Assembly: GCF_030817655.1 (NCBI RefSeq)
Contig: NZ_JAUSZM010000003.1
Span: 1,550,001-1,614,000 of the forward strand
Source: Streptomyces sp. V4I2
GTDB taxonomy: Bacteria; Actinomycetota; Actinomycetes; Streptomycetales; Streptomycetaceae
Length of the DNA: 64,000 nucleotides
Reading direction: 5' to 3'
The stretch's first letter is position 1. Each line of letters begins with the position of its first letter. A model generated the notes under the pieces. The model ran no database searches, was not told where the DNA came from, and saw only the letters and a list, made by a program, of their open reading frames with translations. Position numbers and translations under genes: made by a program. Positions 1-64,000 of this stretch are shown piece by piece.

Positions 1-525
1 GGACGCGGCGCCTTCCTGCTGCTGGTGCTGGTCACCCAGATGTTCGCGCCGACCGCACTGCTGGTGGGCATCTACCGGGAGATGGTCAGCCTCGACCTGA
101 CCGACACCGCGGAGGGGTTGATCCTGGTCAACGCGGCGTTCAACCTGCCGTTCTGCATCTGGATCCTCAACGCGTACTTCGCGAGCATCCCCAAGGAGCT
201 GGAGGAGGCGGCATTCATGGACGGGGCCGGCCGGCTGGGTGCCATGGTGCGGGTCACCCTGCCGCTGGCGCTGCCCGGAGTGGTGACCGCGCTCGTCTAC
301 ACGTTCATCGGGGCCTGGAACGAGTACGTCGTCGCCCTCACCATCACCTCGTCCGGCGACCGGACGACACTGACCAAGGCCATCCCCGGGTTCGTCACGG
401 CGTACCAGGAGCAGTGGCAGTACCTCTTCGCCACGTCACTGATCGCGATCGTGCCGGTCGTCGTCCTGTTCATCTTCGTGGAGCGCTACCTGATCAGCGG
501 TCTGACGGCCGGCGGCATCAAGTGA
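1..525 (+). CDS. Carbohydrate ABC transporter permease, MalG-type (5' truncated by window edge)
   Basis: Inner-membrane subunit of a binding-protein-dependent sugar importer; only the last 174 residues are visible and the frame is open from base 1. The cytoplasmic EAA loop is clear (EEAAFMDGAG followed by TLPLALPG), which is where the ATPase subunit docks. Hydrophobic segments lie on both sides, and the C-terminus ends in GGIK, usual for MalG-like permeases. The substrate cannot be told from this fragment. It converges on the DeoR-family gene 24 bp downstream; DeoR proteins often control sugar import genes, so a regulatory link is possible but not shown. Confidence 0.9.
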   Translation, partial: GRGAFLLLVLVTQMFAPTALLVGIYREMVSLDLTDTAEGLILVNAAFNLPFCIWILNAYFASIPKELEEAAFMDGAGRLGAMVRVTLPLALPGVVTALVYTFIGAWNEYVVALTITSSGDRTTLTKAIPGFVTAYQEQWQYLFATSLIAIVPVVVLFIFVERYLISGLTAGGIK

Positions 526-549
526 CCGGCCTGCGACGCGCGCCGGCGC

Positions 550-1338
550 TCAGGCCCGCACGATCTCCACACCCGCCGCGGCGAACGGCTCGGTCAGCTC
601 CGGGCCCGCCGCCTTGTCGGTCACCAGCACATGGACGTCTTCCACCGGGCAGATCCGGGCGAAGGCCCGCCGGCCCAGCTTCGAGGAGTCCGCGACCACG
701 ATCACCCGTTCGGCGCGGCGGGCCAACGCCCAGTTGATGCCTGCCTCGCCCTCGTCCTGGGCCGTCGCCCCGTGCCGGACGTCGATCGCGTCGACGCCGA
801 TGAAGGCATGGTCGAGCGTGATCTGCGCGAGCATCCCGGTGGCGAGCGGTCCGGTGAGCTCGTACGAGGCAGGGCGGGCCACTCCCCCGGTGAGGACGAG
901 CTTCACATGGCGGCGTACGACCAGTTCGTTGGCGATGTTCAGGGCGTTGGTGACGACCGTCAGCGAGGGCCCGGCGCCCTCCGTGCTCAGCTCGGGCCTG
1001 ATGGCCAGCGCCCGGGCGACCGCGGTGGTCGTGGTACCGCCGTTCAAGCCCACCACGGCACCCGCCTTCACCAGGCCCGCCGCCGCGTTGGCGATCCGTT
1101 CCTTCTCCGGAGCGTTGCGCGCGGCCTTGTAGCGGAGCGGCAGGTCGTACGCGATGGCGTTGATCACGGCGCCGCCGTGGGTACGGGTGACCATCTGCTG
1201 GCGTGCCAGCTCGTCCAGGTCGCGTCGGATCGTGGCGGTGGAGACATGCAGTACGTCCGCGGCGGCCTCGACCTCGATCCGCCCGTCGCGCGTCAGTATG
1301 TCCAGCAAGGCGCTCCATCGGTCCTGCGGTGCCGCCAT
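550..1338 (-). CDS. DeoR/GlpR-family transcriptional regulator
   Basis: A 262-residue repressor-type protein of normal DeoR length. The N-terminal winged helix (about residues 5-60) contains HVSTATIRRDLDEL, the DeoR recognition helix. The C-terminal sugar-phosphate sensing domain shows LNGGTTTTAVA, LVLTGG and DHAFIGVDAID. The frame is open further upstream, but the ATG at 1338 gives the standard DeoR N-terminus and the extension is Arg/Cys-rich shadow sequence. It converges on the ABC permease gene to its left and diverges from the membrane protein gene at 1518. The effector is probably a sugar phosphate; this is inferred from the family. Confidence 0.9.
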   Translation of the reverse strand: MAAPQDRWSALLDILTRDGRIEVEAAADVLHVSTATIRRDLDELARQQMVTRTHGGAVINAIAYDLPLRYKAARNAPEKERIANAAAGLVKAGAVVGLNGGTTTTAVARALAIRPELSTEGAGPSLTVVTNALNIANELVVRRHVKLVLTGGVARPASYELTGPLATGMLAQITLDHAFIGVDAIDVRHGATAQDEGEAGINWALARRAERVIVVADSSKLGRRAFARICPVEDVHVLVTDKAAGPELTEPFAAAGVEIVRA

Positions 1339-1396
1339 GCGTCGTCCCCTGTCCCTGATGTCCGGGCCCGTGACAGCACGAGCCGTGTTCGATTCC

Positions 1397-1419
1397 CTGA
1401 AAAGCAATGCCTGTTTCAG
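1397..1419. promoter_or_regulatory. Candidate operator between the DeoR gene and the membrane protein gene
   Basis: CTGAAA and TTTCAG form a 6-bp inverted repeat with an 11-bp spacer, about 60 bp ahead of the DeoR start. Its place in a divergent promoter region suggests an autoregulatory site. The arms are short, so chance is possible. Confidence 0.3.
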
Positions 1420-1517
1420 CAGCTTAGATGCCCAAAGCCAGCACTTATGCGCACAGCGGCCACCCACGGTCCGGCCGTTCACGTGATCAACATCTTCCCC
1501 CCGGGACAATCGTCGCC

Positions 1518-2252
1518 ATGAGCGACAGTACGGACAACGCGGAGAGCCGCCTGGCCAGGATCGAGCGGTTGCTGGAGAGCGGCGGGCGCGACGCGGCACC
1601 CGCATGGCGCCGGGCGACGCAGGGTGAGCCGCGCTGGGCGGTGACCGCCGTGATCCTGGTGGCGGTCACCCTCCAGCTCATGCTGCCGCACCGCCTCACC
1701 CCCCAGCCGCACTGGGCGCTACCGACCCTGGAACTGGTCCTGCTGGCCGGCCTGATCGCCGCGAACCCCCGGCGGGTCGAGCCCCGGACCCGGTGGCTGC
1801 GCTGGCTCGGCCTGGCCATGATCTGCCTGATCAGCCTGGCCAACGGCTGGGCGGCGGTCCGGCTGGTTGCGGGCCTGGTGAACGGAACCGAGGGGACGGA
1901 CGCCGGGCCCCTGCTGCTGACCGGCGGCGGAATCTGGCTCACGAACGTCATCGTGTTCGCCCTGTGGTACTGGGAGTGGGACCGCGGCGGACCGCTGGCG
2001 CGGGCCCAAGGCCACCACCAGTTCGCCGACTTCCTCTTCGTACAGATGCAGAGCCCTCAGACCGCGCCGCCGGACTGGGAGCCGGCGTTCCCGGACTACC
2101 TGTACCTGTCGTTCACCAACTCCACCGCCTTCAGCCCGACCGACGTGATGCCGCTGTCGCGCTGGGCCAAGATGCTGATGATGGTGCAGTCCTCGGTCTC
2201 CCTGGTAACCGTGGTTTTGGTGGTCGCCCGGGCCGTCAACATCCTGCGATGA
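1518..2252 (+). CDS. Conserved integral membrane protein with a channel-like pore segment
   Basis: A 244-residue protein. After a polar N-terminus of about 45 residues there are four to five hydrophobic helices: 46-62, 72-87, 98-118, 130-150 and 215-240. Between the last two helices sits LSFTNSTAFSPTDVMPLSR, a re-entrant loop resembling the pore loop of ion-channel and DUF1345-like membrane proteins (T-x-S-T-A-F-S-P-T-D). No enzymatic motif is visible. ATG at 1518 is chosen because homology-like sequence begins there. Function unknown; a potassium-channel-like role is a guess from the loop. Confidence 0.75.
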   Translation: MSDSTDNAESRLARIERLLESGGRDAAPAWRRATQGEPRWAVTAVILVAVTLQLMLPHRLTPQPHWALPTLELVLLAGLIAANPRRVEPRTRWLRWLGLAMICLISLANGWAAVRLVAGLVNGTEGTDAGPLLLTGGGIWLTNVIVFALWYWEWDRGGPLARAQGHHQFADFLFVQMQSPQTAPPDWEPAFPDYLYLSFTNSTAFSPTDVMPLSRWAKMLMMVQSSVSLVTVVLVVARAVNILR

Positions 2253-2264
2253 CAGCGACGCCGG

Positions 2265-2282
2265 TGAGGCACCGTAGCCTCA
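2265..2282. terminator. Short hairpin between convergent genes
   Basis: TGAGGC, a 6-nt loop and GCCTCA lie between the convergent membrane-protein and yjbQ genes. It could end transcription from either side. The stem is short and no T-tract follows, which is usual in this kind of genome. Confidence 0.35.
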
Positions 2283-2284
2283 AT

Positions 2285-2713
2285 TCACCCGCCCGCAAGG
2301 AAGCTCAAGCGCACCTTTCGCTCGGAGTTGTCCCGGTTCGTGTCGACCAGACACACCGACTGCCAAGTACCCAGCTCCAGGCGCCCGTTCAGCACCGGCA
2401 GCGTCGCATGGGGCGGGACGACCGCGGGCAGCACATGGTCACGGCCGTGGCCGGGACTCCCGTGGCGGTGCTGCCAGCGGTCGTCGGCGGGGAGAAGGGT
2501 GTGCAGGGCGGCGAGAAGGTCGTCGTCGCTGCCGGCTCCCGTCTCGATGATCGCGATGCCGGCGGTCGCGTGGGGCACGAAAACGTTCAGCAGACCGTCC
2601 CGGCCGGCGGCCGCCTCCCGCAGGAAGGCCTCGCAGTCACGGGTCAGGTCGGCGATCCGCTCCGTGGAGCCGGTGGCCACGTTCAGGACTCGAGTGGTGA
2701 AAGCGTCTGACAT
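2285..2713 (-). CDS. yjbQ: YjbQ/UPF0047 family protein (secondary thiamine-phosphate synthase-type)
   Basis: A 142-residue single-domain protein of typical YjbQ size. The family signature LELGTWQSVCLVD near the C-terminus is clear, and HATAGI with a GHGRDH histidine cluster matches the conserved metal or substrate pocket. E. coli YjbQ has weak thiamine-phosphate synthase activity, but the physiological role is uncertain. ATG at 2713 gives the usual short N-terminus (MSDAFTTRV); an upstream in-frame ATG at 2818 would add 35 atypical residues. Single gene, convergent with its left neighbour. Confidence 0.88.
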   Translation of the reverse strand: MSDAFTTRVLNVATGSTERIADLTRDCEAFLREAAAGRDGLLNVFVPHATAGIAIIETGAGSDDDLLAALHTLLPADDRWQHRHGSPGHGRDHVLPAVVPPHATLPVLNGRLELGTWQSVCLVDTNRDNSERKVRLSFLAGG

Positions 2714-2836
2714 GACTCCCATCCTCACCCACACGCCGCGTTTCACGCACGAGCGTTCGCCCGCCCCCTGACACCGGCGGTCCAGGTCGCGAGACACCAT
2801 TGACCGTGGCCACGTCATCTGGCTACTTTCGACGGC

Positions 2837-2920
2837 ATGTTGCGTTCAGCCCTGCTCACCACGCGCGGTCACATCGACCTGCTGCGGGTGGCTTCCGCCG
2901 CGTGTCGCCGCGGCTGCTGA
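2837..2920 (+). CDS. Sulfur-type actinobacterial leader peptide, 27 codons
   Basis: An ATG-initiated 27-residue ORF that contains LLTTRGHIDLLRV and ends in CRRGC. The pattern L-T-x-R-x-H-I-D-L-x-R-V with one or more terminal Cys is the signature of short leader peptides placed ahead of sulfur-assimilation and sulfonate-transport operons in actinomycetes. It lies 139 bp upstream of the ssuC-like gene in the same orientation. The Cys codons near the stop would let ribosomes sense cysteine supply, giving attenuation-like control; that mechanism is inferred. It was too short for ordinary gene calling and was found by reading the upstream region. Confidence 0.72.
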   Translation: MLRSALLTTRGHIDLLRVASAACRRGC

Positions 2921-3059
2921 CGCCTTTCCCCTCGCCTCACCACTGGCTCGCATCACCTGCGCCTGCGCTTCGCCGTACCCGCGTGTTCTGACGCGCCGGT
3001 GATGTCGCGTCGCTGAAGCGCGCCTTCTTCCCCGGACGCTCACCTCCCGTGGAGCTCTC

Positions 3060-3944
3060 ATGAGCATCAGCCATGCCCCGCCCGACTCCCACAAGGCCGA
3101 TATATCGCCTAAATCATCCTCCGCCGCGTCCCCTCCGAAGCTCGATCTCGAGCCGATCGTCCCCACCTCCTCCCGCCGCACGCGCGTCCCCCGCTGGCTG
3201 CGCCGCACCAGCGGCCCGCTCCTGCTGCTGGCGTTGTGGCAAGTCCTCAGCAGCACAGGCGTGTTGACCGCCGACGTGCTCGCCTCGCCGGGGCGGATCG
3301 CCGAGGTCGCCAGGGAGCTGGTCGCCGACGGTTCACTGACCTCCGCGATGGGCACCTCGCTGCAGCGGGTGGCAGCCGGACTGCTGCTGGGCAGCCTCGT
3401 CGGCACCGGACTCGCCCTGGTCTCGGGCCTCTTCCGGGTCGGCGAGGACCTCGTGGACGCCCCGGTGCAGATGCTGCGGACCGTGCCCTTCGTGGGCCTG
3501 ATCCCGCTGTTCATCATCTGGTTCGGCATCGGCGAGGCTCCGAAGGTCGCCATCATCACGCTCGGCGTGACGTTCCCGCTCTACCTCAACGTGTACGCCG
3601 GCATCCGCGGCGTCGACGCTCAGCTGATCGAGGCCGGTGAGTCCCTCGGTCTGTCGCGGTGGGGGCTCGTGCGGCACGTCGTCCTGCCGGGGGCGCTGCC
3701 CGGCGCCATGACCGGCCTGCGCTACTCCCTCGGCATCTCCTGGCTCGCTCTCGTCTTCGCGGAGCAGGTCAACGCGGACTCCGGGATCGGCTTCCTCATG
3801 GTGCAGGCGCGGGACTTCCTGCGGACCGACGTGATCGTGGTCTGCCTGATCGTCTACGCCTTCCTCGGCCTGCTGGCCGACTTCGTCGTCCGTACTCTCG
3901 AAAGGCTGCTGCTGCAATGGCGACCGACGTTCACCGGCCGGTAG
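3060..3944 (+). CDS. ssuC: Aliphatic sulfonate-type ABC transporter permease
   Basis: A 294-residue inner-membrane permease of the SsuC/TauC/NrtB class. A polar, Pro/Ser-rich 45-residue N-terminus precedes six helices. The EAA loop EAGESLGLSRWGL...LPGALPG spans about residues 192-215. The 3' end overlaps the ATPase gene by 28 bp, showing a tight operon. The leader peptide upstream and the SsuA-like lipoprotein downstream support a sulfonate or other organosulfur substrate over nitrate. No desulfonating monooxygenase of the SsuD type is present next to it; the flavoprotein at 5841 is of another family. Confidence 0.88.
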   Translation: MSISHAPPDSHKADISPKSSSAASPPKLDLEPIVPTSSRRTRVPRWLRRTSGPLLLLALWQVLSSTGVLTADVLASPGRIAEVARELVADGSLTSAMGTSLQRVAAGLLLGSLVGTGLALVSGLFRVGEDLVDAPVQMLRTVPFVGLIPLFIIWFGIGEAPKVAIITLGVTFPLYLNVYAGIRGVDAQLIEAGESLGLSRWGLVRHVVLPGALPGAMTGLRYSLGISWLALVFAEQVNADSGIGFLMVQARDFLRTDVIVVCLIVYAFLGLLADFVVRTLERLLLQWRPTFTGR

Positions 3945-4660
3945 ACACCCCCTCGGCGGTCCGTGTCGAGGGGCTGACCCGGTCCTTCGACGGCCGTCCG
4001 GTCATCGACGAGCTCCGACTCGACCTGCGACAGGGCGAGTTCGTCGCCCTGATCGGCCGCAGCGGCTGCGGCAAGTCCACCCTTCTGCGCATCCTCGCCG
4101 GTCTCGACCGCGACATCGAGGGCACCGTCCTCGTGCCGCGTCGCAAGGCCGTCGCCTTCCAGGCACCGCGTCTGATGCCGTGGAAGAAGGTGTGGCGCAA
4201 CGTACTGCTCGGCCTGCCCGGCAAGCCCGAGCGCGCCGTCGCCGAGCAGGCCCTCACCGAGGTCGGTCTGAGCAGCCGCTCCGATGCCTGGCCCAAGACC
4301 CTCTCCGGCGGTGAGGCCCAACGCGCCTCGCTGGCACGGGCATTGGTGCGCGAGCCCGATCTGCTGCTGCTCGACGAGCCGTTCGGCGCGCTCGACGCGC
4401 TGACCCGTATCAAGGCCCAGCGCCTGGTGGGTGAGCTGTGGCAGCGCCGTGGATGCGCCGTACTGCTCGTCACGCACGACGTCGAGGAGGCGGTTCTGCT
4501 CGCCGACCGCGTCCTGGTCATGGACGACGGAGTCATCGCGCACGAGCAGGAGATCGGCCTCGACCGCCCGCGCGACATCACCGACCCGCGGTTCGCCGAA
4601 CTGCGTGCCGGCCTCCTGGAACGCCTGGGCGTCGACACCGCCGCCGCAACAGCCGCCTGA
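3917..4660 (+). CDS. ssuB: Sulfonate-type ABC transporter ATPase
   Basis: A 247-residue ATP-binding subunit with all motifs intact: Walker A GRSGCGKST (about 47-55), Q-loop FQAPRLMPW, signature LSGGEAQRASLARAL, Walker B LLLLDEPFGALD and H-loop LLVTHDVEEA. The ATG at 3917 lies inside the end of the permease gene, so translation is probably coupled. The sequence is typical of SsuB/TauB/NrtD ATPases, which pair with a single permease dimer and a periplasmic or lipoprotein receptor. Confidence 0.9.
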   Translation: MATDVHRPVDTPSAVRVEGLTRSFDGRPVIDELRLDLRQGEFVALIGRSGCGKSTLLRILAGLDRDIEGTVLVPRRKAVAFQAPRLMPWKKVWRNVLLGLPGKPERAVAEQALTEVGLSSRSDAWPKTLSGGEAQRASLARALVREPDLLLLDEPFGALDALTRIKAQRLVGELWQRRGCAVLLVTHDVEEAVLLADRVLVMDDGVIAHEQEIGLDRPRDITDPRFAELRAGLLERLGVDTAAATAA

Positions 4661-4727
4661 ACTCCCCACCGGCCCCGCCATGTCCAACCGTCCCCCCGCG
4701 AACCCAGTCACCCGGAACGGATCCACC

Positions 4728-5753
4728 ATGCGACGACGCCTCATCCCCGCAGCACTGCTCCTCCCCCTCGCCCTGCTGCTCAGCGCCTGCGGCGGGAACT
4801 CGGCCGCCTCGACGGGTGGCGACACCGACGGCACGGGCTCCCTCACCATCAACGTCGGTGACCAGAAGGGCGGTTCCGAGGCCATCCTGCGCGCCGCCGG
4901 CGAGCTCGAGAACCTCGACTACAAGATCAAGTGGTCCACCTTCACCTCCGGTCCACCGCTGCTCGAAGCCGTCAACGCGAAGGCCATCGACATCGGCGGC
5001 GTCGGCAACACCCCGCCGGTGTTCGCGGCCGGCGCCGGTTCGAAGATCAAGGTCGTGTCCGCGTGGCACGGCACGTCCAAGGGCGACGCCCTCCTCGTGC
5101 CCGACGATTCGAAGCTGACGAAGCCGCAGGAGCTCAGGGGCAGGTCGATCGCCGTGGCGCAGGGCTCCTCCGCGCACTACCAGTTGGTCGCCTCCCTCGA
5201 AGCGGCCGGGCTGAGCCTCGCCGACGTCAAGGTCAAGTACCTCCAGCCGGCCGACGCGCTGGCCGCGTTCACGTCCGGCAAGGTCGACGCATGGGCGGTC
5301 TGGGATCCGTACACCTCGCAGATCCTCCAGACCGGGCAGGGCCGCGTCCTGACGACCGGCGAGGGCGTGACGAACGGGCTGACCTTCCAGGTGGCGGCGC
5401 CGAGTGCGCTCGGGAACAAGAAGAAGGCCGCGGCGATCCGGGACTACCTGGACCGGCTGCGGCGGGCGACGGCCTGGGTCCACGACCACCAGGAGGAGTG
5501 GGCGAAGGTCTGGGCGAAGGACACCGGGCTGCCGTACGAGGTGGCGCTGGCCTCGGTGCGGCGGACCAACTCGACGCGGATCTCGGTCGCCGTCGACCGG
5601 CCGCTGGTCGCCTCCGAGCAGAAGATCGCCGACGCGTTCACCGAGCTGAAGCTCATCCCGCGCAAGGTCGACTTCGCCGACTTCGTGGACACCCGCTTCA
5701 ACGGCGACCTCCCGGCCTCGACCACTCCGGCGCGCGCCTCCACCGGCTCCTGA
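4728..5753 (+). CDS. ssuA: Sulfonate-type ABC transporter substrate-binding lipoprotein
   Basis: A 341-residue extracellular receptor. The N-terminus MRRRLIPAALLLPLALLLSAC is a lipoprotein signal peptide with lipobox LLSAC, so the mature protein is lipid-anchored at Cys21. Family features of SsuA/NMT1-like receptors include DIGGVGNTPPVFAAGAG and DAWAVWDPYTSQILQTG. ATG at 4728 starts the signal peptide directly; an in-frame ATG at 4680 would add 16 polar residues ahead of it and is less likely. The stop codon lies in a 13-bp tandem duplication (5742-5767). Confidence 0.88.
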   Translation: MRRRLIPAALLLPLALLLSACGGNSAASTGGDTDGTGSLTINVGDQKGGSEAILRAAGELENLDYKIKWSTFTSGPPLLEAVNAKAIDIGGVGNTPPVFAAGAGSKIKVVSAWHGTSKGDALLVPDDSKLTKPQELRGRSIAVAQGSSAHYQLVASLEAAGLSLADVKVKYLQPADALAAFTSGKVDAWAVWDPYTSQILQTGQGRVLTTGEGVTNGLTFQVAAPSALGNKKKAAAIRDYLDRLRRATAWVHDHQEEWAKVWAKDTGLPYEVALASVRRTNSTRISVAVDRPLVASEQKIADAFTELKLIPRKVDFADFVDTRFNGDLPASTTPARASTGS

Positions 5754-5767
5754 GACCGGCTCCTGAG
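5742..5767. repeat. 13-bp perfect tandem duplication across a stop codon
   Basis: ACCGGCTCCTGAG occurs twice without a gap; the first copy holds the ssuA stop codon. One of five stop-associated duplications in the window (see findings). Confidence 0.9.
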
Positions 5768-5840
5768 GGAGGCTCCCGAGGGTGGGCGACCGTACACGAC
5801 TCGCGGGAAGATCCACGGCCTCCGCACTGTTGGTAGAACC

Positions 5841-6917
5841 GTGAACAACACACGCGAGGTCGATGTGGTCGTCATCGGCGCCGGTCAGGCCGGACTGGCC
5901 GGCGCCTTCCACCTGCGGCGCACCGGTTCGGAGCCGGATCGCGACTTCGTGGTGCTCGACCACTCCCCCGGTCCGGGCGGCGCCTGGCAGTTCCGCTGGC
6001 CGTCGCTGACGTACGGCAGGGTGCACGGGATGCACTCCCTGCCCGGCATGGAACTCACGGACGGCGATCCGACGCGGCCGTCCGCCGAGGTGGTCGCCGA
6101 GTACTTCGAGGCGTACGAGCGCGCCTTCGACCTGCGCGTACGGCGGCCCGTCGACGTACGTACCGTCCGCGAGGGCGTCGGCGGGCGGCTGCTCGTCGAG
6201 ACCTCGGCGGGGAACTGGTCGACGCGGGCGCTGATCAACGCGACCGGGACCTGGGACCGGCCGTTCTGGCCGCGCTACCCGGGTCAGGAGACCTTCCGGG
6301 GACGGCAGTTGCACACCGCGCAGTACCCGGGGCCCGAGGAGTTCGCCGGGCAGCGGGTTCTGGTGGTGGGCGGAGGTGCGTCCGGCACCCAGCATCTGCT
6401 GGAGATCGCTCCGTACGCGGCCGCCACCACCTGGGTCACCCGGCGGCCGCCCGTCTTCCGCGAGGGCCCCTTCGACGAGAACGTGGGCCGGGCCGCGGTC
6501 GCGCTCGTCGAGGAGCGGGTGCGGCAGGGGCTGGCGCCGAAGAGCGTCGTCTCGGTGACCGGGCTGCCGCTCAACGACGCGGTCCGGCAGGGAATAGCGG
6601 ACGGGGTCCTGGACCGGCTGCCGATGTTCGACCGGATCACACCCGACGGTGTGGAGTGGAACGACGGCCGTCGCGTGGACGTCGACGTCATCCTGTGGGC
6701 GACCGGCTTCCGGGCCGCCATCGACCATCTGGCGCCGCTGAAGCTGCGCGAGCCCGGCGGCGGGATCCGCGTCGAGGGCACCCGTGCCGTCGCCGATCCG
6801 CGGATCCACCTCGTCGGCTATGGCCCGTCGGCGAGCACCATCGGCGCCAACCGGGCGGGCCGTGCTGCCGTACGGGACATCAGGCGGCTGCTGGCGGAGG
6901 AACCGGTCGCCGCGTGA
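5841..6917 (+). CDS. FAD-dependent monooxygenase, single-component (flavin-containing monooxygenase superfamily)
   Basis: A 358-residue cytosolic flavoprotein. The FAD Rossmann motif VVIGAGQAG (residues 10-18) and the NADPH motif VVGGGASG (about 175-183) are both present, with the ATGTWDRPFWP and LWATGFR motifs typical of FMO/CzcO-type enzymes. It starts at a GTG, and its 87-bp gap to ssuA permits co-transcription. A role in oxidising the transported organosulfur compound is possible from context, but FMO-like proteins of this type have broad substrates. It converges on mltG. Confidence 0.85.
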   Translation: MNNTREVDVVVIGAGQAGLAGAFHLRRTGSEPDRDFVVLDHSPGPGGAWQFRWPSLTYGRVHGMHSLPGMELTDGDPTRPSAEVVAEYFEAYERAFDLRVRRPVDVRTVREGVGGRLLVETSAGNWSTRALINATGTWDRPFWPRYPGQETFRGRQLHTAQYPGPEEFAGQRVLVVGGGASGTQHLLEIAPYAAATTWVTRRPPVFREGPFDENVGRAAVALVEERVRQGLAPKSVVSVTGLPLNDAVRQGIADGVLDRLPMFDRITPDGVEWNDGRRVDVDVILWATGFRAAIDHLAPLKLREPGGGIRVEGTRAVADPRIHLVGYGPSASTIGANRAGRAAVRDIRRLLAEEPVAA

Positions 6918-6928
6918 GTCCCCACCGG

Positions 6929-7771
6929 TCACGTCGTGGACTGCGGGCTCGCCTTGCGGTGGGCGTTGAACTCCACGACATTGCGCTGGTGCTCCGCGTA
7001 GTCGGCGGTGAAGCGGGTGTCGCCGGGCTTGACCGTGACGAAGTACAGCCAGTCGCCCGGCGTCGGGCTGATCGCGGCGCGCATCGCGTCCTCGCCCGGG
7101 TTGTCGATGGGGGTCGGCGGCAGGCCCATGCGCTGGTAGGAGTTGTAGGGACTGTCGATCCGCGTGTCCTCGACGGTGGTCTTCAGCGTGGAGCGGTTCA
7201 GCGCGTAGTTGAGGGTGGAGTCCATCTGCAGCGGCATGCCCCGCTCCAGGCGGTTGAAGATGACCCGCGCCACCTTGCCCATGTCGGCCTTGGTGGCCGC
7301 CTCAGCCTGGATGATGCTCGCGACGGTGACGGCCTGGTAGACGTTCATGGCGTTGCGCTGCGCGCCCGCCGCGATGGGGGCGCCGTTGAACCTCTTGTTG
7401 GCGGTGTCGACCATGAACGACAGCATCTGCTCCGCGGTCGCCTTCTCCTGGAGGGGATACGTCGCCGGGAAGAGGTATCCCTCCGGGTTGCCCTCCGCGT
7501 CGTTCGGCAGCTTCAGATTGGCCTTGGCCAGGGACTTCTTGGCCGTTCCCGCGGGCAGGGCGAGGGCCTTGTCGACGGCCTCGTAGACCTGGCCGGCCCG
7601 CCACCCCTCCGGGATCACCAGCGTCCTGGGCTTCGTCTCCTCGTCGCCTGCCAGGCTCAGCAGCGGCACCGCCACGGCGGTGCCGGCCACGACGGCCCCG
7701 GTCGCGATGAGGGCGACACGGCCCCGGCGCGTCAGTCGAATCGTGCTCCGTGGCGGAGTGTTCATGTGCAT
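6929..7771 (-). CDS. MltG/YceG-like endolytic transglycosylase
   Basis: A 280-residue membrane-anchored protein. One N-terminal TM helix (about residues 20-42, after RRGR) precedes a small LysM-like region and the YceG domain. Family motifs are VASIIQAEA (catalytic Glu region), QMDSTLNYAL and a C-terminal block containing GLPPTPIDNPG. MltG cleaves nascent glycan strands near the membrane. The protein is shorter than the mltG partner of the aroE/ruvX cluster and sits outside that context, so it is likely a second paralogue. Two close ATGs (7771, 7765) are possible starts; neither has a strong RBS. Confidence 0.85.
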   Translation of the reverse strand: MHMNTPPRSTIRLTRRGRVALIATGAVVAGTAVAVPLLSLAGDEETKPRTLVIPEGWRAGQVYEAVDKALALPAGTAKKSLAKANLKLPNDAEGNPEGYLFPATYPLQEKATAEQMLSFMVDTANKRFNGAPIAAGAQRNAMNVYQAVTVASIIQAEAATKADMGKVARVIFNRLERGMPLQMDSTLNYALNRSTLKTTVEDTRIDSPYNSYQRMGLPPTPIDNPGEDAMRAAISPTPGDWLYFVTVKPGDTRFTADYAEHQRNVVEFNAHRKASPQSTT

Positions 7772-7814
7772 GCGGGCACGGTAACCCGCTAAAGCACACA
7801 AACCCGGCATATCG

Positions 7815-9617
7815 TCATTTTGTCGGCTCCAGTCGGGCGTCCTGGTGGACGAGCGCCGCGTACCGCCCGCCCCCCTCCAACAGCTCCTCGTGCGTCCCCT
7901 GTTCGGCCACGCGTCCGGCGTCCAGGACCACGATCTGGTCGGCACCCCGGATGGTGGACAGCCGGTGCGCGATGGTGAGCGTGGTCCGGTTGGCGGAGAG
8001 CGCGTCGATGGCCTCCTGGACGGCGTGTTCGGTGCGGGTGTCCAGGGCGCTGGTCGCCTCGTCGAGGATCAGCACCGGCGGGTCGCGCAGGATCGTGCGG
8101 GCGATCGCCAGCCGCTGCTTCTCGCCGCCGGAGAAACGGTGGCCACGCTCGCCGACGACCGTGTCGTAGCCGTCGGGCAGGGACGCGATGTGGTCGTGGA
8201 TCTGGGCCGCCTTCGCCGCCTGCCGGATCTCCTCGTCGGTGGCGTCCGGCTTGGCGAAGCGCAGGTTCTCCGCGATCGTTGCGTGGAAGAGGTACGTCTC
8301 CTGCGAGACGACGCCGACCGCGCGGGCGAGGGTGTCGAAGTCGAGGTCGCGGACATCGACCCCGTCGAGGGTGACCCGCCCGCCCGTCACGTCGTACAGC
8401 CGCGGCACGAGATGGCCGAGGGTGGACTTGCCGGCGCCGGTCGGTCCGACGACGGCGAGGCTGCCGCCCGCGGGGACGGCGACGTCGATCCTGTCGAGGA
8501 CGGGGCGGCTCTTGTCGTCGTACCGGAACTCGACGTCCTCGAAACGCACCTCACCCTTGATGCGGTCCAGATGTACCGGCCGCTCGGGTTCGGTGATGTC
8601 TATCGGCAGGTCGAGGTACTCGAAGATGCGCTGGAAGAGCGCCAGCGAGGTCTGGATCTGGACGCCGGTCGACAGCAGGCTCACGGCCGGGCGGAACAGG
8701 CCCTGCTGGAGCGAGACGAAGGCGACGATGGTGCCGATGGAGATCTGGGTGCCGCCCGTCGCGAGGGCGAGGCCCGCGGTCCAGTAGATGACGGCGGGCA
8801 TGGCGGCCATGACGATCGAGATGACGGCCATGCGCCAGCGGCCGGCCATGTTCGACCGGACCTCGAGGTCGACCAGTTGCTCGGACTCGTCGGAGAAGGA
8901 GCGGGTGAGCGAGTCGGAGCGGCCCATCGTGCGGCCGAGCAGGATGCCGCTCACCGACAGCGACTCGGTGACGGTCGCGGCCATCACGGCCATCTGCTTC
9001 TGGCGCTGGGTGGTGATCTTCTTGCGCTCGTTGCCGACCCGGCGGCTGATCCACACGAAGACCGGCAGCAGGAGCAGGGAGACGACGGTCAGGCGCCAGT
9101 CGAGGGCGATCATCGCGATGATCGTGGCGACCACGCTGGTCAGGTTGGAGACCAGGGAGGTGGCGGTCGAGGTGACGGTGGCCTGCATGCCGCCGATGTC
9201 GTTGGCGATGCGGGACTGGACCTCGCCGGTGCGGGTGCGGGTGAAGAAGGCGAGGGACATGCGCTGCAGGCGGCCGTAGACGGCCGTGCGCAGGTCGTGC
9301 ATGACGCGCTGGCCGACCGTGGTGGAGATCAGGGTCTGCAGCACGCCGAAGATGCTGGTGAGGACGGCGCTGAGGATCATGCCGAGCGCGAGCAGGCTCA
9401 GCAGTCCGGTGCGGCCCTCGGGGATGGCGACGTCCAGCGTCTCCTTCAGCAGGAACGGGGTCGCCACGGTGACCAACGACGAGGCGCCGACCAGCAGGCC
9501 GACGACCGTGAGCCGGCCGCGGTAGGGCTTGAACAGCTTGAGGATGCGGCGCACCTGCCGGGGTTCGTCGGTCGAGGTGCCGGAAGAGGGGGTCCACTTG
9601 ATGTCGTCGCGGGGCAT
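7815..9617 (-). CDS. ABC exporter, fused transmembrane and ATPase domains
   Basis: A 600-residue half-transporter that acts as a homodimer or with a partner. Six TM helices lie in about residues 35-330, and the nucleotide-binding domain follows with Walker A GPTGAGKST, Q-loop SQETYLF, signature FSGGEKQRLAIAR, Walker B LILDEATSALD and H-loop IAHRLST. All catalytic residues are intact. Multidrug or lipid export is the usual role. It is divergent from a MarR gene, with a strong palindrome between them, so MarR-type repression of this exporter is the natural reading. Confidence 0.9.
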   Translation of the reverse strand: MPRDDIKWTPSSGTSTDEPRQVRRILKLFKPYRGRLTVVGLLVGASSLVTVATPFLLKETLDVAIPEGRTGLLSLLALGMILSAVLTSIFGVLQTLISTTVGQRVMHDLRTAVYGRLQRMSLAFFTRTRTGEVQSRIANDIGGMQATVTSTATSLVSNLTSVVATIIAMIALDWRLTVVSLLLLPVFVWISRRVGNERKKITTQRQKQMAVMAATVTESLSVSGILLGRTMGRSDSLTRSFSDESEQLVDLEVRSNMAGRWRMAVISIVMAAMPAVIYWTAGLALATGGTQISIGTIVAFVSLQQGLFRPAVSLLSTGVQIQTSLALFQRIFEYLDLPIDITEPERPVHLDRIKGEVRFEDVEFRYDDKSRPVLDRIDVAVPAGGSLAVVGPTGAGKSTLGHLVPRLYDVTGGRVTLDGVDVRDLDFDTLARAVGVVSQETYLFHATIAENLRFAKPDATDEEIRQAAKAAQIHDHIASLPDGYDTVVGERGHRFSGGEKQRLAIARTILRDPPVLILDEATSALDTRTEHAVQEAIDALSANRTTLTIAHRLSTIRGADQIVVLDAGRVAEQGTHEELLEGGGRYAALVHQDARLEPTK

Positions 9618-9693
9618 GGCTCCTACGGAGGGTGAGGGGATGAGGGCGGAAGGATGAGAGGGAAGGATGAGAGGGGAAGACTGACGGAGCTTA

Positions 9694-9722
9694 GCTCATT
9701 GTTACCAATGCTCACAATGAGC
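9694..9722. promoter_or_regulatory. MarR-type operator in the divergent exporter/marR promoter
   Basis: GCTCATTGT and ACAATGAGC form a perfect 9-bp inverted repeat with an 11-bp spacer, so the two half-sites are 20 bp apart centre to centre, about two helical turns. It lies 23 bp before the marR ATG and about 77 bp before the exporter start. The local AT content is much higher than the surroundings. It is best read as the binding site of the adjacent MarR protein. Confidence 0.65.
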
Positions 9723-9744
9723 ATGGTCCTGATATTGTTCCCGC

Positions 9745-10200
9745 ATGACCACCCCCGATCCCGACGGCCTGCTCGCCGAGCAGCTACTGCGGCTGACCCG
9801 CCGTGTGCACCGCATCCAGAAGCACCATCTGGAGCAACGCGGCCTCGGCGTCACCCCGGCCCAGTCCCGGCTGCTGCGCACTCTCGCGCACTACGACTCG
9901 CCGCCGCGCATGGCCGACCTCGCGGAGCGGCTCGAGGTGGTGCCGCGGGCCGTGACGACGCTCGTCGACGGGCTGGAGGCGAGCGGCAAGGTGCGGCGGA
10001 TGCCGGATCCGACCAACCGCCGGGTGATCCGTATCGAGCTCACCGACGACGGGCACAAGGCCCTGCGGGAGCTGCACGGCGCGCGCAGGTCCGCGGCGGA
10101 GGAGATCCTGGCCCCGCTGACGGGCGAACAGCGCGAGGTGCTGGGCGAGTTGCTGGACACGCTGGTGGACGGAGCACCGGAGCGCGGCCGGAGCTGCTGA
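9745..10200 (+). CDS. MarR-family transcriptional regulator
   Basis: A 151-residue winged-helix repressor. The DNA-binding region includes MADLAERLEVVPRAVTTLVDGLEASG (helices 3-4, about residues 53-78), followed by the wing sequence PDPTNRRVIRIELTDDG. Family size and the wing motif are standard. It is divergent from the ABC exporter, and the palindrome at 9694-9722 lies in between. The ligand is unknown. A triple 11-bp repeat surrounds its stop codon. Confidence 0.9.
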   Translation: MTTPDPDGLLAEQLLRLTRRVHRIQKHHLEQRGLGVTPAQSRLLRTLAHYDSPPRMADLAERLEVVPRAVTTLVDGLEASGKVRRMPDPTNRRVIRIELTDDGHKALRELHGARRSAAEEILAPLTGEQREVLGELLDTLVDGAPERGRSC

Positions 10201-10226
10201 GCAACTGCTGAGCAACCGCTGAGCAG
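10194..10226. repeat. Three 11-bp tandem units across the marR stop codon
   Basis: CTGCTGAGCAA, CTGCTGAGCAA and CCGCTGAGCAG follow each other without gaps; the marR stop TGA is in unit 1. Confidence 0.85.
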
Positions 10227-10232
10227 CGCGAA

Positions 10233-10282
10233 ACGGGCCGCGGTCCCCGCTCCAACAGTAAGGAGCGGGGACCGCGGCCCGT
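10233..10282. terminator. Strong bidirectional terminator
   Basis: A perfect 21-bp inverted repeat (arms 10233-10253 and 10262-10282) with an 8-nt AT-rich loop. It lies between the convergent marR and symporter genes and can serve both. Confidence 0.88.
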
Positions 10283-10295
10283 CGGGTCATGGTCG

Positions 10296-11738
10296 TCAAC
10301 TGACCTCAGGGGCCGGTTCCTTGGCCGACTGGGCCGGTACGGCCGCGAGCTTGTCGTCGGGGTCGGACCCGACCGGCGTCTCGGAGGCTCCGCCACCCGG
10401 CGCTTGCGTCGCGGTCGGATCGCCCGCGTCGTCGTCCGCCGTCGGCACGATCTCGCCGTCCAGGACCCTCTTCGCCTTGTCGGCGTCCAGCGCGCCCTCC
10501 CAGCGGGAGACGGCGAAGACGGCGACGCAGTTGCCGAGCAGGTTCGTCACGACGCGCATCGAGTCCATGATGCGGTCCACCCCGAGCAGCAGGGCGACGG
10601 CGCCGGCGGGGATGGCCCCCAGCGAGGAGGCGGTCGCGGACAGGGCGAGGAAGGCCGAACCCGGGATGCCCGCCATGCCCTTGCTGGTCAGCATCAGCAC
10701 CAGGACCACGGTGATCTGCTGACTCAGGCTCAGGTCGACGCCCACGGCCTGGGAGATGAACAGCGTGCCGATGGACAGGTAGAGCGAGGCGCCGTCGAGG
10801 TTGAAGGAGTAACCCGTCGGCAGCACCAGGCCGACCGCGTCGTCGCGGGCGCCGGCCTTGCGCAGCTTCTGCATCACGCGCGGCATGACGGACTCGGTGG
10901 AGGCGGTGCCGAGCGCGAGGAGCATCTCCTCACGGATGTAGCGCAGGAACTTCCAGAGGCTGAGCCCGGTGACCATCTTCAGGGCGACGGCGAGCAGCAC
11001 GATGAAGAACGCCGCGGCCGCGTAGCACAGGATGATCAGCTTGGCGTACGTCTCGATCACACCGAGCCCGTACTGGCCGATCAGGACGGCCATCGCGCCG
11101 AACACCGCGATCGGGGCGAGTCGCATGATGAAGCCGACGACCGCGAAGATGATCTCCTGGGCCTGCTCGATGGCGGGCAGCACCTGCGGCACCTTGGTGT
11201 GGCCGAGGTGGAGCAGCGCGGCGCCCACCAAGCAGGCCAGGATGAGCACCTGGAGCAGGGAGTTCTCGGCGAAGGCGCCGATGAAACTGGTGGGGATCGC
11301 GTTCACGATGAACTCGGTCGTCGAGGGCAGCGAGCCGCCGCCCGTCTTCGCGTCGACCGCCGAGGTGTTCAGCGTGGACGGGTCGACGTTCATCCCCGAG
11401 CCGGGCTGGACGACGTTGGCGGCGACGAGACCGATGATCAGGGCGAGCGTGCTCGCGACCTCGAACCAGATCAGGGCCTTGAGCCCGATCCGGCCGAACG
11501 CCTTGAGGTCGCCGGCCTTGGCGATGCCGACGACGACCACACAGAACACCAGGGGCGAGATGATCGTCTTGATCAGGCGGGTGAAACCGTCGCCGAGCGG
11601 CTGGAGATCCGTGGCCACGTCGGGCCACAGCTTCCCGACGACGATTCCGAGCACCAGCGCGCAGGCGACCTGCGCGAAGAGAGAGGTACGCAATATGCGT
11701 GCGACGCGTCGCGGCAGGGACGGGACGGACGGCGGCAC
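10296..11738 (-). CDS. dctA: Dicarboxylate/amino acid:cation symporter (DAACS family)
   Basis: A 480-residue secondary transporter. Several hydrophobic helices are followed by the conserved C-terminal core: SFNLDGASLYLS, AGIPGSAFLALSATASSLG and DRIMDSMRVVTNLLGN, which form the substrate and Na+/H+ sites in this family. C4-dicarboxylates or glutamate/aspartate are the usual substrates. The GTG at 11738 is chosen because AAGGAG lies 5 nt upstream of it; an in-frame GTG at 11765 lacks a site. The C-terminal 50 residues are a Pro/Ala/Asp-rich tail. Confidence 0.9.
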   Translation of the reverse strand: MPPSVPSLPRRVARILRTSLFAQVACALVLGIVVGKLWPDVATDLQPLGDGFTRLIKTIISPLVFCVVVVGIAKAGDLKAFGRIGLKALIWFEVASTLALIIGLVAANVVQPGSGMNVDPSTLNTSAVDAKTGGGSLPSTTEFIVNAIPTSFIGAFAENSLLQVLILACLVGAALLHLGHTKVPQVLPAIEQAQEIIFAVVGFIMRLAPIAVFGAMAVLIGQYGLGVIETYAKLIILCYAAAAFFIVLLAVALKMVTGLSLWKFLRYIREEMLLALGTASTESVMPRVMQKLRKAGARDDAVGLVLPTGYSFNLDGASLYLSIGTLFISQAVGVDLSLSQQITVVLVLMLTSKGMAGIPGSAFLALSATASSLGAIPAGAVALLLGVDRIMDSMRVVTNLLGNCVAVFAVSRWEGALDADKAKRVLDGEIVPTADDDAGDPTATQAPGGGASETPVGSDPDDKLAAVPAQSAKEPAPEVS

Positions 11739-11909
11739 GGGCACTCCTTGTGGGGACGGTGACACACAGAGGCCGGGACGGGACTTCTGCGATACGGAAA
11801 GCGGATTCCGTGTTTGATCACTCTGGAGTGGTCGTTGATCGCCGACAAGACCGCCGCGTTGCGGCCATGTAAATCACGGCTGCATGTGACGCATCGCACA
11901 CAACTCCCC

Positions 11910-13580
11910 TCAGCAGCCGCTGCGATCCTCGGTGAGCACCCCCTGCAGGGTGCTCAGCGAGCGGTCGTAGCACCCGCTCGACCCACGGATCCGATAGCGC
12001 TCGCCCGTGGTCCCGACCGCGTGCCGCTGGTCGCGCGGCACGTTCACCGTGTACGTCGCGTCGCCCGCGTACTCGTCGTCGAGCCGCGACCAGGCAGTAC
12101 GTCGCCCGCCCACCGACTCGGTGACCGCGGCACGGTCACCGAGGGTCAGCACGGTACGCAGCCGGTCGGCCGCGCCGAGCGTGGTCGTGCCGTCCATGGT
12201 GTACGTCCGCTGGGTGCGTGTGGTGCGGGCCGGTCCGCGTCCGTCGACGGTGACCGACTCGTCGTCCGTCCAGATGGCGTCCAGCGCGTCCGTGGTCTCG
12301 CCGTCGGTCCAGCGGTGCGTGGAGGTGTTCGCGAGGGAGCGGCTGACGGTGGTCGTCACCCGGCCGTGCGAGGTGTCGACGTATCCGGCGACGGTCAGCC
12401 GGTGGTCACCCTCGGTGTCCACACGGTGTTCCGAACCGGGCGTGTACGTCGAGGAGTCGGCGAGGTCGCCGACCTTGTGCGCGGTGAGCTTCCCGGTGAC
12501 GTGCGCGCTCTTCGCGTCCTGCCAGACGAGGACGTTCACCGGAGTGCTCCAGCCGCTCTGCCCCTCCGGCACACCGACGACGGAGACCTCGACGCGGTGC
12601 GGGCGGCCGTCGTTGAGAAGGCCGGCGAAGGGCGTCAGGTCGTATTCGATCGGCTTGATGTCGAAGGCGCGCGGCCCCGGGACGACGTACCAGAGAAAGG
12701 GGTTGGACCAGCCGCCGGTCCACACGGTCGGGAACGGGGCGGCGATACCCGCGAGTTGCCCGTCGACCTTGATCTGGACCTCGCGATAGGGGCCCCGGTC
12801 GGCTTGGCAGGAGTACGGGGCGTCGTCGGGAACGCTCAGGTACCAGTACTCTTCGCAGCCGCCGCCGGAGCCGGTGGCGTACACCTCGGCGACGATGCGT
12901 TCGCTGTTGCGCGGGGTGGTGAGGGTGGTGCCGTTGGTGCCGCCGCTGCCGTCTGTGCCGTCTGTGCCTTCGGCGAGGGTCAGGATCCGGTCGGGCGTGG
13001 CGGCCTGCCTGCCCGCGTAGAACGTCAGGGTGACCTTGACGTCGATGATGCCGGTGTACGTGTCGTCGACGACGTTCCCGATGAGCATCTCCACGTCCTG
13101 GCTGCGGCGGAGAGTGTCGCTGTAGCGCGTGACGTCCTTCTCCACGGACCACTCGATGCCGTCGGGCGAGGGCTGGGGCGTGGACGTACGGAAGATCTCG
13201 ACCCCGCCCACGTGGAGATAACCGAGCCGGTCGAACTGCCGCCCCTTGACCTTGCCGTCCATGCGCAGCACGACCTTGCTCCAGCTGTCACCGCAGCCGT
13301 CCGGCGGGGTGTAGGTGCCCCTGTACGGGGTGAAGTCCCGGAACTGCGCCTCGGCTACGGTGACTTGGCAGGACCTGCCGGAGGGCCTGGTGACGGGCGG
13401 GGCGGCGATGATCGGGTCGTGCCAGTCGGAGCCGAACTCGGCGGGGACGTCGGCGGACGGGGAGAGGACATCGGCGGACGGGGAGAGGCCGTCGGCGGAT
13501 TGGGCGGGTGCCGCGCCGAGGAGGGTGCTCGTCAGGAGGGTCGCTCCGGCGAGCATGGACATGACGATCCTTCTCTTCAT
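11910..13580 (-). CDS. Secreted PNGase A-like protein (peptide-N-glycosidase A family)
   Basis: A 556-residue exported protein. Signal peptide at residues 1-29 (MKRRIVM..., cleavage after AQSA), then a low-complexity stretch with SPSADV repeated, then the PNGase A domain. Diagnostic strings are FDRLGYLHVGGVEIFRTSTP, WSVEKDVTRYSD and GNVVDDTYTGIIDV. Family members cleave the glycan-Asn bond of N-glycoproteins, so a saprophyte could use it on plant or fungal glycoproteins; activity here is inferred. Six Cys in the mature part suggest disulfides. It is a single gene, divergent from the ABC exporter pair at 13773. Confidence 0.85.
   Translation of the reverse strand: MKRRIVMSMLAGATLLTSTLLGAAPAQSADGLSPSADVLSPSADVPAEFGSDWHDPIIAAPPVTRPSGRSCQVTVAEAQFRDFTPYRGTYTPPDGCGDSWSKVVLRMDGKVKGRQFDRLGYLHVGGVEIFRTSTPQPSPDGIEWSVEKDVTRYSDTLRRSQDVEMLIGNVVDDTYTGIIDVKVTLTFYAGRQAATPDRILTLAEGTDGTDGSGGTNGTTLTTPRNSERIVAEVYATGSGGGCEEYWYLSVPDDAPYSCQADRGPYREVQIKVDGQLAGIAAPFPTVWTGGWSNPFLWYVVPGPRAFDIKPIEYDLTPFAGLLNDGRPHRVEVSVVGVPEGQSGWSTPVNVLVWQDAKSAHVTGKLTAHKVGDLADSSTYTPGSEHRVDTEGDHRLTVAGYVDTSHGRVTTTVSRSLANTSTHRWTDGETTDALDAIWTDDESVTVDGRGPARTTRTQRTYTMDGTTTLGAADRLRTVLTLGDRAAVTESVGGRRTAWSRLDDEYAGDATYTVNVPRDQRHAVGTTGERYRIRGSSGCYDRSLSTLQGVLTEDRSGC
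13450..13507. repeat. 21-bp in-frame repeat in the PNGase A-like linker
   Basis: Two near-identical 21-bp units (13450-13470 and 13471-13491) and a partial third encode the SPSADVL-type linker just after the signal peptide on the minus strand. Copy number could vary without breaking the frame. Confidence 0.7.
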
Positions 13581-13772
13581 GGCTGGTGTTCTACGGCGAG
13601 TGGGGCGTCCCCCGCAATGAGGCCTCCGCTGACGCAGACCTGAGGCCGTAGCCGATTCTGTGCGTCGGAGCAGAAAACCTGTTGCCCCCGACCACGTTCC
13701 GACGCGAACCTTTCACAGTTTGCTGCCGCCGTTCGCGGTCCCCTCCCCCCTGACACGAGCCACTGGGACGTC

Positions 13773-15569
13773 ATGCAGATTCAAGACCTTCCGTATCCCG
13801 ATCCGGGCGTGCCCGACGCGCGCTCGGGTCCCCGATTCCTGTGGTGGCTCTTCCGGAATCAACTGGGCGGCCAGCTCAAGTCACTGGCGTGGGGGCTGCT
13901 GCACTTCCTGTCCGTCTCCGCGCTGCCGTTCTGTGTCGGTATCGCCGTCCAGGCCGTCGTCGACCGCTCGGGCCGGCGGCTCGCCCTCGCGGGCGGGCTG
14001 CTGGCGCTGTGCTGCGCCGGGCAGGCGATCGGCGACACCTTCCTGCACCGCACCGCCGTCACCAACTGGATCACGGCGGCTGCCCGAGTCCAGCAGTTGC
14101 TGGCCCACAAGGCCGCCCAGTTGGGCTCGGCGCTGACCCGGCGGGTCGCGGCCGGCGAGGTCGTCGCCGTCTCCACGGGGGACGTCGAGAAGATCGGCTG
14201 GTTCGTCGAGGCCTGGTCACGGTTCACCGCGGCGGCGGTCACGGTCGTGCTGGTCTGCGTCGGCCTGGTCGTCTACGACCCGGCGCTCGGCGCGGTCGTC
14301 GCCGTGGGCCTGCCGGTGCTGGCGCTGGCGGTGCTGCCGCTGCTGCCCCGGGCGACCCGGCGTGCCGACTTCCAGCGCGAGAAGGCCGGACGGGCCACCG
14401 AACTCGCCTCGGACACCGTCGCCGGTCTGCGCGTGCTGCGCGGCATCGGCGGCGAGGAACTCTTCCTCGACCGCTACCGCCGTGCCTCCCAGGAGGTCCG
14501 CCACGCGGCCGTGCGCAGCGCCCGGATGTGGGCCCTGATCTCCGCCATCCAAGTGCTGCTGCCGGGGCTGCTGATGGTCGCGGTCGTCTGGTACGGCGTC
14601 CATCTGGCCCGCCAGGGCCGCATCAGCGTCGGCGAACTGGTCACCGTCTACAGCTCGGTCATGGTCCTCGCCTATCCCTTGCGCCACTTCGAAGAGATCG
14701 CGATGGCCTACTCCTTCTCGCGCCCGTCGGCCAAACGGGCCGCGCGTGTGCTGTCCCTGGAGCGGGCGACCGACACCGTCGGGTCGCGCGCCGCCGAGGT
14801 GCCCTCCGGCGACCTGTACGACCCGGCGACCGGTCTGCTCGCGCCGTCCGGCCGGTTCACCGCGGTGGTCTGCGGCGACCCGGACGCGGCGGGGCGCCTG
14901 GCGGAGCGGCTGGGCGGCCACCCCTCGGAGGAGGGCGCGTCGGTACTGCTGGGCGGTGTGCCTCTCGACGAACTCCCGCTCGACTCCGCACGGACGGCCG
15001 TCCTCGTCCAGGACAAGGACCCGGTATTGCTGTCCGGTTCGCTGCGCGAACTGCTGAACGTCCCCGCGTCGGGCGACGTCGACGCCGCGAAGGCGCTGGC
15101 CGCCGCACAGTGCGCGGACGTCCTGACTGCCCTCGTCCAGGGGTCACTCGGCGCCGAGGACCCGATGGACGCCCGCATCACCGAACGCGGACGCTCCCTG
15201 TCCGGCGGCCAGCGCCAGCGGCTCGCCCTGGCCCGGTCGCTGCTCACCGACCCGGTGGTGCTCGTCCTGGACGAGCCGACCTCCGCCGTCGACTCGCACA
15301 CCGAGGCACGGATCGCGGAGAGCGTGCGCGAACTGCGGGCGGGGCGCACCACCGTGGTGTTCACCTCCTCGCCCCTGCTCCTCGACCGCGCGGACCGGGT
15401 CGCCCTGGTGCACGAGAACGAGGTCGTGGCGGTCGGCCTCCACCGCGAACTCGTCCACAAGGACCCTCGGTACCGGGCGGTCGTGACCCGCGAAACCGAC
15501 GAAGAGGCCGCCCTGCACGGCGTACTCGAAGAGCTCGACGAACTCGAAGAAATCGAGGAGACAGCATGA
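13773..15569 (+). CDS. ABC exporter half A with degenerate Walker A and H-loop
   Basis: A 598-residue half-transporter with six TM helices (about 30-320) and a C-terminal ATPase domain. The signature LSGGQRQRLALARSLL and Walker B VVLVLDEPTSAVD are intact, but the Walker A position reads VVCGDPDAAGRLAERL, with no GxxGxGKS/T, and the H-loop position reads VVFTSSPLLLDRAD, with no His. This half therefore cannot hydrolyse ATP on its own but can supply the signature to a partner. Its stop overlaps the next gene's ATGATG (ATGA), so the two halves are made together. Confidence 0.9.
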   Translation: MQIQDLPYPDPGVPDARSGPRFLWWLFRNQLGGQLKSLAWGLLHFLSVSALPFCVGIAVQAVVDRSGRRLALAGGLLALCCAGQAIGDTFLHRTAVTNWITAAARVQQLLAHKAAQLGSALTRRVAAGEVVAVSTGDVEKIGWFVEAWSRFTAAAVTVVLVCVGLVVYDPALGAVVAVGLPVLALAVLPLLPRATRRADFQREKAGRATELASDTVAGLRVLRGIGGEELFLDRYRRASQEVRHAAVRSARMWALISAIQVLLPGLLMVAVVWYGVHLARQGRISVGELVTVYSSVMVLAYPLRHFEEIAMAYSFSRPSAKRAARVLSLERATDTVGSRAAEVPSGDLYDPATGLLAPSGRFTAVVCGDPDAAGRLAERLGGHPSEEGASVLLGGVPLDELPLDSARTAVLVQDKDPVLLSGSLRELLNVPASGDVDAAKALAAAQCADVLTALVQGSLGAEDPMDARITERGRSLSGGQRQRLALARSLLTDPVVLVLDEPTSAVDSHTEARIAESVRELRAGRTTVVFTSSPLLLDRADRVALVHENEVVAVGLHRELVHKDPRYRAVVTRETDEEAALHGVLEELDELEEIEETA

Positions 15570-17347
15570 TGGGCGTGGCGCCACCGGCGTACGACCCGGC
15601 GACCCCGACCACAGCGAACACGCTGCCCGTCGGAGCCTCCGCGACCGTACGCGCCTACGTGGCCGAGCTGTTCCGCCGTCACCGCCGCGCCTTCCTGCTC
15701 CTGATCACCGTCAACACGGTCGCCGTGCTGGCCTCGATGGTCGGACCGTGGCTGCTGGGCGGCCTCGTGGAGCGGCTGTCGGAGGACGCGCGTGAACTCC
15801 ATCTGGGGCTGACCGCCACGCTGTTCGTGGCTGCCCTCGTCGTCCAGGCCGTGTTCGTGCGCGAAGTGCGGCTGCGCGGCGCGATGCTCGGCGAGCGGAT
15901 GCTGGCCGACCTGCGCGAGGACTTCCTCGTACGGTCGGTCGGGCTGCCGCCGGGCGTGCTGGAGCGGGCCGGGACCGGCGACCTGCTGTCCCGGATCACG
16001 ACGGACATCGACCGGCTCGGCAACGCGATGCGCGAGGCCGTGCCGCAGCTGGCGATCGGTGTGGTGTGGACGGCGCTGCTGCTGGGCGGGCTGGTGATCA
16101 CGGCACCGCCACTGGCGGCCGCCGTACTCCTCGCCCTTCCGCTGTTGGTCGTCGGCTGCCGCTGGTATTTCCGGCGCGCGCCGTCCGCCTACCGCTCGGA
16201 GGCCGCCGGGTACGCCGCTGTGGCAGCCGCGCTCACCGAGACCGTGGACGCCGGGCGCACCGTCGAGGCCCACCGGCTCGCCCGCCGCCGTATCGACCTG
16301 TCGGAACGCCGGATCAAGGAGTGGACCGCCTGGGAGCGCTACACGCTGTGGCTGCGGTCGGTGCTCTTCCCGGTCATCAACGTCACTCATGTGACCGTGC
16401 TCGGCTCGGTCCTGATGATCGGCGGCGTGTTCGCCCTGCAGGGCTGGATCGATGTCGGTCAGCTGACGACCGGTGCGCTGATCGCGCAGATGCTCGTCGA
16501 CCCGGTGAACCTGATACTGCGCTGGTTCGACGAGCTCCAGGTCGCCGAGGTGTCGCTGGCCCGTCTGGTCGGTGTACGGGACATCGAGCCGGACGCCGGG
16601 GACGCCACGGTGACCCCCGACGGGCGAAACGTGCACGCGGACCGGGTGCACTTCGGCTACGTCGAGGGCGTGGACGTGCTGCGCAAGGTCTCCCTCGAGG
16701 TGGCGCCCGGCACCCGGCTGGCGCTGGTCGGCCCCTCGGGCGCGGGCAAGTCCACTCTGGGCAGGCTGCTCGCCGGTGTCTACGCGCCCCGGGACGGCCG
16801 GATCACACTCGGCGGTGCCGAACTCTCCCGGATGCCCGCCGAGCGGGTCCGCGAGCACGTGGCCCTCGTCAACCAGGAGCACCACGTCTTCGTGGGGGCG
16901 CTGCGCGACAACCTCCTGCTCGCCCGGACCGATGCCGACGACGCCGAGCTGTGGGCGGCGCTCGGTGCGGTCGACGCCGACGGCTGGGCACGTGCGCTCG
17001 ACGACGGCCTGGACACCGAGGTCGGCTCGGGCGGTCTGGCGCTCACCCCCGCCCAGGCCCAGCAGATCGCGCTGGCCCGCCTGGTGCTGGCCGACCCGCA
17101 CACGCTGGTCCTGGACGAGGCGACCTCCCTTCTCGACCCGCGCGCGGCCCGCCACCTGGAACGCTCCCTCGCCCGCGTCCTCGACGGCCGCACGGTGGTC
17201 GCCATCGCCCACCGCCTGCACACCGCCCACGACGCGGACGTCGTCGCCGTCGTCGAGAACGGCCGCATCAGCGAGCTGGGCAGCCACGACGAGCTGGTCA
17301 CCGCGGATGGCGCCTACGCGGCGCTGTGGCGGTCCTGGCACGGGTGA
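15566..17347 (+). CDS. ABC exporter half B with degenerate signature motif
   Basis: A 593-residue half-transporter. Walker A LVGPSGAGKST, Walker B TLVLDEATSLLD and H-loop AIAHRLHTAHD are intact, whereas the signature reads LTPAQAQQIALARLV instead of LSGGQ. Together with half A this leaves exactly one complete composite ATP site (B's Walker A/H-loop with A's LSGGQ), as in asymmetric heterodimeric exporters. Start ATG at 15566 overlaps the stop of half A. The substrate is unknown; no peptide or biosynthetic gene lies next to it. Confidence 0.9.
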   Translation: MMGVAPPAYDPATPTTANTLPVGASATVRAYVAELFRRHRRAFLLLITVNTVAVLASMVGPWLLGGLVERLSEDARELHLGLTATLFVAALVVQAVFVREVRLRGAMLGERMLADLREDFLVRSVGLPPGVLERAGTGDLLSRITTDIDRLGNAMREAVPQLAIGVVWTALLLGGLVITAPPLAAAVLLALPLLVVGCRWYFRRAPSAYRSEAAGYAAVAAALTETVDAGRTVEAHRLARRRIDLSERRIKEWTAWERYTLWLRSVLFPVINVTHVTVLGSVLMIGGVFALQGWIDVGQLTTGALIAQMLVDPVNLILRWFDELQVAEVSLARLVGVRDIEPDAGDATVTPDGRNVHADRVHFGYVEGVDVLRKVSLEVAPGTRLALVGPSGAGKSTLGRLLAGVYAPRDGRITLGGAELSRMPAERVREHVALVNQEHHVFVGALRDNLLLARTDADDAELWAALGAVDADGWARALDDGLDTEVGSGGLALTPAQAQQIALARLVLADPHTLVLDEATSLLDPRAARHLERSLARVLDGRTVVAIAHRLHTAHDADVVAVVENGRISELGSHDELVTADGAYAALWRSWHG

Positions 17348-17656
17348 GCGGGGCTCCGCCGGGGAGCGCGGGGTGTGCCGCGGCCGAGCTGTGCAGCCGC
17401 GGCGCGGCCGGGTGGGCCGAGATGTCGTCCCCGCGCGGGCCGTGCGGGGACCGGTCGGAGGTGAGCTGCCCGCGGGCCGCCGTGTCCGTGGCGTTGCGCG
17501 GTGCCGAAAAGGGGTGGAAGGCTGGAAACCGGCACCGGCTCGGGGAGCGCCCGTGGTGCATGCGGTTGGCGACGAGCGCCGCGTGTGCCTCGTACGCCCG
17601 CCGCCGGCCGCCGACCGCGGGGAGGACGCGCCCGCCCTCGTCACCTGGAGGTACCC
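17348..17656. other. 309-bp intergenic region without a recognised gene
   Basis: Very GC-rich DNA between exporter half B and the DUF5709 gene. It contains several short GC palindromes (for example GCCGCGGC twice near 17380-17410), which may end exporter transcription. No frame has convincing protein features. The promoter for the downstream DUF5709/rpmE2 genes should lie in its 3' part. Confidence 0.5.
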
Positions 17657-18127
17657 GTGAACAGCGCCGACGGATGGGGCGACGACGTCTACCAGCCCGA
17701 CGGATCCGAGATCCAGGACGACGCGGGGCTGCTGGACGCGGAGGACACCCTGGAGAACGACGGTGTCGACGATCCCCTCGACCGGGGTTGGTCCCCTCCG
17801 GATCGGCCCTGGGCGGTGGAGCACAGCGGCGTGACGGCCGCCGAGCGCCGGCGGGGCGAGACGCTGGACCAGCGGCTCGCCGAGGAGCTGCCCGATGCCG
17901 CCGCCCCCGAGGGCGACGGCATCGGCGACTCCGAGGGCACCGACGGGGAACTCCTGGACAACGAGGTCGGCTCGGCCCGCTCCGGCCGACTCGTGGCACC
18001 CGACGAGGGGGCGCACGAGGACGAGGAGAGTGCACTGGTCGCCACGGACGTGGGCATCGACGGTGCGGCGGCCTCCGCCGAGGAGGCCGCGATGCACATC
18101 GTCGACGAGGAGACCCTGTCCGGCTGA
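17657..18127 (+). CDS. DUF5709 family acidic protein
   Basis: A 156-residue, strongly acidic, probably poorly structured protein (many Asp/Glu; no helices, TM or Cys). The pattern DDVYQPDGSEIQDDAGLL at the N-terminus and WSPPDRPWAVE after it are typical of Streptomyces DUF5709 proteins, whose function is unknown. GTG at 17657 is preceded by GGAGG at 6-10 nt. It is followed by rpmE2 63 bp downstream in the same direction, so the two may be co-transcribed. A 9-bp tandem duplication contains its stop codon. Confidence 0.82.
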   Translation: MNSADGWGDDVYQPDGSEIQDDAGLLDAEDTLENDGVDDPLDRGWSPPDRPWAVEHSGVTAAERRRGETLDQRLAEELPDAAAPEGDGIGDSEGTDGELLDNEVGSARSGRLVAPDEGAHEDEESALVATDVGIDGAAASAEEAAMHIVDEETLSG

Positions 18128-18136
18128 TCCGGCTGA
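18119..18136. repeat. 9-bp perfect tandem duplication across a stop codon
   Basis: TCCGGCTGA occurs twice in tandem; the first TGA ends the DUF5709 gene. Confidence 0.85.
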
Positions 18137-18190
18137 TCCCGCCGTTCCCGCGCCCTCGGGCGCCTCACCGACGCCGTAGAAGGAGCATCC

Positions 18191-18442
18191 ATGCAGCAGG
18201 ACAAGCACCCCGACTACCACGAGGTCGTCTTCCGTGACCGCGCCGCCGGCTACGCCTTCCTGACCCGGTCCACCGCGAGCAGCGACCAGACCATCGAGTG
18301 GGACGACGGCAAGACCTACCCCGTGGTGGACGTGGAGATCTCCTCGGAGAGCCACCCCTTCTACACCGGCAAGGCACGGACGGTGGACACGGAGGGCCGC
18401 ATCGCCCAGTTCGAGCGGCGCTACGGCGGCGGGGCGGGCTGA
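18191..18442 (+). CDS. rpmE2: 50S ribosomal protein L31 type B (zinc-independent)
   Basis: An 83-residue ribosomal protein. It has the type-B sequence ([16 protein letters not shown]..., [18 protein letters not shown]) and lacks the four Cys of the zinc-binding L31. In actinobacteria such Cys-minus paralogues replace the zinc form under zinc starvation and are usually Zur-repressed. AGAAGGAG lies 6 nt before the ATG. No Zur-like palindrome is obvious in the 63 bp upstream, so control may act ahead of the DUF5709 gene. Confidence 0.93.
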
Positions 18443-18491
18443 GAGCGCACCGGGCTGGGCCGGCCGGTCGTGTGCGGGCGCGAGGCCGGTC

Positions 18492-18619
18492 GGCTGCGGT
18501 GCCGACGGGATTCGAATCCGCGGACGAGAGGGGCAGGCCCGCCCGGTCTCGTCAGTCGGCATGAGAGAGGCCTCGCTCACGCCGATCGCAATGGGCCGCT
18601 CTGCCACGGCTCCGCAACC
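18492..18619 (-). other. Class II tRNA-like structure or pseudo-tRNA with an extended anticodon arm
   Basis: Read on the minus strand: GGAGCCG pairs with CGGCACC at the ends (6 of 7 pairs), GCA/TGC form a D-stem around GAGCGGCCCAT, a long variable-type arm is closed by ACGAGA/TCTCGT, and a T-arm carries TTCGAAT. The position of the anticodon arm is a 10-bp stem (TCGGCGTGAG with CTCATGCCGA) closed by a 10-nt loop rather than a 7-nt loop, and the T-stem has one A-C mismatch. The outer helix extends beyond the acceptor to 13 bp. No CCA is encoded. It is either a decayed tRNA or a tRNA-like RNA; a normal decoding tRNA is unlikely. Confidence 0.42.
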
Positions 18620-18702
18620 TGCGGGAACTGCGCAGTCCCGCTCCGGCAAGGGTAGAGACAGCGCCCCGCGCAGGGCGAGCCCTTTGTCCGGAGGGCCGGC
18701 GC

Positions 18703-19515
18703 TCAGATGAAGTTGAGTGCCGCCGCGCAGCCCACTCCCCCGAGCAGCATGAACGCCGGCATCAACACCTTCAGCTCGACCCAGCTGCCGGCCCGGAACC
18801 GCATGAACTTCGGCGGGCCGATCGGGTACCAGCGCTTGCGGCCCACCGGGATCGGCCACAGGACCGGGCAGCCGGAGACGGTCAGCGCGTCCCCGATGTC
18901 GTGCACCAGCGCGCCCAGCACGATCGGCAGCCCCAGCCACAGGTACTCCTGGCCCGGCGCCGTGAACAGCCAGTCCGAGCCGTTGCCCGGCTTGTCCAGG
19001 ACACCGGCGAGGATCCACGAGCTGGTCGCGGCCAGCAGCCAGACCAGGACATCGGCACTGGAGCCACGGGTCGCCCGCCACAGCAGGCCCTCGATGGCCA
19101 GCACCATGTGCACGAACAGGAGCGCCAGCACCGCCCAGCGCCCGCCGGTGATCGCCGCGACCGAGCCGCCCGCGCCGATCAGGACGGCCCACAGCCAGGT
19201 GTGCGTGAGCGTGCGGTGCCCGCCGGAGCGACGCGGGTCGCCCTGCTTCTTCGTGGCCTTGTAGACCGCGTAGGAGAGCTTGTCGACGATCTCGCACAGC
19301 CCGCGGGAGATCGGCCCGAAGGCCCGCGAGATGGTGGCGGCCTTGTGGTCGAGGTCCGGGGCGAGCGCCGCGCCGGCGCAGATCAGGGCTCCGACCAGGA
19401 GGACCGGCCAGGGCATGGTGTGTCCCGCCGCGGCGGCAGCCGCGCCGACGCCGAGCCAGGCCGCGGCCCCCGACAGTGAGTGTGCTGGTCCCATCATGGC
19501 CGCTGCCCGCCCCAT
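18703..19515 (-). CDS. YdjM-like membrane-bound metal-dependent hydrolase (DUF457)
   Basis: A 270-residue integral membrane protein. The metal-binding signature of the family is present: DLDHK early (about residue 54) and GGHRTLTHTW (about 98), with VHDIGDALT later. Six to seven hydrophobic helices follow. Family members are putative membrane hydrolases of unknown substrate; YdjM of E. coli is SOS-induced. The start could be the first ATG at 19515 or Met7/Met8 within the same N-terminus (MGRAAAMMGPAH). It is divergent from the helicase gene. Confidence 0.85.
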   Translation of the reverse strand: MGRAAAMMGPAHSLSGAAAWLGVGAAAAAAGHTMPWPVLLVGALICAGAALAPDLDHKAATISRAFGPISRGLCEIVDKLSYAVYKATKKQGDPRRSGGHRTLTHTWLWAVLIGAGGSVAAITGGRWAVLALLFVHMVLAIEGLLWRATRGSSADVLVWLLAATSSWILAGVLDKPGNGSDWLFTAPGQEYLWLGLPIVLGALVHDIGDALTVSGCPVLWPIPVGRKRWYPIGPPKFMRFRAGSWVELKVLMPAFMLLGGVGCAAALNFI

Positions 19516-19642
19516 TCATCGTGTGCCGCTGTCCGGTTGACCGGGCGCGCTGACGCTCCGTCGGCGACACAGCGTAGCGTTCGCGATCTTCGTGCCCGCA
19601 GCCGATTCCCCTATAGGGGAGAAGGGCAGGCAAGATGGGTGG

Positions 19643-22156
19643 GTGACCCTCATCGATCAGTTGCCGCCGACCGCCGACCCCGACGCCCTTTACGACACCT
19701 TCGAGTCGTGGGTCCAGGAGCGCGGTCTCACGCTCTACCCCCACCAGGAGGAGGCGCTGATCGAGGCGGTGTCCGGTGCCAACGTGATCGTGTCGACGCC
19801 CACCGGCTCCGGCAAGAGCATGATCGCTGCGGGTGCCCACTTCGCCGCGCTGGCCCGTGACGAGGTCACCTTCTACACGGCTCCGATCAAGGCGCTCGTC
19901 TCGGAGAAGTTCTTCGAGCTGTGCAAGATCTTCGGCACCGAGAACGTCGGCATGCTGACCGGCGACGCGTCCGTCAACGCCGACGCCCCCGTCATCTGCT
20001 GCACCGCCGAGGTACTCGCCTCGATCGCCCTGCGCGACGGCAAGCACGCCGACGTCGGCCAGGTCGTCATGGACGAGTTCCACTTCTACGCGGAGGCGGA
20101 CCGCGGCTGGGCCTGGCAGATCCCGATCCTGGAACTGCCGCAGGCGCAGTTCATCCTGATGTCGGCCACGCTCGGCGACGTCTCGATGTTCGAGAAGGAC
20201 CTCACCCGTCGCACCGGCAGGCCGACGTCGGTGGTCCGCTCGGCCACCCGCCCCGTGCCGCTCTCCTACGACTACCGGCTCACCCCGCTCACGGAGACGC
20301 TCACCGAGCTCCTGGAGACCCGGCAGGCGCCCGTCTACATCGTGCACTTCACTCAGGCGCAGGCCGTGGAGCGGGCGCAGGCGCTGATGAGCATCAACAT
20401 GTGCACGCGCGAGGAGAAGGACAAGATCGCCGAGCTGATCGGCAACTTCCGCTTCACCACCAAGTTCGGCCGCAACCTCTCCCGCTACGTGCGCCACGGC
20501 ATCGGTGTCCACCATGCCGGCATGCTGCCCAAGTACCGCCGGCTGGTGGAGAAGCTCGCGCAGGCCGGTCTGCTGAAGGTCATCTGCGGCACGGACACGC
20601 TGGGCGTGGGTGTCAACGTCCCCATCCGCACGGTGCTGTTCACGGCGCTGGCCAAGTACGACGGCACGCGCGTGCGCACGCTGCGCGCCCGTGAGTTCCA
20701 CCAGATCGCCGGCCGCGCCGGACGCGCGGGCTTCGACACGGCGGGCTTCGTCGTCGCGCAGGCTCCCGAGCACGTGGTGGAGAACGAGAAGGCGCTCGCC
20801 AAGGCGGGCGACGACCCGAAGAAGCGCCGGAAGGTCGTCCGCAAGAAGGCGCCCGAGGGCTTCGTCGGGTGGACGGAGAGCACCTTCGAGAAGCTCATCA
20901 CCTCCGACCCGGAGCCGCTGACGTCCCGTTTCCGGGTGACGCACACCATGCTCCTGTCGGTGATCGCCCGGCCCGGCAACGCCTTCGAGGCGATGCGGCA
21001 CCTTCTGGAGGACAACCACGAGCCGCGCAAGCAGCAGCTCAGGCATGTCCGCCGCGCCATCGCCATCTACCGCTCGCTCCTGGACGGCGGCATCGTCGAG
21101 AAGCTCGACAAGCCGGACGCCGAGGGCCGCATCGTCCGCCTCACCGTGGACCTGCAGCAGGACTTCGCGCTCAACCAGCCGCTGTCCACCTTCGCGCTCG
21201 CCGCGTTCGAGCTCCTCGACCCGGAGTCGCCGTCCTACGCCCTGGACATGGTCTCCGTCGTCGAGTCCACGCTCGACGACCCGCGGCAGATCCTCGCCGC
21301 CCAGCAGAACAAGGCGCGCGGCGAGGCCGTGGCCGCGATGAAGGCGGACGGCGTCGAGTACGAGGAGCGCATGGAGCGCCTCCAGGACGTCACGTACCCG
21401 AAGCCCCTGGAGGAGTTGCTCTTCCACGCGTACGACACGTACCGCAAGAGCCATCCCTGGGTGGGCGACCATCCGCTGTCCCCGAAGTCCGTCATCCGTG
21501 ACATGTACGAACGGGCGATGTCCTTCACCGAGTTGGTGTCCCACTACGAGCTGGCCCGCACCGAGGGCATCGTCCTGCGCTACCTCGCGAGCGCCTACAA
21601 GGCCCTGGACCACACCGTCCCGGACGACCTCAAGTCCGAGGACCTGCAGGACCTGATCGAGTGGCTCGGCGAGATGGTGCGCCAGGTGGACTCCAGCCTG
21701 CTGGACGAGTGGGAGCAGCTCGCCAACCCGGAGGAGATGACCGCCGAGGAGGCCCAGGAGAAGGCCGACCAGGTCAAGCCGGTCACGGCCAACGCCCGCG
21801 CCTTCCGCGTCCTCGTCCGCAACGCCATGTTCCGCCGCGTCGAGCTCGCCGCCCTCGACCACGTGGAGGAGCTGGGCGAGCTCGACGCCGATGCCGGCTG
21901 GGACGCCGATGCCTGGGGCGAGGCCATGGACAAGTACTGGGACGAGTACGACGACCTCGGCACCGGACCCGACGCCCGCGGCCCCAAGCTGCTGCTGATC
22001 GAGGAGGAGCCGCAGAACAGCCTGTGGCGCGTCCGCCAGATCTTCGACGACCCGAACGACGATCATGACTGGGGGATCAGCGCGGAGATCGACCTCACGG
22101 CCTCCGACGCCGAGGGCCGTGCCATTGTCCGCGTCACCGACGTCGGCCAGCTGTGA
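19643..22156 (+). CDS. DEAD/DEAH-box helicase with C-terminal DUF3516
   Basis: An 837-residue superfamily 2 helicase. Motif I TPTGSGKS (about residue 52), motif Ia TAPIKALVSEKF, motif II MDEFHF (DExH, about 142), motif III MSATLG, and motif VI QIAGRAGRAGF are intact. The long C-terminal DUF3516 region (about 370-837) is typical of this actinobacterial family. It is related to Ski2/Mtr4-type RNA helicases, so an RNA turnover role is plausible. GTG at 19643 follows GGGTGG; the preceding in-frame region is unlike the family. It is followed at 19 bp by tesB. Confidence 0.9.
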   Translation: MTLIDQLPPTADPDALYDTFESWVQERGLTLYPHQEEALIEAVSGANVIVSTPTGSGKSMIAAGAHFAALARDEVTFYTAPIKALVSEKFFELCKIFGTENVGMLTGDASVNADAPVICCTAEVLASIALRDGKHADVGQVVMDEFHFYAEADRGWAWQIPILELPQAQFILMSATLGDVSMFEKDLTRRTGRPTSVVRSATRPVPLSYDYRLTPLTETLTELLETRQAPVYIVHFTQAQAVERAQALMSINMCTREEKDKIAELIGNFRFTTKFGRNLSRYVRHGIGVHHAGMLPKYRRLVEKLAQAGLLKVICGTDTLGVGVNVPIRTVLFTALAKYDGTRVRTLRAREFHQIAGRAGRAGFDTAGFVVAQAPEHVVENEKALAKAGDDPKKRRKVVRKKAPEGFVGWTESTFEKLITSDPEPLTSRFRVTHTMLLSVIARPGNAFEAMRHLLEDNHEPRKQQLRHVRRAIAIYRSLLDGGIVEKLDKPDAEGRIVRLTVDLQQDFALNQPLSTFALAAFELLDPESPSYALDMVSVVESTLDDPRQILAAQQNKARGEAVAAMKADGVEYEERMERLQDVTYPKPLEELLFHAYDTYRKSHPWVGDHPLSPKSVIRDMYERAMSFTELVSHYELARTEGIVLRYLASAYKALDHTVPDDLKSEDLQDLIEWLGEMVRQVDSSLLDEWEQLANPEEMTAEEAQEKADQVKPVTANARAFRVLVRNAMFRRVELAALDHVEELGELDADAGWDADAWGEAMDKYWDEYDDLGTGPDARGPKLLLIEEEPQNSLWRVRQIFDDPNDDHDWGISAEIDLTASDAEGRAIVRVTDVGQL

Positions 22157-22175
22157 GCACAGGAGAATCCCAGCC

Positions 22176-23042
22176 ATGACGAATCCGGCCGAGAGGCTCG
22201 TCGACCTGCTCGACCTGGAGCAGATCGAGGTCAACATCTTCCGCGGGCTCAGCCCGCAGGAGTCCCTGCAGCGGGTCTTCGGCGGCCAGGTGGCGGGCCA
22301 GGCGCTGGTCGCCGCGGGCCGCACCACGGAGGGCGACCGCCCGGTGCACTCGCTGCACGCGTACTTCCTGCGACCCGGGCGGCCGGGCGTGCCGATCGTG
22401 TACCAGGTGGAACGGGTGCGGGACGGGCGGTCGTTCACGACCCGCCGGGTCACCGCCGTGCAGCAGGGCCGCACGATCTTCAATCTCACCGCCTCCTTTC
22501 ACAAGCCTGAGCAAGGGAGTTTCGAGCACCAGCTGCCGCCCGCCCGCGAGGTCCCCGACCCGGAATCCCTGCCGACGGTCACGGAAGAGGTCCGGGAGCA
22601 TCTGGGCGCGTTGCCCGAGCAGTTGGAGCGCATGGCCCGCCGACAGCCCTTCGACATCCGTTACGTGGACCGGCTGCGCTGGACCACTGAGCAGATCAAG
22701 GACGCCGAGCCGCGCAGCGCGGTGTGGATGCGCGCGGTCGGGCCGCTCGGCGACGACCCGCTCGTGCACACCTGCGCACTGACCTACGCCAGCGACATGA
22801 CCCTCCTGGACGCCGTCCGCATCCCGGTCGAACCCCTGTGGGGTCCGCGGGGGTTCGACATGGCGTCGCTGGACCATGCCATGTGGTTCCACCGGCCGTT
22901 CCGGGCCGACGAGTGGTTCCTGTACGACCAGGAGTCGCCGATCGCGACGGGCGGACGCGGGCTGGCCCGCGGCCGGATCTACGACGTGGAGGGGCGGCTG
23001 CTCGTGTCGGTCGTCCAGGAGGGCTTGTTCAGGGCCTTGTAG
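22176..23042 (+). CDS. tesB: Acyl-CoA thioesterase II
   Basis: A 288-residue double-hotdog thioesterase. FRGLSPQESLQRVFGGQVAGQAL and HSLHAYFLRPG at the N-terminal hotdog and SLDHAMWFHRPFRADEWFLY in the second are diagnostic; the catalytic Asp/Gln/Thr set of TesB appears conserved in SLDHAMWFHR and nearby. It hydrolyses medium to long acyl-CoA. ATG at 22176 follows AGGAGA at 8 nt. It probably shares a transcript with the helicase. Its last codons lie in a 20-bp tandem repeat and overlap the convergent DUF6397 gene by 14 bp. Confidence 0.92.
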   Translation: MTNPAERLVDLLDLEQIEVNIFRGLSPQESLQRVFGGQVAGQALVAAGRTTEGDRPVHSLHAYFLRPGRPGVPIVYQVERVRDGRSFTTRRVTAVQQGRTIFNLTASFHKPEQGSFEHQLPPAREVPDPESLPTVTEEVREHLGALPEQLERMARRQPFDIRYVDRLRWTTEQIKDAEPRSAVWMRAVGPLGDDPLVHTCALTYASDMTLLDAVRIPVEPLWGPRGFDMASLDHAMWFHRPFRADEWFLYDQESPIATGGRGLARGRIYDVEGRLLVSVVQEGLFRAL

Positions 23043-23066
23043 GCCGGTTCAGGGTCCTGCAGGCCG
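23027..23066. repeat. 20-bp tandem repeat across the tesB stop codon
   Basis: Two adjacent 20-bp units (23027-23046 and 23047-23066) differ at three positions; the tesB stop TAG is in unit 1. A weaker third unit may follow. On the opposite strand the repeat encodes the last residues of the DUF6397 protein. Confidence 0.85.
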
Positions 23067-24012
23067 ATTCTGAGCCTTGGCCGGGCCGGGGGTTGCCGCG
23101 GCGTAGCCATCCCAGCAGTTTTCGGGGTGGCCGCGGTTGCGGCTCCTCGGGCACCGGGGAGTGGCGGTGCGCCGCCCCGGGGACCGGTTTCGTCGCGGGG
23201 ATCGATGGTGGCGCGGGGCGCGATTTCGTCGCGGGGCGGGGCGCGGGCCGGTGTTCCCGTGCCTCCTCCAGGGCTCGGGCCAGGTCCGCCCTCAGCCAGC
23301 CGATCTCGTCCGGGTCGTCCGCCGTCATGATCCTCTCGGCGAGGTGCGCGGCGGGCGAGCCCGGTGCGCCATGGGCGGGTGGCCCCGGCCTGAAGCGGTT
23401 CAGGTGGGAGCGCTCGTAGGGGTCGGGGACGATTTCCGCGATCTGGAGGGGGTCCAGGAAGGCGGCCACGGCCCCGGCCTGCTCCCACGGGTCGCCGGCC
23501 TGCCGGAGCAGGAATCCCAGGTGGCGTCCGCGCCAGTTGCGAACGCGCAGATCCAGGCCGGCGTCCAGCTGGTCGCGCAGCCCCTCGGGCATACGCGCCG
23601 TCAGCAGCCGGGTGTTCTTCTCGTCGGCCGCGAACTGCCGTAGTTCCTCGGCCAGGTACTGCCAGACCACGGCTCGGTAGCGGTTGAGATAGAAGGTGAC
23701 CGGCACTACCAGACCCAGGCGCGCCAGGCGCGTGAACCTGCCCGGGGGAACCTTCATGACGGCCGCGCCCTCTGTGGTGCCCACGGCCTTCACGCGCTCC
23801 TGCAGCGACTCAGGAAAGCCTTCGTGCGTGCAGAGCCGGTCGATCTCGGAGCGGGGGACGCGACGACCCCCGCCCCCTTCGTCGGGCACGGTCTGGATGT
23901 GTCCGAGGTGGACGGCGAGGTCGAACTCACCTCGCCTCAGCCCCAGTTCCCGTGCGGCGCGGCTCGGCTTGCAGGACAGGCGGTGCGGTGTGCTGACGGT
24001 GTCGACGGACAT
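23029..24012 (-). CDS. DUF6397 family protein
   Basis: A 327-residue protein. The first 100 residues look like a helix-turn-helix/excisionase-type region (AARELGLRRGEFDLAVHLGHIQT, then RRVPRSEIDRL), followed by a helical middle with Leu/Arg-rich segments and a Pro/Arg-rich disordered tail. Such proteins recur in Streptomyces, and their function is unknown; DNA binding is a reasonable guess. ATG at 24012 gives the usual MSVDTVSTP start. The tail ends in the tesB overlap. Confidence 0.78.
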   Translation of the reverse strand: MSVDTVSTPHRLSCKPSRAARELGLRRGEFDLAVHLGHIQTVPDEGGGGRRVPRSEIDRLCTHEGFPESLQERVKAVGTTEGAAVMKVPPGRFTRLARLGLVVPVTFYLNRYRAVVWQYLAEELRQFAADEKNTRLLTARMPEGLRDQLDAGLDLRVRNWRGRHLGFLLRQAGDPWEQAGAVAAFLDPLQIAEIVPDPYERSHLNRFRPGPPAHGAPGSPAAHLAERIMTADDPDEIGWLRADLARALEEAREHRPAPRPATKSRPAPPSIPATKPVPGAAHRHSPVPEEPQPRPPRKLLGWLRRGNPRPGQGSESACRTLNRPTRP

Positions 24013-24139
24013 GGTCGCTCTCCCCCGTGGAGTCGGTCGCTCACGCTGTGTGCGTTCGCCGTGACAAAAACCGTAGCCGGTCCGGCGGACACCGTGGCGA
24101 GCCTGTGGATAACTCCACGGCGGATAACGAAAGGGCAGG

Positions 24140-24553
24140 TCAGAGCTCTGCTGCCGGGCTCTGCTCGGGTTGGCGGGCGTCCACGCCGAGGTGCTCGCCG
24201 ACACGGTTGACGAGCAGTGTCATCTCGTAGGCGATCTGGCCGATGTCGGCCTCGGCACCGCTGAGCACGCACAGGCAACTGCCGGTGCCCGCCGCGGTGA
24301 CGAACAGTACGGCGTCGTCGAACTCGACCATCGTCTGGCGCACCCGTCCCGCGCCGAAGTGCCGTCCCGAGCCCTTGGCCAGACTGTGCAGTCCGGACGA
24401 GACGGCGGCCAGGTGCTCCGCGTCCTCGCGGCGAAGTCCCGTGCTCGCTCCGGTCACCAGCCCGTCGTTGGACAGGACCAAGGCGTGCCGCACGTGTTCG
24501 ACACGCTCGGTCAAGTCGTCCAGCAGCCAGCCAAGTCCCTGGTTCTGCACCAT
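24140..24553 (-). CDS. Roadblock/LC7-domain protein (orphan CvnB paralogue)
   Basis: A 137-residue single-domain protein. LSNDGLVTGASTGLRREDAEHLAAVSSG and HFGAGRVRQTMVEFDD are the roadblock/LC7 core used to bind small Ras-like GTPases (MglB/CvnB class). It is closely similar to the CvnB at 26232 but is separated from that conservon by an F420/PPOX gene in the opposite orientation. It probably arose by duplication and may also act on the CvnD GTPase. Start ATG at 24553. Confidence 0.9.
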   Translation of the reverse strand: MVQNQGLGWLLDDLTERVEHVRHALVLSNDGLVTGASTGLRREDAEHLAAVSSGLHSLAKGSGRHFGAGRVRQTMVEFDDAVLFVTAAGTGSCLCVLSGAEADIGQIAYEMTLLVNRVGEHLGVDARQPEQSPAAEL

Positions 24554-24646
24554 GTTTCCCGTCTCCCCGTGTGACGTCTCCTCCTCGTTGGAGGATTCCC
24601 TGCCACCCTTCCCCACCGCCGTCCCGCGGGCAAGGAGGATAGGGGC

Positions 24647-25075
24647 ATGGCACAGAAGATGACCGAAGCGCAATGGCGGGAGTTCGTCTCGTACGGCACC
24701 CGCACCGCAAAGCTGTCGACCGTGCGGGCCGACGGGAGCCCGCACCTGACACCGATCTGGTTCCTGCTCGACGGGGACGAGCTCGTGTTCAACACCGGAA
24801 AGACCAGCGTGAAGGGTCGCAATCTGGCCCGGGACGGCCGGGTCGCCCTGTGCGTGGACGACGACCGCCCGCCCTTCGACTTCGTGGTGATACAGGGCCA
24901 TGCCCGGCTCTCGGAGGACCTCGACGAGGTCCGCCACTGGGCGGCTCGCATCGGGGCGCGGTACATGGGCGAGGAGCGGGCCGAGGAATTCGGCGCGCGC
25001 AACGGCGTCCCGGGCGAACTGCTCGTCCGTGTCTCGATCGACAAGGTCCTGGCGCAGAAGGCCGTCGCCCACTGA
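24647..25075 (+). CDS. PPOX-class F420-dependent oxidoreductase-like protein
   Basis: A 142-residue split-barrel flavin/F420-binding protein. KLSTVRADGSPHLTPIWFLLDGDELVF is the typical first strand set of the pyridoxamine-phosphate-oxidase-like F420 family in actinobacteria. It lacks the residues needed for pyridoxamine phosphate binding, so reduction with F420H2 is more likely than PNPOx activity. The substrate is unknown. AAGGAGG lies 8 nt before the ATG. A 3' hairpin at 25081 follows. Confidence 0.88.
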   Translation: MAQKMTEAQWREFVSYGTRTAKLSTVRADGSPHLTPIWFLLDGDELVFNTGKTSVKGRNLARDGRVALCVDDDRPPFDFVVIQGHARLSEDLDEVRHWAARIGARYMGEERAEEFGARNGVPGELLVRVSIDKVLAQKAVAH

Positions 25076-25080
25076 GATCG

Positions 25081-25105
25081 GCTGACGCCGACCGTCGGCG
25101 TCAGC
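25081..25105. terminator. Bidirectional hairpin ending the F420 gene and cvnD
   Basis: GCTGACGCCGA and TCGGCGTCAGC form a perfect 11-bp stem with a 3-nt loop. It starts 5 bp after the F420 gene and overlaps the last codons of cvnD on the other strand. Confidence 0.7.
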
Positions 25106-25706
25106 TCACCGAGTCGAGCAGCCGGGCGGTGTGCATCCGCCCGGCGTACTCGACCAGCCGGATCAGCACCTCCTTTCCCGAGTCGCGGTCACGGGCGTCG
25201 CAGAGCACCACAGGCGTGCCCTGGTCGAGGTCGAGGGCGCGTGAGACGTCCTGTGCGCCGTAGGTCCGGGCACCCGAGAAGCAGTTGACGGCCACCACGA
25301 ACGGGATGTGCCGGTGCTCGAAGTAGTCCACCGCGGGGAAGCAGTCCTCCAGTCGGCGGGTGTCGGCGAGCACCACGGCACCGAGAGCGCCCTGCGACAG
25401 TTCGTCCCACAGGAACCAGAAGCGGTCCTGGCCGGGCGTACCGAACAGGTAGAGGGACAGACCGGAGCGGATGGTGATGCGGCCGAAGTCCATGGCGACC
25501 GTCGTGGTGACCTTCTGGTCCACGCCGTCGGTGTCGTCCACCAACTGACCGGCCTCACTGAGCAGTTCCTCGGTGCGCAGCGGCCGGATCTCACTGACCG
25601 CGCCCACCAGGGTGGTCTTGCCCACGCCGAATCCGCCGGCGACCAGTATCTTCAACGCCAGCGCGGCTGTCTCGCCGTCCTGGACGTCGGAGTCATCGGA
25701 GACCAT
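25101..25706 (-). CDS. cvnD: Conservon GTPase (Ras-like ATP/GTP-binding protein)
   Basis: A 201-residue small GTPase of the MglA-like conservon class. G1 GGFGVGKTT (about residues 24-32), G3 FGTPGQDRFW, and the NCFSG/CDARD segments at the G4/G5 positions are seen; G4 lacks the canonical NKxD, as usual in CvnD. It works with the roadblock protein CvnB as a GTPase-activating or scaffold partner downstream of CvnA. It is last in cvnA-B-C-D, with a 92-bp gap from cvnC. Confidence 0.92.
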   Translation of the reverse strand: MVSDDSDVQDGETAALALKILVAGGFGVGKTTLVGAVSEIRPLRTEELLSEAGQLVDDTDGVDQKVTTTVAMDFGRITIRSGLSLYLFGTPGQDRFWFLWDELSQGALGAVVLADTRRLEDCFPAVDYFEHRHIPFVVAVNCFSGARTYGAQDVSRALDLDQGTPVVLCDARDRDSGKEVLIRLVEYAGRMHTARLLDSVS

Positions 25707-25798
25707 CGATCACTTCTCTCGGGAGGGCCGGCAAACGGGCGGCGGCAACAGGTGGGTCATGGTGACAACTTCGGTTTCTTTCCGAGGACGACTCTCGT

Positions 25799-26212
25799 CT
25801 ACAGCGCTCGCAGTCCCTCGATCACCTCGCGCAGAATCCGTTCGTCGGGCAGTTGGGCGGGCGGCACCGGGCGGCTGACGGTGACACAGCCGAGTTCCAG
25901 CAGGTCGCCGAGGAGCACCCTGACCACGCCCACCGGCAGGTCGGCACCCGCGGCGAGTTCCGCGACCGACTGTGTCTCCGGGCGGCACAGGTCGATCAGG
26001 GCCCGGTGTTCCGGACCCAGCGCGGTGTCCTCGTCGACGCCGGGCGCACTCGCATCCAGCGTGACGAGGGCGATCAGGTCGAAGCGCACCCCGGTGGGGC
26101 CGGGTTTGGTGCGTCCGCCCGTCATCGCGTACGGGCGGACGAGCGGACCGGCCTCGCCGTCGTACCACTGGCTGCCCTGCTCCCGCGGGGCGCCCGTCAT
26201 GTCCTCGGTCAT
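25799..26212 (-). CDS. cvnC: Conservon DUF742 protein
   Basis: A 137-residue protein of the DUF742 family. It has GPLVRPYAMTGGRTKP near the start and a winged-helix-like C-terminus (LPVGVVRVLLGDLLELGCVTV). It is always found third in actinomycete conservons; the molecular role is unsettled, and DNA or protein binding has been proposed. It starts 19 bp after cvnB ends. Confidence 0.92.
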   Translation of the reverse strand: MTEDMTGAPREQGSQWYDGEAGPLVRPYAMTGGRTKPGPTGVRFDLIALVTLDASAPGVDEDTALGPEHRALIDLCRPETQSVAELAAGADLPVGVVRVLLGDLLELGCVTVSRPVPPAQLPDERILREVIEGLRAL

Positions 26213-26231
26213 GTGCGTGGGCCTTCTCGCC

Positions 26232-26705
26232 TCATCCGGCGGCGGGGGGCCGCGCGCCGACGCGGGTAGGCGTGTACAGGTGCTCGCCGACCCGCTTGAC
26301 CAGTCGTGCCATCTCGTAGCCGACCAGGCCGATGTCGGCGGTCACGGCGGTGAGGACGGCGAGACAGGAGCCGTCACCCGCCGCGGCCACGAACAGGAAG
26401 CCGTCGTCCATCTCCACCATGGTCTGACGCACACCTCCGGCACCGAAGTGCCGGCCCGCGCCCTTGGCCAGGCTGTGGAAGCCCGAGGCGACGGCCGCGA
26501 GGTGTTCGGCGTCCTCGCGTCGCAGGTCGGTCGAGGCGCCCACGGCGAGTCCGTCGTTGGACAGCACCACGGCGTGCCGAACCTCGCTCACGCGCACCAC
26601 CAGGTCGTCCAGCAACCAGTCGAGTTCGCCGGACCTCCCCCACTCTCCGCTTCGCTCGAGCGGGGGGACCCCCATGGCGGCTCTCATGCTCGGGTCCTGG
26701 ATCAT
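26232..26705 (-). CDS. cvnB: Conservon roadblock/LC7 protein
   Basis: A 157-residue roadblock protein. The core LSNDGLAVGASTDLRREDAEHLAAVASG and HFGAGGVRQTMVEMDDG matches CvnB. The start ATG overlaps the cvnA stop (ATGA), which fixes the N-terminus. Residues 12-26 (GVPPLERSGEWGRSG) are not normal CvnB sequence: they are encoded by a GC-rich palindromic repeat at 26634-26673 that reads through in frame. The domain itself is intact. Confidence 0.9.
   Translation of the reverse strand: MIQDPSMRAAMGVPPLERSGEWGRSGELDWLLDDLVVRVSEVRHAVVLSNDGLAVGASTDLRREDAEHLAAVASGFHSLAKGAGRHFGAGGVRQTMVEMDDGFLFVAAAGDGSCLAVLTAVTADIGLVGYEMARLVKRVGEHLYTPTRVGARPPAAG
26634..26673. repeat. Streptomyces-type palindromic repeat inside cvnB
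   Basis: The stretch runs from a run of C through CTCTCCGCTTCGCTCGAGCG to a G-run followed by a C-run. This arrangement (C5 ... CGCTTCGCTCGAGCG ... G6ACCCCC) is a recurrent intergenic repeat of Streptomyces chromosomes, recalled from experience. Here it lies within the N-terminal coding part of cvnB without breaking the frame. Confidence 0.6.
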
Positions 26706-29224
26706 TCGGGGTCTCCTTCGATGCTGTCGCTGTCCGCCGGGTAGTCCGGGGCGGCACCGCGGCCGGGCTGCCTGCCGCCGCCGCGGGCCCAGCCGTCGCG
26801 GTACGCCGTCATGCGGTCGCGTACGAGTTCGGGGGTGCGTTGGTCGTCGCTCGGGGCGGCGGAGGCCTGGGCCGGCTCCTCGGAGCGCCGCTCGCGCAGT
26901 TGGGGGGCGAGGTTCGCCTGCCGTACCCGGCGTGGGAGGTCTTCGGAGTCCTCGGCGGAGTCGTCCGGGGGACGGTGCAGACGCAAGGCGGTGACTCCGG
27001 GTGGGGTGTCGGTCGTGGCCCGAGCCGCGGGCGGTGCCGGTGCCACCAGTGCGGGGCGGCCGGCCGGTGCCGGTACGGACTCCTGGTGCTGTGCGGCGGC
27101 GGCCACGCGCGCGTACTCGCGTTCCGCGGGCCGCTCCGCGTCCTCCACCCGACGGGGGGAACGTTCCGCCGCGCCGGCGTGGAGCAAGGACGTGGGCAGG
27201 AGAACGACCGCGGTGGTGCCGCCGTAGGGCGAGGTGCGCAGGTGCACCTTGATGCCGTGACGGGCGGCGAGCCTGCTGACCACGAAGAGGCCGAGCCGGT
27301 CGCTGTCGAACAGGTCGAGTGTCTCGGACTGTTCGATGCGTCGGTTGGCCTCGGCGAGGGTCTCCTTGCCCATGCCCAGACCTCGGTCCTCGACCTCGAC
27401 GGCGTAGCCGTTGCCGACGGGCTCGCCCGTGATGCGCACGCGCGTGTGGGGCGGCGAGAACTGGGCGGCGTTCTCGATGATCTCGGCCAGCAGATGGGTG
27501 AGGTCGGCGACGGCCGCGCCGACGACCGACGCATCGGGGAGCTGACGTACCTCCACGCGCGCGTAGTCCTCGACTTCGGAGACTGCCGCGCGGACCACGT
27601 TCGTCAGGGAGACCGACATGCGCCAGGCGCGGCCGGGAGCGGCCCCGGAGAGGATGATCAGGCTCTCGGCGTGGCGTCGCATGCGCGTGGTGAGGTGGTC
27701 GAGCCGGAAGAGGTCGCTGAGTTCGTTCGGGTCGTCGGACCGGCGTTCCATGCTGTCGAGGAGGCTCAGCTGGCGGTGGACGAGGACCTGACTGCGGCGG
27801 GCGAGGTTGACGAAGACGCCGGAGATGCCGCTGGCGAGTTCGGCGCGCTCCACGGCGGCCCGCAGTGCGGCGCGGTGCACGGTGGCCAGGGCCTCGGCGA
27901 CCTGACCGGTCTCGTCCTCCGCGGGCGGTCCCGGCGGGGCCTCGGCCTGGACGTCGATCTCCTCGCCGGCGCGCAGTTTCCGCATGGCTTCGGGGAGTTT
28001 GCGGCGGGCGATCTCCAGGGCGCCGTTGCGCAGGCTCACCAGCTCGACGACGAGGCCGCGTCCGATGCGTACGGAGATGACGAGGGAGGCGGCGACGGCG
28101 ACGAGGCCCAGCAGCACCGCGGCACCTGCAGGGGTGAGCAGACCGCGGGTGAACGGGTCGGCCCGGTCAGCGACACCGCGCCCGGCGTCCTCCTCGATCG
28201 TCCGCATGCTGTTCTGCACGCGCGCGTGCGCCCTGGTCCACTTGGCTTCCGGAGCCGCCTCGATCGCGTGAGCGCCCGCGCCGACGGCGAGGATCTTGTC
28301 CTCGGTGGCACCCACCGTGGCGTAGTCGCTGCCTTCGGCGAGCTGGTGCCAGGCGGCGCGTTCGGAGCCGCGCAGATCGGCGACCGCGGACTCGGTGAGG
28401 GCGCGGCGGGTGTCGACGGCGCCGGTGAACAGCCGCAGTCGCTCGCCCGAGAGGCTGCCGGCAAGGCGCGCGGCGGCGAGGACGACGTCCTCCTGGGCCA
28501 GCGCTTCGCCTGCACGGGAGAATTCGAGCAGCACGCGCGCGTCGGAGCCGAGTTCGGCGTCCTGGATGCCGGTGAGGGCGCCGCCCACCGCGAAAGCGCT
28601 CCCGATGGCCTTCGTGTAGCGGCCATAGGTCTCGTCCCAGCCGGCGCTGCGGTCGAGTACGGCTGTGCGCAGTGAGCGCAGTTGTTCGGCGCCGGTGACG
28701 AACGCTTCGAGTCGCTGGGCCACTCCGGCCGGCAACTCCTCGCTGTCCGCGATGGTATTGGCGTCTCCGAGCCGCAGTTCGGCCACCGCCTTGTCCGTGC
28801 GGTCGGCGAGCGTCTTCAGGTCGTCGCTCCGCCCGGCCGACGGGTCGGTCGCATGGCGGACGGCGGCTGCCCGTTCGGTCTGGAGCGCGGCCACGGCCGC
28901 GGCGACGGGGGTCCGGATCCCTGCGTCCACGCGCTGCAACTGCCGCAGACGGGCAACGTCCTGGGCGGTGGTGACAGTGGCGTACGCCCACAGGGCGAGC
29001 AGGGAGACGACCGGCACCATGAGCAGGCAGACGATCTTGGCGCGGACCGTCCGCGGGCGCATCAGCCAGCGTCCCGCGCGCGCGGGTGCGTCGTCCGGTA
29101 TCGCGCTCACAGAGTCGTCCGGGCTTTCGTCGGCCGGTGGTCCGGCGTGTGCGCGGCGGCCGCGCACGGTGGGCTGGGGCGGCGACTCGGCGCCGGTTGT
29201 GGGGGTCCTACGCGGTGTACGCAT
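26702..29224 (-). CDS. cvnA: Conservon sensor histidine kinase-like protein
   Basis: An 840-residue membrane sensor. A disordered N-terminus precedes a TM helix (about 64-85), then a nitrate/nitrite-sensor-like (NIT) extracellular domain to about 370, a second TM, a HAMP-like linker and a kinase-like core. The ATPase N-box EIIENAAQFSPP and G-box EDRGLGMG are intact; a His in VLVHRQLSLLDSMERR is at the dimerisation helix. The C-terminal 170 residues are Pro/Ala/Arg-rich. It heads the operon cvnA-B-C-D and probably signals to the GTPase CvnD rather than to a response regulator, since none lies nearby. Confidence 0.92.
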   Translation of the reverse strand: MRTPRRTPTTGAESPPQPTVRGRRAHAGPPADESPDDSVSAIPDDAPARAGRWLMRPRTVRAKIVCLLMVPVVSLLALWAYATVTTAQDVARLRQLQRVDAGIRTPVAAAVAALQTERAAAVRHATDPSAGRSDDLKTLADRTDKAVAELRLGDANTIADSEELPAGVAQRLEAFVTGAEQLRSLRTAVLDRSAGWDETYGRYTKAIGSAFAVGGALTGIQDAELGSDARVLLEFSRAGEALAQEDVVLAAARLAGSLSGERLRLFTGAVDTRRALTESAVADLRGSERAAWHQLAEGSDYATVGATEDKILAVGAGAHAIEAAPEAKWTRAHARVQNSMRTIEEDAGRGVADRADPFTRGLLTPAGAAVLLGLVAVAASLVISVRIGRGLVVELVSLRNGALEIARRKLPEAMRKLRAGEEIDVQAEAPPGPPAEDETGQVAEALATVHRAALRAAVERAELASGISGVFVNLARRSQVLVHRQLSLLDSMERRSDDPNELSDLFRLDHLTTRMRRHAESLIILSGAAPGRAWRMSVSLTNVVRAAVSEVEDYARVEVRQLPDASVVGAAVADLTHLLAEIIENAAQFSPPHTRVRITGEPVGNGYAVEVEDRGLGMGKETLAEANRRIEQSETLDLFDSDRLGLFVVSRLAARHGIKVHLRTSPYGGTTAVVLLPTSLLHAGAAERSPRRVEDAERPAEREYARVAAAAQHQESVPAPAGRPALVAPAPPAARATTDTPPGVTALRLHRPPDDSAEDSEDLPRRVRQANLAPQLRERRSEEPAQASAAPSDDQRTPELVRDRMTAYRDGWARGGGRQPGRGAAPDYPADSDSIEGDPE

Positions 29225-29287
29225 GGCCTCCTCGCTCGGGAGTGGTTCGGGGCGTGCCGTCCGGGCAGTGCGGGGTACGGGGCACCG

Positions 29288-30061
29288 CTAGTGGGCCGCG
29301 CTCTCGATCGGTCGCTGGGCCGAGGCGGATGCCTGGCGCTCCCCCGTCGTCGGCGACAGCGCGACGAAGGCCGAGGTCAGGAAGAGATAGGACCCGAGGC
29401 CGACGGCGAGGGGGAAGATGAACTGCATCGCCGTGGCCCCGGGCAGGGCCGCCCCGGAGGGCGCGACGCGCACGCCCACCGCGAACATCCCGGTGTAGTG
29501 CATGCTGCTCACGGCCGCCCCCATGATGAGGGAGGCGATGGTGACGGCGACGGGTGACTTGATGTTGAGGGCCGCCCACAGGGCCGCTGTCGCCGCGACG
29601 ACGGCGATCAGGACGGAGAGCCCGACGAGCGCCGGGTCGTAGGTGACGTCGCCGTGCAGCCGTACCGCAGCCATGCCCAGGTAGTGCATGCTCGCGACAC
29701 CGAGCCCGGTGGTCAGTCCGCCGAGGAAGAGTGCGCGGGTGCGGTCTCGGCTGTAGCCGACGGCGAAGACGCCGGCACAGACGACGATCATGGCGACCAG
29801 GAGGCTCGCGATCGTGAGCGGCACGTCGTAGCGGATGTCGGTGCCGCTGACACTGAAGCCGAGCATGGCCACGAAGTGCATGGTCCAGATGCCGGTGCCG
29901 ATCGCGGAGGCCGCGGTCAGGAGCCAGTTGCGGCGCGAGCGTCCGGTGGCGCCGAGCGCGCGGACGGTGCAGCGCAGCCCGAGTGCGGCGCCTATGCAGG
30001 CCATCACGTACGACAGCACGGGGGTCAGCCACCCCAGGGCGGCGTGGTCCAGGTGTCCCAT
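29288..30061 (-). CDS. MHYT-domain membrane sensor
   Basis: A 257-residue protein with seven predicted helices and no output domain. The triplets WTMHFVAM, SMHYLGMAA and SMHYTGMFA are the three MHYT repeats thought to bind copper, oxygen, CO or NO at the outer membrane face. It lies 63 bp upstream of cvnA in the same orientation and may be the first gene of the conservon operon; a link between gas/redox sensing and CvnA is inferred from position only. Confidence 0.88.
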   Translation of the reverse strand: MGHLDHAALGWLTPVLSYVMACIGAALGLRCTVRALGATGRSRRNWLLTAASAIGTGIWTMHFVAMLGFSVSGTDIRYDVPLTIASLLVAMIVVCAGVFAVGYSRDRTRALFLGGLTTGLGVASMHYLGMAAVRLHGDVTYDPALVGLSVLIAVVAATAALWAALNIKSPVAVTIASLIMGAAVSSMHYTGMFAVGVRVAPSGAALPGATAMQFIFPLAVGLGSYLFLTSAFVALSPTTGERQASASAQRPIESAAH

Positions 30062-30204
30062 GGCTCCGGGACGCTAGTCCGGGCAGGGGCGTACAAAGGG
30101 GGCTCAGTTCGAAAACTGTTGGAATATGGCGCAACGGTGCATCTGAACGATCGCGGCACGCTCGAACGTGCGCGCCGCGGCGTCATCCGTGTCGGTGAGG
30201 GATC

Positions 30205-30870
30205 ATGCGGAACATGAGCGACGACCACACACACGTCCAGGAGTTCTTCGCCGCCCGCGCCGCCGACTGGGACAGCCGGTTCCCCGACGACGGTCCCGCC
30301 TATGCCGCCGCGGTCGCGGACCTCGGACTGCGCGAGGGCGATCGTGTGCTCGACGCGGGCTGCGGCACCGGACGGGCCCTGACGCCGCTGCGTGCGGCCG
30401 TGGGGCCCGCCGGGGTGGTCGTCGGGATCGATCTGACCCTGGACATGCTGCAGGCCGCCGTACGGGCCGGACGGGACCGGGACGGGCGGTTGCTGCTGGC
30501 CGACGTGACCGCGCTGCCGCTGCGGTCACGGTCGCTGGACGCTGTGTTCGGAGCGGGCCTCATCTCGCATCTGCCCCATCCGGCCGAGAACCTGCGGGAG
30601 TTGGCGCGCGTGGTGCGCCCCGGCGGCACGCTGGCCCTGTTCCACCCGATCGGCAGGGCGGCGCTCGCGGCGCGCCACGGCCGGCAGATGACCCCGGACG
30701 ATCTGCGCGCGGAGCCGAACCTCCGGCCGCTGCTGGCCGGTTCCGGGTGGCGCATGACGTCGTACGTCGACCAGGACGACCGGTTCCTGGCCCTGGCCGT
30801 CCGCGAGGGCGACGCCGTCAGGCCGGCCCGGCGACCGCGGCCACGAAGGCGTCAGGGTTGTCGAACATGA
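30205..30870 (+). CDS. Class I SAM-dependent methyltransferase with aberrant C-terminus
   Basis: A 221-residue methyltransferase of the UbiE/Methyltransf_11 type. Motif I VLDAGCGTGRAL (about residues 48-59), a following acidic loop VVGIDLTLDMLQ, and LARVVRPGGTLALF in motif IV/post-II are intact. The last 18 residues (AVRPARRPRPRRRQGC...) are Arg/Pro-rich and are encoded by DNA that is antisense to a hydrolase remnant (30818-30955), so the natural C-terminus has probably been replaced. The start is Met1 or Met4. Substrate unknown. Confidence 0.82.
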   Translation: MRNMSDDHTHVQEFFAARAADWDSRFPDDGPAYAAAVADLGLREGDRVLDAGCGTGRALTPLRAAVGPAGVVVGIDLTLDMLQAAVRAGRDRDGRLLLADVTALPLRSRSLDAVFGAGLISHLPHPAENLRELARVVRPGGTLALFHPIGRAALAARHGRQMTPDDLRAEPNLRPLLAGSGWRMTSYVDQDDRFLALAVREGDAVRPARRPRPRRRQGCRT

Positions 30871-30955
30871 CGTTGTGACCGGTCCCAGGCACGGCCACGA
30901 CGCGCACGCCCGCGGCCTCGAAGGCCGGCCGGCGGCCGGGGCTCGGGCACCTTGC
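30818..30955 (-). pseudogene. 3' remnant of an alpha/beta hydrolase gene
   Basis: Translating the minus strand gives FEAAGVRVVAVPGTGHNVMF followed by DNPDAFVAAVAG and a stop. GTGHNVMFDNPDAF is the catalytic-His end of alpha/beta hydrolases (usually GxGHxxxxDxP). No upstream hydrolase sequence remains: the LasC-like gene's stop lies at 30958. The remnant overlaps the 3' end of the methyltransferase gene on the other strand. It is a deletion scar rather than a gene. Confidence 0.65.
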
Positions 30956-30957
30956 TC

Positions 30958-32382
30958 TCAGCCCCCCGGTTCCTCCGGAGTCGCCGGCGGTTCGGTGGGC
31001 GTCGGCCCGGGCGGGGTGAAGAGGACGGCCCGGGCCACGGGTGGAGCGAACAGGGCGGTGACGGGCGCTGAGAGGGTCAGCACGGAGCGGAAGGCGCGCC
31101 CCACGACCGGGTCACCGGGGGACCGCTCCATGACCCGACGCAGGTACCAGTCCGCGACGCGGTCCGCGGGCCCGTCGGCGACCGCGGTGCCGACCGCGCC
31201 CGGCATCTTGCGGTCCGCCCCGGCGGAGATGTCCCAGGCCTGCCGGGACGCCGCGAGGAGCACCTGCTGCACGCGTCGCGTGGTGGGCGTCCGGCGCCGG
31301 TCGGCCAGCGCGCCGCGCAGGGCGACCGCGGTCATCGCGGCGATGGCCATGCCCTGCCCATAGATCGGGTTGAAGGTGCACAGGGCGTCGCCGGTGGCGA
31401 GGAACCCGGCCGGGCGGCGGCCGGGCAGGTCGTAGCGGCGGCGGATGTTCGCGGTCCGCCGGTAGCCGAACGCCGGTGAGAGCGGTTCGGCGTCCTCGAG
31501 CCACCGGTCCAGGAGTGGATGCTGCAGCCGCTTGGTGTACGTCTCGAACTCGTCGTCGCCCGTGGGCGGTTCGTCGCCACGCAGCCCCGAGACGATGACG
31601 AGATGGCTGCCGTCCTCCAGCGGCAGCGCACCGCCGCCGTGGACCTGGTCGGGGCCGGGGTAGACGTAGTAGCCGAGGGTCTCGCCGTCGAGGACGCCCT
31701 TCCTGCCGCGGTAGACACGGGAGGCGTAGGCGAGCCCGGTGTCGATGGTCTCCTCGTACGGAGTCTCGGCACCGATCGAAGCGAGCCACTGCGGCGCCTT
31801 GGTGCCGCTGCCAGAGGCGTCGACGACCAGATCGGCCTCCAGGGCCCGGTGCTCCGCGCCGGCGCCGCCGGAGCGGTTCCGCAGCAGCACGCCCCGCACC
31901 CGGGAGGCATCACCGAGAAGCCCGACGGCATCGGTCCCCTCCACCACGCTGATCACCGGATTGGCGAGAACCCGCCGCCGCACCAGTTCCTCGAGCTGCG
32001 CACGGGAACCGGTGTAGATGTGCGTCGTCGCGGTCAGGCGGCGGAACCAGCGGCCGTTCTGCCACATCACCATGTCCGACGGCATGCCCACCCGCGGCGC
32101 CCCCGCGGCCCGCAGCTCCGCCAGGAAGCCCGGCAGCAGCGACTCCAGAGCCACCTGCCCGCCCTGCAGCAGAACGTGCGGATGCCGGCCCTGCGGTACG
32201 CCGGGCCGTGACCCTGTGCCGTCCGGGAACCGGTCGCGCTCGACGACGGTCACCCGGTCGGCGTATCCGGCCAGGACGTGCGCCGCGAGGAGCCCCGCGA
32301 GACTCCCGCCCACGACGACCGCATGCTGCCCGCTCCGACCGCCGCCCTCACCCCGACGGCCCGTTCCTACGGCAGACTTCAC
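30958..32382 (-). CDS. FAD-dependent monooxygenase/epoxidase, LasC/MonCI-like
   Basis: A 474-residue flavoprotein. FAD motif AVVVGGSLAGLLAAHVL (about residues 20-37) is followed by RPGVPQGRHPHVLLQGG, a signature shared with LasC/MonCI-type polyether epoxidases. The second FAD motif FLATGDALCTFNPIYGQGM is present. In polyether pathways these enzymes epoxidise polyene chains, but no PKS is near, so the substrate here is unknown. GTG at 32382 is preceded by GGGGAG at 8 nt; the in-frame ATG at 32439 is less likely. Confidence 0.82.
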   Translation of the reverse strand: MKSAVGTGRRGEGGGRSGQHAVVVGGSLAGLLAAHVLAGYADRVTVVERDRFPDGTGSRPGVPQGRHPHVLLQGGQVALESLLPGFLAELRAAGAPRVGMPSDMVMWQNGRWFRRLTATTHIYTGSRAQLEELVRRRVLANPVISVVEGTDAVGLLGDASRVRGVLLRNRSGGAGAEHRALEADLVVDASGSGTKAPQWLASIGAETPYEETIDTGLAYASRVYRGRKGVLDGETLGYYVYPGPDQVHGGGALPLEDGSHLVIVSGLRGDEPPTGDDEFETYTKRLQHPLLDRWLEDAEPLSPAFGYRRTANIRRRYDLPGRRPAGFLATGDALCTFNPIYGQGMAIAAMTAVALRGALADRRRTPTTRRVQQVLLAASRQAWDISAGADRKMPGAVGTAVADGPADRVADWYLRRVMERSPGDPVVGRAFRSVLTLSAPVTALFAPPVARAVLFTPPGPTPTEPPATPEEPGG

Positions 32383-32730
32383 CGATCCACTCCCCTGGTC
32401 GCCAACGTCGTGAGAAGACACAAGTATCCCGCCCCGCAAGGCGGGTTGACCGCGTTCCGGCCCTTCTGTGCAGACGGATGTCGCCTTCGATCCGACCCCG
32501 GTGCGCCCTCACCTCGCCGACCGCTGACGCATCCGCCTGACTGCAGAAAAGCGCCCGGACCTCACCGCCGCGGCGTGGCGTCCTGCTCCGGGGCCGACCT
32601 CCGGATCTGTGCGAGCCGTTCGAAGCGCTTCACCGCGCCGTCCCCCTTCTGCCGCCGAAGCTCCAACTCTACGTTGAGTAGCGGAGGATGAACGATCAGC
32701 CATGGCAACCACAGGGGGAAGGTGGTCAGT
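32383..32730. other. 348-bp intergenic region with a small hairpin
   Basis: It separates the divergent FAD monooxygenase and a small hypothetical gene. CCCGCC and GGCGGG (32428-32445) form a 6-bp hairpin directly before TTGACC, which may be part of a promoter. Otherwise no gene or clear repeat was found. Confidence 0.5.
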
Positions 32731-33027
32731 ATGTTCGGCAGAGTCCGCAAGTCCTGGGCCGGGTTCGTCAAAGCGTTGCGCGACGAGACGGAGACCGGTC
32801 GGGACGCACACTCGCACAACCTGTTCGAGGCAGCCGCCGCATACGTGTCGGCCTGCGCGGAGGACGACCAGGACCGGATCGACGATGCCGCCGGCTGGGT
32901 CTCGCCCGAGGCACTGTCGTTCGGGGTGAACGAACTGGCCTGCCGGGCCGTCATCGCGCTCGCCCGGGAGCGCGACGAGTCGCCTCGGACCGTGGCACGG
33001 GCGCTGTTGGGGCTTCCGGCGGCCTGA
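32731..33027 (+). CDS. Hypothetical protein, 98 residues
   Basis: A small soluble protein with a basic N-terminus (MFGRVRKSWAGFVKALRDET) followed by helical Ala/Asp/Glu-rich sequence. Three short helices look likely; no Cys, TM or catalytic motif. GGGGGAAGG lies 8-9 nt before the ATG; a GTG at 32722 is an alternative that overlaps the RBS. Not recognised. Codon use agrees with its neighbours. Confidence 0.7.
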   Translation: MFGRVRKSWAGFVKALRDETETGRDAHSHNLFEAAAAYVSACAEDDQDRIDDAAGWVSPEALSFGVNELACRAVIALARERDESPRTVARALLGLPAA

Positions 33028-33161
33028 CGCACCGGCAGCGGGTGGTCGATTCGCCCCGTCCGGTCCGAGAACTGCAGCTCCGGTGCGCCGGGGAGTCGTG
33101 ACAAGCGCCTTCCGGGCGCACTAGGGTGCGCGCCGTTGGACGAACAGATGGGGAGACTGGG

Positions 33162-34031
33162 ATGGCCGGGACGGACGAGGACGCCGTCGCCGCCGAGGAC
33201 GACGCGCTCTATGTGCTGACGGCGGTGCTGCTGACGCCGGCGAAGTTCCCGAGCGTGCTGGGCGACGACTATCCGCAGGCCTGCGCGGCGCTCGGTCTCG
33301 CGCCGCTTGCCGACGGGTATGGCCTGGTGCTCGGCCAGGACGGCGAGGGTGCCCGGTGGACGGTCGTCATCGACGACGTGTCGCTGGTCGCCGTCGCCAT
33401 CGCCTCCTGGGACTGCGGCATGGAGTACGACCTGTCGCCCGACGAACGCACCGTCGTCGCCGGCCTTCCCGGCTGGCCCCTCGCGGTCGCCGTCGCGGCT
33501 CCCGGCGTGCCCGCGCCGCACGATCCCGACCCCGAGGTCGCCGACCGTCCCCCGCTGGCGCCGCCGGACACCACCACCTGGGGGCCGGCCCAGCGGCGAC
33601 TGGGCGCCGACGAGATCGCGCTCCAGTGGGCGATCTGGCGCGAGCAGATCGACGACGCGGCCTTCGCACGTTCGGCCGACGGGGCTTCCGGAACTGCGGC
33701 CGACGACGGGTCGCCCGAGGCCACGGGTGGCGCGGAGGAAGCCGAGAAGGAAGGACGCAAAGGGCACGGCGGCATCCGGCGCGTCATGGCGGAGGCCCGC
33801 GCCTACGTGGACACGCCCCCGCCCCTCGGCCGCGTGCGGTCGTCCTTCGCCCCCGGCGACGCGAGGATCCTGCGCGCCGACGGTCCCGGCTGGTCACTCG
33901 TGGCCAGAACCGACGACATCGCGTTCGTCCTGCTCGACGACGAGCCCGGCGAGGTGCTTCCGGTGGGTCGGGGCCCGGAGCTGCCGGGTCTTCTTGAGGC
34001 ACTCGACAAGATGGCCGTACGCCCCATCTGA
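33162..34031 (+). CDS. Hypothetical conserved actinomycete protein, 289 residues
   Basis: Not recognised as a known domain. The N-terminal half has mixed alpha/beta sequence (DDALYVLTAVLLTPAKFPSVLG) and a WTVVIDDVSLVAVAIASWD segment; the middle is Asp/Glu/Ala-rich and disordered (about 185-215). The C-terminal block SFAPGDARILRADGPGWSLV with DDIAFVLLDDEPGE looks like a folded module. GGGGAGACTGG precedes the ATG. It has no predicted signal or TM and stands alone with its own promoter. Confidence 0.75.
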   Translation: MAGTDEDAVAAEDDALYVLTAVLLTPAKFPSVLGDDYPQACAALGLAPLADGYGLVLGQDGEGARWTVVIDDVSLVAVAIASWDCGMEYDLSPDERTVVAGLPGWPLAVAVAAPGVPAPHDPDPEVADRPPLAPPDTTTWGPAQRRLGADEIALQWAIWREQIDDAAFARSADGASGTAADDGSPEATGGAEEAEKEGRKGHGGIRRVMAEARAYVDTPPPLGRVRSSFAPGDARILRADGPGWSLVARTDDIAFVLLDDEPGEVLPVGRGPELPGLLEALDKMAVRPI

Positions 34032-34085
34032 GCCCGGCCGGGCGGCGACGCGTCGGCGCCGGTCTCCTGGCTGACACGGGCACGT

Positions 34086-34124
34086 CCGCTCGCGGACCCT
34101 GCCGGTCGGCAGGCCCGCGAGCGG
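34086..34124. terminator. Bidirectional terminator
   Basis: CCGCTCGCGG and CCGCGAGCGG form a 10-bp stem enclosing a second small hairpin (CTGCCG/CGGCAG). It lies between convergent genes. Confidence 0.7.
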
Positions 34125-34180
34125 CTCTGAGGTGGGCTCCTTCGCGCCGGACGGCCCGACCGGGCCGACACGGTGGTGCG

Positions 34181-34363
34181 TCAGCGGCCGAGCTCCTTTC
34201 GCGAGACACGGCGCAGCCTGCGCCGCTGTGAGGGGTCCAGGGTGAGGTACGCGGCCGCCGGGACTCCCAGCACGATCAGGAGCGCGGCCCACCAGGGCAG
34301 CCAGATCAACAGGATGAGCCCGACCGCCACACCTCCTGCGGCGATCTTGGCGTTCTTCGACAT
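34181..34363 (-). CDS. Small membrane protein, 60 residues
   Basis: A 60-residue protein with two adjacent hydrophobic segments (AAGGVAVGLILLIWLPWW and AALLIVLGVPAAAYLTL) and an Arg-rich C-terminus (RRRLRRVSRKELGR), giving a helical hairpin with a cytoplasmic basic tail. GGAGGAGGCGACGCAC before ATG is a very strong RBS. Such mini membrane proteins are common in Streptomyces; the function is unknown. It lies downstream of nothing on its strand except the intergenic region, so it is probably monocistronic. Confidence 0.75.
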   Translation of the reverse strand: MSKNAKIAAGGVAVGLILLIWLPWWAALLIVLGVPAAAYLTLDPSQRRRLRRVSRKELGR

Positions 34364-34479
34364 GTGCGTCGCCTCCTCCGCGGCCACTGCCGCTCTCTGT
34401 CCAGAAAAACGGTTCCGCGCCTCCCACGGTTCCGAACCGCGACCCTGAGACGTCCCTGAGACATCCCTGACTCGCTCCC

Positions 34480-35559
34480 CTACAGCGTCCACCACTCCGT
34501 CCGCTGTGGCTGTGTCCGCAGGGGCTCTCCCACCTCGTGCATGTGGCGCAGAGCCTGTCGGTAGGAGTCGACGAGCCCGGTCTCCGCATAGGGGATACCC
34601 AACTCCCTGCAGTGGGCGCGCACCAGAGGCCGGGCCAGCCGCAGATGGGGGCGGGGCATGCTGGGAAACAGATGGTGCTCGATCTGGTAGTTGAGGCCGC
34701 CGAGGAACCAGTCGGTCACCGCGCCGCCACGGATGTTGCGCGAGGTGAGCACCTGCCGGCGCAGGTGGCCCCACGGCTCGCCGCTCGGGTCCGGCATCTC
34801 CATGCCCTTGTGGTTGGGCGCGAAGGACAGCCCCAGGTGCAGGCCGAAGAGGGCGTGGTGGAGGGCGGCGAACGCGAGTGCCCTGCCGGGGGACATGGAG
34901 GTGAGCAGCAGCGTCGCGTATCCCACGACATGGCTCACCAGCAGCACGGCCTCCACGGACCGCTCGCCGGGCGACTGACGCCGCAGATCCCGGAATCCCT
35001 GGACCTTGAGGGCCACGCCTTCGAGGAGGGTGAGCGGGAAGAACAGCCAGGCCTGGTTGCGGGTGAGCCAGCGCCTGAAGCCCTTCCGGTCCGCCGCCTG
35101 CTCACCGGTGAAGACGAGGACGTCGGCGACGACATCGGGGTCCTTGTCGATGTGGTTGGGGTTGGCGTGGTGGCGGTTGTGCTTGTGGTTCCACCAGGAG
35201 TAGCTCATCCCGAGCAGCAGATTGGCGTGGACGAGTCCGATGAGGCGGGCGGCTGTCTTGTTGCCGGTGATCTGTGAGTGACCGGCGTCGTGGCCTATGA
35301 ACGCGGTACGCGCCGAGAACACGGCGAGCAGCGGTGCGAGGAGCAGCGTCCACCAGGAGCCACCGGTCAGGACGATGCCGGTGACGACGGCGGCGAGGGC
35401 CAGTGCGTTGAGAGCGATGCGCCGCGCGTACCAGCCGTACCGGCGCTCCAGGAGGTCCTGGCTCTTCACGGTGCGCAGGAGGGGCGTGAACTCGCTTCCG
35501 CCCGAGGTGGAGCGGGGCGTCGCCCGGGGGTTGGCTTCGATCGCGGCGGTCTGGGGCAT
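34480..35559 (-). CDS. Acyl-lipid (front-end) fatty acid desaturase
   Basis: A 359-residue di-iron membrane enzyme. The three histidine boxes are complete: HDAGH (about 89), HNRHH (about 126) and QIEHH (about 289). The Q in the third box points to delta-5/6-type front-end desaturases rather than delta-9. No fused cytochrome b5 domain is present, so a separate electron donor is needed. Three to four hydrophobic segments flank the boxes. It would introduce double bonds into membrane lipids, often linked to cold response. Confidence 0.9.
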   Translation of the reverse strand: MPQTAAIEANPRATPRSTSGGSEFTPLLRTVKSQDLLERRYGWYARRIALNALALAAVVTGIVLTGGSWWTLLLAPLLAVFSARTAFIGHDAGHSQITGNKTAARLIGLVHANLLLGMSYSWWNHKHNRHHANPNHIDKDPDVVADVLVFTGEQAADRKGFRRWLTRNQAWLFFPLTLLEGVALKVQGFRDLRRQSPGERSVEAVLLVSHVVGYATLLLTSMSPGRALAFAALHHALFGLHLGLSFAPNHKGMEMPDPSGEPWGHLRRQVLTSRNIRGGAVTDWFLGGLNYQIEHHLFPSMPRPHLRLARPLVRAHCRELGIPYAETGLVDSYRQALRHMHEVGEPLRTQPQRTEWWTL

Positions 35560-35717
35560 GTCTGGACTCCGGCTCTCTCAGAAACGGGCTGACCTGAGGA
35601 AACGTACGGATCCGCGACCTGAGGCGACCATCCGGCAACCCCCCGGGTAGGGCCGGGGGCCAGCACCGCCCGGGGAGGGGGCTGACGACACCTCCGACGA
35701 GAAGTGACTCAGGCCAC

Positions 35718-38657
35718 GTGCCGGACTTGCCGGGTGCGCGCTCGACGTGCTGTACCCTCGACGATCCACAAGTAGTCAAATTTGAGGAATACGGCATTTC
35801 TGTGCAGAGGATTTCCGCGGGACCCCCCTCCGAGATCTCCGAACTCACCCACTGTTGTGCCGTCTTCGTGCCCGGCGACCCGGCACGCACCGGCAGTGTC
35901 GCCTTCTGGCGGCCTGACGGCGAAGTTCCTCCTGCCGTCGAGGCGGGGTCCGTCGAGGACCTGGCCGTCGTCCTGCCCGGTGACGACGGTGTCGAGCTGG
36001 TGAGCGTGCCGGCCGTCCTGCTGCCGGTGCACGCCGCGCTGCCGGTGCTCACGCGCGCGCGTGCCTCCGAAGAGACACACCGGGCGCCCGCATTCTGGAG
36101 TGCGGCTGCCGTGCTGGCCCTGCACCTCGCGGCACGCGGCCTGCTGCTCCCCGGCCTCTCCCCGCTCGACCACGACGCCTGGCGCACGGGTCCCCTGGGC
36201 GCGGCGGACATGGAGCGCATCCGCCGGCTCGCCGCCGCGATGCCGCCCGAGGCGCACGCCGTGCCCTTGGACGGCACCGGCCCCCTGCGCCTGCCCGACC
36301 CGGAGCGGCTGCTGCGCGCCTTCCTGGACGCCGTCGCCGACACACTGCCCCGCTCCCCCGCGGCACCGCTGGTGACCGGCGGGCCCGCCTATGCGGCGCG
36401 GGAACCGCAGCACCTGCCGGAGCAGCGCGAGTGGGCCGCCGATGTCGCCGCGGGCCATGACTCGGGTGTGCGGCTCTCGCTGCGGGTCGAGGTGCCCGGT
36501 CTGGCCGAGGCGCGGGACGACGCGGTGCTGCCGTTCCGGGCCGTGGTGCAGGTGCACAGCGTGAGTGATCCCACGCTCGTCGCGGACGCCGTCGAGGTGT
36601 GGACGGGCGCGGCGGGCGGAAGGTTCGGCCCGCGCGCGCGGATGGACGCCCTGCTCGCACTCCGCCGTGCGGCCCGAGCCTGGCAGGCGCTCGCGCCACT
36701 GCTCTCGGCGTCCGTGCCGGATGCCGTCGAACTCGGCGACGAGGAGGTCACCGAGCTGCTCGGGGAGGGCGCCCGCAGCCTCTTGAGCGCCGGGGTCGAG
36801 GTGCACTGGCCGAAGGAACTGACCCGCGAGCTGACCGCCCGCGCTGTGGTCGGTCCGCCGGACGAGGCGACAGGTCCCGGCAAGGTCTCCGCGGACACAC
36901 CGTCGTTCCTGTCCGCCGACGCGCTGCTCGCCTTCAACTGGCGGTTCGCGCTCGGTGACCAGCGGCTCACACGCGAGGAACTGGACCGGCTCGCCGAGGC
37001 CGACCGCCCCGTCGTACGACTGCGCGACCAGTGGGTCCTGGTCGACCCCGAGGAGGTGCTCCGCGCTCGCGCCCAGCAGGACCGCAAGGTGACACCCATC
37101 GACGCGCTGAGTGCCGCTCTGACGGGCTCCACGGAGGTCGACGGCCTCCGGGTGGACGTCCATCCCACGGGCTGGCTGGCGGCACTGCGGGAGCGTCTCG
37201 CGGACCCCGAGGCGCAGGAGCCGGTCGCACAGCCCGCCGCTCTCGCCGCCACGCTGCGGGACTATCAGCGGCGGGGTCTGAGCTGGCTGGCCCGGACGAC
37301 CTCCCTGGGCCTGGGGTGCTGTCTGGCCGACGACATGGGACTCGGCAAGACCATCACCCTGATCGCGTTGCATCTGCACCGGCAGACCGACGCCGAGTCC
37401 GCCGGCCCCACGCTCGTGGTGTGCCCGACGTCCCTGATGGGCAACTGGCAGCGCGAGATCGAGAAGTTCGCGCCCGGCACCCCCGTGCGCCGCTTCCACG
37501 GATCGCGCCGCAGCCTGGACGACCTGGCCGACGGGGAGTTCGTCCTCACGACGTACGGCACGATGCGCCTGGACGCGCGCCGGCTGGGCGAGGTGCCGTG
37601 GGGCATGGTCGTGGCGGACGAGGCCCAGCATGTGAAGAATCCGTACTCCGCGACCGCCCGGGAGCTGCGCTCGATCGGCGCACGCGCGCGCGTGGCGCTC
37701 ACCGGCACGCCGGTGGAGAACAACCTGTCCGAGCTGTGGGCGATCCTCGACTGGACCACCCCGGGTCTGCTGGGCCGGCTCGGCACCTTCCGAGCGCGGT
37801 ACGCACAGCCCGTCGAGGCCGGCCTGGACCCGGCTGCCGCGCAGCGGCTCGCCCGGCTCGTACGCCCCTTCCTGCTGCGCCGCCGCAAGTCGGATCCGGG
37901 GATCGCTCCGGAACTGCCGCCGAAGACCGAGACCGACCGGGCCGTGTCCCTGACCCTCGAACAGACGGGCCTGTACGAGGCGGTGGTGCGCGAGACCCTC
38001 GCGGAGATCTCCCGCGCCGACGACATGGCACGGCGCGGGCTGATCGTGAAGCTGCTGACGGGGCTCAAGCAGATCTGCAACCATCCGGCGCAGTTCCTCA
38101 AGGAGGAGCGGCCGACGATCGCCGGGCGCTCCGGGAAGCTGGAGCTGCTGGACGAACTCCTCGACACCGTCCTCTCCGAGGGGGCGAGCGTTCTCGTCTT
38201 CACGCAGTACGTGCAGATGGCCCGGCTCGTCGAGCGGCACCTGGCGGCCCGCGGTACGCCCTCCCAGTTCCTGCACGGGGGCACGCCCGTCCACGAACGG
38301 GAGGCGATGGTGCAGCGCTTCCAGGACGGTGAAGTCCCTGTCTTCCTGCTGTCGTTGAAGGCAGCGGGCACGGGGCTGAACCTCACCCGGGCCGAGCATG
38401 TCGTGCACTACGACCGCTGGTGGAACCCGGCCGTCGAGGCGCAGGCCACCGACCGCGCGTACCGCATCGGCCAGACCCGGCCCGTGCAGGTGCACCGGCT
38501 GATCACGGAGGGGACCATCGAGGACCGCATCGCCGAGATGCTCAGCCGCAAGCAGGAGTTGGCGGACGCGGTACTCGGCGCGGGCGAGGCGGCGCTCACG
38601 GAACTGACGGACGCGGAACTGGCCGATCTGGTCGAACTGCGAGGGGGCGCACGATGA
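35718..38657 (+). CDS. SNF2/SWI2-family helicase-like ATPase
   Basis: A 979-residue protein. An N-terminal 420-residue region of unknown fold is followed by a complete SNF2 core: motif I DDMGLGKT (about 537), motif II ADEAQHVKN (about 633), motif III ALTGTPVENN, and motif VI ATDRAYRIGQTRPV (about 911). Such RapA-like ATPases translocate on DNA or remodel nucleoprotein. The GTG at 35718 is the longest start; a GTG at 35802 follows a weaker site and may be real. Its stop overlaps the next ATG, so it is coupled to the SWIM protein. Confidence 0.9.
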   Translation: MPDLPGARSTCCTLDDPQVVKFEEYGISVQRISAGPPSEISELTHCCAVFVPGDPARTGSVAFWRPDGEVPPAVEAGSVEDLAVVLPGDDGVELVSVPAVLLPVHAALPVLTRARASEETHRAPAFWSAAAVLALHLAARGLLLPGLSPLDHDAWRTGPLGAADMERIRRLAAAMPPEAHAVPLDGTGPLRLPDPERLLRAFLDAVADTLPRSPAAPLVTGGPAYAAREPQHLPEQREWAADVAAGHDSGVRLSLRVEVPGLAEARDDAVLPFRAVVQVHSVSDPTLVADAVEVWTGAAGGRFGPRARMDALLALRRAARAWQALAPLLSASVPDAVELGDEEVTELLGEGARSLLSAGVEVHWPKELTRELTARAVVGPPDEATGPGKVSADTPSFLSADALLAFNWRFALGDQRLTREELDRLAEADRPVVRLRDQWVLVDPEEVLRARAQQDRKVTPIDALSAALTGSTEVDGLRVDVHPTGWLAALRERLADPEAQEPVAQPAALAATLRDYQRRGLSWLARTTSLGLGCCLADDMGLGKTITLIALHLHRQTDAESAGPTLVVCPTSLMGNWQREIEKFAPGTPVRRFHGSRRSLDDLADGEFVLTTYGTMRLDARRLGEVPWGMVVADEAQHVKNPYSATARELRSIGARARVALTGTPVENNLSELWAILDWTTPGLLGRLGTFRARYAQPVEAGLDPAAAQRLARLVRPFLLRRRKSDPGIAPELPPKTETDRAVSLTLEQTGLYEAVVRETLAEISRADDMARRGLIVKLLTGLKQICNHPAQFLKEERPTIAGRSGKLELLDELLDTVLSEGASVLVFTQYVQMARLVERHLAARGTPSQFLHGGTPVHEREAMVQRFQDGEVPVFLLSLKAAGTGLNLTRAEHVVHYDRWWNPAVEAQATDRAYRIGQTRPVQVHRLITEGTIEDRIAEMLSRKQELADAVLGAGEAALTELTDAELADLVELRGGAR

Positions 38658-39922
38658 ACGAGTACGAGGGTGACCCGGAGCGCACGTTCGCCGCGCTGCC
38701 TCCCGCGCACGGGACGGGTTTCGCGCAGACGTGGTGGGGCCGGGCCTGGCTGAAGGCCCTGGAGGACACGGCACTGGACTCCCAGCAGGTGAAGACGGGC
38801 CGCAGACTCGCGCGTGCGGGAGCCGTCGGCGCGGTGTCGGTGCGTCCGGGGCGCATCACCGCGGTCGTCCAGGACCGCGACGGCACCGCCCGCCGGGCGG
38901 ACGTGCTGCTGGCGGAGCTGACCGGCGAGCAGTGGGACCGCTTCCTCGACATGGCAGTCGAGCGGGCCGGGCACGTGGCGGCGCTGCTGGATCGCGACAT
39001 GCCGCCGCACCTGGTCGAGGACGCGGCAGCGGCCGGCATCGAGCTGCTGCCCGGCGTGGGCGATCTGGAGCCGGAGTGCGACTGCGACGCCTGGGACCAC
39101 TGCGGACACACCGCGGCTCTGTGCCACCAGGTGGCGCGATTGCTGGACCAGGACCCGTTCGTGCTGCTGCTGATGCGTGGACGGGCCGAACGCGCCCTGC
39201 TGGACGCTCTCCAGGAGCGCAGCGCCGCGCCGGCCGAGGAAATCGCCGAACCGGTGGGCGTGGATGCCGCGGAAGCGTACGCGGCCGGGGAGGTCCTGCC
39301 GCCGCTGCCCGCTCTGCCCGAGTTCCCCGAGGAGGCCGGCCCGCCTCCGGCGCTGGACACCGAGGCCCCGCCGGCACCCGGCATCGAGCCGGCAGCCCTG
39401 GAGTTCCTGGCCGCCCGGACGGCTGTGGAGGCCCAACGCCTGCTCGCCGAGGCTCTTGGAGCCGGTCCGGAACCGCATGGGGGCGAAGCGGAGCTGGCGG
39501 TGGCTCAGGATGCCGTGCGCCTGGCCGCAGGCAGCCCCGGGGAGGCCGTGCTGGACCGGCTGGCCGACGGATCCGGGCGCGGCAGGGAGCAGCTGGCCCT
39601 GGCCGTGCGTGCCTGGCGGCACGGAGGCGCGGCCGCGCTGTCGGTGTGCGAGGAGGAGTGGACCGTAGAGGGCGAATCACTCGCACGCGCGCGTGCCGCC
39701 CTGGACTCCGCCTGGGAGGAGGAGGAACGGCCGACGCTGCGGGCGACGGCGAACCGGTGGACCGTCGACGGCGCGAACGGCCAAGTGCGGCTGGGCCGTG
39801 ACGGCCGTTGGTGGCCGTATCGGAAGGAGGGCGGCCGCTGGGTGCCCGCCGGTGGGGCTGCCCAGGATCCCGCGACCGCGCTGGCTTCGGCGGCGGCCGG
39901 CTCCGAGGAAGAGCCCTCCTGA
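38654..39922 (+). CDS. SWIM zinc-finger protein
   Basis: A 422-residue protein. The SWIM motif CDCDAWDHCGHTAALCH (CxCx(n)CxH, about residues 142-158) binds zinc and probably nucleic acid or protein. The N-terminus FAQTWWGRAWLKALED is a hallmark of bacterial SWIM proteins paired with SNF2 ATPases. The remainder is Ala/Glu-rich helical sequence. The ATGA overlap with the SNF2 gene marks a two-gene operon and a likely complex. Its exact cellular role, such as DNA repair or chromosome remodelling, is unproven. Confidence 0.88.
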   Translation: MNEYEGDPERTFAALPPAHGTGFAQTWWGRAWLKALEDTALDSQQVKTGRRLARAGAVGAVSVRPGRITAVVQDRDGTARRADVLLAELTGEQWDRFLDMAVERAGHVAALLDRDMPPHLVEDAAAAGIELLPGVGDLEPECDCDAWDHCGHTAALCHQVARLLDQDPFVLLLMRGRAERALLDALQERSAAPAEEIAEPVGVDAAEAYAAGEVLPPLPALPEFPEEAGPPPALDTEAPPAPGIEPAALEFLAARTAVEAQRLLAEALGAGPEPHGGEAELAVAQDAVRLAAGSPGEAVLDRLADGSGRGREQLALAVRAWRHGGAAALSVCEEEWTVEGESLARARAALDSAWEEEERPTLRATANRWTVDGANGQVRLGRDGRWWPYRKEGGRWVPAGGAAQDPATALASAAAGSEEEPS

Positions 39923-40107
39923 AGGGGCCGCCTCCGGAGCAGGGCTCCCTGGGAGCGGTGCGCCGCGGCGAAGGTCTTCGAAGGCTGCGGCGTGCGGCGT
40001 CGGTCCGACGAGTGGCCGACGTCGCGCGTTCACCTGGCGGTCGTACCCCGTTCCGTGCGAGGCCCAAATCTGGCCGCTGTCAGTGAACTTGCCCCTCAGG
40101 AGGCCCC

Positions 40108-41448
40108 ATGTCCCCGTACGCCACCGGCCGGCGCCGAGTCCACCGTTCCGGCGCGGCGGGCGCACCCCTCGCCGTGCTGGCCGCTCTCGTGGTGGCCTCC
40201 CCGGCCGTCGGCGTCCCGGCCGGGGAGGCGCGGGTCGTGCGTACGGCGACGCTCGGCGACATCCCGCTGGGCGCGTTCAGCAACGCGTTGCTGCCCGGCA
40301 CGGTGGGCGACGACCGGGGCGTGGATCTCGGCGGCATCGGCAGTGACATCTATCCGGCGGGCCGCCAGGGCGAGTTCTGGACGATCACCGACCGCGGACC
40401 CAACGGGCAGATCAAGGTGGACGGCGCCAAGCGCCGCACGTTCCCGGTGCCGGGCTTCGATCCTGCGATCGTGAAGATCCGCGTGTCCGGCGACTCCGTG
40501 AAGGTGCTGGACGCCATCCCGATCACCACCACCTCCGGCAAGCCGGTCACGGGCCTGCCGAACCAGGAGGGGCGCGACGAGGCGCCGTACTCCTATGACG
40601 CGCGGACTCCGGTGTCGTCCAACCCGAACGGCCTGGACACCGAGGGCATCGTGCGGGCCGCGGACGGGAGTTTCTGGCTCGCGGACGAGTACGGGCCGTC
40701 CCTCATCCACGTCTCCGCGCGCGGGAAGGTACTTACGCGGTACGTGCCCGAGGGACTGAATCTCACGGGGACGGACTACCCGGTGGTGGAGGCGCTGCCC
40801 TCCGTTCTGCTGCACCGCAAGATCAACCGCGGCTTCGAGGGGCTCGCCCGACTGCCCTGCGGTGACCTGGTACTGGCCGTCCAGAGCCCGCTGTCCCTGC
40901 CGGACACGGAGTCCGGAGAGGCCTCTCGCACCACCCGCCTGCTGCGTTTCTCGCCGAAGAAGAAGGCGGTCACCGCCGAGTACGCGTACCGCTTCGACCC
41001 CGTCAACGTGGTGGATCCGAGCGAGGACGACACCTCCGAGCTCAAGATCTCCTCGGTGGTGGCCGTGGGCGGGAACCGGCTGCTGGTCGAGGAGCGCACC
41101 GACAAGGCTGCGCGGCTCCAGCTCGTGCGCCTGGACCGCGACGCGAACATCCTGGGCGGCAGGTGGGACGACGACACGACATCTCCGTCGCTGGAGCAGC
41201 TCGACGACCCGGCGGCCTCCGGGGTACCGGTGCTCGCCAAGCGCCTGGTCGTCGACCTGGGCACGGTCGCCGGGGTGCCCGGGAAGATCGAGGGCGTCGC
41301 GCGCGTGGACCACGACACGCTCGCTCTCATCAACGACAACGACTTCGGGATGACGGACGGCGCGGGCGCGTTCGACGCGCAGGGTCGACTGGTCGACAGT
41401 GGGGTGGAGACGACGGTGACGTACGTACGGCTGCCGTATGGCATCTGA
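40108..41448 (+). CDS. Secreted esterase-like phytase-domain protein
   Basis: A 446-residue exported protein. Signal peptide about residues 1-38 (RRRVHRSG... to VGVPAG), then a beta-propeller-like domain: GSDIYPAGRQGEFWTITDRGP, NGLDTEGIVRAADGSFWLADEYGP and GFEGLARLPCGDL are the repeated blades of the esterase-like phytase (PF13449-type) family. DNDFGMTDGAG is the last conserved block. A phosphatase or esterase role outside the cell is inferred. GAGG lies ahead of the ATG. Single gene. Confidence 0.85.
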   Translation: MSPYATGRRRVHRSGAAGAPLAVLAALVVASPAVGVPAGEARVVRTATLGDIPLGAFSNALLPGTVGDDRGVDLGGIGSDIYPAGRQGEFWTITDRGPNGQIKVDGAKRRTFPVPGFDPAIVKIRVSGDSVKVLDAIPITTTSGKPVTGLPNQEGRDEAPYSYDARTPVSSNPNGLDTEGIVRAADGSFWLADEYGPSLIHVSARGKVLTRYVPEGLNLTGTDYPVVEALPSVLLHRKINRGFEGLARLPCGDLVLAVQSPLSLPDTESGEASRTTRLLRFSPKKKAVTAEYAYRFDPVNVVDPSEDDTSELKISSVVAVGGNRLLVEERTDKAARLQLVRLDRDANILGGRWDDDTTSPSLEQLDDPAASGVPVLAKRLVVDLGTVAGVPGKIEGVARVDHDTLALINDNDFGMTDGAGAFDAQGRLVDSGVETTVTYVRLPYGI

Positions 41449-41490
41449 CGTCGAACGAGGTGGGTACGGCCGTCCGACGTCGGCTTATTG

Positions 41491-42015
41491 CTAGGGGAGC
41501 ACGTCCCCGAGTGACGGGATCAGCGATTCGAGGTCGCTCGGGAAGTCGCTCGGCAGCTCGGTGGGGAACTGCGACGGCAACTCGGTGGGCAGGGTGCTGG
41601 GGAGCTCGGTCGGGATGCTGAAGGACGGCGAGGGAGAGCGGCTCGTGCTCGCGCTGCTCTCGGCGGGCGGCTTCTCGTCGGGCGAGTCGTCGTTTCCCGC
41701 CGCCATGAGGACGACCGCTGCGACGGCCACGGCCGCCAGCACGAGCACGGCCAGCAGGACGAACAGCGGGTTCCGGCGCTTTCCGGGGCCACCCGGTGGT
41801 CCGCCCGGTTCGTCGGTCGGGTTCATCGGCTGAGTCGACGAGTAGCCACCGTGTGACGCATCGCCGTACGGCGACGAACCGCCGTACGAGGTCGGTGCAC
41901 TGTGGGTCGGTCCGTTATGGCCGAAGCCTTCGGGTGGCGGTCCGAAACCGTCGCCCGGAGGCGGCGTGTCACCCGGTGGCCCGGGCGGCTGAGGCGGTAC
42001 GGGCGGCATGGCCAT
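41491..42015 (-). CDS. Proline-rich single-pass membrane protein
   Basis: A 174-residue protein. An N-terminal Pro/Gly/Tyr-rich cytoplasmic half (PPVPPQPPGPPGDTPPPGDG) leads to a TM helix about 80-102 after KRRNP, then an extracellular Ser/Thr/Pro tail with repeated PTELPS-type units (PTELPS, PTELPS, PSDFPS). The architecture resembles Streptomyces surface-associated proteins of unknown function. Starts at Met1 (42015) or two codons on (42009). It converges on the phytase-like gene with 42 bp between them. Confidence 0.7.
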   Translation of the reverse strand: MAMPPVPPQPPGPPGDTPPPGDGFGPPPEGFGHNGPTHSAPTSYGGSSPYGDASHGGYSSTQPMNPTDEPGGPPGGPGKRRNPLFVLLAVLVLAAVAVAAVVLMAAGNDDSPDEKPPAESSASTSRSPSPSFSIPTELPSTLPTELPSQFPTELPSDFPSDLESLIPSLGDVLP

Positions 42016-42141
42016 ACCGTCCAGAGTCGCCTCGAAGCGGGCAAGGCGCGAGCCCCGCGCGGAGGTTGATACGGCCTCATGCCTTGGATCGCATGATTCC
42101 GGAACATTCCGCGCGAGGTCGCTCAAGAGCCGACGTCCCTC

Positions 42142-42195
42142 GAGAACGGCAGCTCCGCCGAGAACCGCAGCTCCGTCAAGAACCGTGGCCCCTCA
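42142..42195. repeat. Degenerate 18-bp tandem repeats
   Basis: Two clear 18-bp units (42142-42159, 42160-42177) and a decayed third with the pattern GAGAAC(C/G)GCAGCTCCG lie between the Pro-rich protein gene and xylA. Confidence 0.7.
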
Positions 42196-42207
42196 AGAGC
42201 CAAGGTT

Positions 42208-42222
42208 CCTCAGCAACTGAGG
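42208..42222. terminator. Candidate xylA terminator
   Basis: CCTCAG, a 3-nt loop and CTGAGG form a 6-bp hairpin 34 bp downstream of the xylA stop on its strand. Confidence 0.45.
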
Positions 42223-42256
42223 TTCTTCAGAAAACTGACGGCACGCGCGCGTGCGT

Positions 42257-43540
<1,284 letters not shown>

Positions 43541-44986
43541 ATGTCAGCAGCCGAGGGTCCGCTCGTCGTCGGCGTAGACACGTCCACGCAGTCCACGAAG
43601 GCACTGGTCGTCGACGCGGCGACCGGGCAGGTCGTCGCGAGTGGCCAGGCCCCGCACACGGTGACCGCCGGGACCGGCCGCGAGAGCGACCCGCGTCAGT
43701 GGTGGGACGCCCTGTGCGAGGCCCTGCGCCAGTGCGGGGACGCGGCGCGCGAGGCGGCCGCGGTGTCCATCGGCGGACAGCAGCATGGGCTCGTCACTCT
43801 GGACGCGCGGGGCGAGCCGGTACGCCCGGCCCTACTGTGGAACGACGTGCGCTCGGCGCCGCAGGCCCGGCGGCTGACCGAGGAGCTGGGCGGCGCCAAG
43901 TTCTGGGCCGAACGCACCGGCTCCGTCCTCGCCGCCTCCTTCACGGTCACGAAGTGGGCATGGCTGGCCGAACACGAGCCGGAGGCCGTCCGGGCGGCCA
44001 AGGCCGTACGCCTCCCCCACGACTACCTCACCGAACGCCTCACGGGGCAGGGCACGACCGACCGCGGCGACGCGTCCGGGACCGGCTGGTGGGCCTCGGG
44101 GACGGAGTCGTACGACCCGGAGATCCTCGCCCATGTGGGGCTCGACCCGGCCCTGCTGCCGCGGGTGGTCCGGCCGGGCGAGGTGGCCGGCACCGTGCGC
44201 GACGGCCACGATTTGCCGTTCTCCAAGGGCACCCTGGTCGCCCCCGGCACCGGCGACAACGCCGCCGCCGCACTCGGCCTGGGCCTGCGTCCCGGCTCGC
44301 CGGTGATGAGCCTCGGCACCTCGGGCACGGTCTACGCCGTGTCCAAGCGCCGCCCCACTGACCCCACCGGCACCGTGGCGGGCTTCGCCGACGCCCACGG
44401 CGACTGGCTGCCCCTCGCCTGCACGCTGAACTGCACGCTCGCGGTCGACCGGGTCGCGACCCTGCTGGGCCTCGACCGCGAGGCGGTGGAGCCCACCGCC
44501 GACGTCACCCTGCTCCCCTACCTGGACGGCGAGCGCACCCCGAACCTGCCGAACGCCTCGGGAATCCTGCACGGGCTGCGCCACGACACGACCGGCGGCC
44601 AGCTCCTGCAGGCCGCGTACGACGGTGCCGTGCACGCGTTGCTCGGCGCACTCGACCTGGTCCTCGACGAGGACGCGGACCGCTCGACCCCGCTGCTGCT
44701 GATCGGCGGCGGGGCCCGGGGCACGGCCTGGCAGGAGACCGTACGACGGCTCTCGGGGCGCCCCGTCCAGGTGCCCGAGGCCAAGGAACTGGTCGCGCTC
44801 GGCGCCGCGGCTCAGGCCGCCGGCCTGCTGACCGGCGAGGACCCGGCCGCGGTCGCCCGGCGCTGGAACACGGCCGCCGGTCCGGTGCTCGACGCCGTGC
44901 AGCGGGACGAGGCGACGCTGGCCAGGATCACCGGGGTACTCTCCGACGCGGCGCCGCTGCTGGAGCGGGGGACGGGAGACCACTGA
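43541..44986 (+). CDS. xylB: Xylulokinase
   Basis: A 481-residue FGGY-family sugar kinase. DTSTQSTKALVVD (residues 13-25) is the N-terminal phosphate loop, GGQQHGLV binds substrate, and the C-terminal GTGDNAAAALGLGL and LLIGGGARGTAWQ loops bind ATP. It phosphorylates D-xylulose to feed the pentose phosphate pathway. AGGGAG precedes ATG at 43541. It is followed at 78 bp by the ROK regulator in the same direction. Confidence 0.96.
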   Translation: MSAAEGPLVVGVDTSTQSTKALVVDAATGQVVASGQAPHTVTAGTGRESDPRQWWDALCEALRQCGDAAREAAAVSIGGQQHGLVTLDARGEPVRPALLWNDVRSAPQARRLTEELGGAKFWAERTGSVLAASFTVTKWAWLAEHEPEAVRAAKAVRLPHDYLTERLTGQGTTDRGDASGTGWWASGTESYDPEILAHVGLDPALLPRVVRPGEVAGTVRDGHDLPFSKGTLVAPGTGDNAAAALGLGLRPGSPVMSLGTSGTVYAVSKRRPTDPTGTVAGFADAHGDWLPLACTLNCTLAVDRVATLLGLDREAVEPTADVTLLPYLDGERTPNLPNASGILHGLRHDTTGGQLLQAAYDGAVHALLGALDLVLDEDADRSTPLLLIGGGARGTAWQETVRRLSGRPVQVPEAKELVALGAAAQAAGLLTGEDPAAVARRWNTAAGPVLDAVQRDEATLARITGVLSDAAPLLERGTGDH

Positions 44987-45064
44987 CGGCGCCCCCGGCG
45001 TGCCCCCTCGACCGCCCGACCGACGGGTGACCGACACCGACACCGACCAAGGACGGACGGAGGC

Positions 45065-46273
45065 ATGACCGCACCGCTGCACGAGGCCCACCCGGCCGGA
45101 CCCGGCCGTACGCTGCCCGACACCCAGCAGGGCATGCGCCGCCGCAACCTGGCCCGCGTGATGCACACCGTCAGCGCCGAGGGGCCGCTGTCCCGTGCCG
45201 CCGTCGCCTCGCGCATCGGTCTGACCCGTGCCGCGGTGTCGACCCTCGTCGACGAGCTCATACGTTCGGGACTGCTGGAGGAGCTGGGCCCCGAGCGGCC
45301 CGGCAGGGTGGGCCGGCCGGGGTCGGCGCTCGCCGTCAGCGGGCACGGCCCCGCCGGGATCGGCGCCGAGATCGGCGTCGACCACCTCGCGGTCTGCGCG
45401 GTCGACCTGCGCGGAGAGGTGCGGTCCAGGGCCGTGCGGTACGGCGCGAACCGCGGCCGCGCCGCCGGACCGGTGATCGAGGAGCTCGTCGGGCTGGTGC
45501 GTCGGGTGGTCGGCGAGGCGGAGAGCGAGGGCCTGTGGCCCGCCGGGCTCGCCGTGGCCGTGCCCGGGCTGGTGGCGCGCGACGCCCGTACCGTCGTACG
45601 CGCCCCGAACCTCGACTGGAACGACACGGACCTCGGCGCTCTGCTGCCGTCCGACTTCCCGCTGGCCGTGGGCAACGAGGCCAACTTCGGCGCGCTGGCC
45701 GAACTCTGGCTCGGTGACGGCACGCCGCGCGACTTCCTTCACGTGTCGGCGGAGATCGGCATCGGCGCGGCGGTCGTGGTGGACGGGCGGTTGCTGCACG
45801 GAACACGCGGGTTCGCGGGCGAGCTCGGGCACGTGCCGGTCCGGCCGGACGGGCCTGCCTGTGCGTGCGGCGGGCGCGGGTGTCTGGAGCAGTACGCCGG
45901 CGAGGAGGCGGTGCTGCGGGCGGCGGGTCTGGAGCCGGGCGAGGACCGCGTCGGGCTGCTCGCCGGGCGCGCCGCGGACGGCGACGAGGACGTGCGGCGG
46001 GCGCTGCGTGACGCGGGAGAGGCGCTCGGCATAGCGCTGACCGGGGCGGTCAACCTGCTCGATCCGCAGGGTGTCGTGCTGGGTGGTGCGCTGGCCGGGC
46101 TCGCCCCGTGGCTGCTGCCGTCCCTGCGGGAGGAGCTGGCGCGGCGCACGGCGGGACCGGCATGTCCGGTGTCCGTGTCACGGCTGGGATCCGAGGGGCC
46201 GTTGCTGGGGGCCGCCCATTCGGTGATCCGGGCCGTCCTCGACGACCCGGCAGCCGTGGCCGAACGGGCCTGA
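45065..46273 (+). CDS. ROK-family transcriptional regulator (XylR-type)
   Basis: A 402-residue repressor. The N-terminal winged helix (about 22-75: LSRAAVASRIGLTRAAVSTLVDEL) is joined to a ROK sugar-binding domain with the zinc motif CACGGRGCLEQY (about 267-278) and GELGHVPV. Linked to xylA/xylB, it is most likely the xylose-responsive repressor of the divergent promoter. Its 3' end is 25 bp from the small His-repeat ORF. Confidence 0.92.
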   Translation: MTAPLHEAHPAGPGRTLPDTQQGMRRRNLARVMHTVSAEGPLSRAAVASRIGLTRAAVSTLVDELIRSGLLEELGPERPGRVGRPGSALAVSGHGPAGIGAEIGVDHLAVCAVDLRGEVRSRAVRYGANRGRAAGPVIEELVGLVRRVVGEAESEGLWPAGLAVAVPGLVARDARTVVRAPNLDWNDTDLGALLPSDFPLAVGNEANFGALAELWLGDGTPRDFLHVSAEIGIGAAVVVDGRLLHGTRGFAGELGHVPVRPDGPACACGGRGCLEQYAGEEAVLRAAGLEPGEDRVGLLAGRAADGDEDVRRALRDAGEALGIALTGAVNLLDPQGVVLGGALAGLAPWLLPSLREELARRTAGPACPVSVSRLGSEGPLLGAAHSVIRAVLDDPAAVAERA

Positions 46274-46298
46274 TTCGTGGCCGACTTCACTCGCAGGG

Positions 46299-46556
46299 GT
46301 GAGCGAGTTTTCCACAGTGGCGCCGTCGTCCACCGAAGCGCACTGTGTCCTTCTGCCCAACCGGCAAGGGCCGTACCGTGATTCACGCGAGGCGCAGCCC
46401 ATCGGGTCATCCCGGCGGACAGCGGAGACCACGCGTGTCCACCTCGACGAACACCTCGCCGAACACCTCCACTGGCACCTCTACCGGCACCTCGACTGGC
46501 ACCTCGACGAATCGGCGTCCACCAGCCGTCCGAAGAACGGAGCACCGCAGCGATGA
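46299..46556 (+). CDS. Candidate 85-residue ORF with His-Leu tetrad repeats, overlapping the acetamidase start
   Basis: A possible small protein. Residues 48-71 form six consecutive tetrads (HLDE, HLAE, HLHW, HLYR, HLDW, HLDE), one per 12-bp DNA repeat unit, predicting an amphipathic helix with His at every fourth position. Its TGA overlaps the acetamidase ATG (ATGA), the arrangement of translationally coupled genes. Start GTG at 46299 or 46317; neither has a good RBS. It may instead be a non-coding repeat region. The His spacing would suit metal or haem binding, but this is inference. Confidence 0.4.
   Translation: MSEFSTVAPSSTEAHCVLLPNRQGPYRDSREAQPIGSSRRTAETTRVHLDEHLAEHLHWHLYRHLDWHLDESASTSRPKNGAPQR
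46440..46511. repeat. Six exact-period 12-bp tandem units
   Basis: Units begin CACCTC: two CACCTCGACGAA (units 1 and 6), CACCTCGCCGAA, CACCTCCACTGG, CACCTCTACCGG and CACCTCGACTGG. The array ends 41 bp before the acetamidase gene. Being a multiple of three, it can expand or shrink without frameshifting. Confidence 0.92.
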
Positions 46557-47566
46557 ACGACCCCAGGATCCTGACCGTGCGCCCCGAACCGGGCGAGTAC
46601 GCCTGGACGTTCGGCGGGGCGCCGCCCGTGGCGCGTATCGCGCCCGGCACAGTTCTCGACCTGTACACGGAGGACTGTTTCGCCGGCCGGGTGCGGTCCG
46701 AGAAGGACCTGGTGTCCGAGGTGTGCGAGTTTCCCTTCCTCAACCCCCAGACGGGTCCCTTCTATGTGGAGGGCGCGGAACCGGGCGACACGGTCGCCGT
46801 GCACTTCGTGTCGATCGAACCGGCGCGGGACTGGGCCGCGTCGACCACGGTCCCCCTCTTCGGCGCGCTCACCTCGACGCACACCACCGCCACGCTGCAG
46901 CCCCCTCTTCCGGAGACCGTCTGGATCTGGCAGCTCGACCGCACCCGGCGCACGGCGTTGTTCCGCGCCCACGACAGCGACATCGAGCTCGAGCTGCCCC
47001 TCGACCCGATGCACGGCACCGTGGGCGTGGCTCCCGCCAACCTGGAGGTGCGTTCGGCGCTGGTGCCGGACGCACACGGCGGGAACATGGACACGCCCGA
47101 GATGCGAGCGGGCGTCACCTGCTACCTCGGGGTGAATGTCGAAGGCGCCCTGCTCAGCCTCGGCGACGGGCACGCCCGCCAGGGCGAGGCGGAAACCTGC
47201 GGAGTCGCCGTCGAGTGCGCCATGAACACCGTGGTGGTCGTCGAGTTGCTCAAGGGGCTGGCCACGCCCTGGCCGCGGATCGAGTCGGACACCCACATCA
47301 TCTCGACGGGCTCGGCGCGCCCGCTGGAGGACGCGTTCCGGATATCCCAGCTTGACCTGGTGCAGTGGATGGTGCGCGACTACGGGTTCAGCGCGCTGGA
47401 CGCGTACCAGTTCGCGACCCAGGCCGTGGAGTCGCCGTTGGCCAACGTCTGCGACACCAACTACACCTGCGTGGCCAAGCTCCGCAAGCAGTGGCTGCCG
47501 CCCCGCGAGACACACCGGGGAGTGCATGCGCGGCTGCGAGAGACGGCGGTGACTCTCCGAAGCTGA
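46553..47566 (+). CDS. Acetamidase/formamidase family protein
   Basis: A 337-residue hydrolase of the FmdA/AmdA fold. PGTVLDLYTEDCFAGRV, GPFYVEGAEPGDTVAV and MHGTVGVAP are family hallmarks, as is the C-terminal block DAYQFATQAVESPLANVCD. It releases ammonia from formamide or acetamide. The start ATG overlaps the preceding small ORF. It is followed 82 bp later by the truncated amidase gene. Confidence 0.88.
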   Translation: MNDPRILTVRPEPGEYAWTFGGAPPVARIAPGTVLDLYTEDCFAGRVRSEKDLVSEVCEFPFLNPQTGPFYVEGAEPGDTVAVHFVSIEPARDWAASTTVPLFGALTSTHTTATLQPPLPETVWIWQLDRTRRTALFRAHDSDIELELPLDPMHGTVGVAPANLEVRSALVPDAHGGNMDTPEMRAGVTCYLGVNVEGALLSLGDGHARQGEAETCGVAVECAMNTVVVVELLKGLATPWPRIESDTHIISTGSARPLEDAFRISQLDLVQWMVRDYGFSALDAYQFATQAVESPLANVCDTNYTCVAKLRKQWLPPRETHRGVHARLRETAVTLRS

Positions 47567-47648
47567 GCACCTCCACCAGACGTCGGGCGCCGGTCTCGCC
47601 ACTCGGGCACGCCTCACCAACCCCCCGTCCTCGAAAGGCGATTCGTTC

Positions 47649-48044
47649 ATGGAACGCGCAAGACCGCTCGTCAACAGGCGTCGGCTGCTGAAGGGCACCG
47701 CTCTCGCCGCCGTCCCCTACGCGCTGCTCCCCGACGCACGCGCCGGAGCCGAGCCCCAGGCCGTCGACTTCCCCGCCGCCGAGTGGCAACCGGCGACCAC
47801 GTACAACTACACGGTGGCCGACCGGCCCACCGCCCACCCCGTCGACCACGTGATCATCCACGTCACACAGGAGACGTACGCGCAGACGCTGGCCATCTTC
47901 CAGAACCCGCCGAAGAAGGTGTCGGCGCACTACCTCGTCCGGTCGGCCGACGGCCACGTCGCGCAGTGTGTCCGCGAGGCCGACATCGCCTGGCACGCGG
48001 GGAACTGGGACAACAACACGCGCAGCATCGGTTGTTTCTGCTGA
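47649..48044 (+). pseudogene. N-acetylmuramoyl-L-alanine amidase, N-terminal half (interrupted)
   Basis: The 5' part of a secreted Amidase_2 gene. A Tat-type signal (NRRRLLKGTALAAVPYALL) is followed by DFPAAEWQPATTYNYTVADR, VIIHVTQETY (zinc His) and SAHYLVRSADGHVAQCVRE. After AWHAGNWDNNTRSIG the sequence stops matching the family and ends in CFC and a stop. The missing C-terminal half is found at 52665-52883, in frame with the expected continuation (SIG-IEHEGW). The gene was therefore cut by an insertion at about 48031. Confidence 0.9.
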
Positions 48045-48045
48045 C
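48037..48045 (+). repeat. Left 9-bp border repeat of the insertion
   Basis: TCTGCTGAC, repeated in direct orientation at the right border; candidate core or end sequence. Confidence 0.45.
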
Positions 48046-48075
48046 CTGCCGTGTCTCTTAGCGCGGTTGGATGCA

Positions 48076-48693
48076 TCACTCGAGCACGTTTGCCTGCTGT
48101 GCGGAGCGGTGTCTCTCCGGACCGTCAGTGGGTATGGAGGTCGCGTTTACTCCAGTGAGGGCTGGGAGTCCTGGGGGCTGCTGGCGAAGCCTGTGATCCC
48201 CGAGGGGATGGCGATGCTGATCGACGACGACCTGCTCTTCGAGGACGGGCGTGGGCCGGGGGCTGCGGCGGTGGCCAATGAGTGGTTGCGGCTGCGGCCG
48301 TCGGATGAGTGTCCGGCGCCGTCGTCGTGGGGGACGTACGCGCGGATCCTGCGGGACTGGATCGTGGCCGCTCAGGTGCACGGAGTAGAGGTCTTTGACA
48401 CCCGGGACCGGTTGAAGGCCCTGTTGAGTACCTACGCGGTGGATCGGTCGAGTGGTGATCCGAAGCAGTATTTGGGGGCGGTGACCTGGAACCAGCACAT
48501 GAGTGTGCTGGGCAAATTCTACCGGTGGGCGGTGGACGAGCAGTACGCGACGGCGGTGCCGTTCACCTACCGACAGGCGGTGGCCATCTACACAGAGACG
48601 GCCCGTCCGATCCTGGTGAATCACGCCAGGCGGCGGGTACCGCACGCTCACGTGACGATCAAGTACCTGGAAGGCGACTTCACTGCCGCCTTT
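48076..48693 (+). pseudogene. Tyrosine recombinase (Tn554 TnpA-like), N-terminal fragment
   Basis: The frame reads VYSSEGWESWGLLAKPVIPEG, then DRLKALLSTYAVDRSSGDPK and WNQHMSVLGKFYRWAVDEQ, i.e. the SAM-like core-binding domain of actinobacterial transposon-type tyrosine recombinases. After HVTIKYLEGDFTAAF it joins directly to TnpC sequence, so the whole catalytic domain (R, H-x-x-R and Y residues) is absent. It is an internal deletion fusing two genes. Confidence 0.75.
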
Positions 48694-49153
48694 TCAATGA
48701 CACCGCACGGACCCGCAACGAGGAGGCGATCAGGGCCGCTATGGACCGTCTCCTGCGCGGCGAACTCCCGCCCGGCGGACGGTGCGACCTCACCTCGCGG
48801 CCAAGGCCGGAGTGTCTCGCACCGGTTTTTGCTCGAAGAAGGACCGCGACGGCACTGTCCGCGATGGCCCCTACCAGCATCTGCGCCAGGAGTTTGAGCG
48901 GCGCCTGAACACCGAGCGAGAAGCTGGGACGGTCCTGGACCCACGAGACGCTCAGATCGAGCGACTCCAGGCTGAGAATTCGGCACTGAAGGCACGCATC
49001 GCCCTCCGGGACACAGCCGTTGATGAACTGACCGCATTCAAAAGGCTGGCGCTGTCCCGGCTCGCCGCCCAGCACGACGAGATCACCCACCTACGCGGAT
49101 CTCAGCCCCAGCCCGAAGAACCCACTCCCCTGCGGCCAGTTCACCGCAACTAG
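48693..49153 (+). pseudogene. TnpC-like transposon accessory protein, frameshifted
   Basis: Two frames together read ARTRNEEAIRAAMDRLLRGE and PPGGRCDL, then LAAKAGVSRTGFCSKKDRDG and, further on, ERLQAENSALKARIALRD with a coiled-coil heptad pattern. This is the small DNA-binding TnpC-type partner of Tn554-like recombinases (HTH plus coiled coil). A one-base deletion near 48792-48795 shifts the frame. The start is missing or fused to the recombinase remnant. Confidence 0.7.
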
Positions 49154-49336
49154 CCACAGGACACCCTCGGTTCGGGAAGCTGCTCACCGCGCTGCTCACC
49201 GCGCTGCACGCCGGGAGGAGCAGAGGTGGGCACGGTGGAGCAGTCTGGGGGCCGGGTGGGCGTGGCTATGGTCGTGGGTGGTCATGGTCTGTATCCGGTG
49301 TCTGGTTCCGGCTCGCCGTCTGGGGCGTGTTGTGGG

Positions 49337-50128
49337 TCAGGTGCTGATGTCCGTGGGGGTTCCGGCGGGAAGCCAGCGGAAGCGGTTGCGGATGTCGGCC
49401 GGGGCGCGGGCGAGTTCGTCCTCGATGGCGGCGCGGCCTTCTCGGAAGTGGTGCCATCCCTCGTAGTGGACGGGAATGGCGGTCAGCGGCAGCAGCAGGC
49501 GGCACAGTTCGACGGCGTGGGCGGCCGTCATGGTGTAGCGGATCGGGCCGGTGACGGGGAAGCGCACACCGCCGAGGTGCAGCAGGGCGGTGCCCACCTG
49601 CATGCGCTGGGCCACCTGCCGGACGCCGCCGTAGAGGACGGTGTCCCCGGAGATCCACAGCACGCCGTGCCGCTGGCCTTCCCATTTCAGGCCGAACCCT
49701 GTCACCTGGCCGGTCAGCGGCCGTGACAGTGGTGGGCCGTGGCGGGCGGGTGTGGCAGTGATGTCGATCGTGGGGCGGTTCGGGGCGTGGAGGCGGGTGG
49801 CCTGCCAGGGGGTGAGGCCGCGGGCGTTTCCGCCGAGGCGCCGGGCTGCGGCGGGGGTGGTGATGACGGCGTCGGCGGCCTGGAGCAGGGTGCGTCCGGT
49901 GGTGTCGAGGTTGTCGCCGTGGTGGTCGTGGCTGAGCAGGATGGCGTCGATCGGGGGCAGGTCGGGTGCGGCGAGGGCGGGACCGGTGAGCTTGCGGGAG
50001 GAGGTGCCCCAGCCAAAGGGGTAGGTGCGGCCGGGGGGATCGAACGTGGGGTCGGTCAGCAGCCGCCAGCCGCCGATTTCGATCAGGGTGGTCGGGCCGC
50101 CGATGTGGGCGATGCGGACGTCGCTCAT
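49337..50128 (-). CDS. MBL-fold metallo-hydrolase
   Basis: A 263-residue metallo-beta-lactamase-fold enzyme of the UlaG/YddR-like class. LLSHDHHGDNLD (HxHxDH type, about residues 66-77), SGDTVLYGG and VHYEGWHHF supply the metal ligands. Family members include lactonases and phosphodiesterases; the substrate is unknown. GGAAGGA precedes ATG at 50128. It is intact and lies inside the insertion, followed in the genome by two alpha/beta hydrolases on the same strand upstream, forming a likely three-gene cargo operon. Confidence 0.87.
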   Translation of the reverse strand: MSDVRIAHIGGPTTLIEIGGWRLLTDPTFDPPGRTYPFGWGTSSRKLTGPALAAPDLPPIDAILLSHDHHGDNLDTTGRTLLQAADAVITTPAAARRLGGNARGLTPWQATRLHAPNRPTIDITATPARHGPPLSRPLTGQVTGFGLKWEGQRHGVLWISGDTVLYGGVRQVAQRMQVGTALLHLGGVRFPVTGPIRYTMTAAHAVELCRLLLPLTAIPVHYEGWHHFREGRAAIEDELARAPADIRNRFRWLPAGTPTDIST

Positions 50129-50195
50129 GCAGGATTCCTTCCGGGGCCCGGGACGGGCGGTTCTGTCCCGGGCCCACAACTGGCGGGCGTGCGGG

Positions 50196-50987
50196 TCAGG
50201 AGTGGCCGAGCGCCCAGTCGAGGGCGTAGTCGGCGACTTCTTCCCAGCCGTTCTGTGCCGGCATCAGGTGGGAGCGTCCTGGGTATTCGACGATCTCGGT
50301 CAGGGTGTTCGCCTTGTAGTGCTTGGCGTTGGATCGCTGGATCTTCGGCGGCATCAGGTGGTCGTTCTCGCCGGCGATGAACAGCAGCGGCGCGCGGTTG
50401 TCGTTGTGGTAGTCGACGTAGGAGTCGGCGTGGCCGGGGTGGATGTTGGCCAGCGCGCTGCCCCAGAACACATGGCCGGAGGCGGGAATGTGGTAGCGCT
50501 CGTACGTCGCCTTCGCCTGGTCTTCGGAGAATGTGTTGGTGAAGGCGTAGCGCCACTGGTCGTAGGTGAAACCGACGGCCTTGTGCCGGTTGGCGGGGTT
50601 CTTCAGCACCGGGAATGTCGCTTTGACCTGTGACAGGGGGACGACGGCGACACCTTCGGTGGGGGCGGAGTTCATCGCGACTCCGCAGGCGCCGTAGCCG
50701 TGGTCCAGGAGGATCTGGGTGAACACCCCGCCCGCGGAGTGCCCCATGAGGATTGGCCTGCTGTCGAGGCCGTCGATCAGCTTCTCCAGCGACGAGATGA
50801 TCGCGGGGACGGTGAGCTGCTCGATGGGTGTGGGCTCGGCGTTGAGGGCCTCCACCTCCGCCTCGAAGCCGGGATAGGCGGGTGCGAGGACCCGGAAGCC
50901 CTTGGCCTGGTAGTGGGCGACCCAGTGTTCCCAGCTGCGGGGCGTGACCCAGAAGCCGTGGATGAGGACGATCGTGTCGGGTTTCAC
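50196..50987 (-). CDS. Alpha/beta hydrolase (lysophospholipase-like)
   Basis: A 263-residue cytosolic hydrolase. TIVLIHGFWVTPRSWE is the oxyanion-hole strand, LMGHSAGG holds the nucleophile Ser, and GRSHLMPAQNGW carries the catalytic His; GENDHLMP is at the acid position. No signal peptide. GTG at 50987 follows GAAGG; a TTG at 51002 overlapping the previous stop is an alternative start. It is translationally close to the gene at 50999. Substrate unknown. Confidence 0.85.
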   Translation of the reverse strand: MKPDTIVLIHGFWVTPRSWEHWVAHYQAKGFRVLAPAYPGFEAEVEALNAEPTPIEQLTVPAIISSLEKLIDGLDSRPILMGHSAGGVFTQILLDHGYGACGVAMNSAPTEGVAVVPLSQVKATFPVLKNPANRHKAVGFTYDQWRYAFTNTFSEDQAKATYERYHIPASGHVFWGSALANIHPGHADSYVDYHNDNRAPLLFIAGENDHLMPPKIQRSNAKHYKANTLTEIVEYPGRSHLMPAQNGWEEVADYALDWALGHS

Positions 50988-50998
50988 GGGTGTGCCCT

Positions 50999-51838
50999 TC
51001 AACGGGTGGCGGTGTAGGCGGCCTTGATGACGCCGGCGGCGGCTTTCGGGTGGGAGATCATGACGACGTGCGAGGAGCGGATCTCGGCCACCTTGCTGCC
51101 GGCCCGCTTGGCCATGAACCGCTGGGCGGCGGGCGGGATGACCTTGTCCTCGGTCGGGATCAGATACCAGGAGGGGATGGTTTTCCAGGCGGGTGCGCCG
51201 CTCGGGCCGCCGAGACCCTCGACCGAGCCGGGACGCTGGGTGGCCGCCATGAGACGCGTCTCGGCGGCGGGCAGATCGGCCGCGAACACCGCCCGGAACC
51301 TCTCCGGCGCGATGTAGCCGTCGGTGCCCTGGCCGCCGCCGGGCAGCGGATAGGGGCGCGGGATGAGCGCGGTACCCAGTTCGCTGCCGGGGAACTGCTG
51401 CGCCAGTTGCAGCGCGCTCTCGCCCTCGTCGGGCGCGAACGCCCCCAAGTACACCAGGGCCTTGACGCCCGCGTGCCCGCGGGCGGCATTGGTGATGACG
51501 ATGCCGCCGTAGGAGTGGGCGGCCAGGATCACCGGGCCGGTGATGGTGTCCAGCACGCTGGAGATGTACGCGGCGTCGCTCGCGGTGTCCCGCAGCGGGT
51601 TGGCCGGCGCGATCACCGGAAAGCCGCTCTGCTGCAGCAGCCCGATGGTGGCGTTGAAACCGGAGGCGTCGGCGAACGCGCCGTGCACGAGGACGACCGT
51701 CGGTTTGGTTCCGCCGCCCGAGCGGGCGGTGTCGGCGGAGGTGGCCGACGCGGGGGTGGGGGCGCCGACGAGAGTGGCGGCGCCTGCCGCGAGCACCCCG
51801 CCGAGGACGCGGCGGCGCGGATGATGGCCGGGATTCAT
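50999..51838 (-). CDS. Secreted alpha/beta hydrolase with twin-arginine signal
   Basis: A 279-residue exported hydrolase. RRRVLGGVLAAGAATLVGA (about residues 8-26) is a Tat signal. VVLVHGAFADASGF, AAHSYGGIV (nucleophile) and RSSHVVMISHP (His) mark the hydrolase core; it resembles the family annotated as alpha/beta fold hydrolase or salicylate-esterase-like. It is the first gene of the cargo group on this strand and may be transcribed with the next two genes. Codon use does not differ obviously from the chromosome. Confidence 0.85.
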   Translation of the reverse strand: MNPGHHPRRRVLGGVLAAGAATLVGAPTPASATSADTARSGGGTKPTVVLVHGAFADASGFNATIGLLQQSGFPVIAPANPLRDTASDAAYISSVLDTITGPVILAAHSYGGIVITNAARGHAGVKALVYLGAFAPDEGESALQLAQQFPGSELGTALIPRPYPLPGGGQGTDGYIAPERFRAVFAADLPAAETRLMAATQRPGSVEGLGGPSGAPAWKTIPSWYLIPTEDKVIPPAAQRFMAKRAGSKVAEIRSSHVVMISHPKAAAGVIKAAYTATR

Positions 51839-51917
51839 GATGTGACTCCTTCTGAGGCGGGCATGGCAGTGCAGGGCCGTGCGGGGACCGCGTGCCGGGG
51901 CTCGGTGCGGCGCCGGC

Positions 51918-52149
51918 TCAGGAGTTGAGGAATTCCAGCAGGTCGGCGCCGAGTTGATCCTTGTGGGTGTCAGTGATGCCGTGCGGGGCGCCCGGGTAGA
52001 CCTTCAGCGCCGCGTTCTTGATGCGGGCGGCCGACGCCTTGCCGCCGACATCGAAGGGCACGACCTGGTCGTCGTCGCCGTGGATGACCAGCGTGGGCAC
52101 GTCGATGGCGTCCAGGTCGGTGCGGAAGTCGGTGGCGGAGAAAAGTGGA
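51918..52149 (-). pseudogene. Haloperoxidase-type alpha/beta hydrolase, C-terminal remnant
   Basis: The minus strand encodes [31 protein letters not shown] and [20 protein letters not shown], the last quarter of a non-haem chloroperoxidase/haloperoxidase, with the acid (Asp) and His of the triad. The N-terminal three quarters with the nucleophile are missing; at about 52145 the sequence switches to an AraC fragment on the other strand. The in-frame extension beyond the junction is not hydrolase-like. Confidence 0.75.
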
Positions 52150-52358
52150 TCATCCGCCGCCGGCTCGAGAGCGCCCGCAGCGACCTCGCAGCCCTCGGAC
52201 ATTCGCACCGCACGATCGACGCCGTCGCCCGCAGTTGGGGCTTCACCAACCCCACCTTCTTCTCCCGCCGCTTCCGCGAGGCCTACGGCACCACCCCCAG
52301 CCAATGGCGGAGACTCTCCCAGCAGGGCCGACCCTTATCCCCACAGGACGATCTCTGA
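52147..52358 (+). pseudogene. AraC-family regulator, C-terminal DNA-binding remnant
   Basis: The plus strand reads [39 protein letters not shown] and YGTTPSQWR, the second HTH of AraC/XylS regulators, ending in a stop. No N-terminal domain or start is joined to it: it abuts the haloperoxidase remnant head-to-head at about 52145. It is a gene fragment left by recombination. Confidence 0.72.
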
Positions 52359-52463
52359 CCAAACAGCGAGCAGGCGCCGACAACGTGCGCCTGGTATTCA
52401 CCTGGCAGACACTGTCGTCTGGGAAGGCAGCATTCGATCCGCGCGCCCACCACGGAGGCCGCC

Positions 52464-52532
52464 GTGCTGTTTCTGGACACCAACGACCTTCCTGTCGCCG
52501 ACCGGGTTGCCGAACCTCTCGTTCATCCCTGA
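52464..52532 (+). pseudogene. Possible AraC-family N-terminal stub
   Basis: GTG with GGAGG 6 nt upstream starts a 22-codon ORF, LFLDTNDLPVADRVAE after the first residue, which resembles the opening of AraC-type regulators (LPVADR). It then runs into unrelated sequence and stops. Together with the fragment at 52147 it suggests that a regulator gene was broken or rearranged. The match is short. Confidence 0.4.
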
Positions 52533-52647
52533 TGCGATGTAGGGGCGGAGCCTCCCCCTTCGGCCGGGCCACGATGGATCGCCGCAACGCGACACACGAA
52601 CGGCTCCGGCCTCGTGTAAAGCGACACGACCTGTGTGGGACACGGTG

Positions 52648-52656
52648 TCTGCTGAC
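52648..52656 (+). repeat. Right 9-bp border repeat of the insertion
   Basis: TCTGCTGAC, same orientation as at 48037, 4,611 bp away and just inside the amidase junction. Confidence 0.45.
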
Positions 52657-52664
52657 ACAAGCAG

Positions 52665-52883
52665 GGCATCGAGCACGAGGGCTGGGTGGACCGGACCGCC
52701 TACTTCACCGACGCCCTGTACGAGCGGTCGGCGCGGCTGACGGCGGCGATCTGCGCGAGGTACGGCATTCCGAAGGACCGCGCGCACATCATCGGGCACT
52801 ACGAGGTGCCGGGCACCGACCACACCGATCCCGGGCCGAACTGGGATTGGGCGCGCTACATAAGGCTGGTCAACTTCGCCTGA
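52665..52883 (+). pseudogene. N-acetylmuramoyl-L-alanine amidase, C-terminal part (interrupted)
   Basis: The sequence IEHEGWVDRTAYFTDALYER, then AAICARYGIPKDRAHIIGHY and GTDHTDPGPNWDWARY, continues exactly where the 47649 fragment stops. It carries the second zinc His and the catalytic-site region of Amidase_2. No start codon or RBS suits separate expression. Joined to the first part it would give a protein of about 200 residues. Confidence 0.9.
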
Positions 52884-52994
52884 CGGAGCGGTGAGCGCCT
52901 CACCGTTCGGGTGAGCGCGGTCGAAACGGTTGTCGGGGCGGGCACCCGGCGTGACCATGTCCCCCCAAGCACATCGCTTTTCGGGGAGGCCGAG

Positions 52995-54272
52995 TTGTCC
53001 GATCCGTGGGTGGCCCTCGAGCCGGGGGCCGACCCTGCCGAGCACCTGCAAATGCTGCGTCGCGCGCACGAGACGTTCACCGAGGTGGGCATGGTGCCGC
53101 GGCCGGTCCGATCGGTGGTGGCCGATTCGTGGCGGCGTTCCGCACGGGCCGGTGTCGGGCCCGACGGCACCGCGAGCGTGGAACTCATGGACGGTGACCT
53201 CGGTGCCTACCGCGCCGAGCATCCGCTGGCGCGGGTGATGCCGCTGTTCCGTGAGCTGCTGGGCACGTTCGCCTCCGACGGCGAGCACCTGCTCGCGGTG
53301 TGCGACGCGCACGGCAGACTGCTGTGGGTCGAGGGCCATCCGGCCACTCGCGCACAGGCGGGACTGATGAACTTCGTGCCGGGTGCGCGCTGGGCGGAGA
53401 CGGCGGTCGGGACGAACGCGCCGGGTACGGCGGTCGCCCTGGACCGGCCGGTGCAGGTGTTCGCGGCCGAGCACTTCATCCGGCGGGTGCAACCCTGGAC
53501 CTGCGCGGCGGCGCCGGTCCACGATCCGCGCTCCGGGCGGGTGCTCGGTGCCGTGGACATCACCGGTGGGGACGGGCTCGCGCATCCGCACAGCCTGGGG
53601 TTCGTGCAGGCCGTGGCGCGGGCCGCCGAGTCCCACCTGGCGCTGCTCACACCCGAGCAGCCCGCCACCGACACTGCCGAGCTGACCGCGCTGGGCCGCG
53701 ACGAGGCCCAGTTCGTCACGGGTGGTCGCAGGATCAGGCTCAGCCGTCGGCACAGCGAGATCATGGTGTTGCTGGCCCGCCATCCGGAGGGGCTGACCGG
53801 CGACGAGCTGCTGTGCACGCTGTACGAGGACGAGTCGGTGACGCCGGTGACGCTGCGCGCCGAGTTGGCCCGGCTGCGCCGGGTGCTCGGCCCGGGCCTG
53901 CTCGCGTCGCGGCCGTACCGGCTCACCGTCCCGGTCGAGTCCGATGTCGGGGTGGTGGAGCGGCGGCTCGAGACCGGCGCGGTCATGGCGGCCGCGACCG
54001 CGTACGCGGGACCGCTGCTGCCCGGCTCCCAGGCCCCGTCGGTACGCAGGCTCAGGCGCCGTCTCGCCGACGGACTCCGTACCGCGTTGATCGCCCGCCG
54101 CGATCCCGACCTGCTGGCGGACTGGGCGCACGCGCCCTGGGGCGAGGACGACCTCGACGTATGGCGGGCACTCGCGGCGGTACGACCGACGCCGGCGATC
54201 CGGGCACGCCTCGCCGCGCTGGAGTCGGAGCTGGCGGCGCCGCCGGCGTGGTCCCGTTCGCCGGGACACTGA
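52995..54272 (+). CDS. GAF-domain transcriptional regulator with C-terminal winged helix
   Basis: A 425-residue regulator. RSVVADSWRRSARAGV begins a GAF domain (about 40-205: FASDGEHLLAVCDAHGRLLW, FVPGARWAETAVGTNAPGTA) like that of AcoR/DhaR. The AAA+ sigma54 domain is absent; instead a winged-helix region follows (RIRLSRRHSEIMVLLARHPEG). TTG at 52995 is preferred because GGGGAGG lies 8 nt upstream; GTG at 52911 would add 28 residues. It sits 138 bp ahead of the aldehyde dehydrogenase it probably activates. Confidence 0.8.
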   Translation: MSDPWVALEPGADPAEHLQMLRRAHETFTEVGMVPRPVRSVVADSWRRSARAGVGPDGTASVELMDGDLGAYRAEHPLARVMPLFRELLGTFASDGEHLLAVCDAHGRLLWVEGHPATRAQAGLMNFVPGARWAETAVGTNAPGTAVALDRPVQVFAAEHFIRRVQPWTCAAAPVHDPRSGRVLGAVDITGGDGLAHPHSLGFVQAVARAAESHLALLTPEQPATDTAELTALGRDEAQFVTGGRRIRLSRRHSEIMVLLARHPEGLTGDELLCTLYEDESVTPVTLRAELARLRRVLGPGLLASRPYRLTVPVESDVGVVERRLETGAVMAAATAYAGPLLPGSQAPSVRRLRRRLADGLRTALIARRDPDLLADWAHAPWGEDDLDVWRALAAVRPTPAIRARLAALESELAAPPAWSRSPGH

Positions 54273-54410
54273 CCCAGAGGCCGAAGGACCCGAGGACCCG
54301 AGGACCCGCCTTGCGCCGGTTCACGCAACGTACCTGCAACCTCCCGCTGCCTAGCCTCGCGCCGAGAGCTGCCCAACGGCGGGCAGCGCTTCTGAAGGAG
54401 GCCGACCGGC

Positions 54411-55934
54411 ATGACTCGTTACGCGGCGCCCGGAACCGAGGGCGCGATCGTCTCCTATCAGGCGCGCTACGACCACTTCATCGGGGGCGAGTACGTGCCG
54501 CCGGCCCGCGGACAGTACTTCGAGAACCCGTCGCCGGTGAACGGGCAGCCGTTCACGGAGATCGCGCGCGGCACGGCGGAGGACGTGGAGCGGGCTCTGG
54601 ACGCGGCGCACGCGGCGGCGCCCGGCTGGGGTCGCATGTCGGTGACCGGGCGTTCCGACATCCTGCTGAAGATCGCCGACCGTATGGAAGCGCATCTCGA
54701 ACCCCTGGCCGTCGCCGAGACCTGGGAGAACGGCAAGCCGGTGCGGGAGACGCTGGCGGCCGACATCCCGCTCGCCATCGACCACTTCCGCTACTTCGCG
54801 GGCGCGATCCGGGCGCAGGAGGGCTCGCTCGGCGAGCTCGACGACGACACGGTGGCGTACCACTTCCACGAGCCGCTCGGCGTCGTCGCCCAGATCATCC
54901 CGTGGAACTTCCCCATTCTGATGGCGACCTGGAAACTCGCCCCCGCCCTCGCGGCGGGCAACACGGTCGTCATCAAGCCCGCCGAGCAGACCCCGGCGTC
55001 CCTCCACTACTGGATGAGCCTGATCGCCGACCTGCTGCCGCCGGGCGTGGTGAACATCGTCAACGGCTTCGGTGCGGAGGCGGGCAAGCCGCTCGCGTCC
55101 AGTCCGCGGGTGGCGAAGGTGGCGTTCACCGGTGAGACCACGACGGGGCGCTTGATCATGCAGTACGCCTCGGAGAACATCAAGCCGGTCACCCTGGAGC
55201 TCGGTGGCAAGTCGCCCAACATCTTCTTCGACGACGTGTGGGCGAAGAACGACGACTTCCGCGACAAGGCGCTCGAGGGCTTCACGATGTTCGCCCTCAA
55301 CCAGGGCGAGGTGTGCACCTGCCCGTCGCGCGCCCTCGTCCAGCGCGGCCACTACGCCGAGTTCCTCGAGGCGGCCGTGGCCCGCACCGAGCTGATCCGG
55401 CCCGGCCATCCCCTCGACACGGACACGATGATCGGCGCCCAGGCGTCCAACGACCAGTTGGAGAAGATCCTGTCCTATCTGGACATCGGCCGGCAGGAGG
55501 GCGCGAGGATCCTCACCGGCGGCGAACGCGTCGAGTACGACGGCGAGTTGAAGGGCGGCTACTACGTCCAGCCGACCATCTTCGAGGGCGACAACCGTAT
55601 GCGGATCTTCCAGGAGGAGATCTTCGGACCGGTGGTCTCGGTGACGTCCTTCGACGACTTCGACGACGCGGTGAAGATCGCCAACGACACGCTGTACGGC
55701 CTCGGCGCGGGCGTATGGACACGGGACATGAACACCGCGTACCGCGCCGGCCGCGCGATCCAGGCGGGCCGCGTCTGGACGAACTGCTACCACGCCTACC
55801 CCGCGCACGCGGCGTTCGGCGGCTACAAGCAGTCCGGGATCGGCCGCGAGACGCACAAGATGATGCTGGAGCACTACCAGCAGACGAAGAATCTGCTGGT
55901 GTCGTACTCGCCGAAGAAGCTGGGCTTCTTCTAG
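54411..55934 (+). CDS. NAD-dependent aldehyde dehydrogenase (ExaC/AcoD-type)
   Basis: A 507-residue [24 protein letters not shown] (NAD and substrate binding), [11 protein letters not shown] (general-base Glu), and [14 protein letters not shown] (catalytic Cys) are intact, with IFGPVVSV near the C-terminus. The double C-x-C at the active site and overall sequence match acetaldehyde/ethanol-type ALDHs. AGGAGG lies 8 nt before ATG. It is regulated in many actinomycetes by the adjacent GAF regulator. Its stop TAG opens a four-unit 10-bp repeat. Confidence 0.93.
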
Positions 55935-55971
55935 ACCCAGATAGACCCGGAAAGAACCAGATAGACCCAGA
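55932..55971. repeat. Four 10-bp tandem units starting at the ALDH stop codon
   Basis: TAGACCCAGA, TAGACCCGGA, AAGAACCAGA, TAGACCCAGA in direct succession; the first TAG is the stop codon. Confidence 0.88.
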
Positions 55972-55975
55972 AAAC

Positions 55976-56009
55976 GGCGCCTGGCCAGGACAGGTATCCG
56001 CCAGGCGCC
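55976..56009 (+). terminator. Terminator of the ALDH gene
   Basis: GGCGCCTGGC and GCCAGGCGCC form a perfect 10-bp stem with a 14-nt loop. The rest of the gap to 56266 shows no gene; its 3' part must hold the promoter of the membrane protein gene. Confidence 0.75.
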
Positions 56010-56265
56010 CTTCTGTGCCTCCGCTTGGACAGCGAGTCGAAACGGGGCCGGGCCATTCCTGTCCCGCGCCGCCGCGGCTCGCGAAATGGCGGACCGTCAG
56101 CGAATCCGAACTCGATGCCGTACAGGGGAGCGAGCCTTGCCGCAAACAGGCCGATGAAGGCCACGCGGCGATGCATGGGCGAACCGGGTGCGACCCATGA
56201 GGCATCGGTCTCTTTCCGGGACCGGCCTGCCAACCGCCCACGTGATGTTCCATGATGAGCGAGTC

Positions 56266-56919
56266 ATGCACCGACCAGCCACGACTCCCCGCGCGCCGCT
56301 GCCCGTTCTCCGGGCCGCGGTGTTCGCCATCGTCGGCACGGTGCTGGGGGCGAGCGCCCACCACCTGATCGCCGAGGGGCCCGTGCCGTGGGTACAGGGC
56401 GCGGCCGCGGCCGCCGTGCTCTTCGGTCTCGGGCTCGTCGGCACACGCCGCCCACGCGCCCTGCCTACGGTCGTCGCCTGGAGCGTCGTGGCCCAGTCCG
56501 GGCTGCACCTATGGCTGATGCTCACCGTGCACGCCCGGCACATGCCGGCCACGGCAGCACATCATCACGGTGGGCGCTCCCACAACGCCCACACGGCCTG
56601 GCACGAGCGCCTGCACGCCTCCGTGGCCATGACGGCGGCGCACGCACTGGCCGCCGTGCTCGTCGCAGTCCTGCTGCACCGCGCGGACGCGGCGTGCTGG
56701 ACGCTGGCCCGGGGTGTGACGGCAACGCTCGATGGGGTACGGGCGCACCTCACCGCCGCCTGGACACAGGTCGCGGGGCGGTCACCGGCACCCAGGGAAA
56801 TCCGCCTGCCGATTCTCGTATCGGCGAAGAGCGAGCAGCCACCGCCGATGGGACCGGGGCTCGCGCATGCGGTGGTTCGGCGGGGTCCGCCGCCGACGAG
56901 GGCAGTGCTCGTCAACTGA
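56266..56919 (+). CDS. Histidine-rich membrane protein of a copper-type locus
   Basis: A 217-residue protein with three to four hydrophobic helices (about 16-33, 44-60, 68-87, 125-145). Between helices 3 and 4 lies a His-rich loop (HARHMPATAAHHHGGRSHNAH) on one side of the membrane, suited to metal binding. The C-terminal tail is soluble and Pro/Arg-rich. It is 68 bp upstream of the YcnI gene in the same orientation, a pairing seen in copper-acquisition loci. Function otherwise unknown. ATG at 56266 fits the first helix; earlier in-frame ATGs exist. Confidence 0.75.
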   Translation: MHRPATTPRAPLPVLRAAVFAIVGTVLGASAHHLIAEGPVPWVQGAAAAAVLFGLGLVGTRRPRALPTVVAWSVVAQSGLHLWLMLTVHARHMPATAAHHHGGRSHNAHTAWHERLHASVAMTAAHALAAVLVAVLLHRADAACWTLARGVTATLDGVRAHLTAAWTQVAGRSPAPREIRLPILVSAKSEQPPPMGPGLAHAVVRRGPPPTRAVLVN

Positions 56920-56987
56920 CCCCGCCAGGGCACCGGTTCGACCCACCGTACGGCCGCCCCGCCATACCCCCATGCCTGGAGACACCC

Positions 56988-57725
56988 ATGTCCCGCATCA
57001 CCTTGCCGCGCACCGCGCGGCGCCTGACCGTCGCCGCTGCCGCCGCGGCGACCGCCGTTCTGCTCACCGCCGTTCCGGCCGCCGCCCACGTGGAGGTGGA
57101 GTCCGACAAGGCCCAGGCACTCGCCGTGAATGCCGAGCTCACCTTCGTGGCCGAGTCGGAGTCCGCCACCGCCGGGATCACCGAGCTTCGGGTGGTCCTC
57201 CCCGAGGGCGTGGCACCCGCCGACGTGACGTACGGAGAGGGCCCCGAGGGCTGGACGTTCACCGCGAACAACGACGGCTACACCGTCAAGGGCCCGGCGG
57301 TGAAGGTCGGCGAGGACGCCGAGTACTCGATCGTCGTCCGGCAGCTGCCCGACGCGAAGGAGCTCGCGTTCAAGACGTTGCAGACCTACAGCGACGGCAA
57401 AATCGACCGCTGGATCGAACTGGGCGAGTCCAGCGGCGGCGGCCACGGCAACGGAGCCCCGGTCCTCGAACTGGAGGCCGCCGCACCGGGCGCGAAGCCG
57501 GTCAGCCCGTCCGCCGGCGAGTCGGAGAGCCCTGCCGCGACGCCGACGCCGACGCCGACCGCCGAGGAGACGGCCGTCTCGCCCTCCCCGCAGGCGGCCG
57601 ACACCGAAACGGACGGCGACGGCGGTCTGTCGGCGGGCGCCTGGACCGGCATCGTCGCGGCAGTGCTTGTCGCGATCGCGGCCGTGGTGTTCGTCGTACG
57701 CCGCCGGGGCAGCACCCAGCAGTAG
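56988..57725 (+). CDS. ycnI: YcnI-type copper-binding surface protein (DUF1775)
   Basis: A 245-residue exported protein. The signal peptide ends at AAA-HVEVESDKAQ (about residues 1-35), so the mature N-terminal His can bind copper, as in YcnI. The DUF1775 beta-domain (ITELRVVLPEGVAP, GWTFTANNDGYTVKGPA) follows, then a Pro/Thr/Ser linker and a C-terminal TM anchor (GIVAAVLVAIAAVVFVV) with RRRG. It probably hands over copper at the cell surface. GGAGA lies 7 nt before ATG. Confidence 0.9.
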   Translation: MSRITLPRTARRLTVAAAAAATAVLLTAVPAAAHVEVESDKAQALAVNAELTFVAESESATAGITELRVVLPEGVAPADVTYGEGPEGWTFTANNDGYTVKGPAVKVGEDAEYSIVVRQLPDAKELAFKTLQTYSDGKIDRWIELGESSGGGHGNGAPVLELEAAAPGAKPVSPSAGESESPAATPTPTPTAEETAVSPSPQAADTETDGDGGLSAGAWTGIVAAVLVAIAAVVFVVRRRGSTQQ

Positions 57726-57742
57726 TCCGGCTGCCCACTGCC

Positions 57743-57784
57743 AGGGCCCTTGCGCGCCGAGTCGTCTCGGAGTGCAAGGGCCCT
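57743..57784. terminator. Terminator after ycnI
   Basis: AGGGCCCTTGC and GCAAGGGCCCT form a perfect 11-bp stem; a smaller CCGAG/CTCGG hairpin sits in the loop. Confidence 0.8.
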
Positions 57785-57913
57785 CGTACGACTACGACCC
57801 GCCACTCGTGCGGAGCCTTCCCGACCACCCGGTGATCCGCTGGTTGAACGCCTCCACCACCAGGCGCCGCAGATGCCCGTCGCTGAGCCTGGCGCGCGAG
57901 CGGGGCGGCCGGC

Positions 57914-58021
57914 TCAGAAGTTCTCCACGAGCCAGGTCGCCGCCAACAGCAACACCGCGAAGGAGGCCAGCACCGCGACCGCCTGGGCGACCCAGCGGGG
58001 AATCCGGTTCATCACGTGCAT
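57914..58021 (-). CDS. 35-residue single-pass membrane peptide
   Basis: A short ORF (MHVMNRIPRWVAQAV..., ending LLLAATWLVENF) with one TM helix and a basic N-terminus, preceded by GAGGTGAGG next to the ATG. It lies 45 bp downstream of the CobW-like gene on the same strand and may be its last operon gene. Small membrane peptides often modulate transporters; here the role is unknown. The strong RBS and codon use make it more than chance. Confidence 0.55.
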   Translation of the reverse strand: MHVMNRIPRWVAQAVAVLASFAVLLLAATWLVENF

Positions 58022-58066
58022 CCTCACCTCGGGGTCCTGACTTGCTTGTACCCCGTGGCGTGGCTC

Positions 58067-59155
58067 CTACCTCATCATCGGCGGGCCCGGAACCGCCCGG
58101 ATGAATCCGCCCGATCCGGGTGGTCCAGTCACACGGCGACCCCGAAGGCGGAGTTCCACAGCCTCTGCGACACCACGCGCGGTCTGGGCAGGGGCCGCTG
58201 CCCCGTGCTCTCCCTCACCGCCACCACCGCCGTCGTCGCCGTTGTTCAGCCCCATCTCGGAGGCGAGGGCGCGCCGCTGCGGGGAAGCGGCCTGCCAGGC
58301 GCGCGTGTGCGCGGGCTCCAGCCAGCGGTCTGCCTCCCTCAACTCCAGGTGGGCCCCGGCCGAACGCCAGGTCACGACGGAGTCGGGACGGCTGCACAGC
58401 CACAGGTGGCCTCGGCCGCGGACCACACCACCCATCGCGACGGGGAGCGCGTCCGCCAGCCGCCCGGGGTGCAGGGGCGGCGGGCGCGCCACAGCACCGT
58501 CTCCGGCCCCTGGGCCGGCGCCGTATCGCGTAGCCGGAACCGTCACCGGCTCCAGTCGCGCCTGCCACTCGCCCTCGGCGCCGGGGGGCGCGGCCCGGAC
58601 CAGCGAGGCCCGCAGCTCGGGCCCGGATCCGTTGATGTCCGGAGATGTTACGAGGCGGGCACGTGGGTTGAGCCGGGAGGCCAACGCGGTTGCGGCACAC
58701 GCCTGTTCGCCGTCGCCGCCCGCGGGGGCCGGCACGAGCAGTACGTCCGCCGCCTCCACCTGCCGAACGGCAGCCTCGGCCGGACTCAGGGCCTCCCCAT
58801 GCTCACGCCCGCTCCACAGCCGTACCGCCTGATGAACGCAACCGACGTCCACCATGAACGACGACGGCTCCACTCCGACCACCACGGGTGCCGGCTCGTA
58901 GTGGTCCGCCAGCGAGCCGCTCGCCACGCGAGCACGCCACAACTCCACCAGGAACGGCAGGACCTCGACGTCCCCGGGCAGGGCGAGAACCACATGCACC
59001 GGGCCCGCACTGCGCCGTAGAGACACAAGGTCCTGACGGAGAATCACCACAGGATCTCCCGTCGCCCCCCAGGATGCCTCCCGCAGGGACGCGTCGACGC
59101 CCGACAGGAAACGCTGGACGACCGGGTACCCCGTCTCCTGACCCTGGATCGACAC
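58067..59155 (-). CDS. CobW/COG0523-like protein lacking the P-loop
   Basis: A 362-residue protein. The middle resembles the second half of the CobW GTPase domain (VHVVLALPGDVEVLPFLVEL, AVRQVEAADVLLVPAP, LNPRARLVTSPD), and the C-terminal CobW_C domain is clear (PPLHPGRLADALPVAMGG, VVRGRGHLWLCSRPDSVVTW). No Walker A GxxxxGKT is visible, nor the CxCC metal motif. It may have lost GTPase activity. COG0523 proteins are zinc chaperones under Zur control. It follows the Cys-rich gene by 52 bp. The GTG at 59155 is the likely start; GTG 59167 is also possible. Confidence 0.72.
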   Translation of the reverse strand: MSIQGQETGYPVVQRFLSGVDASLREASWGATGDPVVILRQDLVSLRRSAGPVHVVLALPGDVEVLPFLVELWRARVASGSLADHYEPAPVVVGVEPSSFMVDVGCVHQAVRLWSGREHGEALSPAEAAVRQVEAADVLLVPAPAGGDGEQACAATALASRLNPRARLVTSPDINGSGPELRASLVRAAPPGAEGEWQARLEPVTVPATRYGAGPGAGDGAVARPPPLHPGRLADALPVAMGGVVRGRGHLWLCSRPDSVVTWRSAGAHLELREADRWLEPAHTRAWQAASPQRRALASEMGLNNGDDGGGGGEGEHGAAAPAQTARGVAEAVELRLRGRRVTGPPGSGGFIRAVPGPPMMR

Positions 59156-59207
59156 GGCCAGCCGCACGGCGCGCGGAGACAGCCGCCCTTCTGCACGCCG
59201 GCGCCCC

Positions 59208-59585
59208 TCAGTTGAGGTGGACGACTTGCTGCGGGGCGGGCGCCGCGCGGAGCCTGTCGGGCAACGTCCCGTCGTCGGGCATCCCGGCCCGCAGCCAGGC
59301 ACCGACCGCTTCCGCGTCGGCCCCGGTGACGAGCGGGCCGAGCCGTACGACGGCCCCGGCCGGCTTGCGATCCGCCGTACATGGCTGCACGGCGGCGTGC
59401 AGTCCGCGGTCCGACCGGCAGTGCAGAACCTTCTCCAGGCAACCGGTGGAGACCATGACCCCGTGGGGACAGCCCCGGACGGCGCGACGCAGCCCGTCCA
59501 TCAGCCCGTTGGTCTCGGCGTGACACGACGCGCAGACGACGAGGGTGAACGGGCGGCTCCTACGGCCGCGTGCCGCGTCACTCAT
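59208..59585 (-). CDS. Small Cys-containing protein of a Zur-type operon
   Basis: A 125-residue protein. VVCASCHAETNGLMDGLRRA and GCPHGVMVSTGCLEKVLHC place four to five Cys in a thioredoxin-like/2Fe-2S ferredoxin-type arrangement seen in (2Fe-2S) ferredoxin-like proteins next to COG0523 genes. It may bind a metal or Fe-S cluster. ATG at 59585 follows GGAAGG at 8 nt. The Zur-like palindrome lies 24-42 bp upstream. It is probably the first gene of an operon with the CobW-like gene. Confidence 0.75.
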   Translation of the reverse strand: MSDAARGRRSRPFTLVVCASCHAETNGLMDGLRRAVRGCPHGVMVSTGCLEKVLHCRSDRGLHAAVQPCTADRKPAGAVVRLGPLVTGADAEAVGAWLRAGMPDDGTLPDRLRAAPAPQQVVHLN

Positions 59586-59608
59586 ATCCGTGCCCTTCCC
59601 CGAGTTAT

Positions 59609-59627
59609 TGAAAATGGTTTCCATTTT
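59609..59627. promoter_or_regulatory. Zur/Fur-type operator
   Basis: AAAATGG and CCATTTT form a perfect 7-bp inverted repeat around TTT (59611-59627), overlapping TGAAAATGGTTTCCA (59609-59623), which resembles the 7-1-7 Zur box of actinobacteria. It sits 24 bp upstream of the Cys-rich protein start and directly ahead of the divergent aminotransferase remnant, so it would control both sides. It is one of the few AT-rich stretches in the region. Confidence 0.7.
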
Positions 59628-59643
59628 TATAGCACAGTCGGGC

Positions 59644-59669
59644 GACAGTTGGGGGGCCCGTCAACTGTC
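59644..59669. repeat. 8-bp inverted repeat near the Zur-type box
   Basis: GACAGTTG and CAACTGTC, spacer 10 bp, just inside the truncated 5' end of the aminotransferase remnant. It may mark a deletion junction or a hairpin. Confidence 0.4.
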
Positions 59670-60556
59670 ACCAACTGCCGGGCCGGCACCTACACCTGGG
59701 CCAACCGGACCACCGACCTGGTCGAACGCACCCGCGACCGGGTCAAGGAGTTCCTGAACGACCCGCACCCGGAGCGCTCGGCCGTCCACTTCACCAGCGG
59801 CACGACCGAGGGCCTGAGCACGATCGCCCGCGACTGGCTGGCCGCCTTCCTCTCCGACGGCGACGAGTCGTACCGGTCGCCGACCACCAGGCCAACATCC
59901 TCCCCTGGCTGGAGACCCAGCAGTCACTCGCCCGCCAAGGCGTGCACGTCCGCGTCCGGCCCATGCCCTACCAGCCGAGCTCTGGAGACTACGACCACAT
60001 CGCGCTCGCCGAACTGGCCGGCCCGCGGACCCGGTTCGTCGCCGCCACCCACGTCCACCACGTCTACGGCGGCGACATGAACCCGCTCCGCATCCGCCGG
60101 GCGGTCGGCCCGGACGCGGTCATCTGCCTGGACGCCGCCCAGAGCGTCGGCCACCTGCCGGTGTCCGTGGCCGACCTGGACGTCGACTTCGTCGTCTTCT
60201 CCGGGCACAAGGCCCTGGCCCTGCCCGGCACCGGCGCCGTCTGGGCCCGCCAGGCACGCGGGCCGGACTGCGCCCCCGGAGGCTGGAGCGGCACCCCGAA
60301 CACCGCCGGCATCGCCTCCCTGGCGGCGGCGCTGGACTGGCTGGACGCCACCGGCGTCGACCGCATCGAACGCTGGACGGTCGCCCTGGCCGCCCGGCTC
60401 ACCGAAGGACTGCGCCACCTGGACGCCTACGAGGTGCTCGGCTGTCCGCTCAGCCTGGCCGGCGAGAAGACCGACTCCGTGCGCGTGAGCCTGCACGCGT
60501 ACAACACCCCGGAGGAGATCGACCGGTTGCTGTCCGTTCTCGCCGGACTCCAGTGA
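59664..60556 (+). pseudogene. Class V aminotransferase (cysteine desulfurase-like), truncated and frameshifted
   Basis: The first frame reads NCRAGTYTWANRTTDLVERT and AVHFTSGTTEGLSTIARDWL, then near 59870 a one-base loss (DGDE-(A)TC-GTA-CCG) shifts to VADHQANILPWLETQQSLAR and so on. The PLP lysine is in VVFSGHKALALPG. The N-terminal 30-50 residues are missing, and about 30-40 residues between GAVWARQARG and GTPNTAGIASLAAAL also appear deleted. Intact relatives are SufS/CsdA-like enzymes. It lies next to a Zur-type box, so it was once probably zinc-regulated. Confidence 0.8.
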
Positions 60557-60622
60557 TACGGAGTCCGGTGATCCGAAGCCCAGTCATGCGGACGATCAAT
60601 CCGAATGGACGATGCGGGAGAA

Positions 60623-60637
60623 TGGGAACCGTTTTCA
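60623..60637. promoter_or_regulatory. Second Zur-type box, imperfect
   Basis: TGGGAAC-C-GTTTTCA has 7-1-7 geometry with five of seven arm positions matched. It lies 59 bp upstream of the methyltransferase start at 60697. Confidence 0.5.
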
Positions 60638-60696
60638 CCTGTAGCCTCGGAGCGGCAAGGAATGACAGGTGCGAGACGGCGAGGTGGCACGACCGG

Positions 60697-61458
60697 ATGG
60701 GGCTGAGCATGGCGACGGCCGCGCGGTGGGTGGAGCGTTGGGAACGGCAGCAGCAGCGGTACGCCGTCGACCGCGAGGAACGGTTCACCGTGATCGCCGA
60801 CGTCGTCGAGCACATCACCGCGGGCCGCGCGGCCCGGCCCTTCATCGCCGACCTGGGCTGCGGCCCCGGCTCGCTGGCGGCCAGACTGGCGCGGCGGCTG
60901 CCGGACGCGGACATCGTGGCCGTGGACATGGACCCCCTGCTGCTGGAGCTGGCCCGCACCCACCACGCCGACGCGGCCCGCTACGTCGACGCGGTGATCG
61001 GCGAGACCGGCTGGACCGAGGCGCTGGACCTGGACCGTCCACTGGACGCGGCCGTCACGACGACGGCACTGCACTACCTCGACACCGACGCCCTCCGCCG
61101 TACGTACCGGCAGCTCGCCGCACTGCTGCGGCCCGGCGGCGTGCTCGTCAACGGCGACCATCTCCCGCAGGACCACTCCGGCCCGGTGAGCCTCACCGCC
61201 CACGTCGGACGTCGCCGGGCCGACCGGCAGCAGGCGTTCGCCCACGAGGACTGGGCGTCCTGGTGGGCGGCCGTCGCGGACGACCCAGAACTGACCGACC
61301 TGCTCGCCGAGCGCCGCCGCCGGACGGCGGCCGGCACCGGCAAAGGCCGCGCCCTGTCCCTCTCCGGCCACCTGAGCCTGCTGCACGAGGCCGGCTTCGG
61401 CCAGGCGGGGCCGGTGTGGCAGTACGGCGAGAGCTACGTGGTCGTGGCCGTCCGATAA
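60697..61458 (+). CDS. SAM-dependent methyltransferase linked to a Zur-type box
   Basis: A 253-residue class I methyltransferase. IADLGCGPGSLAARLARRLP (motif I, about 48-67), IVAVDMDPLLLELA (motif II) and LRPGGVLVNGD (motif IV region) are intact. The N-terminus ARWVERWERQQQRY is helical. Start ATG at 60697 has GAGGTGG upstream; ATG at 60709 is an alternative. Its Zur-like box suggests expression in zinc shortage. Substrate unknown. Confidence 0.82.
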   Translation: MGLSMATAARWVERWERQQQRYAVDREERFTVIADVVEHITAGRAARPFIADLGCGPGSLAARLARRLPDADIVAVDMDPLLLELARTHHADAARYVDAVIGETGWTEALDLDRPLDAAVTTTALHYLDTDALRRTYRQLAALLRPGGVLVNGDHLPQDHSGPVSLTAHVGRRRADRQQAFAHEDWASWWAAVADDPELTDLLAERRRRTAAGTGKGRALSLSGHLSLLHEAGFGQAGPVWQYGESYVVVAVR

Positions 61459-61851
61459 CGCGGGCGAGCCCGTGAGAAGCGGCTGCTGTGGCCGGCCGAC
61501 CCGCCATATCCGTCAGCCGCCGCTCCTCCCCGGCCCGTCCCTCAGTTCAAGCCGGCACCTTGCCGCGGAGCGAGCGCCGCGCGCATCCGGTCGTGCAGCG
61601 TGCCGCCATCCGTGACGAAAGGGCCGAGGCTCCCACGCCGGGCAGGGATTCGCGCCGCGGGCCCGCGTGCTCGGCGGGCGGCTCTTCGCGGACCTGGACC
61701 ACGGGCTGTACTCGAGTGTCGAGGTGCTGCGCACCACCCCATCCGTCACGCACATCATTTTCAATAACAGTCCTGTCTCTTCCACGCCCGAGGGCCCCTC
61801 CGCGATCACTCGCGAAAGGGCCCTCGTTGGACTCACCGGCGTCCGACCGGC
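61459..61851. other. 393-bp region with no secure gene
   Basis: Short open frames exist on both strands, but none shows recognisable domains; one plus-strand stretch (LGGRLFADLDHGLYSSVEVL, 61670-61729) looks coding-like yet is closed by no family match and may be a remnant. CATTTTCAATAAC at 61756-61768 is the exact reverse complement of 59604-59616 next to the Zur-type box, a possible decayed copy. A terminator ends the region. Confidence 0.45.
61789..61826 (-). terminator. Terminator of the FAD/HAD operon
   Basis: CGAGGGCCC and GGGCCCTCG form a 9-bp stem with a nested CGCGA/TCGCG hairpin, 26 bp past the FAD oxidoreductase stop. Confidence 0.78.
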
Positions 61852-63135
61852 TCAGAGCAGCCGGTCCTTCGCCTTGTAGTAGGCGCCACCGAACGGCAGG
61901 AACCAGGGCGTGCCGTTGTAGAAGGGGACGGGCACCTTCGGGAAGCCGAAGCCGCGCAGGGGGTTGGCTTCCGGCTTGCCGTCCATCATCTCGGCCACGG
62001 CCCGGCCCATGTAGGTGGCCATCTGGACGCCGTGGCCGCAGTAACCCATGGAGTAGTACAGGCCGTTGACGTCACCCGCGTGCGGAACTCGGTCCCAGGA
62101 GAAACCGACCATGCCGCCCCAGACGTAGTCGATCCGCGTCCCGGCCAGCTGCGGGAAGATCTCCGTCATCTCCCGCTTGAGGATGTCGCCGCTCTTGACG
62201 TCGGAGGCCGGGTTGGAGGGGGCGAAGCGGGCCCGGCCGCCGAAGGCGAGGCGGTTGTCCGGGGTGAGACGGACGTAGTGGCCGACATTCTTGTGGGCGA
62301 CCAGCAGGCGGCCGTTCGGGATGAGCTCCTTGGCGCGTGCCTCCCCCAGCGGCTCGGTGACGATGATGAAGCTGCCGACGTTGATCAGCCGCTTGCGGAA
62401 CCACGGCATCGACTTGTCGGTGTAGGCGTCCGTCGCCGCCATGACCTGCTTGGCACGGATGGTGCCGTTCATGGTCTCCACCAGGAAGCCGCCGCCGGGG
62501 AGGCGGGTGAGGCCGGTGGCGGCGTTGCGCTCGTGGATCTCGGCGCCGGCACGCTCGGCGGCGTCTGCCAGGCCGCCGACGAACTTGCCCACGTGCAGGC
62601 CCGCGCTGAGCGGGTCGAGCAGGGCACCGTGGTAGTAGTCCGTGCCGAGCTCGGCCCGCAGTTCGCTCTTGCTCAGGACGATCGTCTCGTGGCCGAAGTT
62701 GTCGGCCAGGTCGCGCTGCTTGGCCCGCAGGCCGTCGAAGTGCCCGGGCTTGCAGACCGCGCCGAGGCGCCCGGAGCGGTTGAAGTCGCAGTCGATGTTC
62801 TCGGTGCGGGTGAGCTCCTCGACGACGTCGACCGCCTCGCGGAAGGCGTCGTACAGCTCACGGGCCCGCTCCTGCCCGTAGCGCTTGCGCGCCTCGGCGG
62901 GGCTGATGGTGATGCCCTGGGTGCACATGCTGCCGTTGCGCCCGGAGGCGCCCGAGCCCACCTTGTCCTTCTCGACCAGGACGACCCGGGCGCCCTTGCG
63001 GGCGGCGTGGTAGGCGGTGGACAGCCCGGTGAGACCGCCGCCGATCACCACCACGTCCGCCTCGTCGGGCAGGTCCTTTCCGGAACGGTCGGGGAAGGCG
63101 GGGGCCGTGTCCAGCCAGTAGGGGATCTGCTTCAT
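61852..63135 (-). CDS. FAD-dependent amine oxidoreductase (DAO/PuuB-like)
   Basis: A 427-residue flavoenzyme of the D-amino-acid oxidase fold. ADVVVIGGGLTGLSTAYHAA (about residues 26-45) binds FAD; GSGASGRNGSMCTQG is the conserved second block, and SMGYCGHGVQMATYMGRAVA is the C-terminal FAD loop. The sequence is nearest to gamma-glutamylputrescine oxidase/PuuB and related glycine/amine oxidases. It oxidises a secondary or primary amine to an imine. It is downstream of the HAD gene (48 bp) on the same strand. Confidence 0.88.
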   Translation of the reverse strand: MKQIPYWLDTAPAFPDRSGKDLPDEADVVVIGGGLTGLSTAYHAARKGARVVLVEKDKVGSGASGRNGSMCTQGITISPAEARKRYGQERARELYDAFREAVDVVEELTRTENIDCDFNRSGRLGAVCKPGHFDGLRAKQRDLADNFGHETIVLSKSELRAELGTDYYHGALLDPLSAGLHVGKFVGGLADAAERAGAEIHERNAATGLTRLPGGGFLVETMNGTIRAKQVMAATDAYTDKSMPWFRKRLINVGSFIIVTEPLGEARAKELIPNGRLLVAHKNVGHYVRLTPDNRLAFGGRARFAPSNPASDVKSGDILKREMTEIFPQLAGTRIDYVWGGMVGFSWDRVPHAGDVNGLYYSMGYCGHGVQMATYMGRAVAEMMDGKPEANPLRGFGFPKVPVPFYNGTPWFLPFGGAYYKAKDRLL

Positions 63136-63183
63136 GGCGTGCGTCCTCTGTGTTCTCGGTCTGTTTCGCCGGTGCGCCGTCGG

Positions 63184-63855
63184 TCAGCAGCCGAGCAGCT
63201 TCGGCAGGCCCGACAGGTCGGGCAGTTCGTCGTACGGCTGGTAGTCGGCGCTGCCGGGGCGGCCGTAGCGGTTGATCCACACCCGGCGCTTCAGGCCGAG
63301 GTCGCGGGTCGGGATGTGGTCGTACTCCCAGCCCTGGGCGGTGTGGATGACCTGCGACGGCTCGACGCCGATGGTCTTGAAGGCGTGCTCGAAGGTCTGG
63401 CGGTCCGGCTTGTAGGCGCCGGCCTGCTGGGCGGTGATGACGTGGTCGAACTCCACGCCGATGTTCTCGACGTTCCGCGCGATCAGGTTGTCGTCGGTGT
63501 TGGAGATGATGGCGATCTCGTACTTGGTCTTGAGCTGCCGCAGTGCCTCCGGGACCTCCGGGAACGGGCCGAAGGTGGGGACGGCCTCGACGAGGGCGTC
63601 GCCGTCGGACGCGCGGTACTCCAGGCCGTGCAGGCGCATGGCGTTGCGCAGGCTGGAGTGCAGGATCTCGTGGTACGGGCGGTAGGCCTCCAGGACGGCC
63701 TGGAAGCGCATGACCCGGAAGTCGTCGAGGAACTCGTCGACGTCCAGGTTGTCCAGGTCCAGCCGGCCGGAGTCGGCAAGGATCTTCAGCGTGGTGGGGC
63801 CGAGCTGGAAGTCGACCAGGGTGCCATAGGCGTCGAAGGTGACGATCTCTCGCAT
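63184..63855 (-). CDS. Haloacid dehalogenase type II (HAD superfamily)
   Basis: A 223-residue HAD hydrolase. TFDAYGTLVD holds nucleophile Asp8, ISNTDDN the motif II Thr/Ser, KPDRQTFEHA the motif III Lys, and GWEYDHIPTRDLG the acidic motif IV. L-2-haloacid dehalogenase-like members often have general phosphatase or defluorinase activity, so the substrate is open. Start ATG at 63855. It forms an operon with the FAD oxidoreductase and the partial gene at the window edge. Confidence 0.88.
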   Translation of the reverse strand: MREIVTFDAYGTLVDFQLGPTTLKILADSGRLDLDNLDVDEFLDDFRVMRFQAVLEAYRPYHEILHSSLRNAMRLHGLEYRASDGDALVEAVPTFGPFPEVPEALRQLKTKYEIAIISNTDDNLIARNVENIGVEFDHVITAQQAGAYKPDRQTFEHAFKTIGVEPSQVIHTAQGWEYDHIPTRDLGLKRRVWINRYGRPGSADYQPYDELPDLSGLPKLLGC

Positions 63856-63900
63856 GGTTTTCAGCCTCGATTCGCGGGTTCCGTAAGGGAGTTGGGCTCT

Positions 63901-64000
63901 TCAGACGACGCGTTCGCCGGGGGTGACGATCGCGTCGAGGGCGGCCAGGTCGGCCGCGTCGGGGATCCAGTCGGCCGCCGCCGCGTTGGCGGTGACCTGT
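63901..64000 (-). CDS. Probable aldo/keto reductase, C-terminal end (cut by window edge)
   Basis: Only 32 residues are visible: QVTANAAAADWIPDAADLAA then LDAIVTPGERVV and stop. Alternating acidic residues around DLAALDAI resemble the C-terminal tail of aldo/keto reductases; the match is short. It is upstream of the HAD gene on the same strand (45 bp gap) and probably shares its transcript. Confidence 0.5.
   Translation of the reverse strand, partial: QVTANAAAADWIPDAADLAALDAIVTPGERVV

Follow-up and report, generated by a model that had tools for sequence, protein, structure and literature searches.

The question raised by this locus is whether the tRNA-like element on the minus strand of the window (the whole stretch of 64,000 nucleotides of Streptomyces DNA that was analysed) is a tRNA, what is left of one, or an RNA with a role of its own. 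The first-pass annotation had proposed a class II tRNA-like plan at 18492-18619, which it read as a decayed tRNA, a former integration site or a tRNA-like regulatory RNA. The last of these options is the one favoured here, as far as a tRNA-like RNA is concerned, regulation being a possible role. Taken as a whole, the element is best explained, with slightly better than even confidence, as a non-coding RNA derived from tRNA-Ser that would mimic a tRNA towards a protein.

The class II plan is recovered in the fold of the window's copy, where acceptor, D, long variable and T arms are all present, and the reported anticodon helix of 10 bp with its 10-nt loop is also found. The elements are as follows, the counts of conserved bases and of pairs with changes on both sides being those of the homologues described below:

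18607..18619, minus strand: 5' strand of the 13-bp outer (acceptor) helix; both-side changes in 7 of 13 pairs, 97.8% of cells paired
18588..18604, minus strand: D arm with a GCA/TGC stem and the loop GAGCGGCCCAT; G15, G18 and G19 in 68/68 sequences, A14 in 67/68
18556..18585, minus strand: 10-bp anticodon arm with the 10-nt loop CGAGGCCTCT; both-side changes in 7 of 10 pairs
18568..18573, minus strand: AGGCCU, anticodon-loop half of the putative kissing interaction (loop-loop complementarity and covariation)
18523..18553, minus strand: two-part variable arm; both-side changes in 5 of 6 pairs of the outer part and 4 of 6 of the inner part
18535..18540, minus strand: GGGCCU, variable-loop half of the putative kissing interaction (loop-loop complementarity and covariation)
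18505..18521, minus strand: T arm with the loop UUCGAAU and an A53-C61 mismatch of its own; T54, T55, C56 and A59 in 68/68
18492..18504, minus strand: 3' strand of the 13-bp outer (acceptor) helix; covariation as for the 5' strand
18621..18641, minus strand: 5' leader hairpin GCGGGA...TCCCGC; both-side changes in 5 of 6 pairs

The minimum-energy fold of this copy reaches -65.8 kcal/mol (z = -2.69), which 4 of 200 shuffles equalled or bettered. Its outer helix has the 13 positions attributed to it, of which 12 are paired, with one A-A mismatch and one U-G. The T arm reads GCGGA-UUCGAAU-CCCGU, and the A-C mismatch previously pointed out in its stem belongs to this copy and is not typical of the family, as G is found there in 66 of the 68 distinct homologues. 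The interval 18492-18619 describes the tRNA-like body, but the gene reaches at least 18642 with the 5' hairpin, and 18654 when a -10-like box is included. When four copies were folded as single sequences (z from -1.4 to -2.8), the window's own and that of locus L003 adopted the tRNA-like plan, L003 scarcely better than its shuffles (z = -1.36, 18/200), and L002 and L004 were rearranged.

The tRNA finder and Rfam miss, misname or partly match such RNAs. The expectation that gene finders would overlook the element holds for the window's copy: ARAGORN made zero tRNA calls across the window, Rfam returned nothing at its gathering threshold in the window, and a search of 18400-18750 at E<=10 gave no tRNA hit and three sub-threshold hits, all to unrelated families. 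It fails for some homologues, as ARAGORN, in scans of loci other than L009-L012 and L074-L111, calls the copy of genome G030 a tRNA-Asn, and 3 of the 8 homologous loci scanned pass the Rfam tRNA model (RF00005, >29 bits) at 30-36 bits, with the window's copy below.

A covariance model built from seven copies and run on 392 sampled Streptomyces genomes gave 41 matches that score 82 bits or more, spread over 37 of them; one match (G194) covers part of the model. A second type of RNA with the same plan appears at 58-73 bits in seven further Streptomyces genomes; the eight matches in this range are its seven full-length members and one fragment (L058). Another 19 matches score 54 bits or less, and ARAGORN calls a tRNA at 11 of the 12 of these that were fetched; the weaker matches, among those fetched, are mostly ordinary tRNA-Ser genes. 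Counting both types, an intact-looking copy is present in 43 of the 392 genomes (11%). By DNA similarity, near-full-length copies were seen in 3 of 60 relatives, and a fourth (G004) gave two short DNA pieces that later turned out to be a second-type member (L057). Four plasmid records carry copies, one of them at the same place as in G019. An exact D-arm pattern occurs in 38 stretches among 84,980 species genomes, all of Streptomycetaceae (34 Streptomyces, 2 Actinacidiphila, 1 Embleya and 1 Kitasatospora). In a class-wide search of 394 genomes with the model, those of the matches listed that score at least 100 bits all belong to Streptomyces; with strict filters, the listed matches of other genera stay at 61 bits or less, a score range in which second-type RNA (58-73 bits) could hide, and the seven that were fetched are ordinary tRNA-Ser(CGA). 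An origin in phages or viruses was rejected, with 0 matches in phage records at E<=1e-5 and 0 viral contigs with the exact D-arm pattern.

The second-type loci L054, L056, L057, L059, L060 and L061 have flanking gene families in common and appear to be fixed in place; by eye, L057 lies near a TetR-like gene. The family is apparently undescribed, as no such RNA was found described among the matches listed (titles and abstract starts) in the open PubMed Central literature. At L009 (~8001-8161; NZ_CP108555.1, ~74.4 kb), the locus-tag series skips OG457_RS48445 at the RNA, and the original record may hold an RNA feature there.

With regard to selection on the structure, the main-type alignment comprises 79 rows, or 68 distinct sequences once identical rows are merged, and leaves out L049 and L051, which lie at contig ends, L053 and L058, which are fragments, the second-type loci L054-L057 and L059-L061, and L181. 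In this alignment, which was fitted to the stem model in a way that favours stem counts and in which related rows count separately, 96.8% of the 3299 cells of 49 stem pairs are standard pairs; when the stem partners are slid by 1-3 columns, 37-53% of cells pair. Changes on both sides affect 29 of the 49 pairs, against a shuffled mean of 11.7, and 186 cells, against 37.1, neither value being reached in any of 500 shuffles. Loss of the stems among relatives had been named as what would speak against the element; the stems are kept, with compensatory changes in six of seven helices across the 68 distinct sequences. The outermost 6 pairs of the 13-bp outer helix, which would be leader and trailer in a tRNA, covary as well (35 both-side cells, in 4 of 6 pairs). 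In the D stem, covariation is confined to a single pair, seen in two rows that are related, and the T stem is too uniform to reveal any. In the copy of S. caniferus (L011), the outer helix is broken. Judged by these alignments, the RNA almost certainly represents a conserved family.

A further, probable contact emerges between two loops. Over 6 nt, the anticodon loop, in most rows AGGUCC or AGGCCC, can pair with the loop of the variable arm, in most rows GGACCU or GGGCCU, and these pairs are absent from the search model. Across the alignment, 399 of 408 such cells are paired, against 379.5 (sd 2.3) when the loops are re-dealt among the rows, with 0 of 10,000 re-dealings as high; six positions are paired in 60 rows, five in 7 and four in 1. 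Both-side changes occur in 5 of the 6 pairs (28 cells, against 2.9 in shuffles, 0/500 as high), with loop pairs such as GUGCCU/GGGCAC, AGACUC/GGGUCU, AGGGCC/GGCCUU and GGGUCC/GGACCC, and slid partners pair in 30-72% of cells. The signal persists after thinning to below 90% identity (193 of 198 cells paired, 178.3 in shuffles, 0/5000) and below 85% (18 rows; 103 of 108, 93.1 in shuffles, 0/5000); below 80% the six rows left make a weak test (35 of 36 cells, reached by 82 of 5000 shuffles). Matching complementarity was also seen by eye in the second type, for instance AGGUUC/GAACCU in L056. The two loops thus very probably kiss, which would close off the 'anticodon' in a loop-loop contact, and a contact within one molecule is a simpler reading than one between two. 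The kissing pairs and the model's G-U pair that closes the variable loop are mutually exclusive. In a divergent copy, L052 (2001-2153), a 15-base repeat, inverted about two central bases, makes up the anticodon arm, and full pairing of this arm would compete with the kissing contact (GGGUCC/GGACCC).

The same loop could instead belong to an antisense small RNA, its GAGG-rich letters pairing with an mRNA or with the anti-Shine-Dalgarno sequence. The loop GAGGUCC is indeed Shine-Dalgarno-like in many copies, but its letters change together with those of the variable loop, which fits internal pairing better than a fixed target, and this explanation is considered quite unlikely.

The relation to tRNA is apparent in the tertiary core. 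T8, G15, G18, G19, C48, T54, T55 and C56 are found in 68/68 sequences and A14 in 67/68, so that the contacts of an elongator tRNA core (T8-A14, G15-C48, and G18/G19 with the UUC of the T loop) are all provided for. Conservation of the D arm is built into the 38 loci picked by the D-arm pattern; the 41 other rows agree, with G15, G18 and G19 in 41/41 and A14 in 40/41. Streptomyces tRNA-Ser genes (CGA/UGA) align with the RNA over the acceptor, D loop and T arm and share the long variable arm of class II, and descent from tRNA-Ser is likely. The tRNA-Ser differs in its 7-bp outer helix (13 in the RNA) and its 5-bp anticodon stem (10 in the RNA), and the RNA has, unlike tRNA-Ser, an anticodon loop complementary to the variable loop and a 5' hairpin of its own.

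These differences bear on translation. Where an elongator tRNA has a 5-bp anticodon stem and a 7-nt loop with a free anticodon, the RNA has 10 bp and a complementary loop; where it has a 7-bp acceptor stem and a free 3' CCA, the RNA has a 13-bp helix whose extra 6 bp covary, and no CCA is encoded directly after position 73. Neither charging nor decoding would be expected, because the 13-bp acceptor helix is closed, the anticodon arm has 10 bp and its loop is locked, and the RNA is probably neither charged nor used in decoding. It might nonetheless become a real tRNA once RNase P and 3' trimming have removed the extra 6 bp, to serve as a seryl isoacceptor or a specialised seryl donor. The likeness to tRNA-Ser, the G at position 73, the class II variable arm and the intact core would suit such a tRNA, as would the 3 of 8 loci above the Rfam tRNA cut-off and the tRNA-Asn call; the covariation of the would-be leader and trailer (35 both-side cells, 4 of 6 pairs), the 10-bp anticodon stem and the complementarity of its loop to the variable loop speak against it. 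Pairing in the outer helix would on its own be compatible with RNase P processing, and a processed tRNA is regarded as improbable. A role outside translation is preferred, and a sizeable RNA family, present in about a tenth of the sampled Streptomyces genomes, would then reuse the tRNA fold, probably outside translation. In the covariation that would lock the anticodon loop to the variable arm lies a clear, mutable hypothesis of how a tRNA can be taken out of translation.

Lengthened acceptor branches are known from other tRNAs with a long variable arm, namely tRNA-Sec and the allo-tRNAs. As described in the cited sources, the 13 bp of the acceptor domain of tRNA-Sec, with anticodon stems of 5-6 bp (PMC7609411), and the 12 bp of allo-tRNAs (PMC7590224) count acceptor and T stems together. 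The RNA resembles both in its lengthened branch and differs from those descriptions in that its 13 bp do not include the 5-bp T stem, its anticodon stem has 10 bp and its loop is locked; among the descriptions of tRNA-Sec in PMC7609411, no 10-bp anticodon stem was found.

Upstream of the body, the order is a promoter-like TAnnnT box, the covarying 5' hairpin and the tRNA-like body, and the features in the window are the following:

18673..18687, minus strand: conserved block at the -35 region, ACAAAGGGCTCGCCC, in the family roughly ATAAnGGnTCGnCC (upstream alignments, by eye)
18649..18654, minus strand: -10-like box TACCCT; TAnnnT in 64/67 distinct main-type copies
18642, minus strand: predicted RNA 5' end (A), deduced from its distance to the -10-like box; all main-type rows covering the position have A

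The box in those 64 copies, out of 67 with sufficient upstream sequence, has its end 6-8 nt ahead of the base predicted to be the first; elsewhere upstream, TAnnnT is found at 0.2% of positions. The box is missing in L011, L047 and L111. The block around ATAAnGGnTCGnCC recurs, by eye, in both main clades. Because the box and the -35-region block are conserved, we infer that the RNA is transcribed from its own promoter, with a predicted transcript of about 155 nt. A common terminator was rejected (mean z of the 3' flank -0.56, with 12 of 67 below -1.5); by eye, some copies have strong 3' hairpins.

The promoter-like box and the compensatory changes in six of seven helices contradict the earlier suggestion of a decayed tRNA, which the covariation in stems and in kissing pairs also led us to reject. 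The A-A mismatch in the outer helix and the A-C mismatch in the T stem of the window's copy are what a decaying tRNA pseudogene or a former integration site would show; with the helices covarying, the box in place and the tRNA core kept over 68 sequences, either origin is very unlikely for the family. The window's copy, taken alone, could still be non-functional.

The RNA is flanked in the window by two genes:

18191..18442, plus strand: ribosomal protein L31 gene (PF01197, 91.3 bits), presumably type B
18703..19515, minus strand: YdjM-type membrane protein gene (PF04307, 64.2 bits), directly upstream of the RNA and on the same strand

The DNA search and the covariance model alike find one match in this genome. 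Among the junctions of 17 loci in relatives, located via the YdjM gene, L31 lies within 900 bases of it in 6; 10 lack L31 there, and the remaining locus (L164) stops at a contig end. In five of the six (G003, G007, G009, G013 and G016), the distance from the YdjM gene to the last aligned L31 codon is 39-156 nt, against 267 in the window, and these genomes have no match to the covariance model. In the sixth (L162), a larger gap is occupied by other DNA. The junction being short and free of the RNA in five relatives, the RNA unit was therefore either gained in the window's genome or lost in the relatives. The locus L091 is syntenic with that of the window.

With regard to function, action as a tRNA mimic or protein decoy is put forward tentatively, with somewhat less than even confidence. 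The RNA would fold as an L-shaped tRNA mimic with both acceptor end and anticodon shut, and would serve as decoy or scaffold to some protein that recognises the elbow of tRNAs or the arms of class II; an anticodon nuclease, RNase P, SerRS or a tRNA-modifying enzyme might be such a protein. This is proposed because the elbow is preserved, which would allow recognition by a tRNA binder, while the features for charging and decoding are shut. Should the RNA be a decoy, it would point to an unknown tRNA-directed activity in Streptomyces. A precedent for a tRNA-like RNA with such a non-translation role is the pseudo-tRNA tRNA-Other of Bacillus cereus, described with a Trp anticodon and a role outside translation (PMC3399842); going by this description, the RNA is set apart by an anticodon loop that is not free and by its partial mobility.

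Candidate partners were sought in 32 of the 37 strongly positive genomes and in 28 negatives, that is, genomes without a DNA match. A second SerRS is found in 6 of 32 positive genomes (one below the cut-off) and 3 of 28 negative ones, and was rejected as a partner. Clustering of 375 flanking ORFs, which were predicted with a simple G+C rule from flanks that in many loci measure just 1.5-2 kb, revealed no gene that keeps to one position beside the main type. Some of the ORF groups present in at least 3 loci stem from the second type or from syntenic pairs (the window and L091) and the rest lie at scattered distances, so that a fixed neighbour gene was also rejected as a partner.

A bacterial Y RNA of the YrlA type, bound by a Ro60 orthologue, has a long closed end helix and a tRNA-like module, a layout that the RNA shares. 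Rfam gives no Y RNA hit, however, the window's genome has no TROVE/Ro60 match, and TROVE matches, which cover a piece of about 60 residues, occur in 21 of 32 positive and 19 of 28 negative genomes; presence of TROVE being unlinked to the RNA, this candidate was rejected and is the least probable of all. YrlA is described as containing a tRNA-like domain (PMC7790460), in which the two are alike; the RNA differs from YrlA in its lack of TROVE/Ro60 dependence and of an Rfam match, and in its dispersed contexts rather than an rsr operon.

The copies lie mostly in unrelated neighbourhoods, and the family appears to spread in part by transposition. Of 2263 pairwise similarities, 132 have their start at -120 to -90 and just 8 begin farther away; an end at +220 to +250 is seen in 126, and one beyond it in 3. 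All others are shorter. At these edges lie 22-bp inverted repeats, GG(C/T)TCTGGC(A/T)CAACTTCTGTGG. Scored at 22 positions (at least 19 at each end for two-ended units, at least 17 for one-ended), both repeats are present in 15 of 76 loci, one in 7 and neither in 54, a count that includes L107 and L089, each truncated at one end. Random windows drawn from the loci, 3200 in number, included none at 16-18, and the 60 at 19-22 are explained by the repeats of those same loci. The unit that bears the RNA measures 313-322 bp, with no room for a transposase, in the manner of a non-autonomous ISL3-type transposon. Target duplications of 8 bp are a trait of the ISL3 family; the 8-mers that flank the 15 two-ended units match at all 8 positions in 5 units, at 7 in one, at 6 in two, and at no more than 3 in the other seven. 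The repeat core is present in 18 of the 27 genomes searched. In 7 genomes it forms pairs spaced by about 117 bp; those read lack the RNA, and in one case they stand in tandem. G015 has a pair with a spacing of about 2.2 kb, and the 533-aa protein encoded between its two repeats has DDE_Tnp_ISL3 (91.6 bits against a cut-off of 23) and Zn_ribbon_ISL3 domains.

Part of the family is thus very likely carried in a MITE-like unit. The ISL3-family IS of G015 is a candidate mover, as the ends are ISL3-like and an ISL3 transposase lies between like repeats, so that such an enzyme could move part of the family; the movement itself is inferred. Inverted repeats, 8-bp duplications and this transposase are shared with ISL3-family IS and MITEs; what sets the unit apart is the lack of a transposase and its cargo, a structured RNA gene. 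The window's copy is devoid of the repeats (scores of 11 and 12 of 22, background level), and the 19-base repeat core has no match in its genome at up to 2 mismatches. The idea of a former integration site finds no support here, the RNA unit being extra in the window relative to five relatives and elsewhere itself transposon-like cargo.

It may be asked whether the RNA chiefly serves its transposon, SINE-like in its tRNA origin and moved by a DNA transposase, by stabilising, regulating or insulating the unit, in which case the copies without ends would be stranded relics. The units of 313-322 bp with both repeats (15 of 76 loci, one repeat in 7), the exact 8-bp duplications in 5 of 15 and the ISL3 transposase between similar repeats in G015 are in keeping with this; yet such ends are missing from 46 main-type rows out of 68, that of the window included, and the same 68 keep fold and promoter; there are, moreover, short relatives of the unit that lack the RNA. 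In a tree, a branch (98/94) separates a side of 43 rows from the one with the window's copy, and all 15 two-ended and 6 of the 7 one-ended copies belong to the former, the exceptional one-ended row having a single weak repeat; the tree is built from short sequences, with most inner branches weak, and copies with and without ends are mixed within the 43-row side. This distribution fits a later capture of the RNA, but also a loss of ends. Service to the transposon is therefore judged unlikely as the main role, and tRNA mimicry is still preferred. Slightly less doubtful is an element that would be to bacteria what tRNA-derived SINEs are elsewhere: a serine tRNA turned into an RNA that no longer decodes, has a promoter of its own and locks itself by a kiss between anticodon loop and variable arm would be the sole cargo of a DNA-transposon MITE, and would travel as a decoy for some protein that targets tRNAs, for instance an anticodon nuclease.

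Further details of these elements were observed at single loci. The ISL3-family IS of G015 (L145, 969-2570; about 2.2 kb) has inverted repeats of 60 bases, which are 78% complementary, and contains other ORFs as well. In G342 (L146; contig C2, 141400-142600), RNA-less short units of ISL3 type stand in tandem with a period of about 150 bp, joined by the 8-mer CGTTCTCA. Just outside the unit, beside the target duplication, TGWACAAAGCCA or a near variant occurs at unrelated sites (L106 and L153, and with 1-2 changes L032, L146 and L150), and its recurrence suggests a preferred target.
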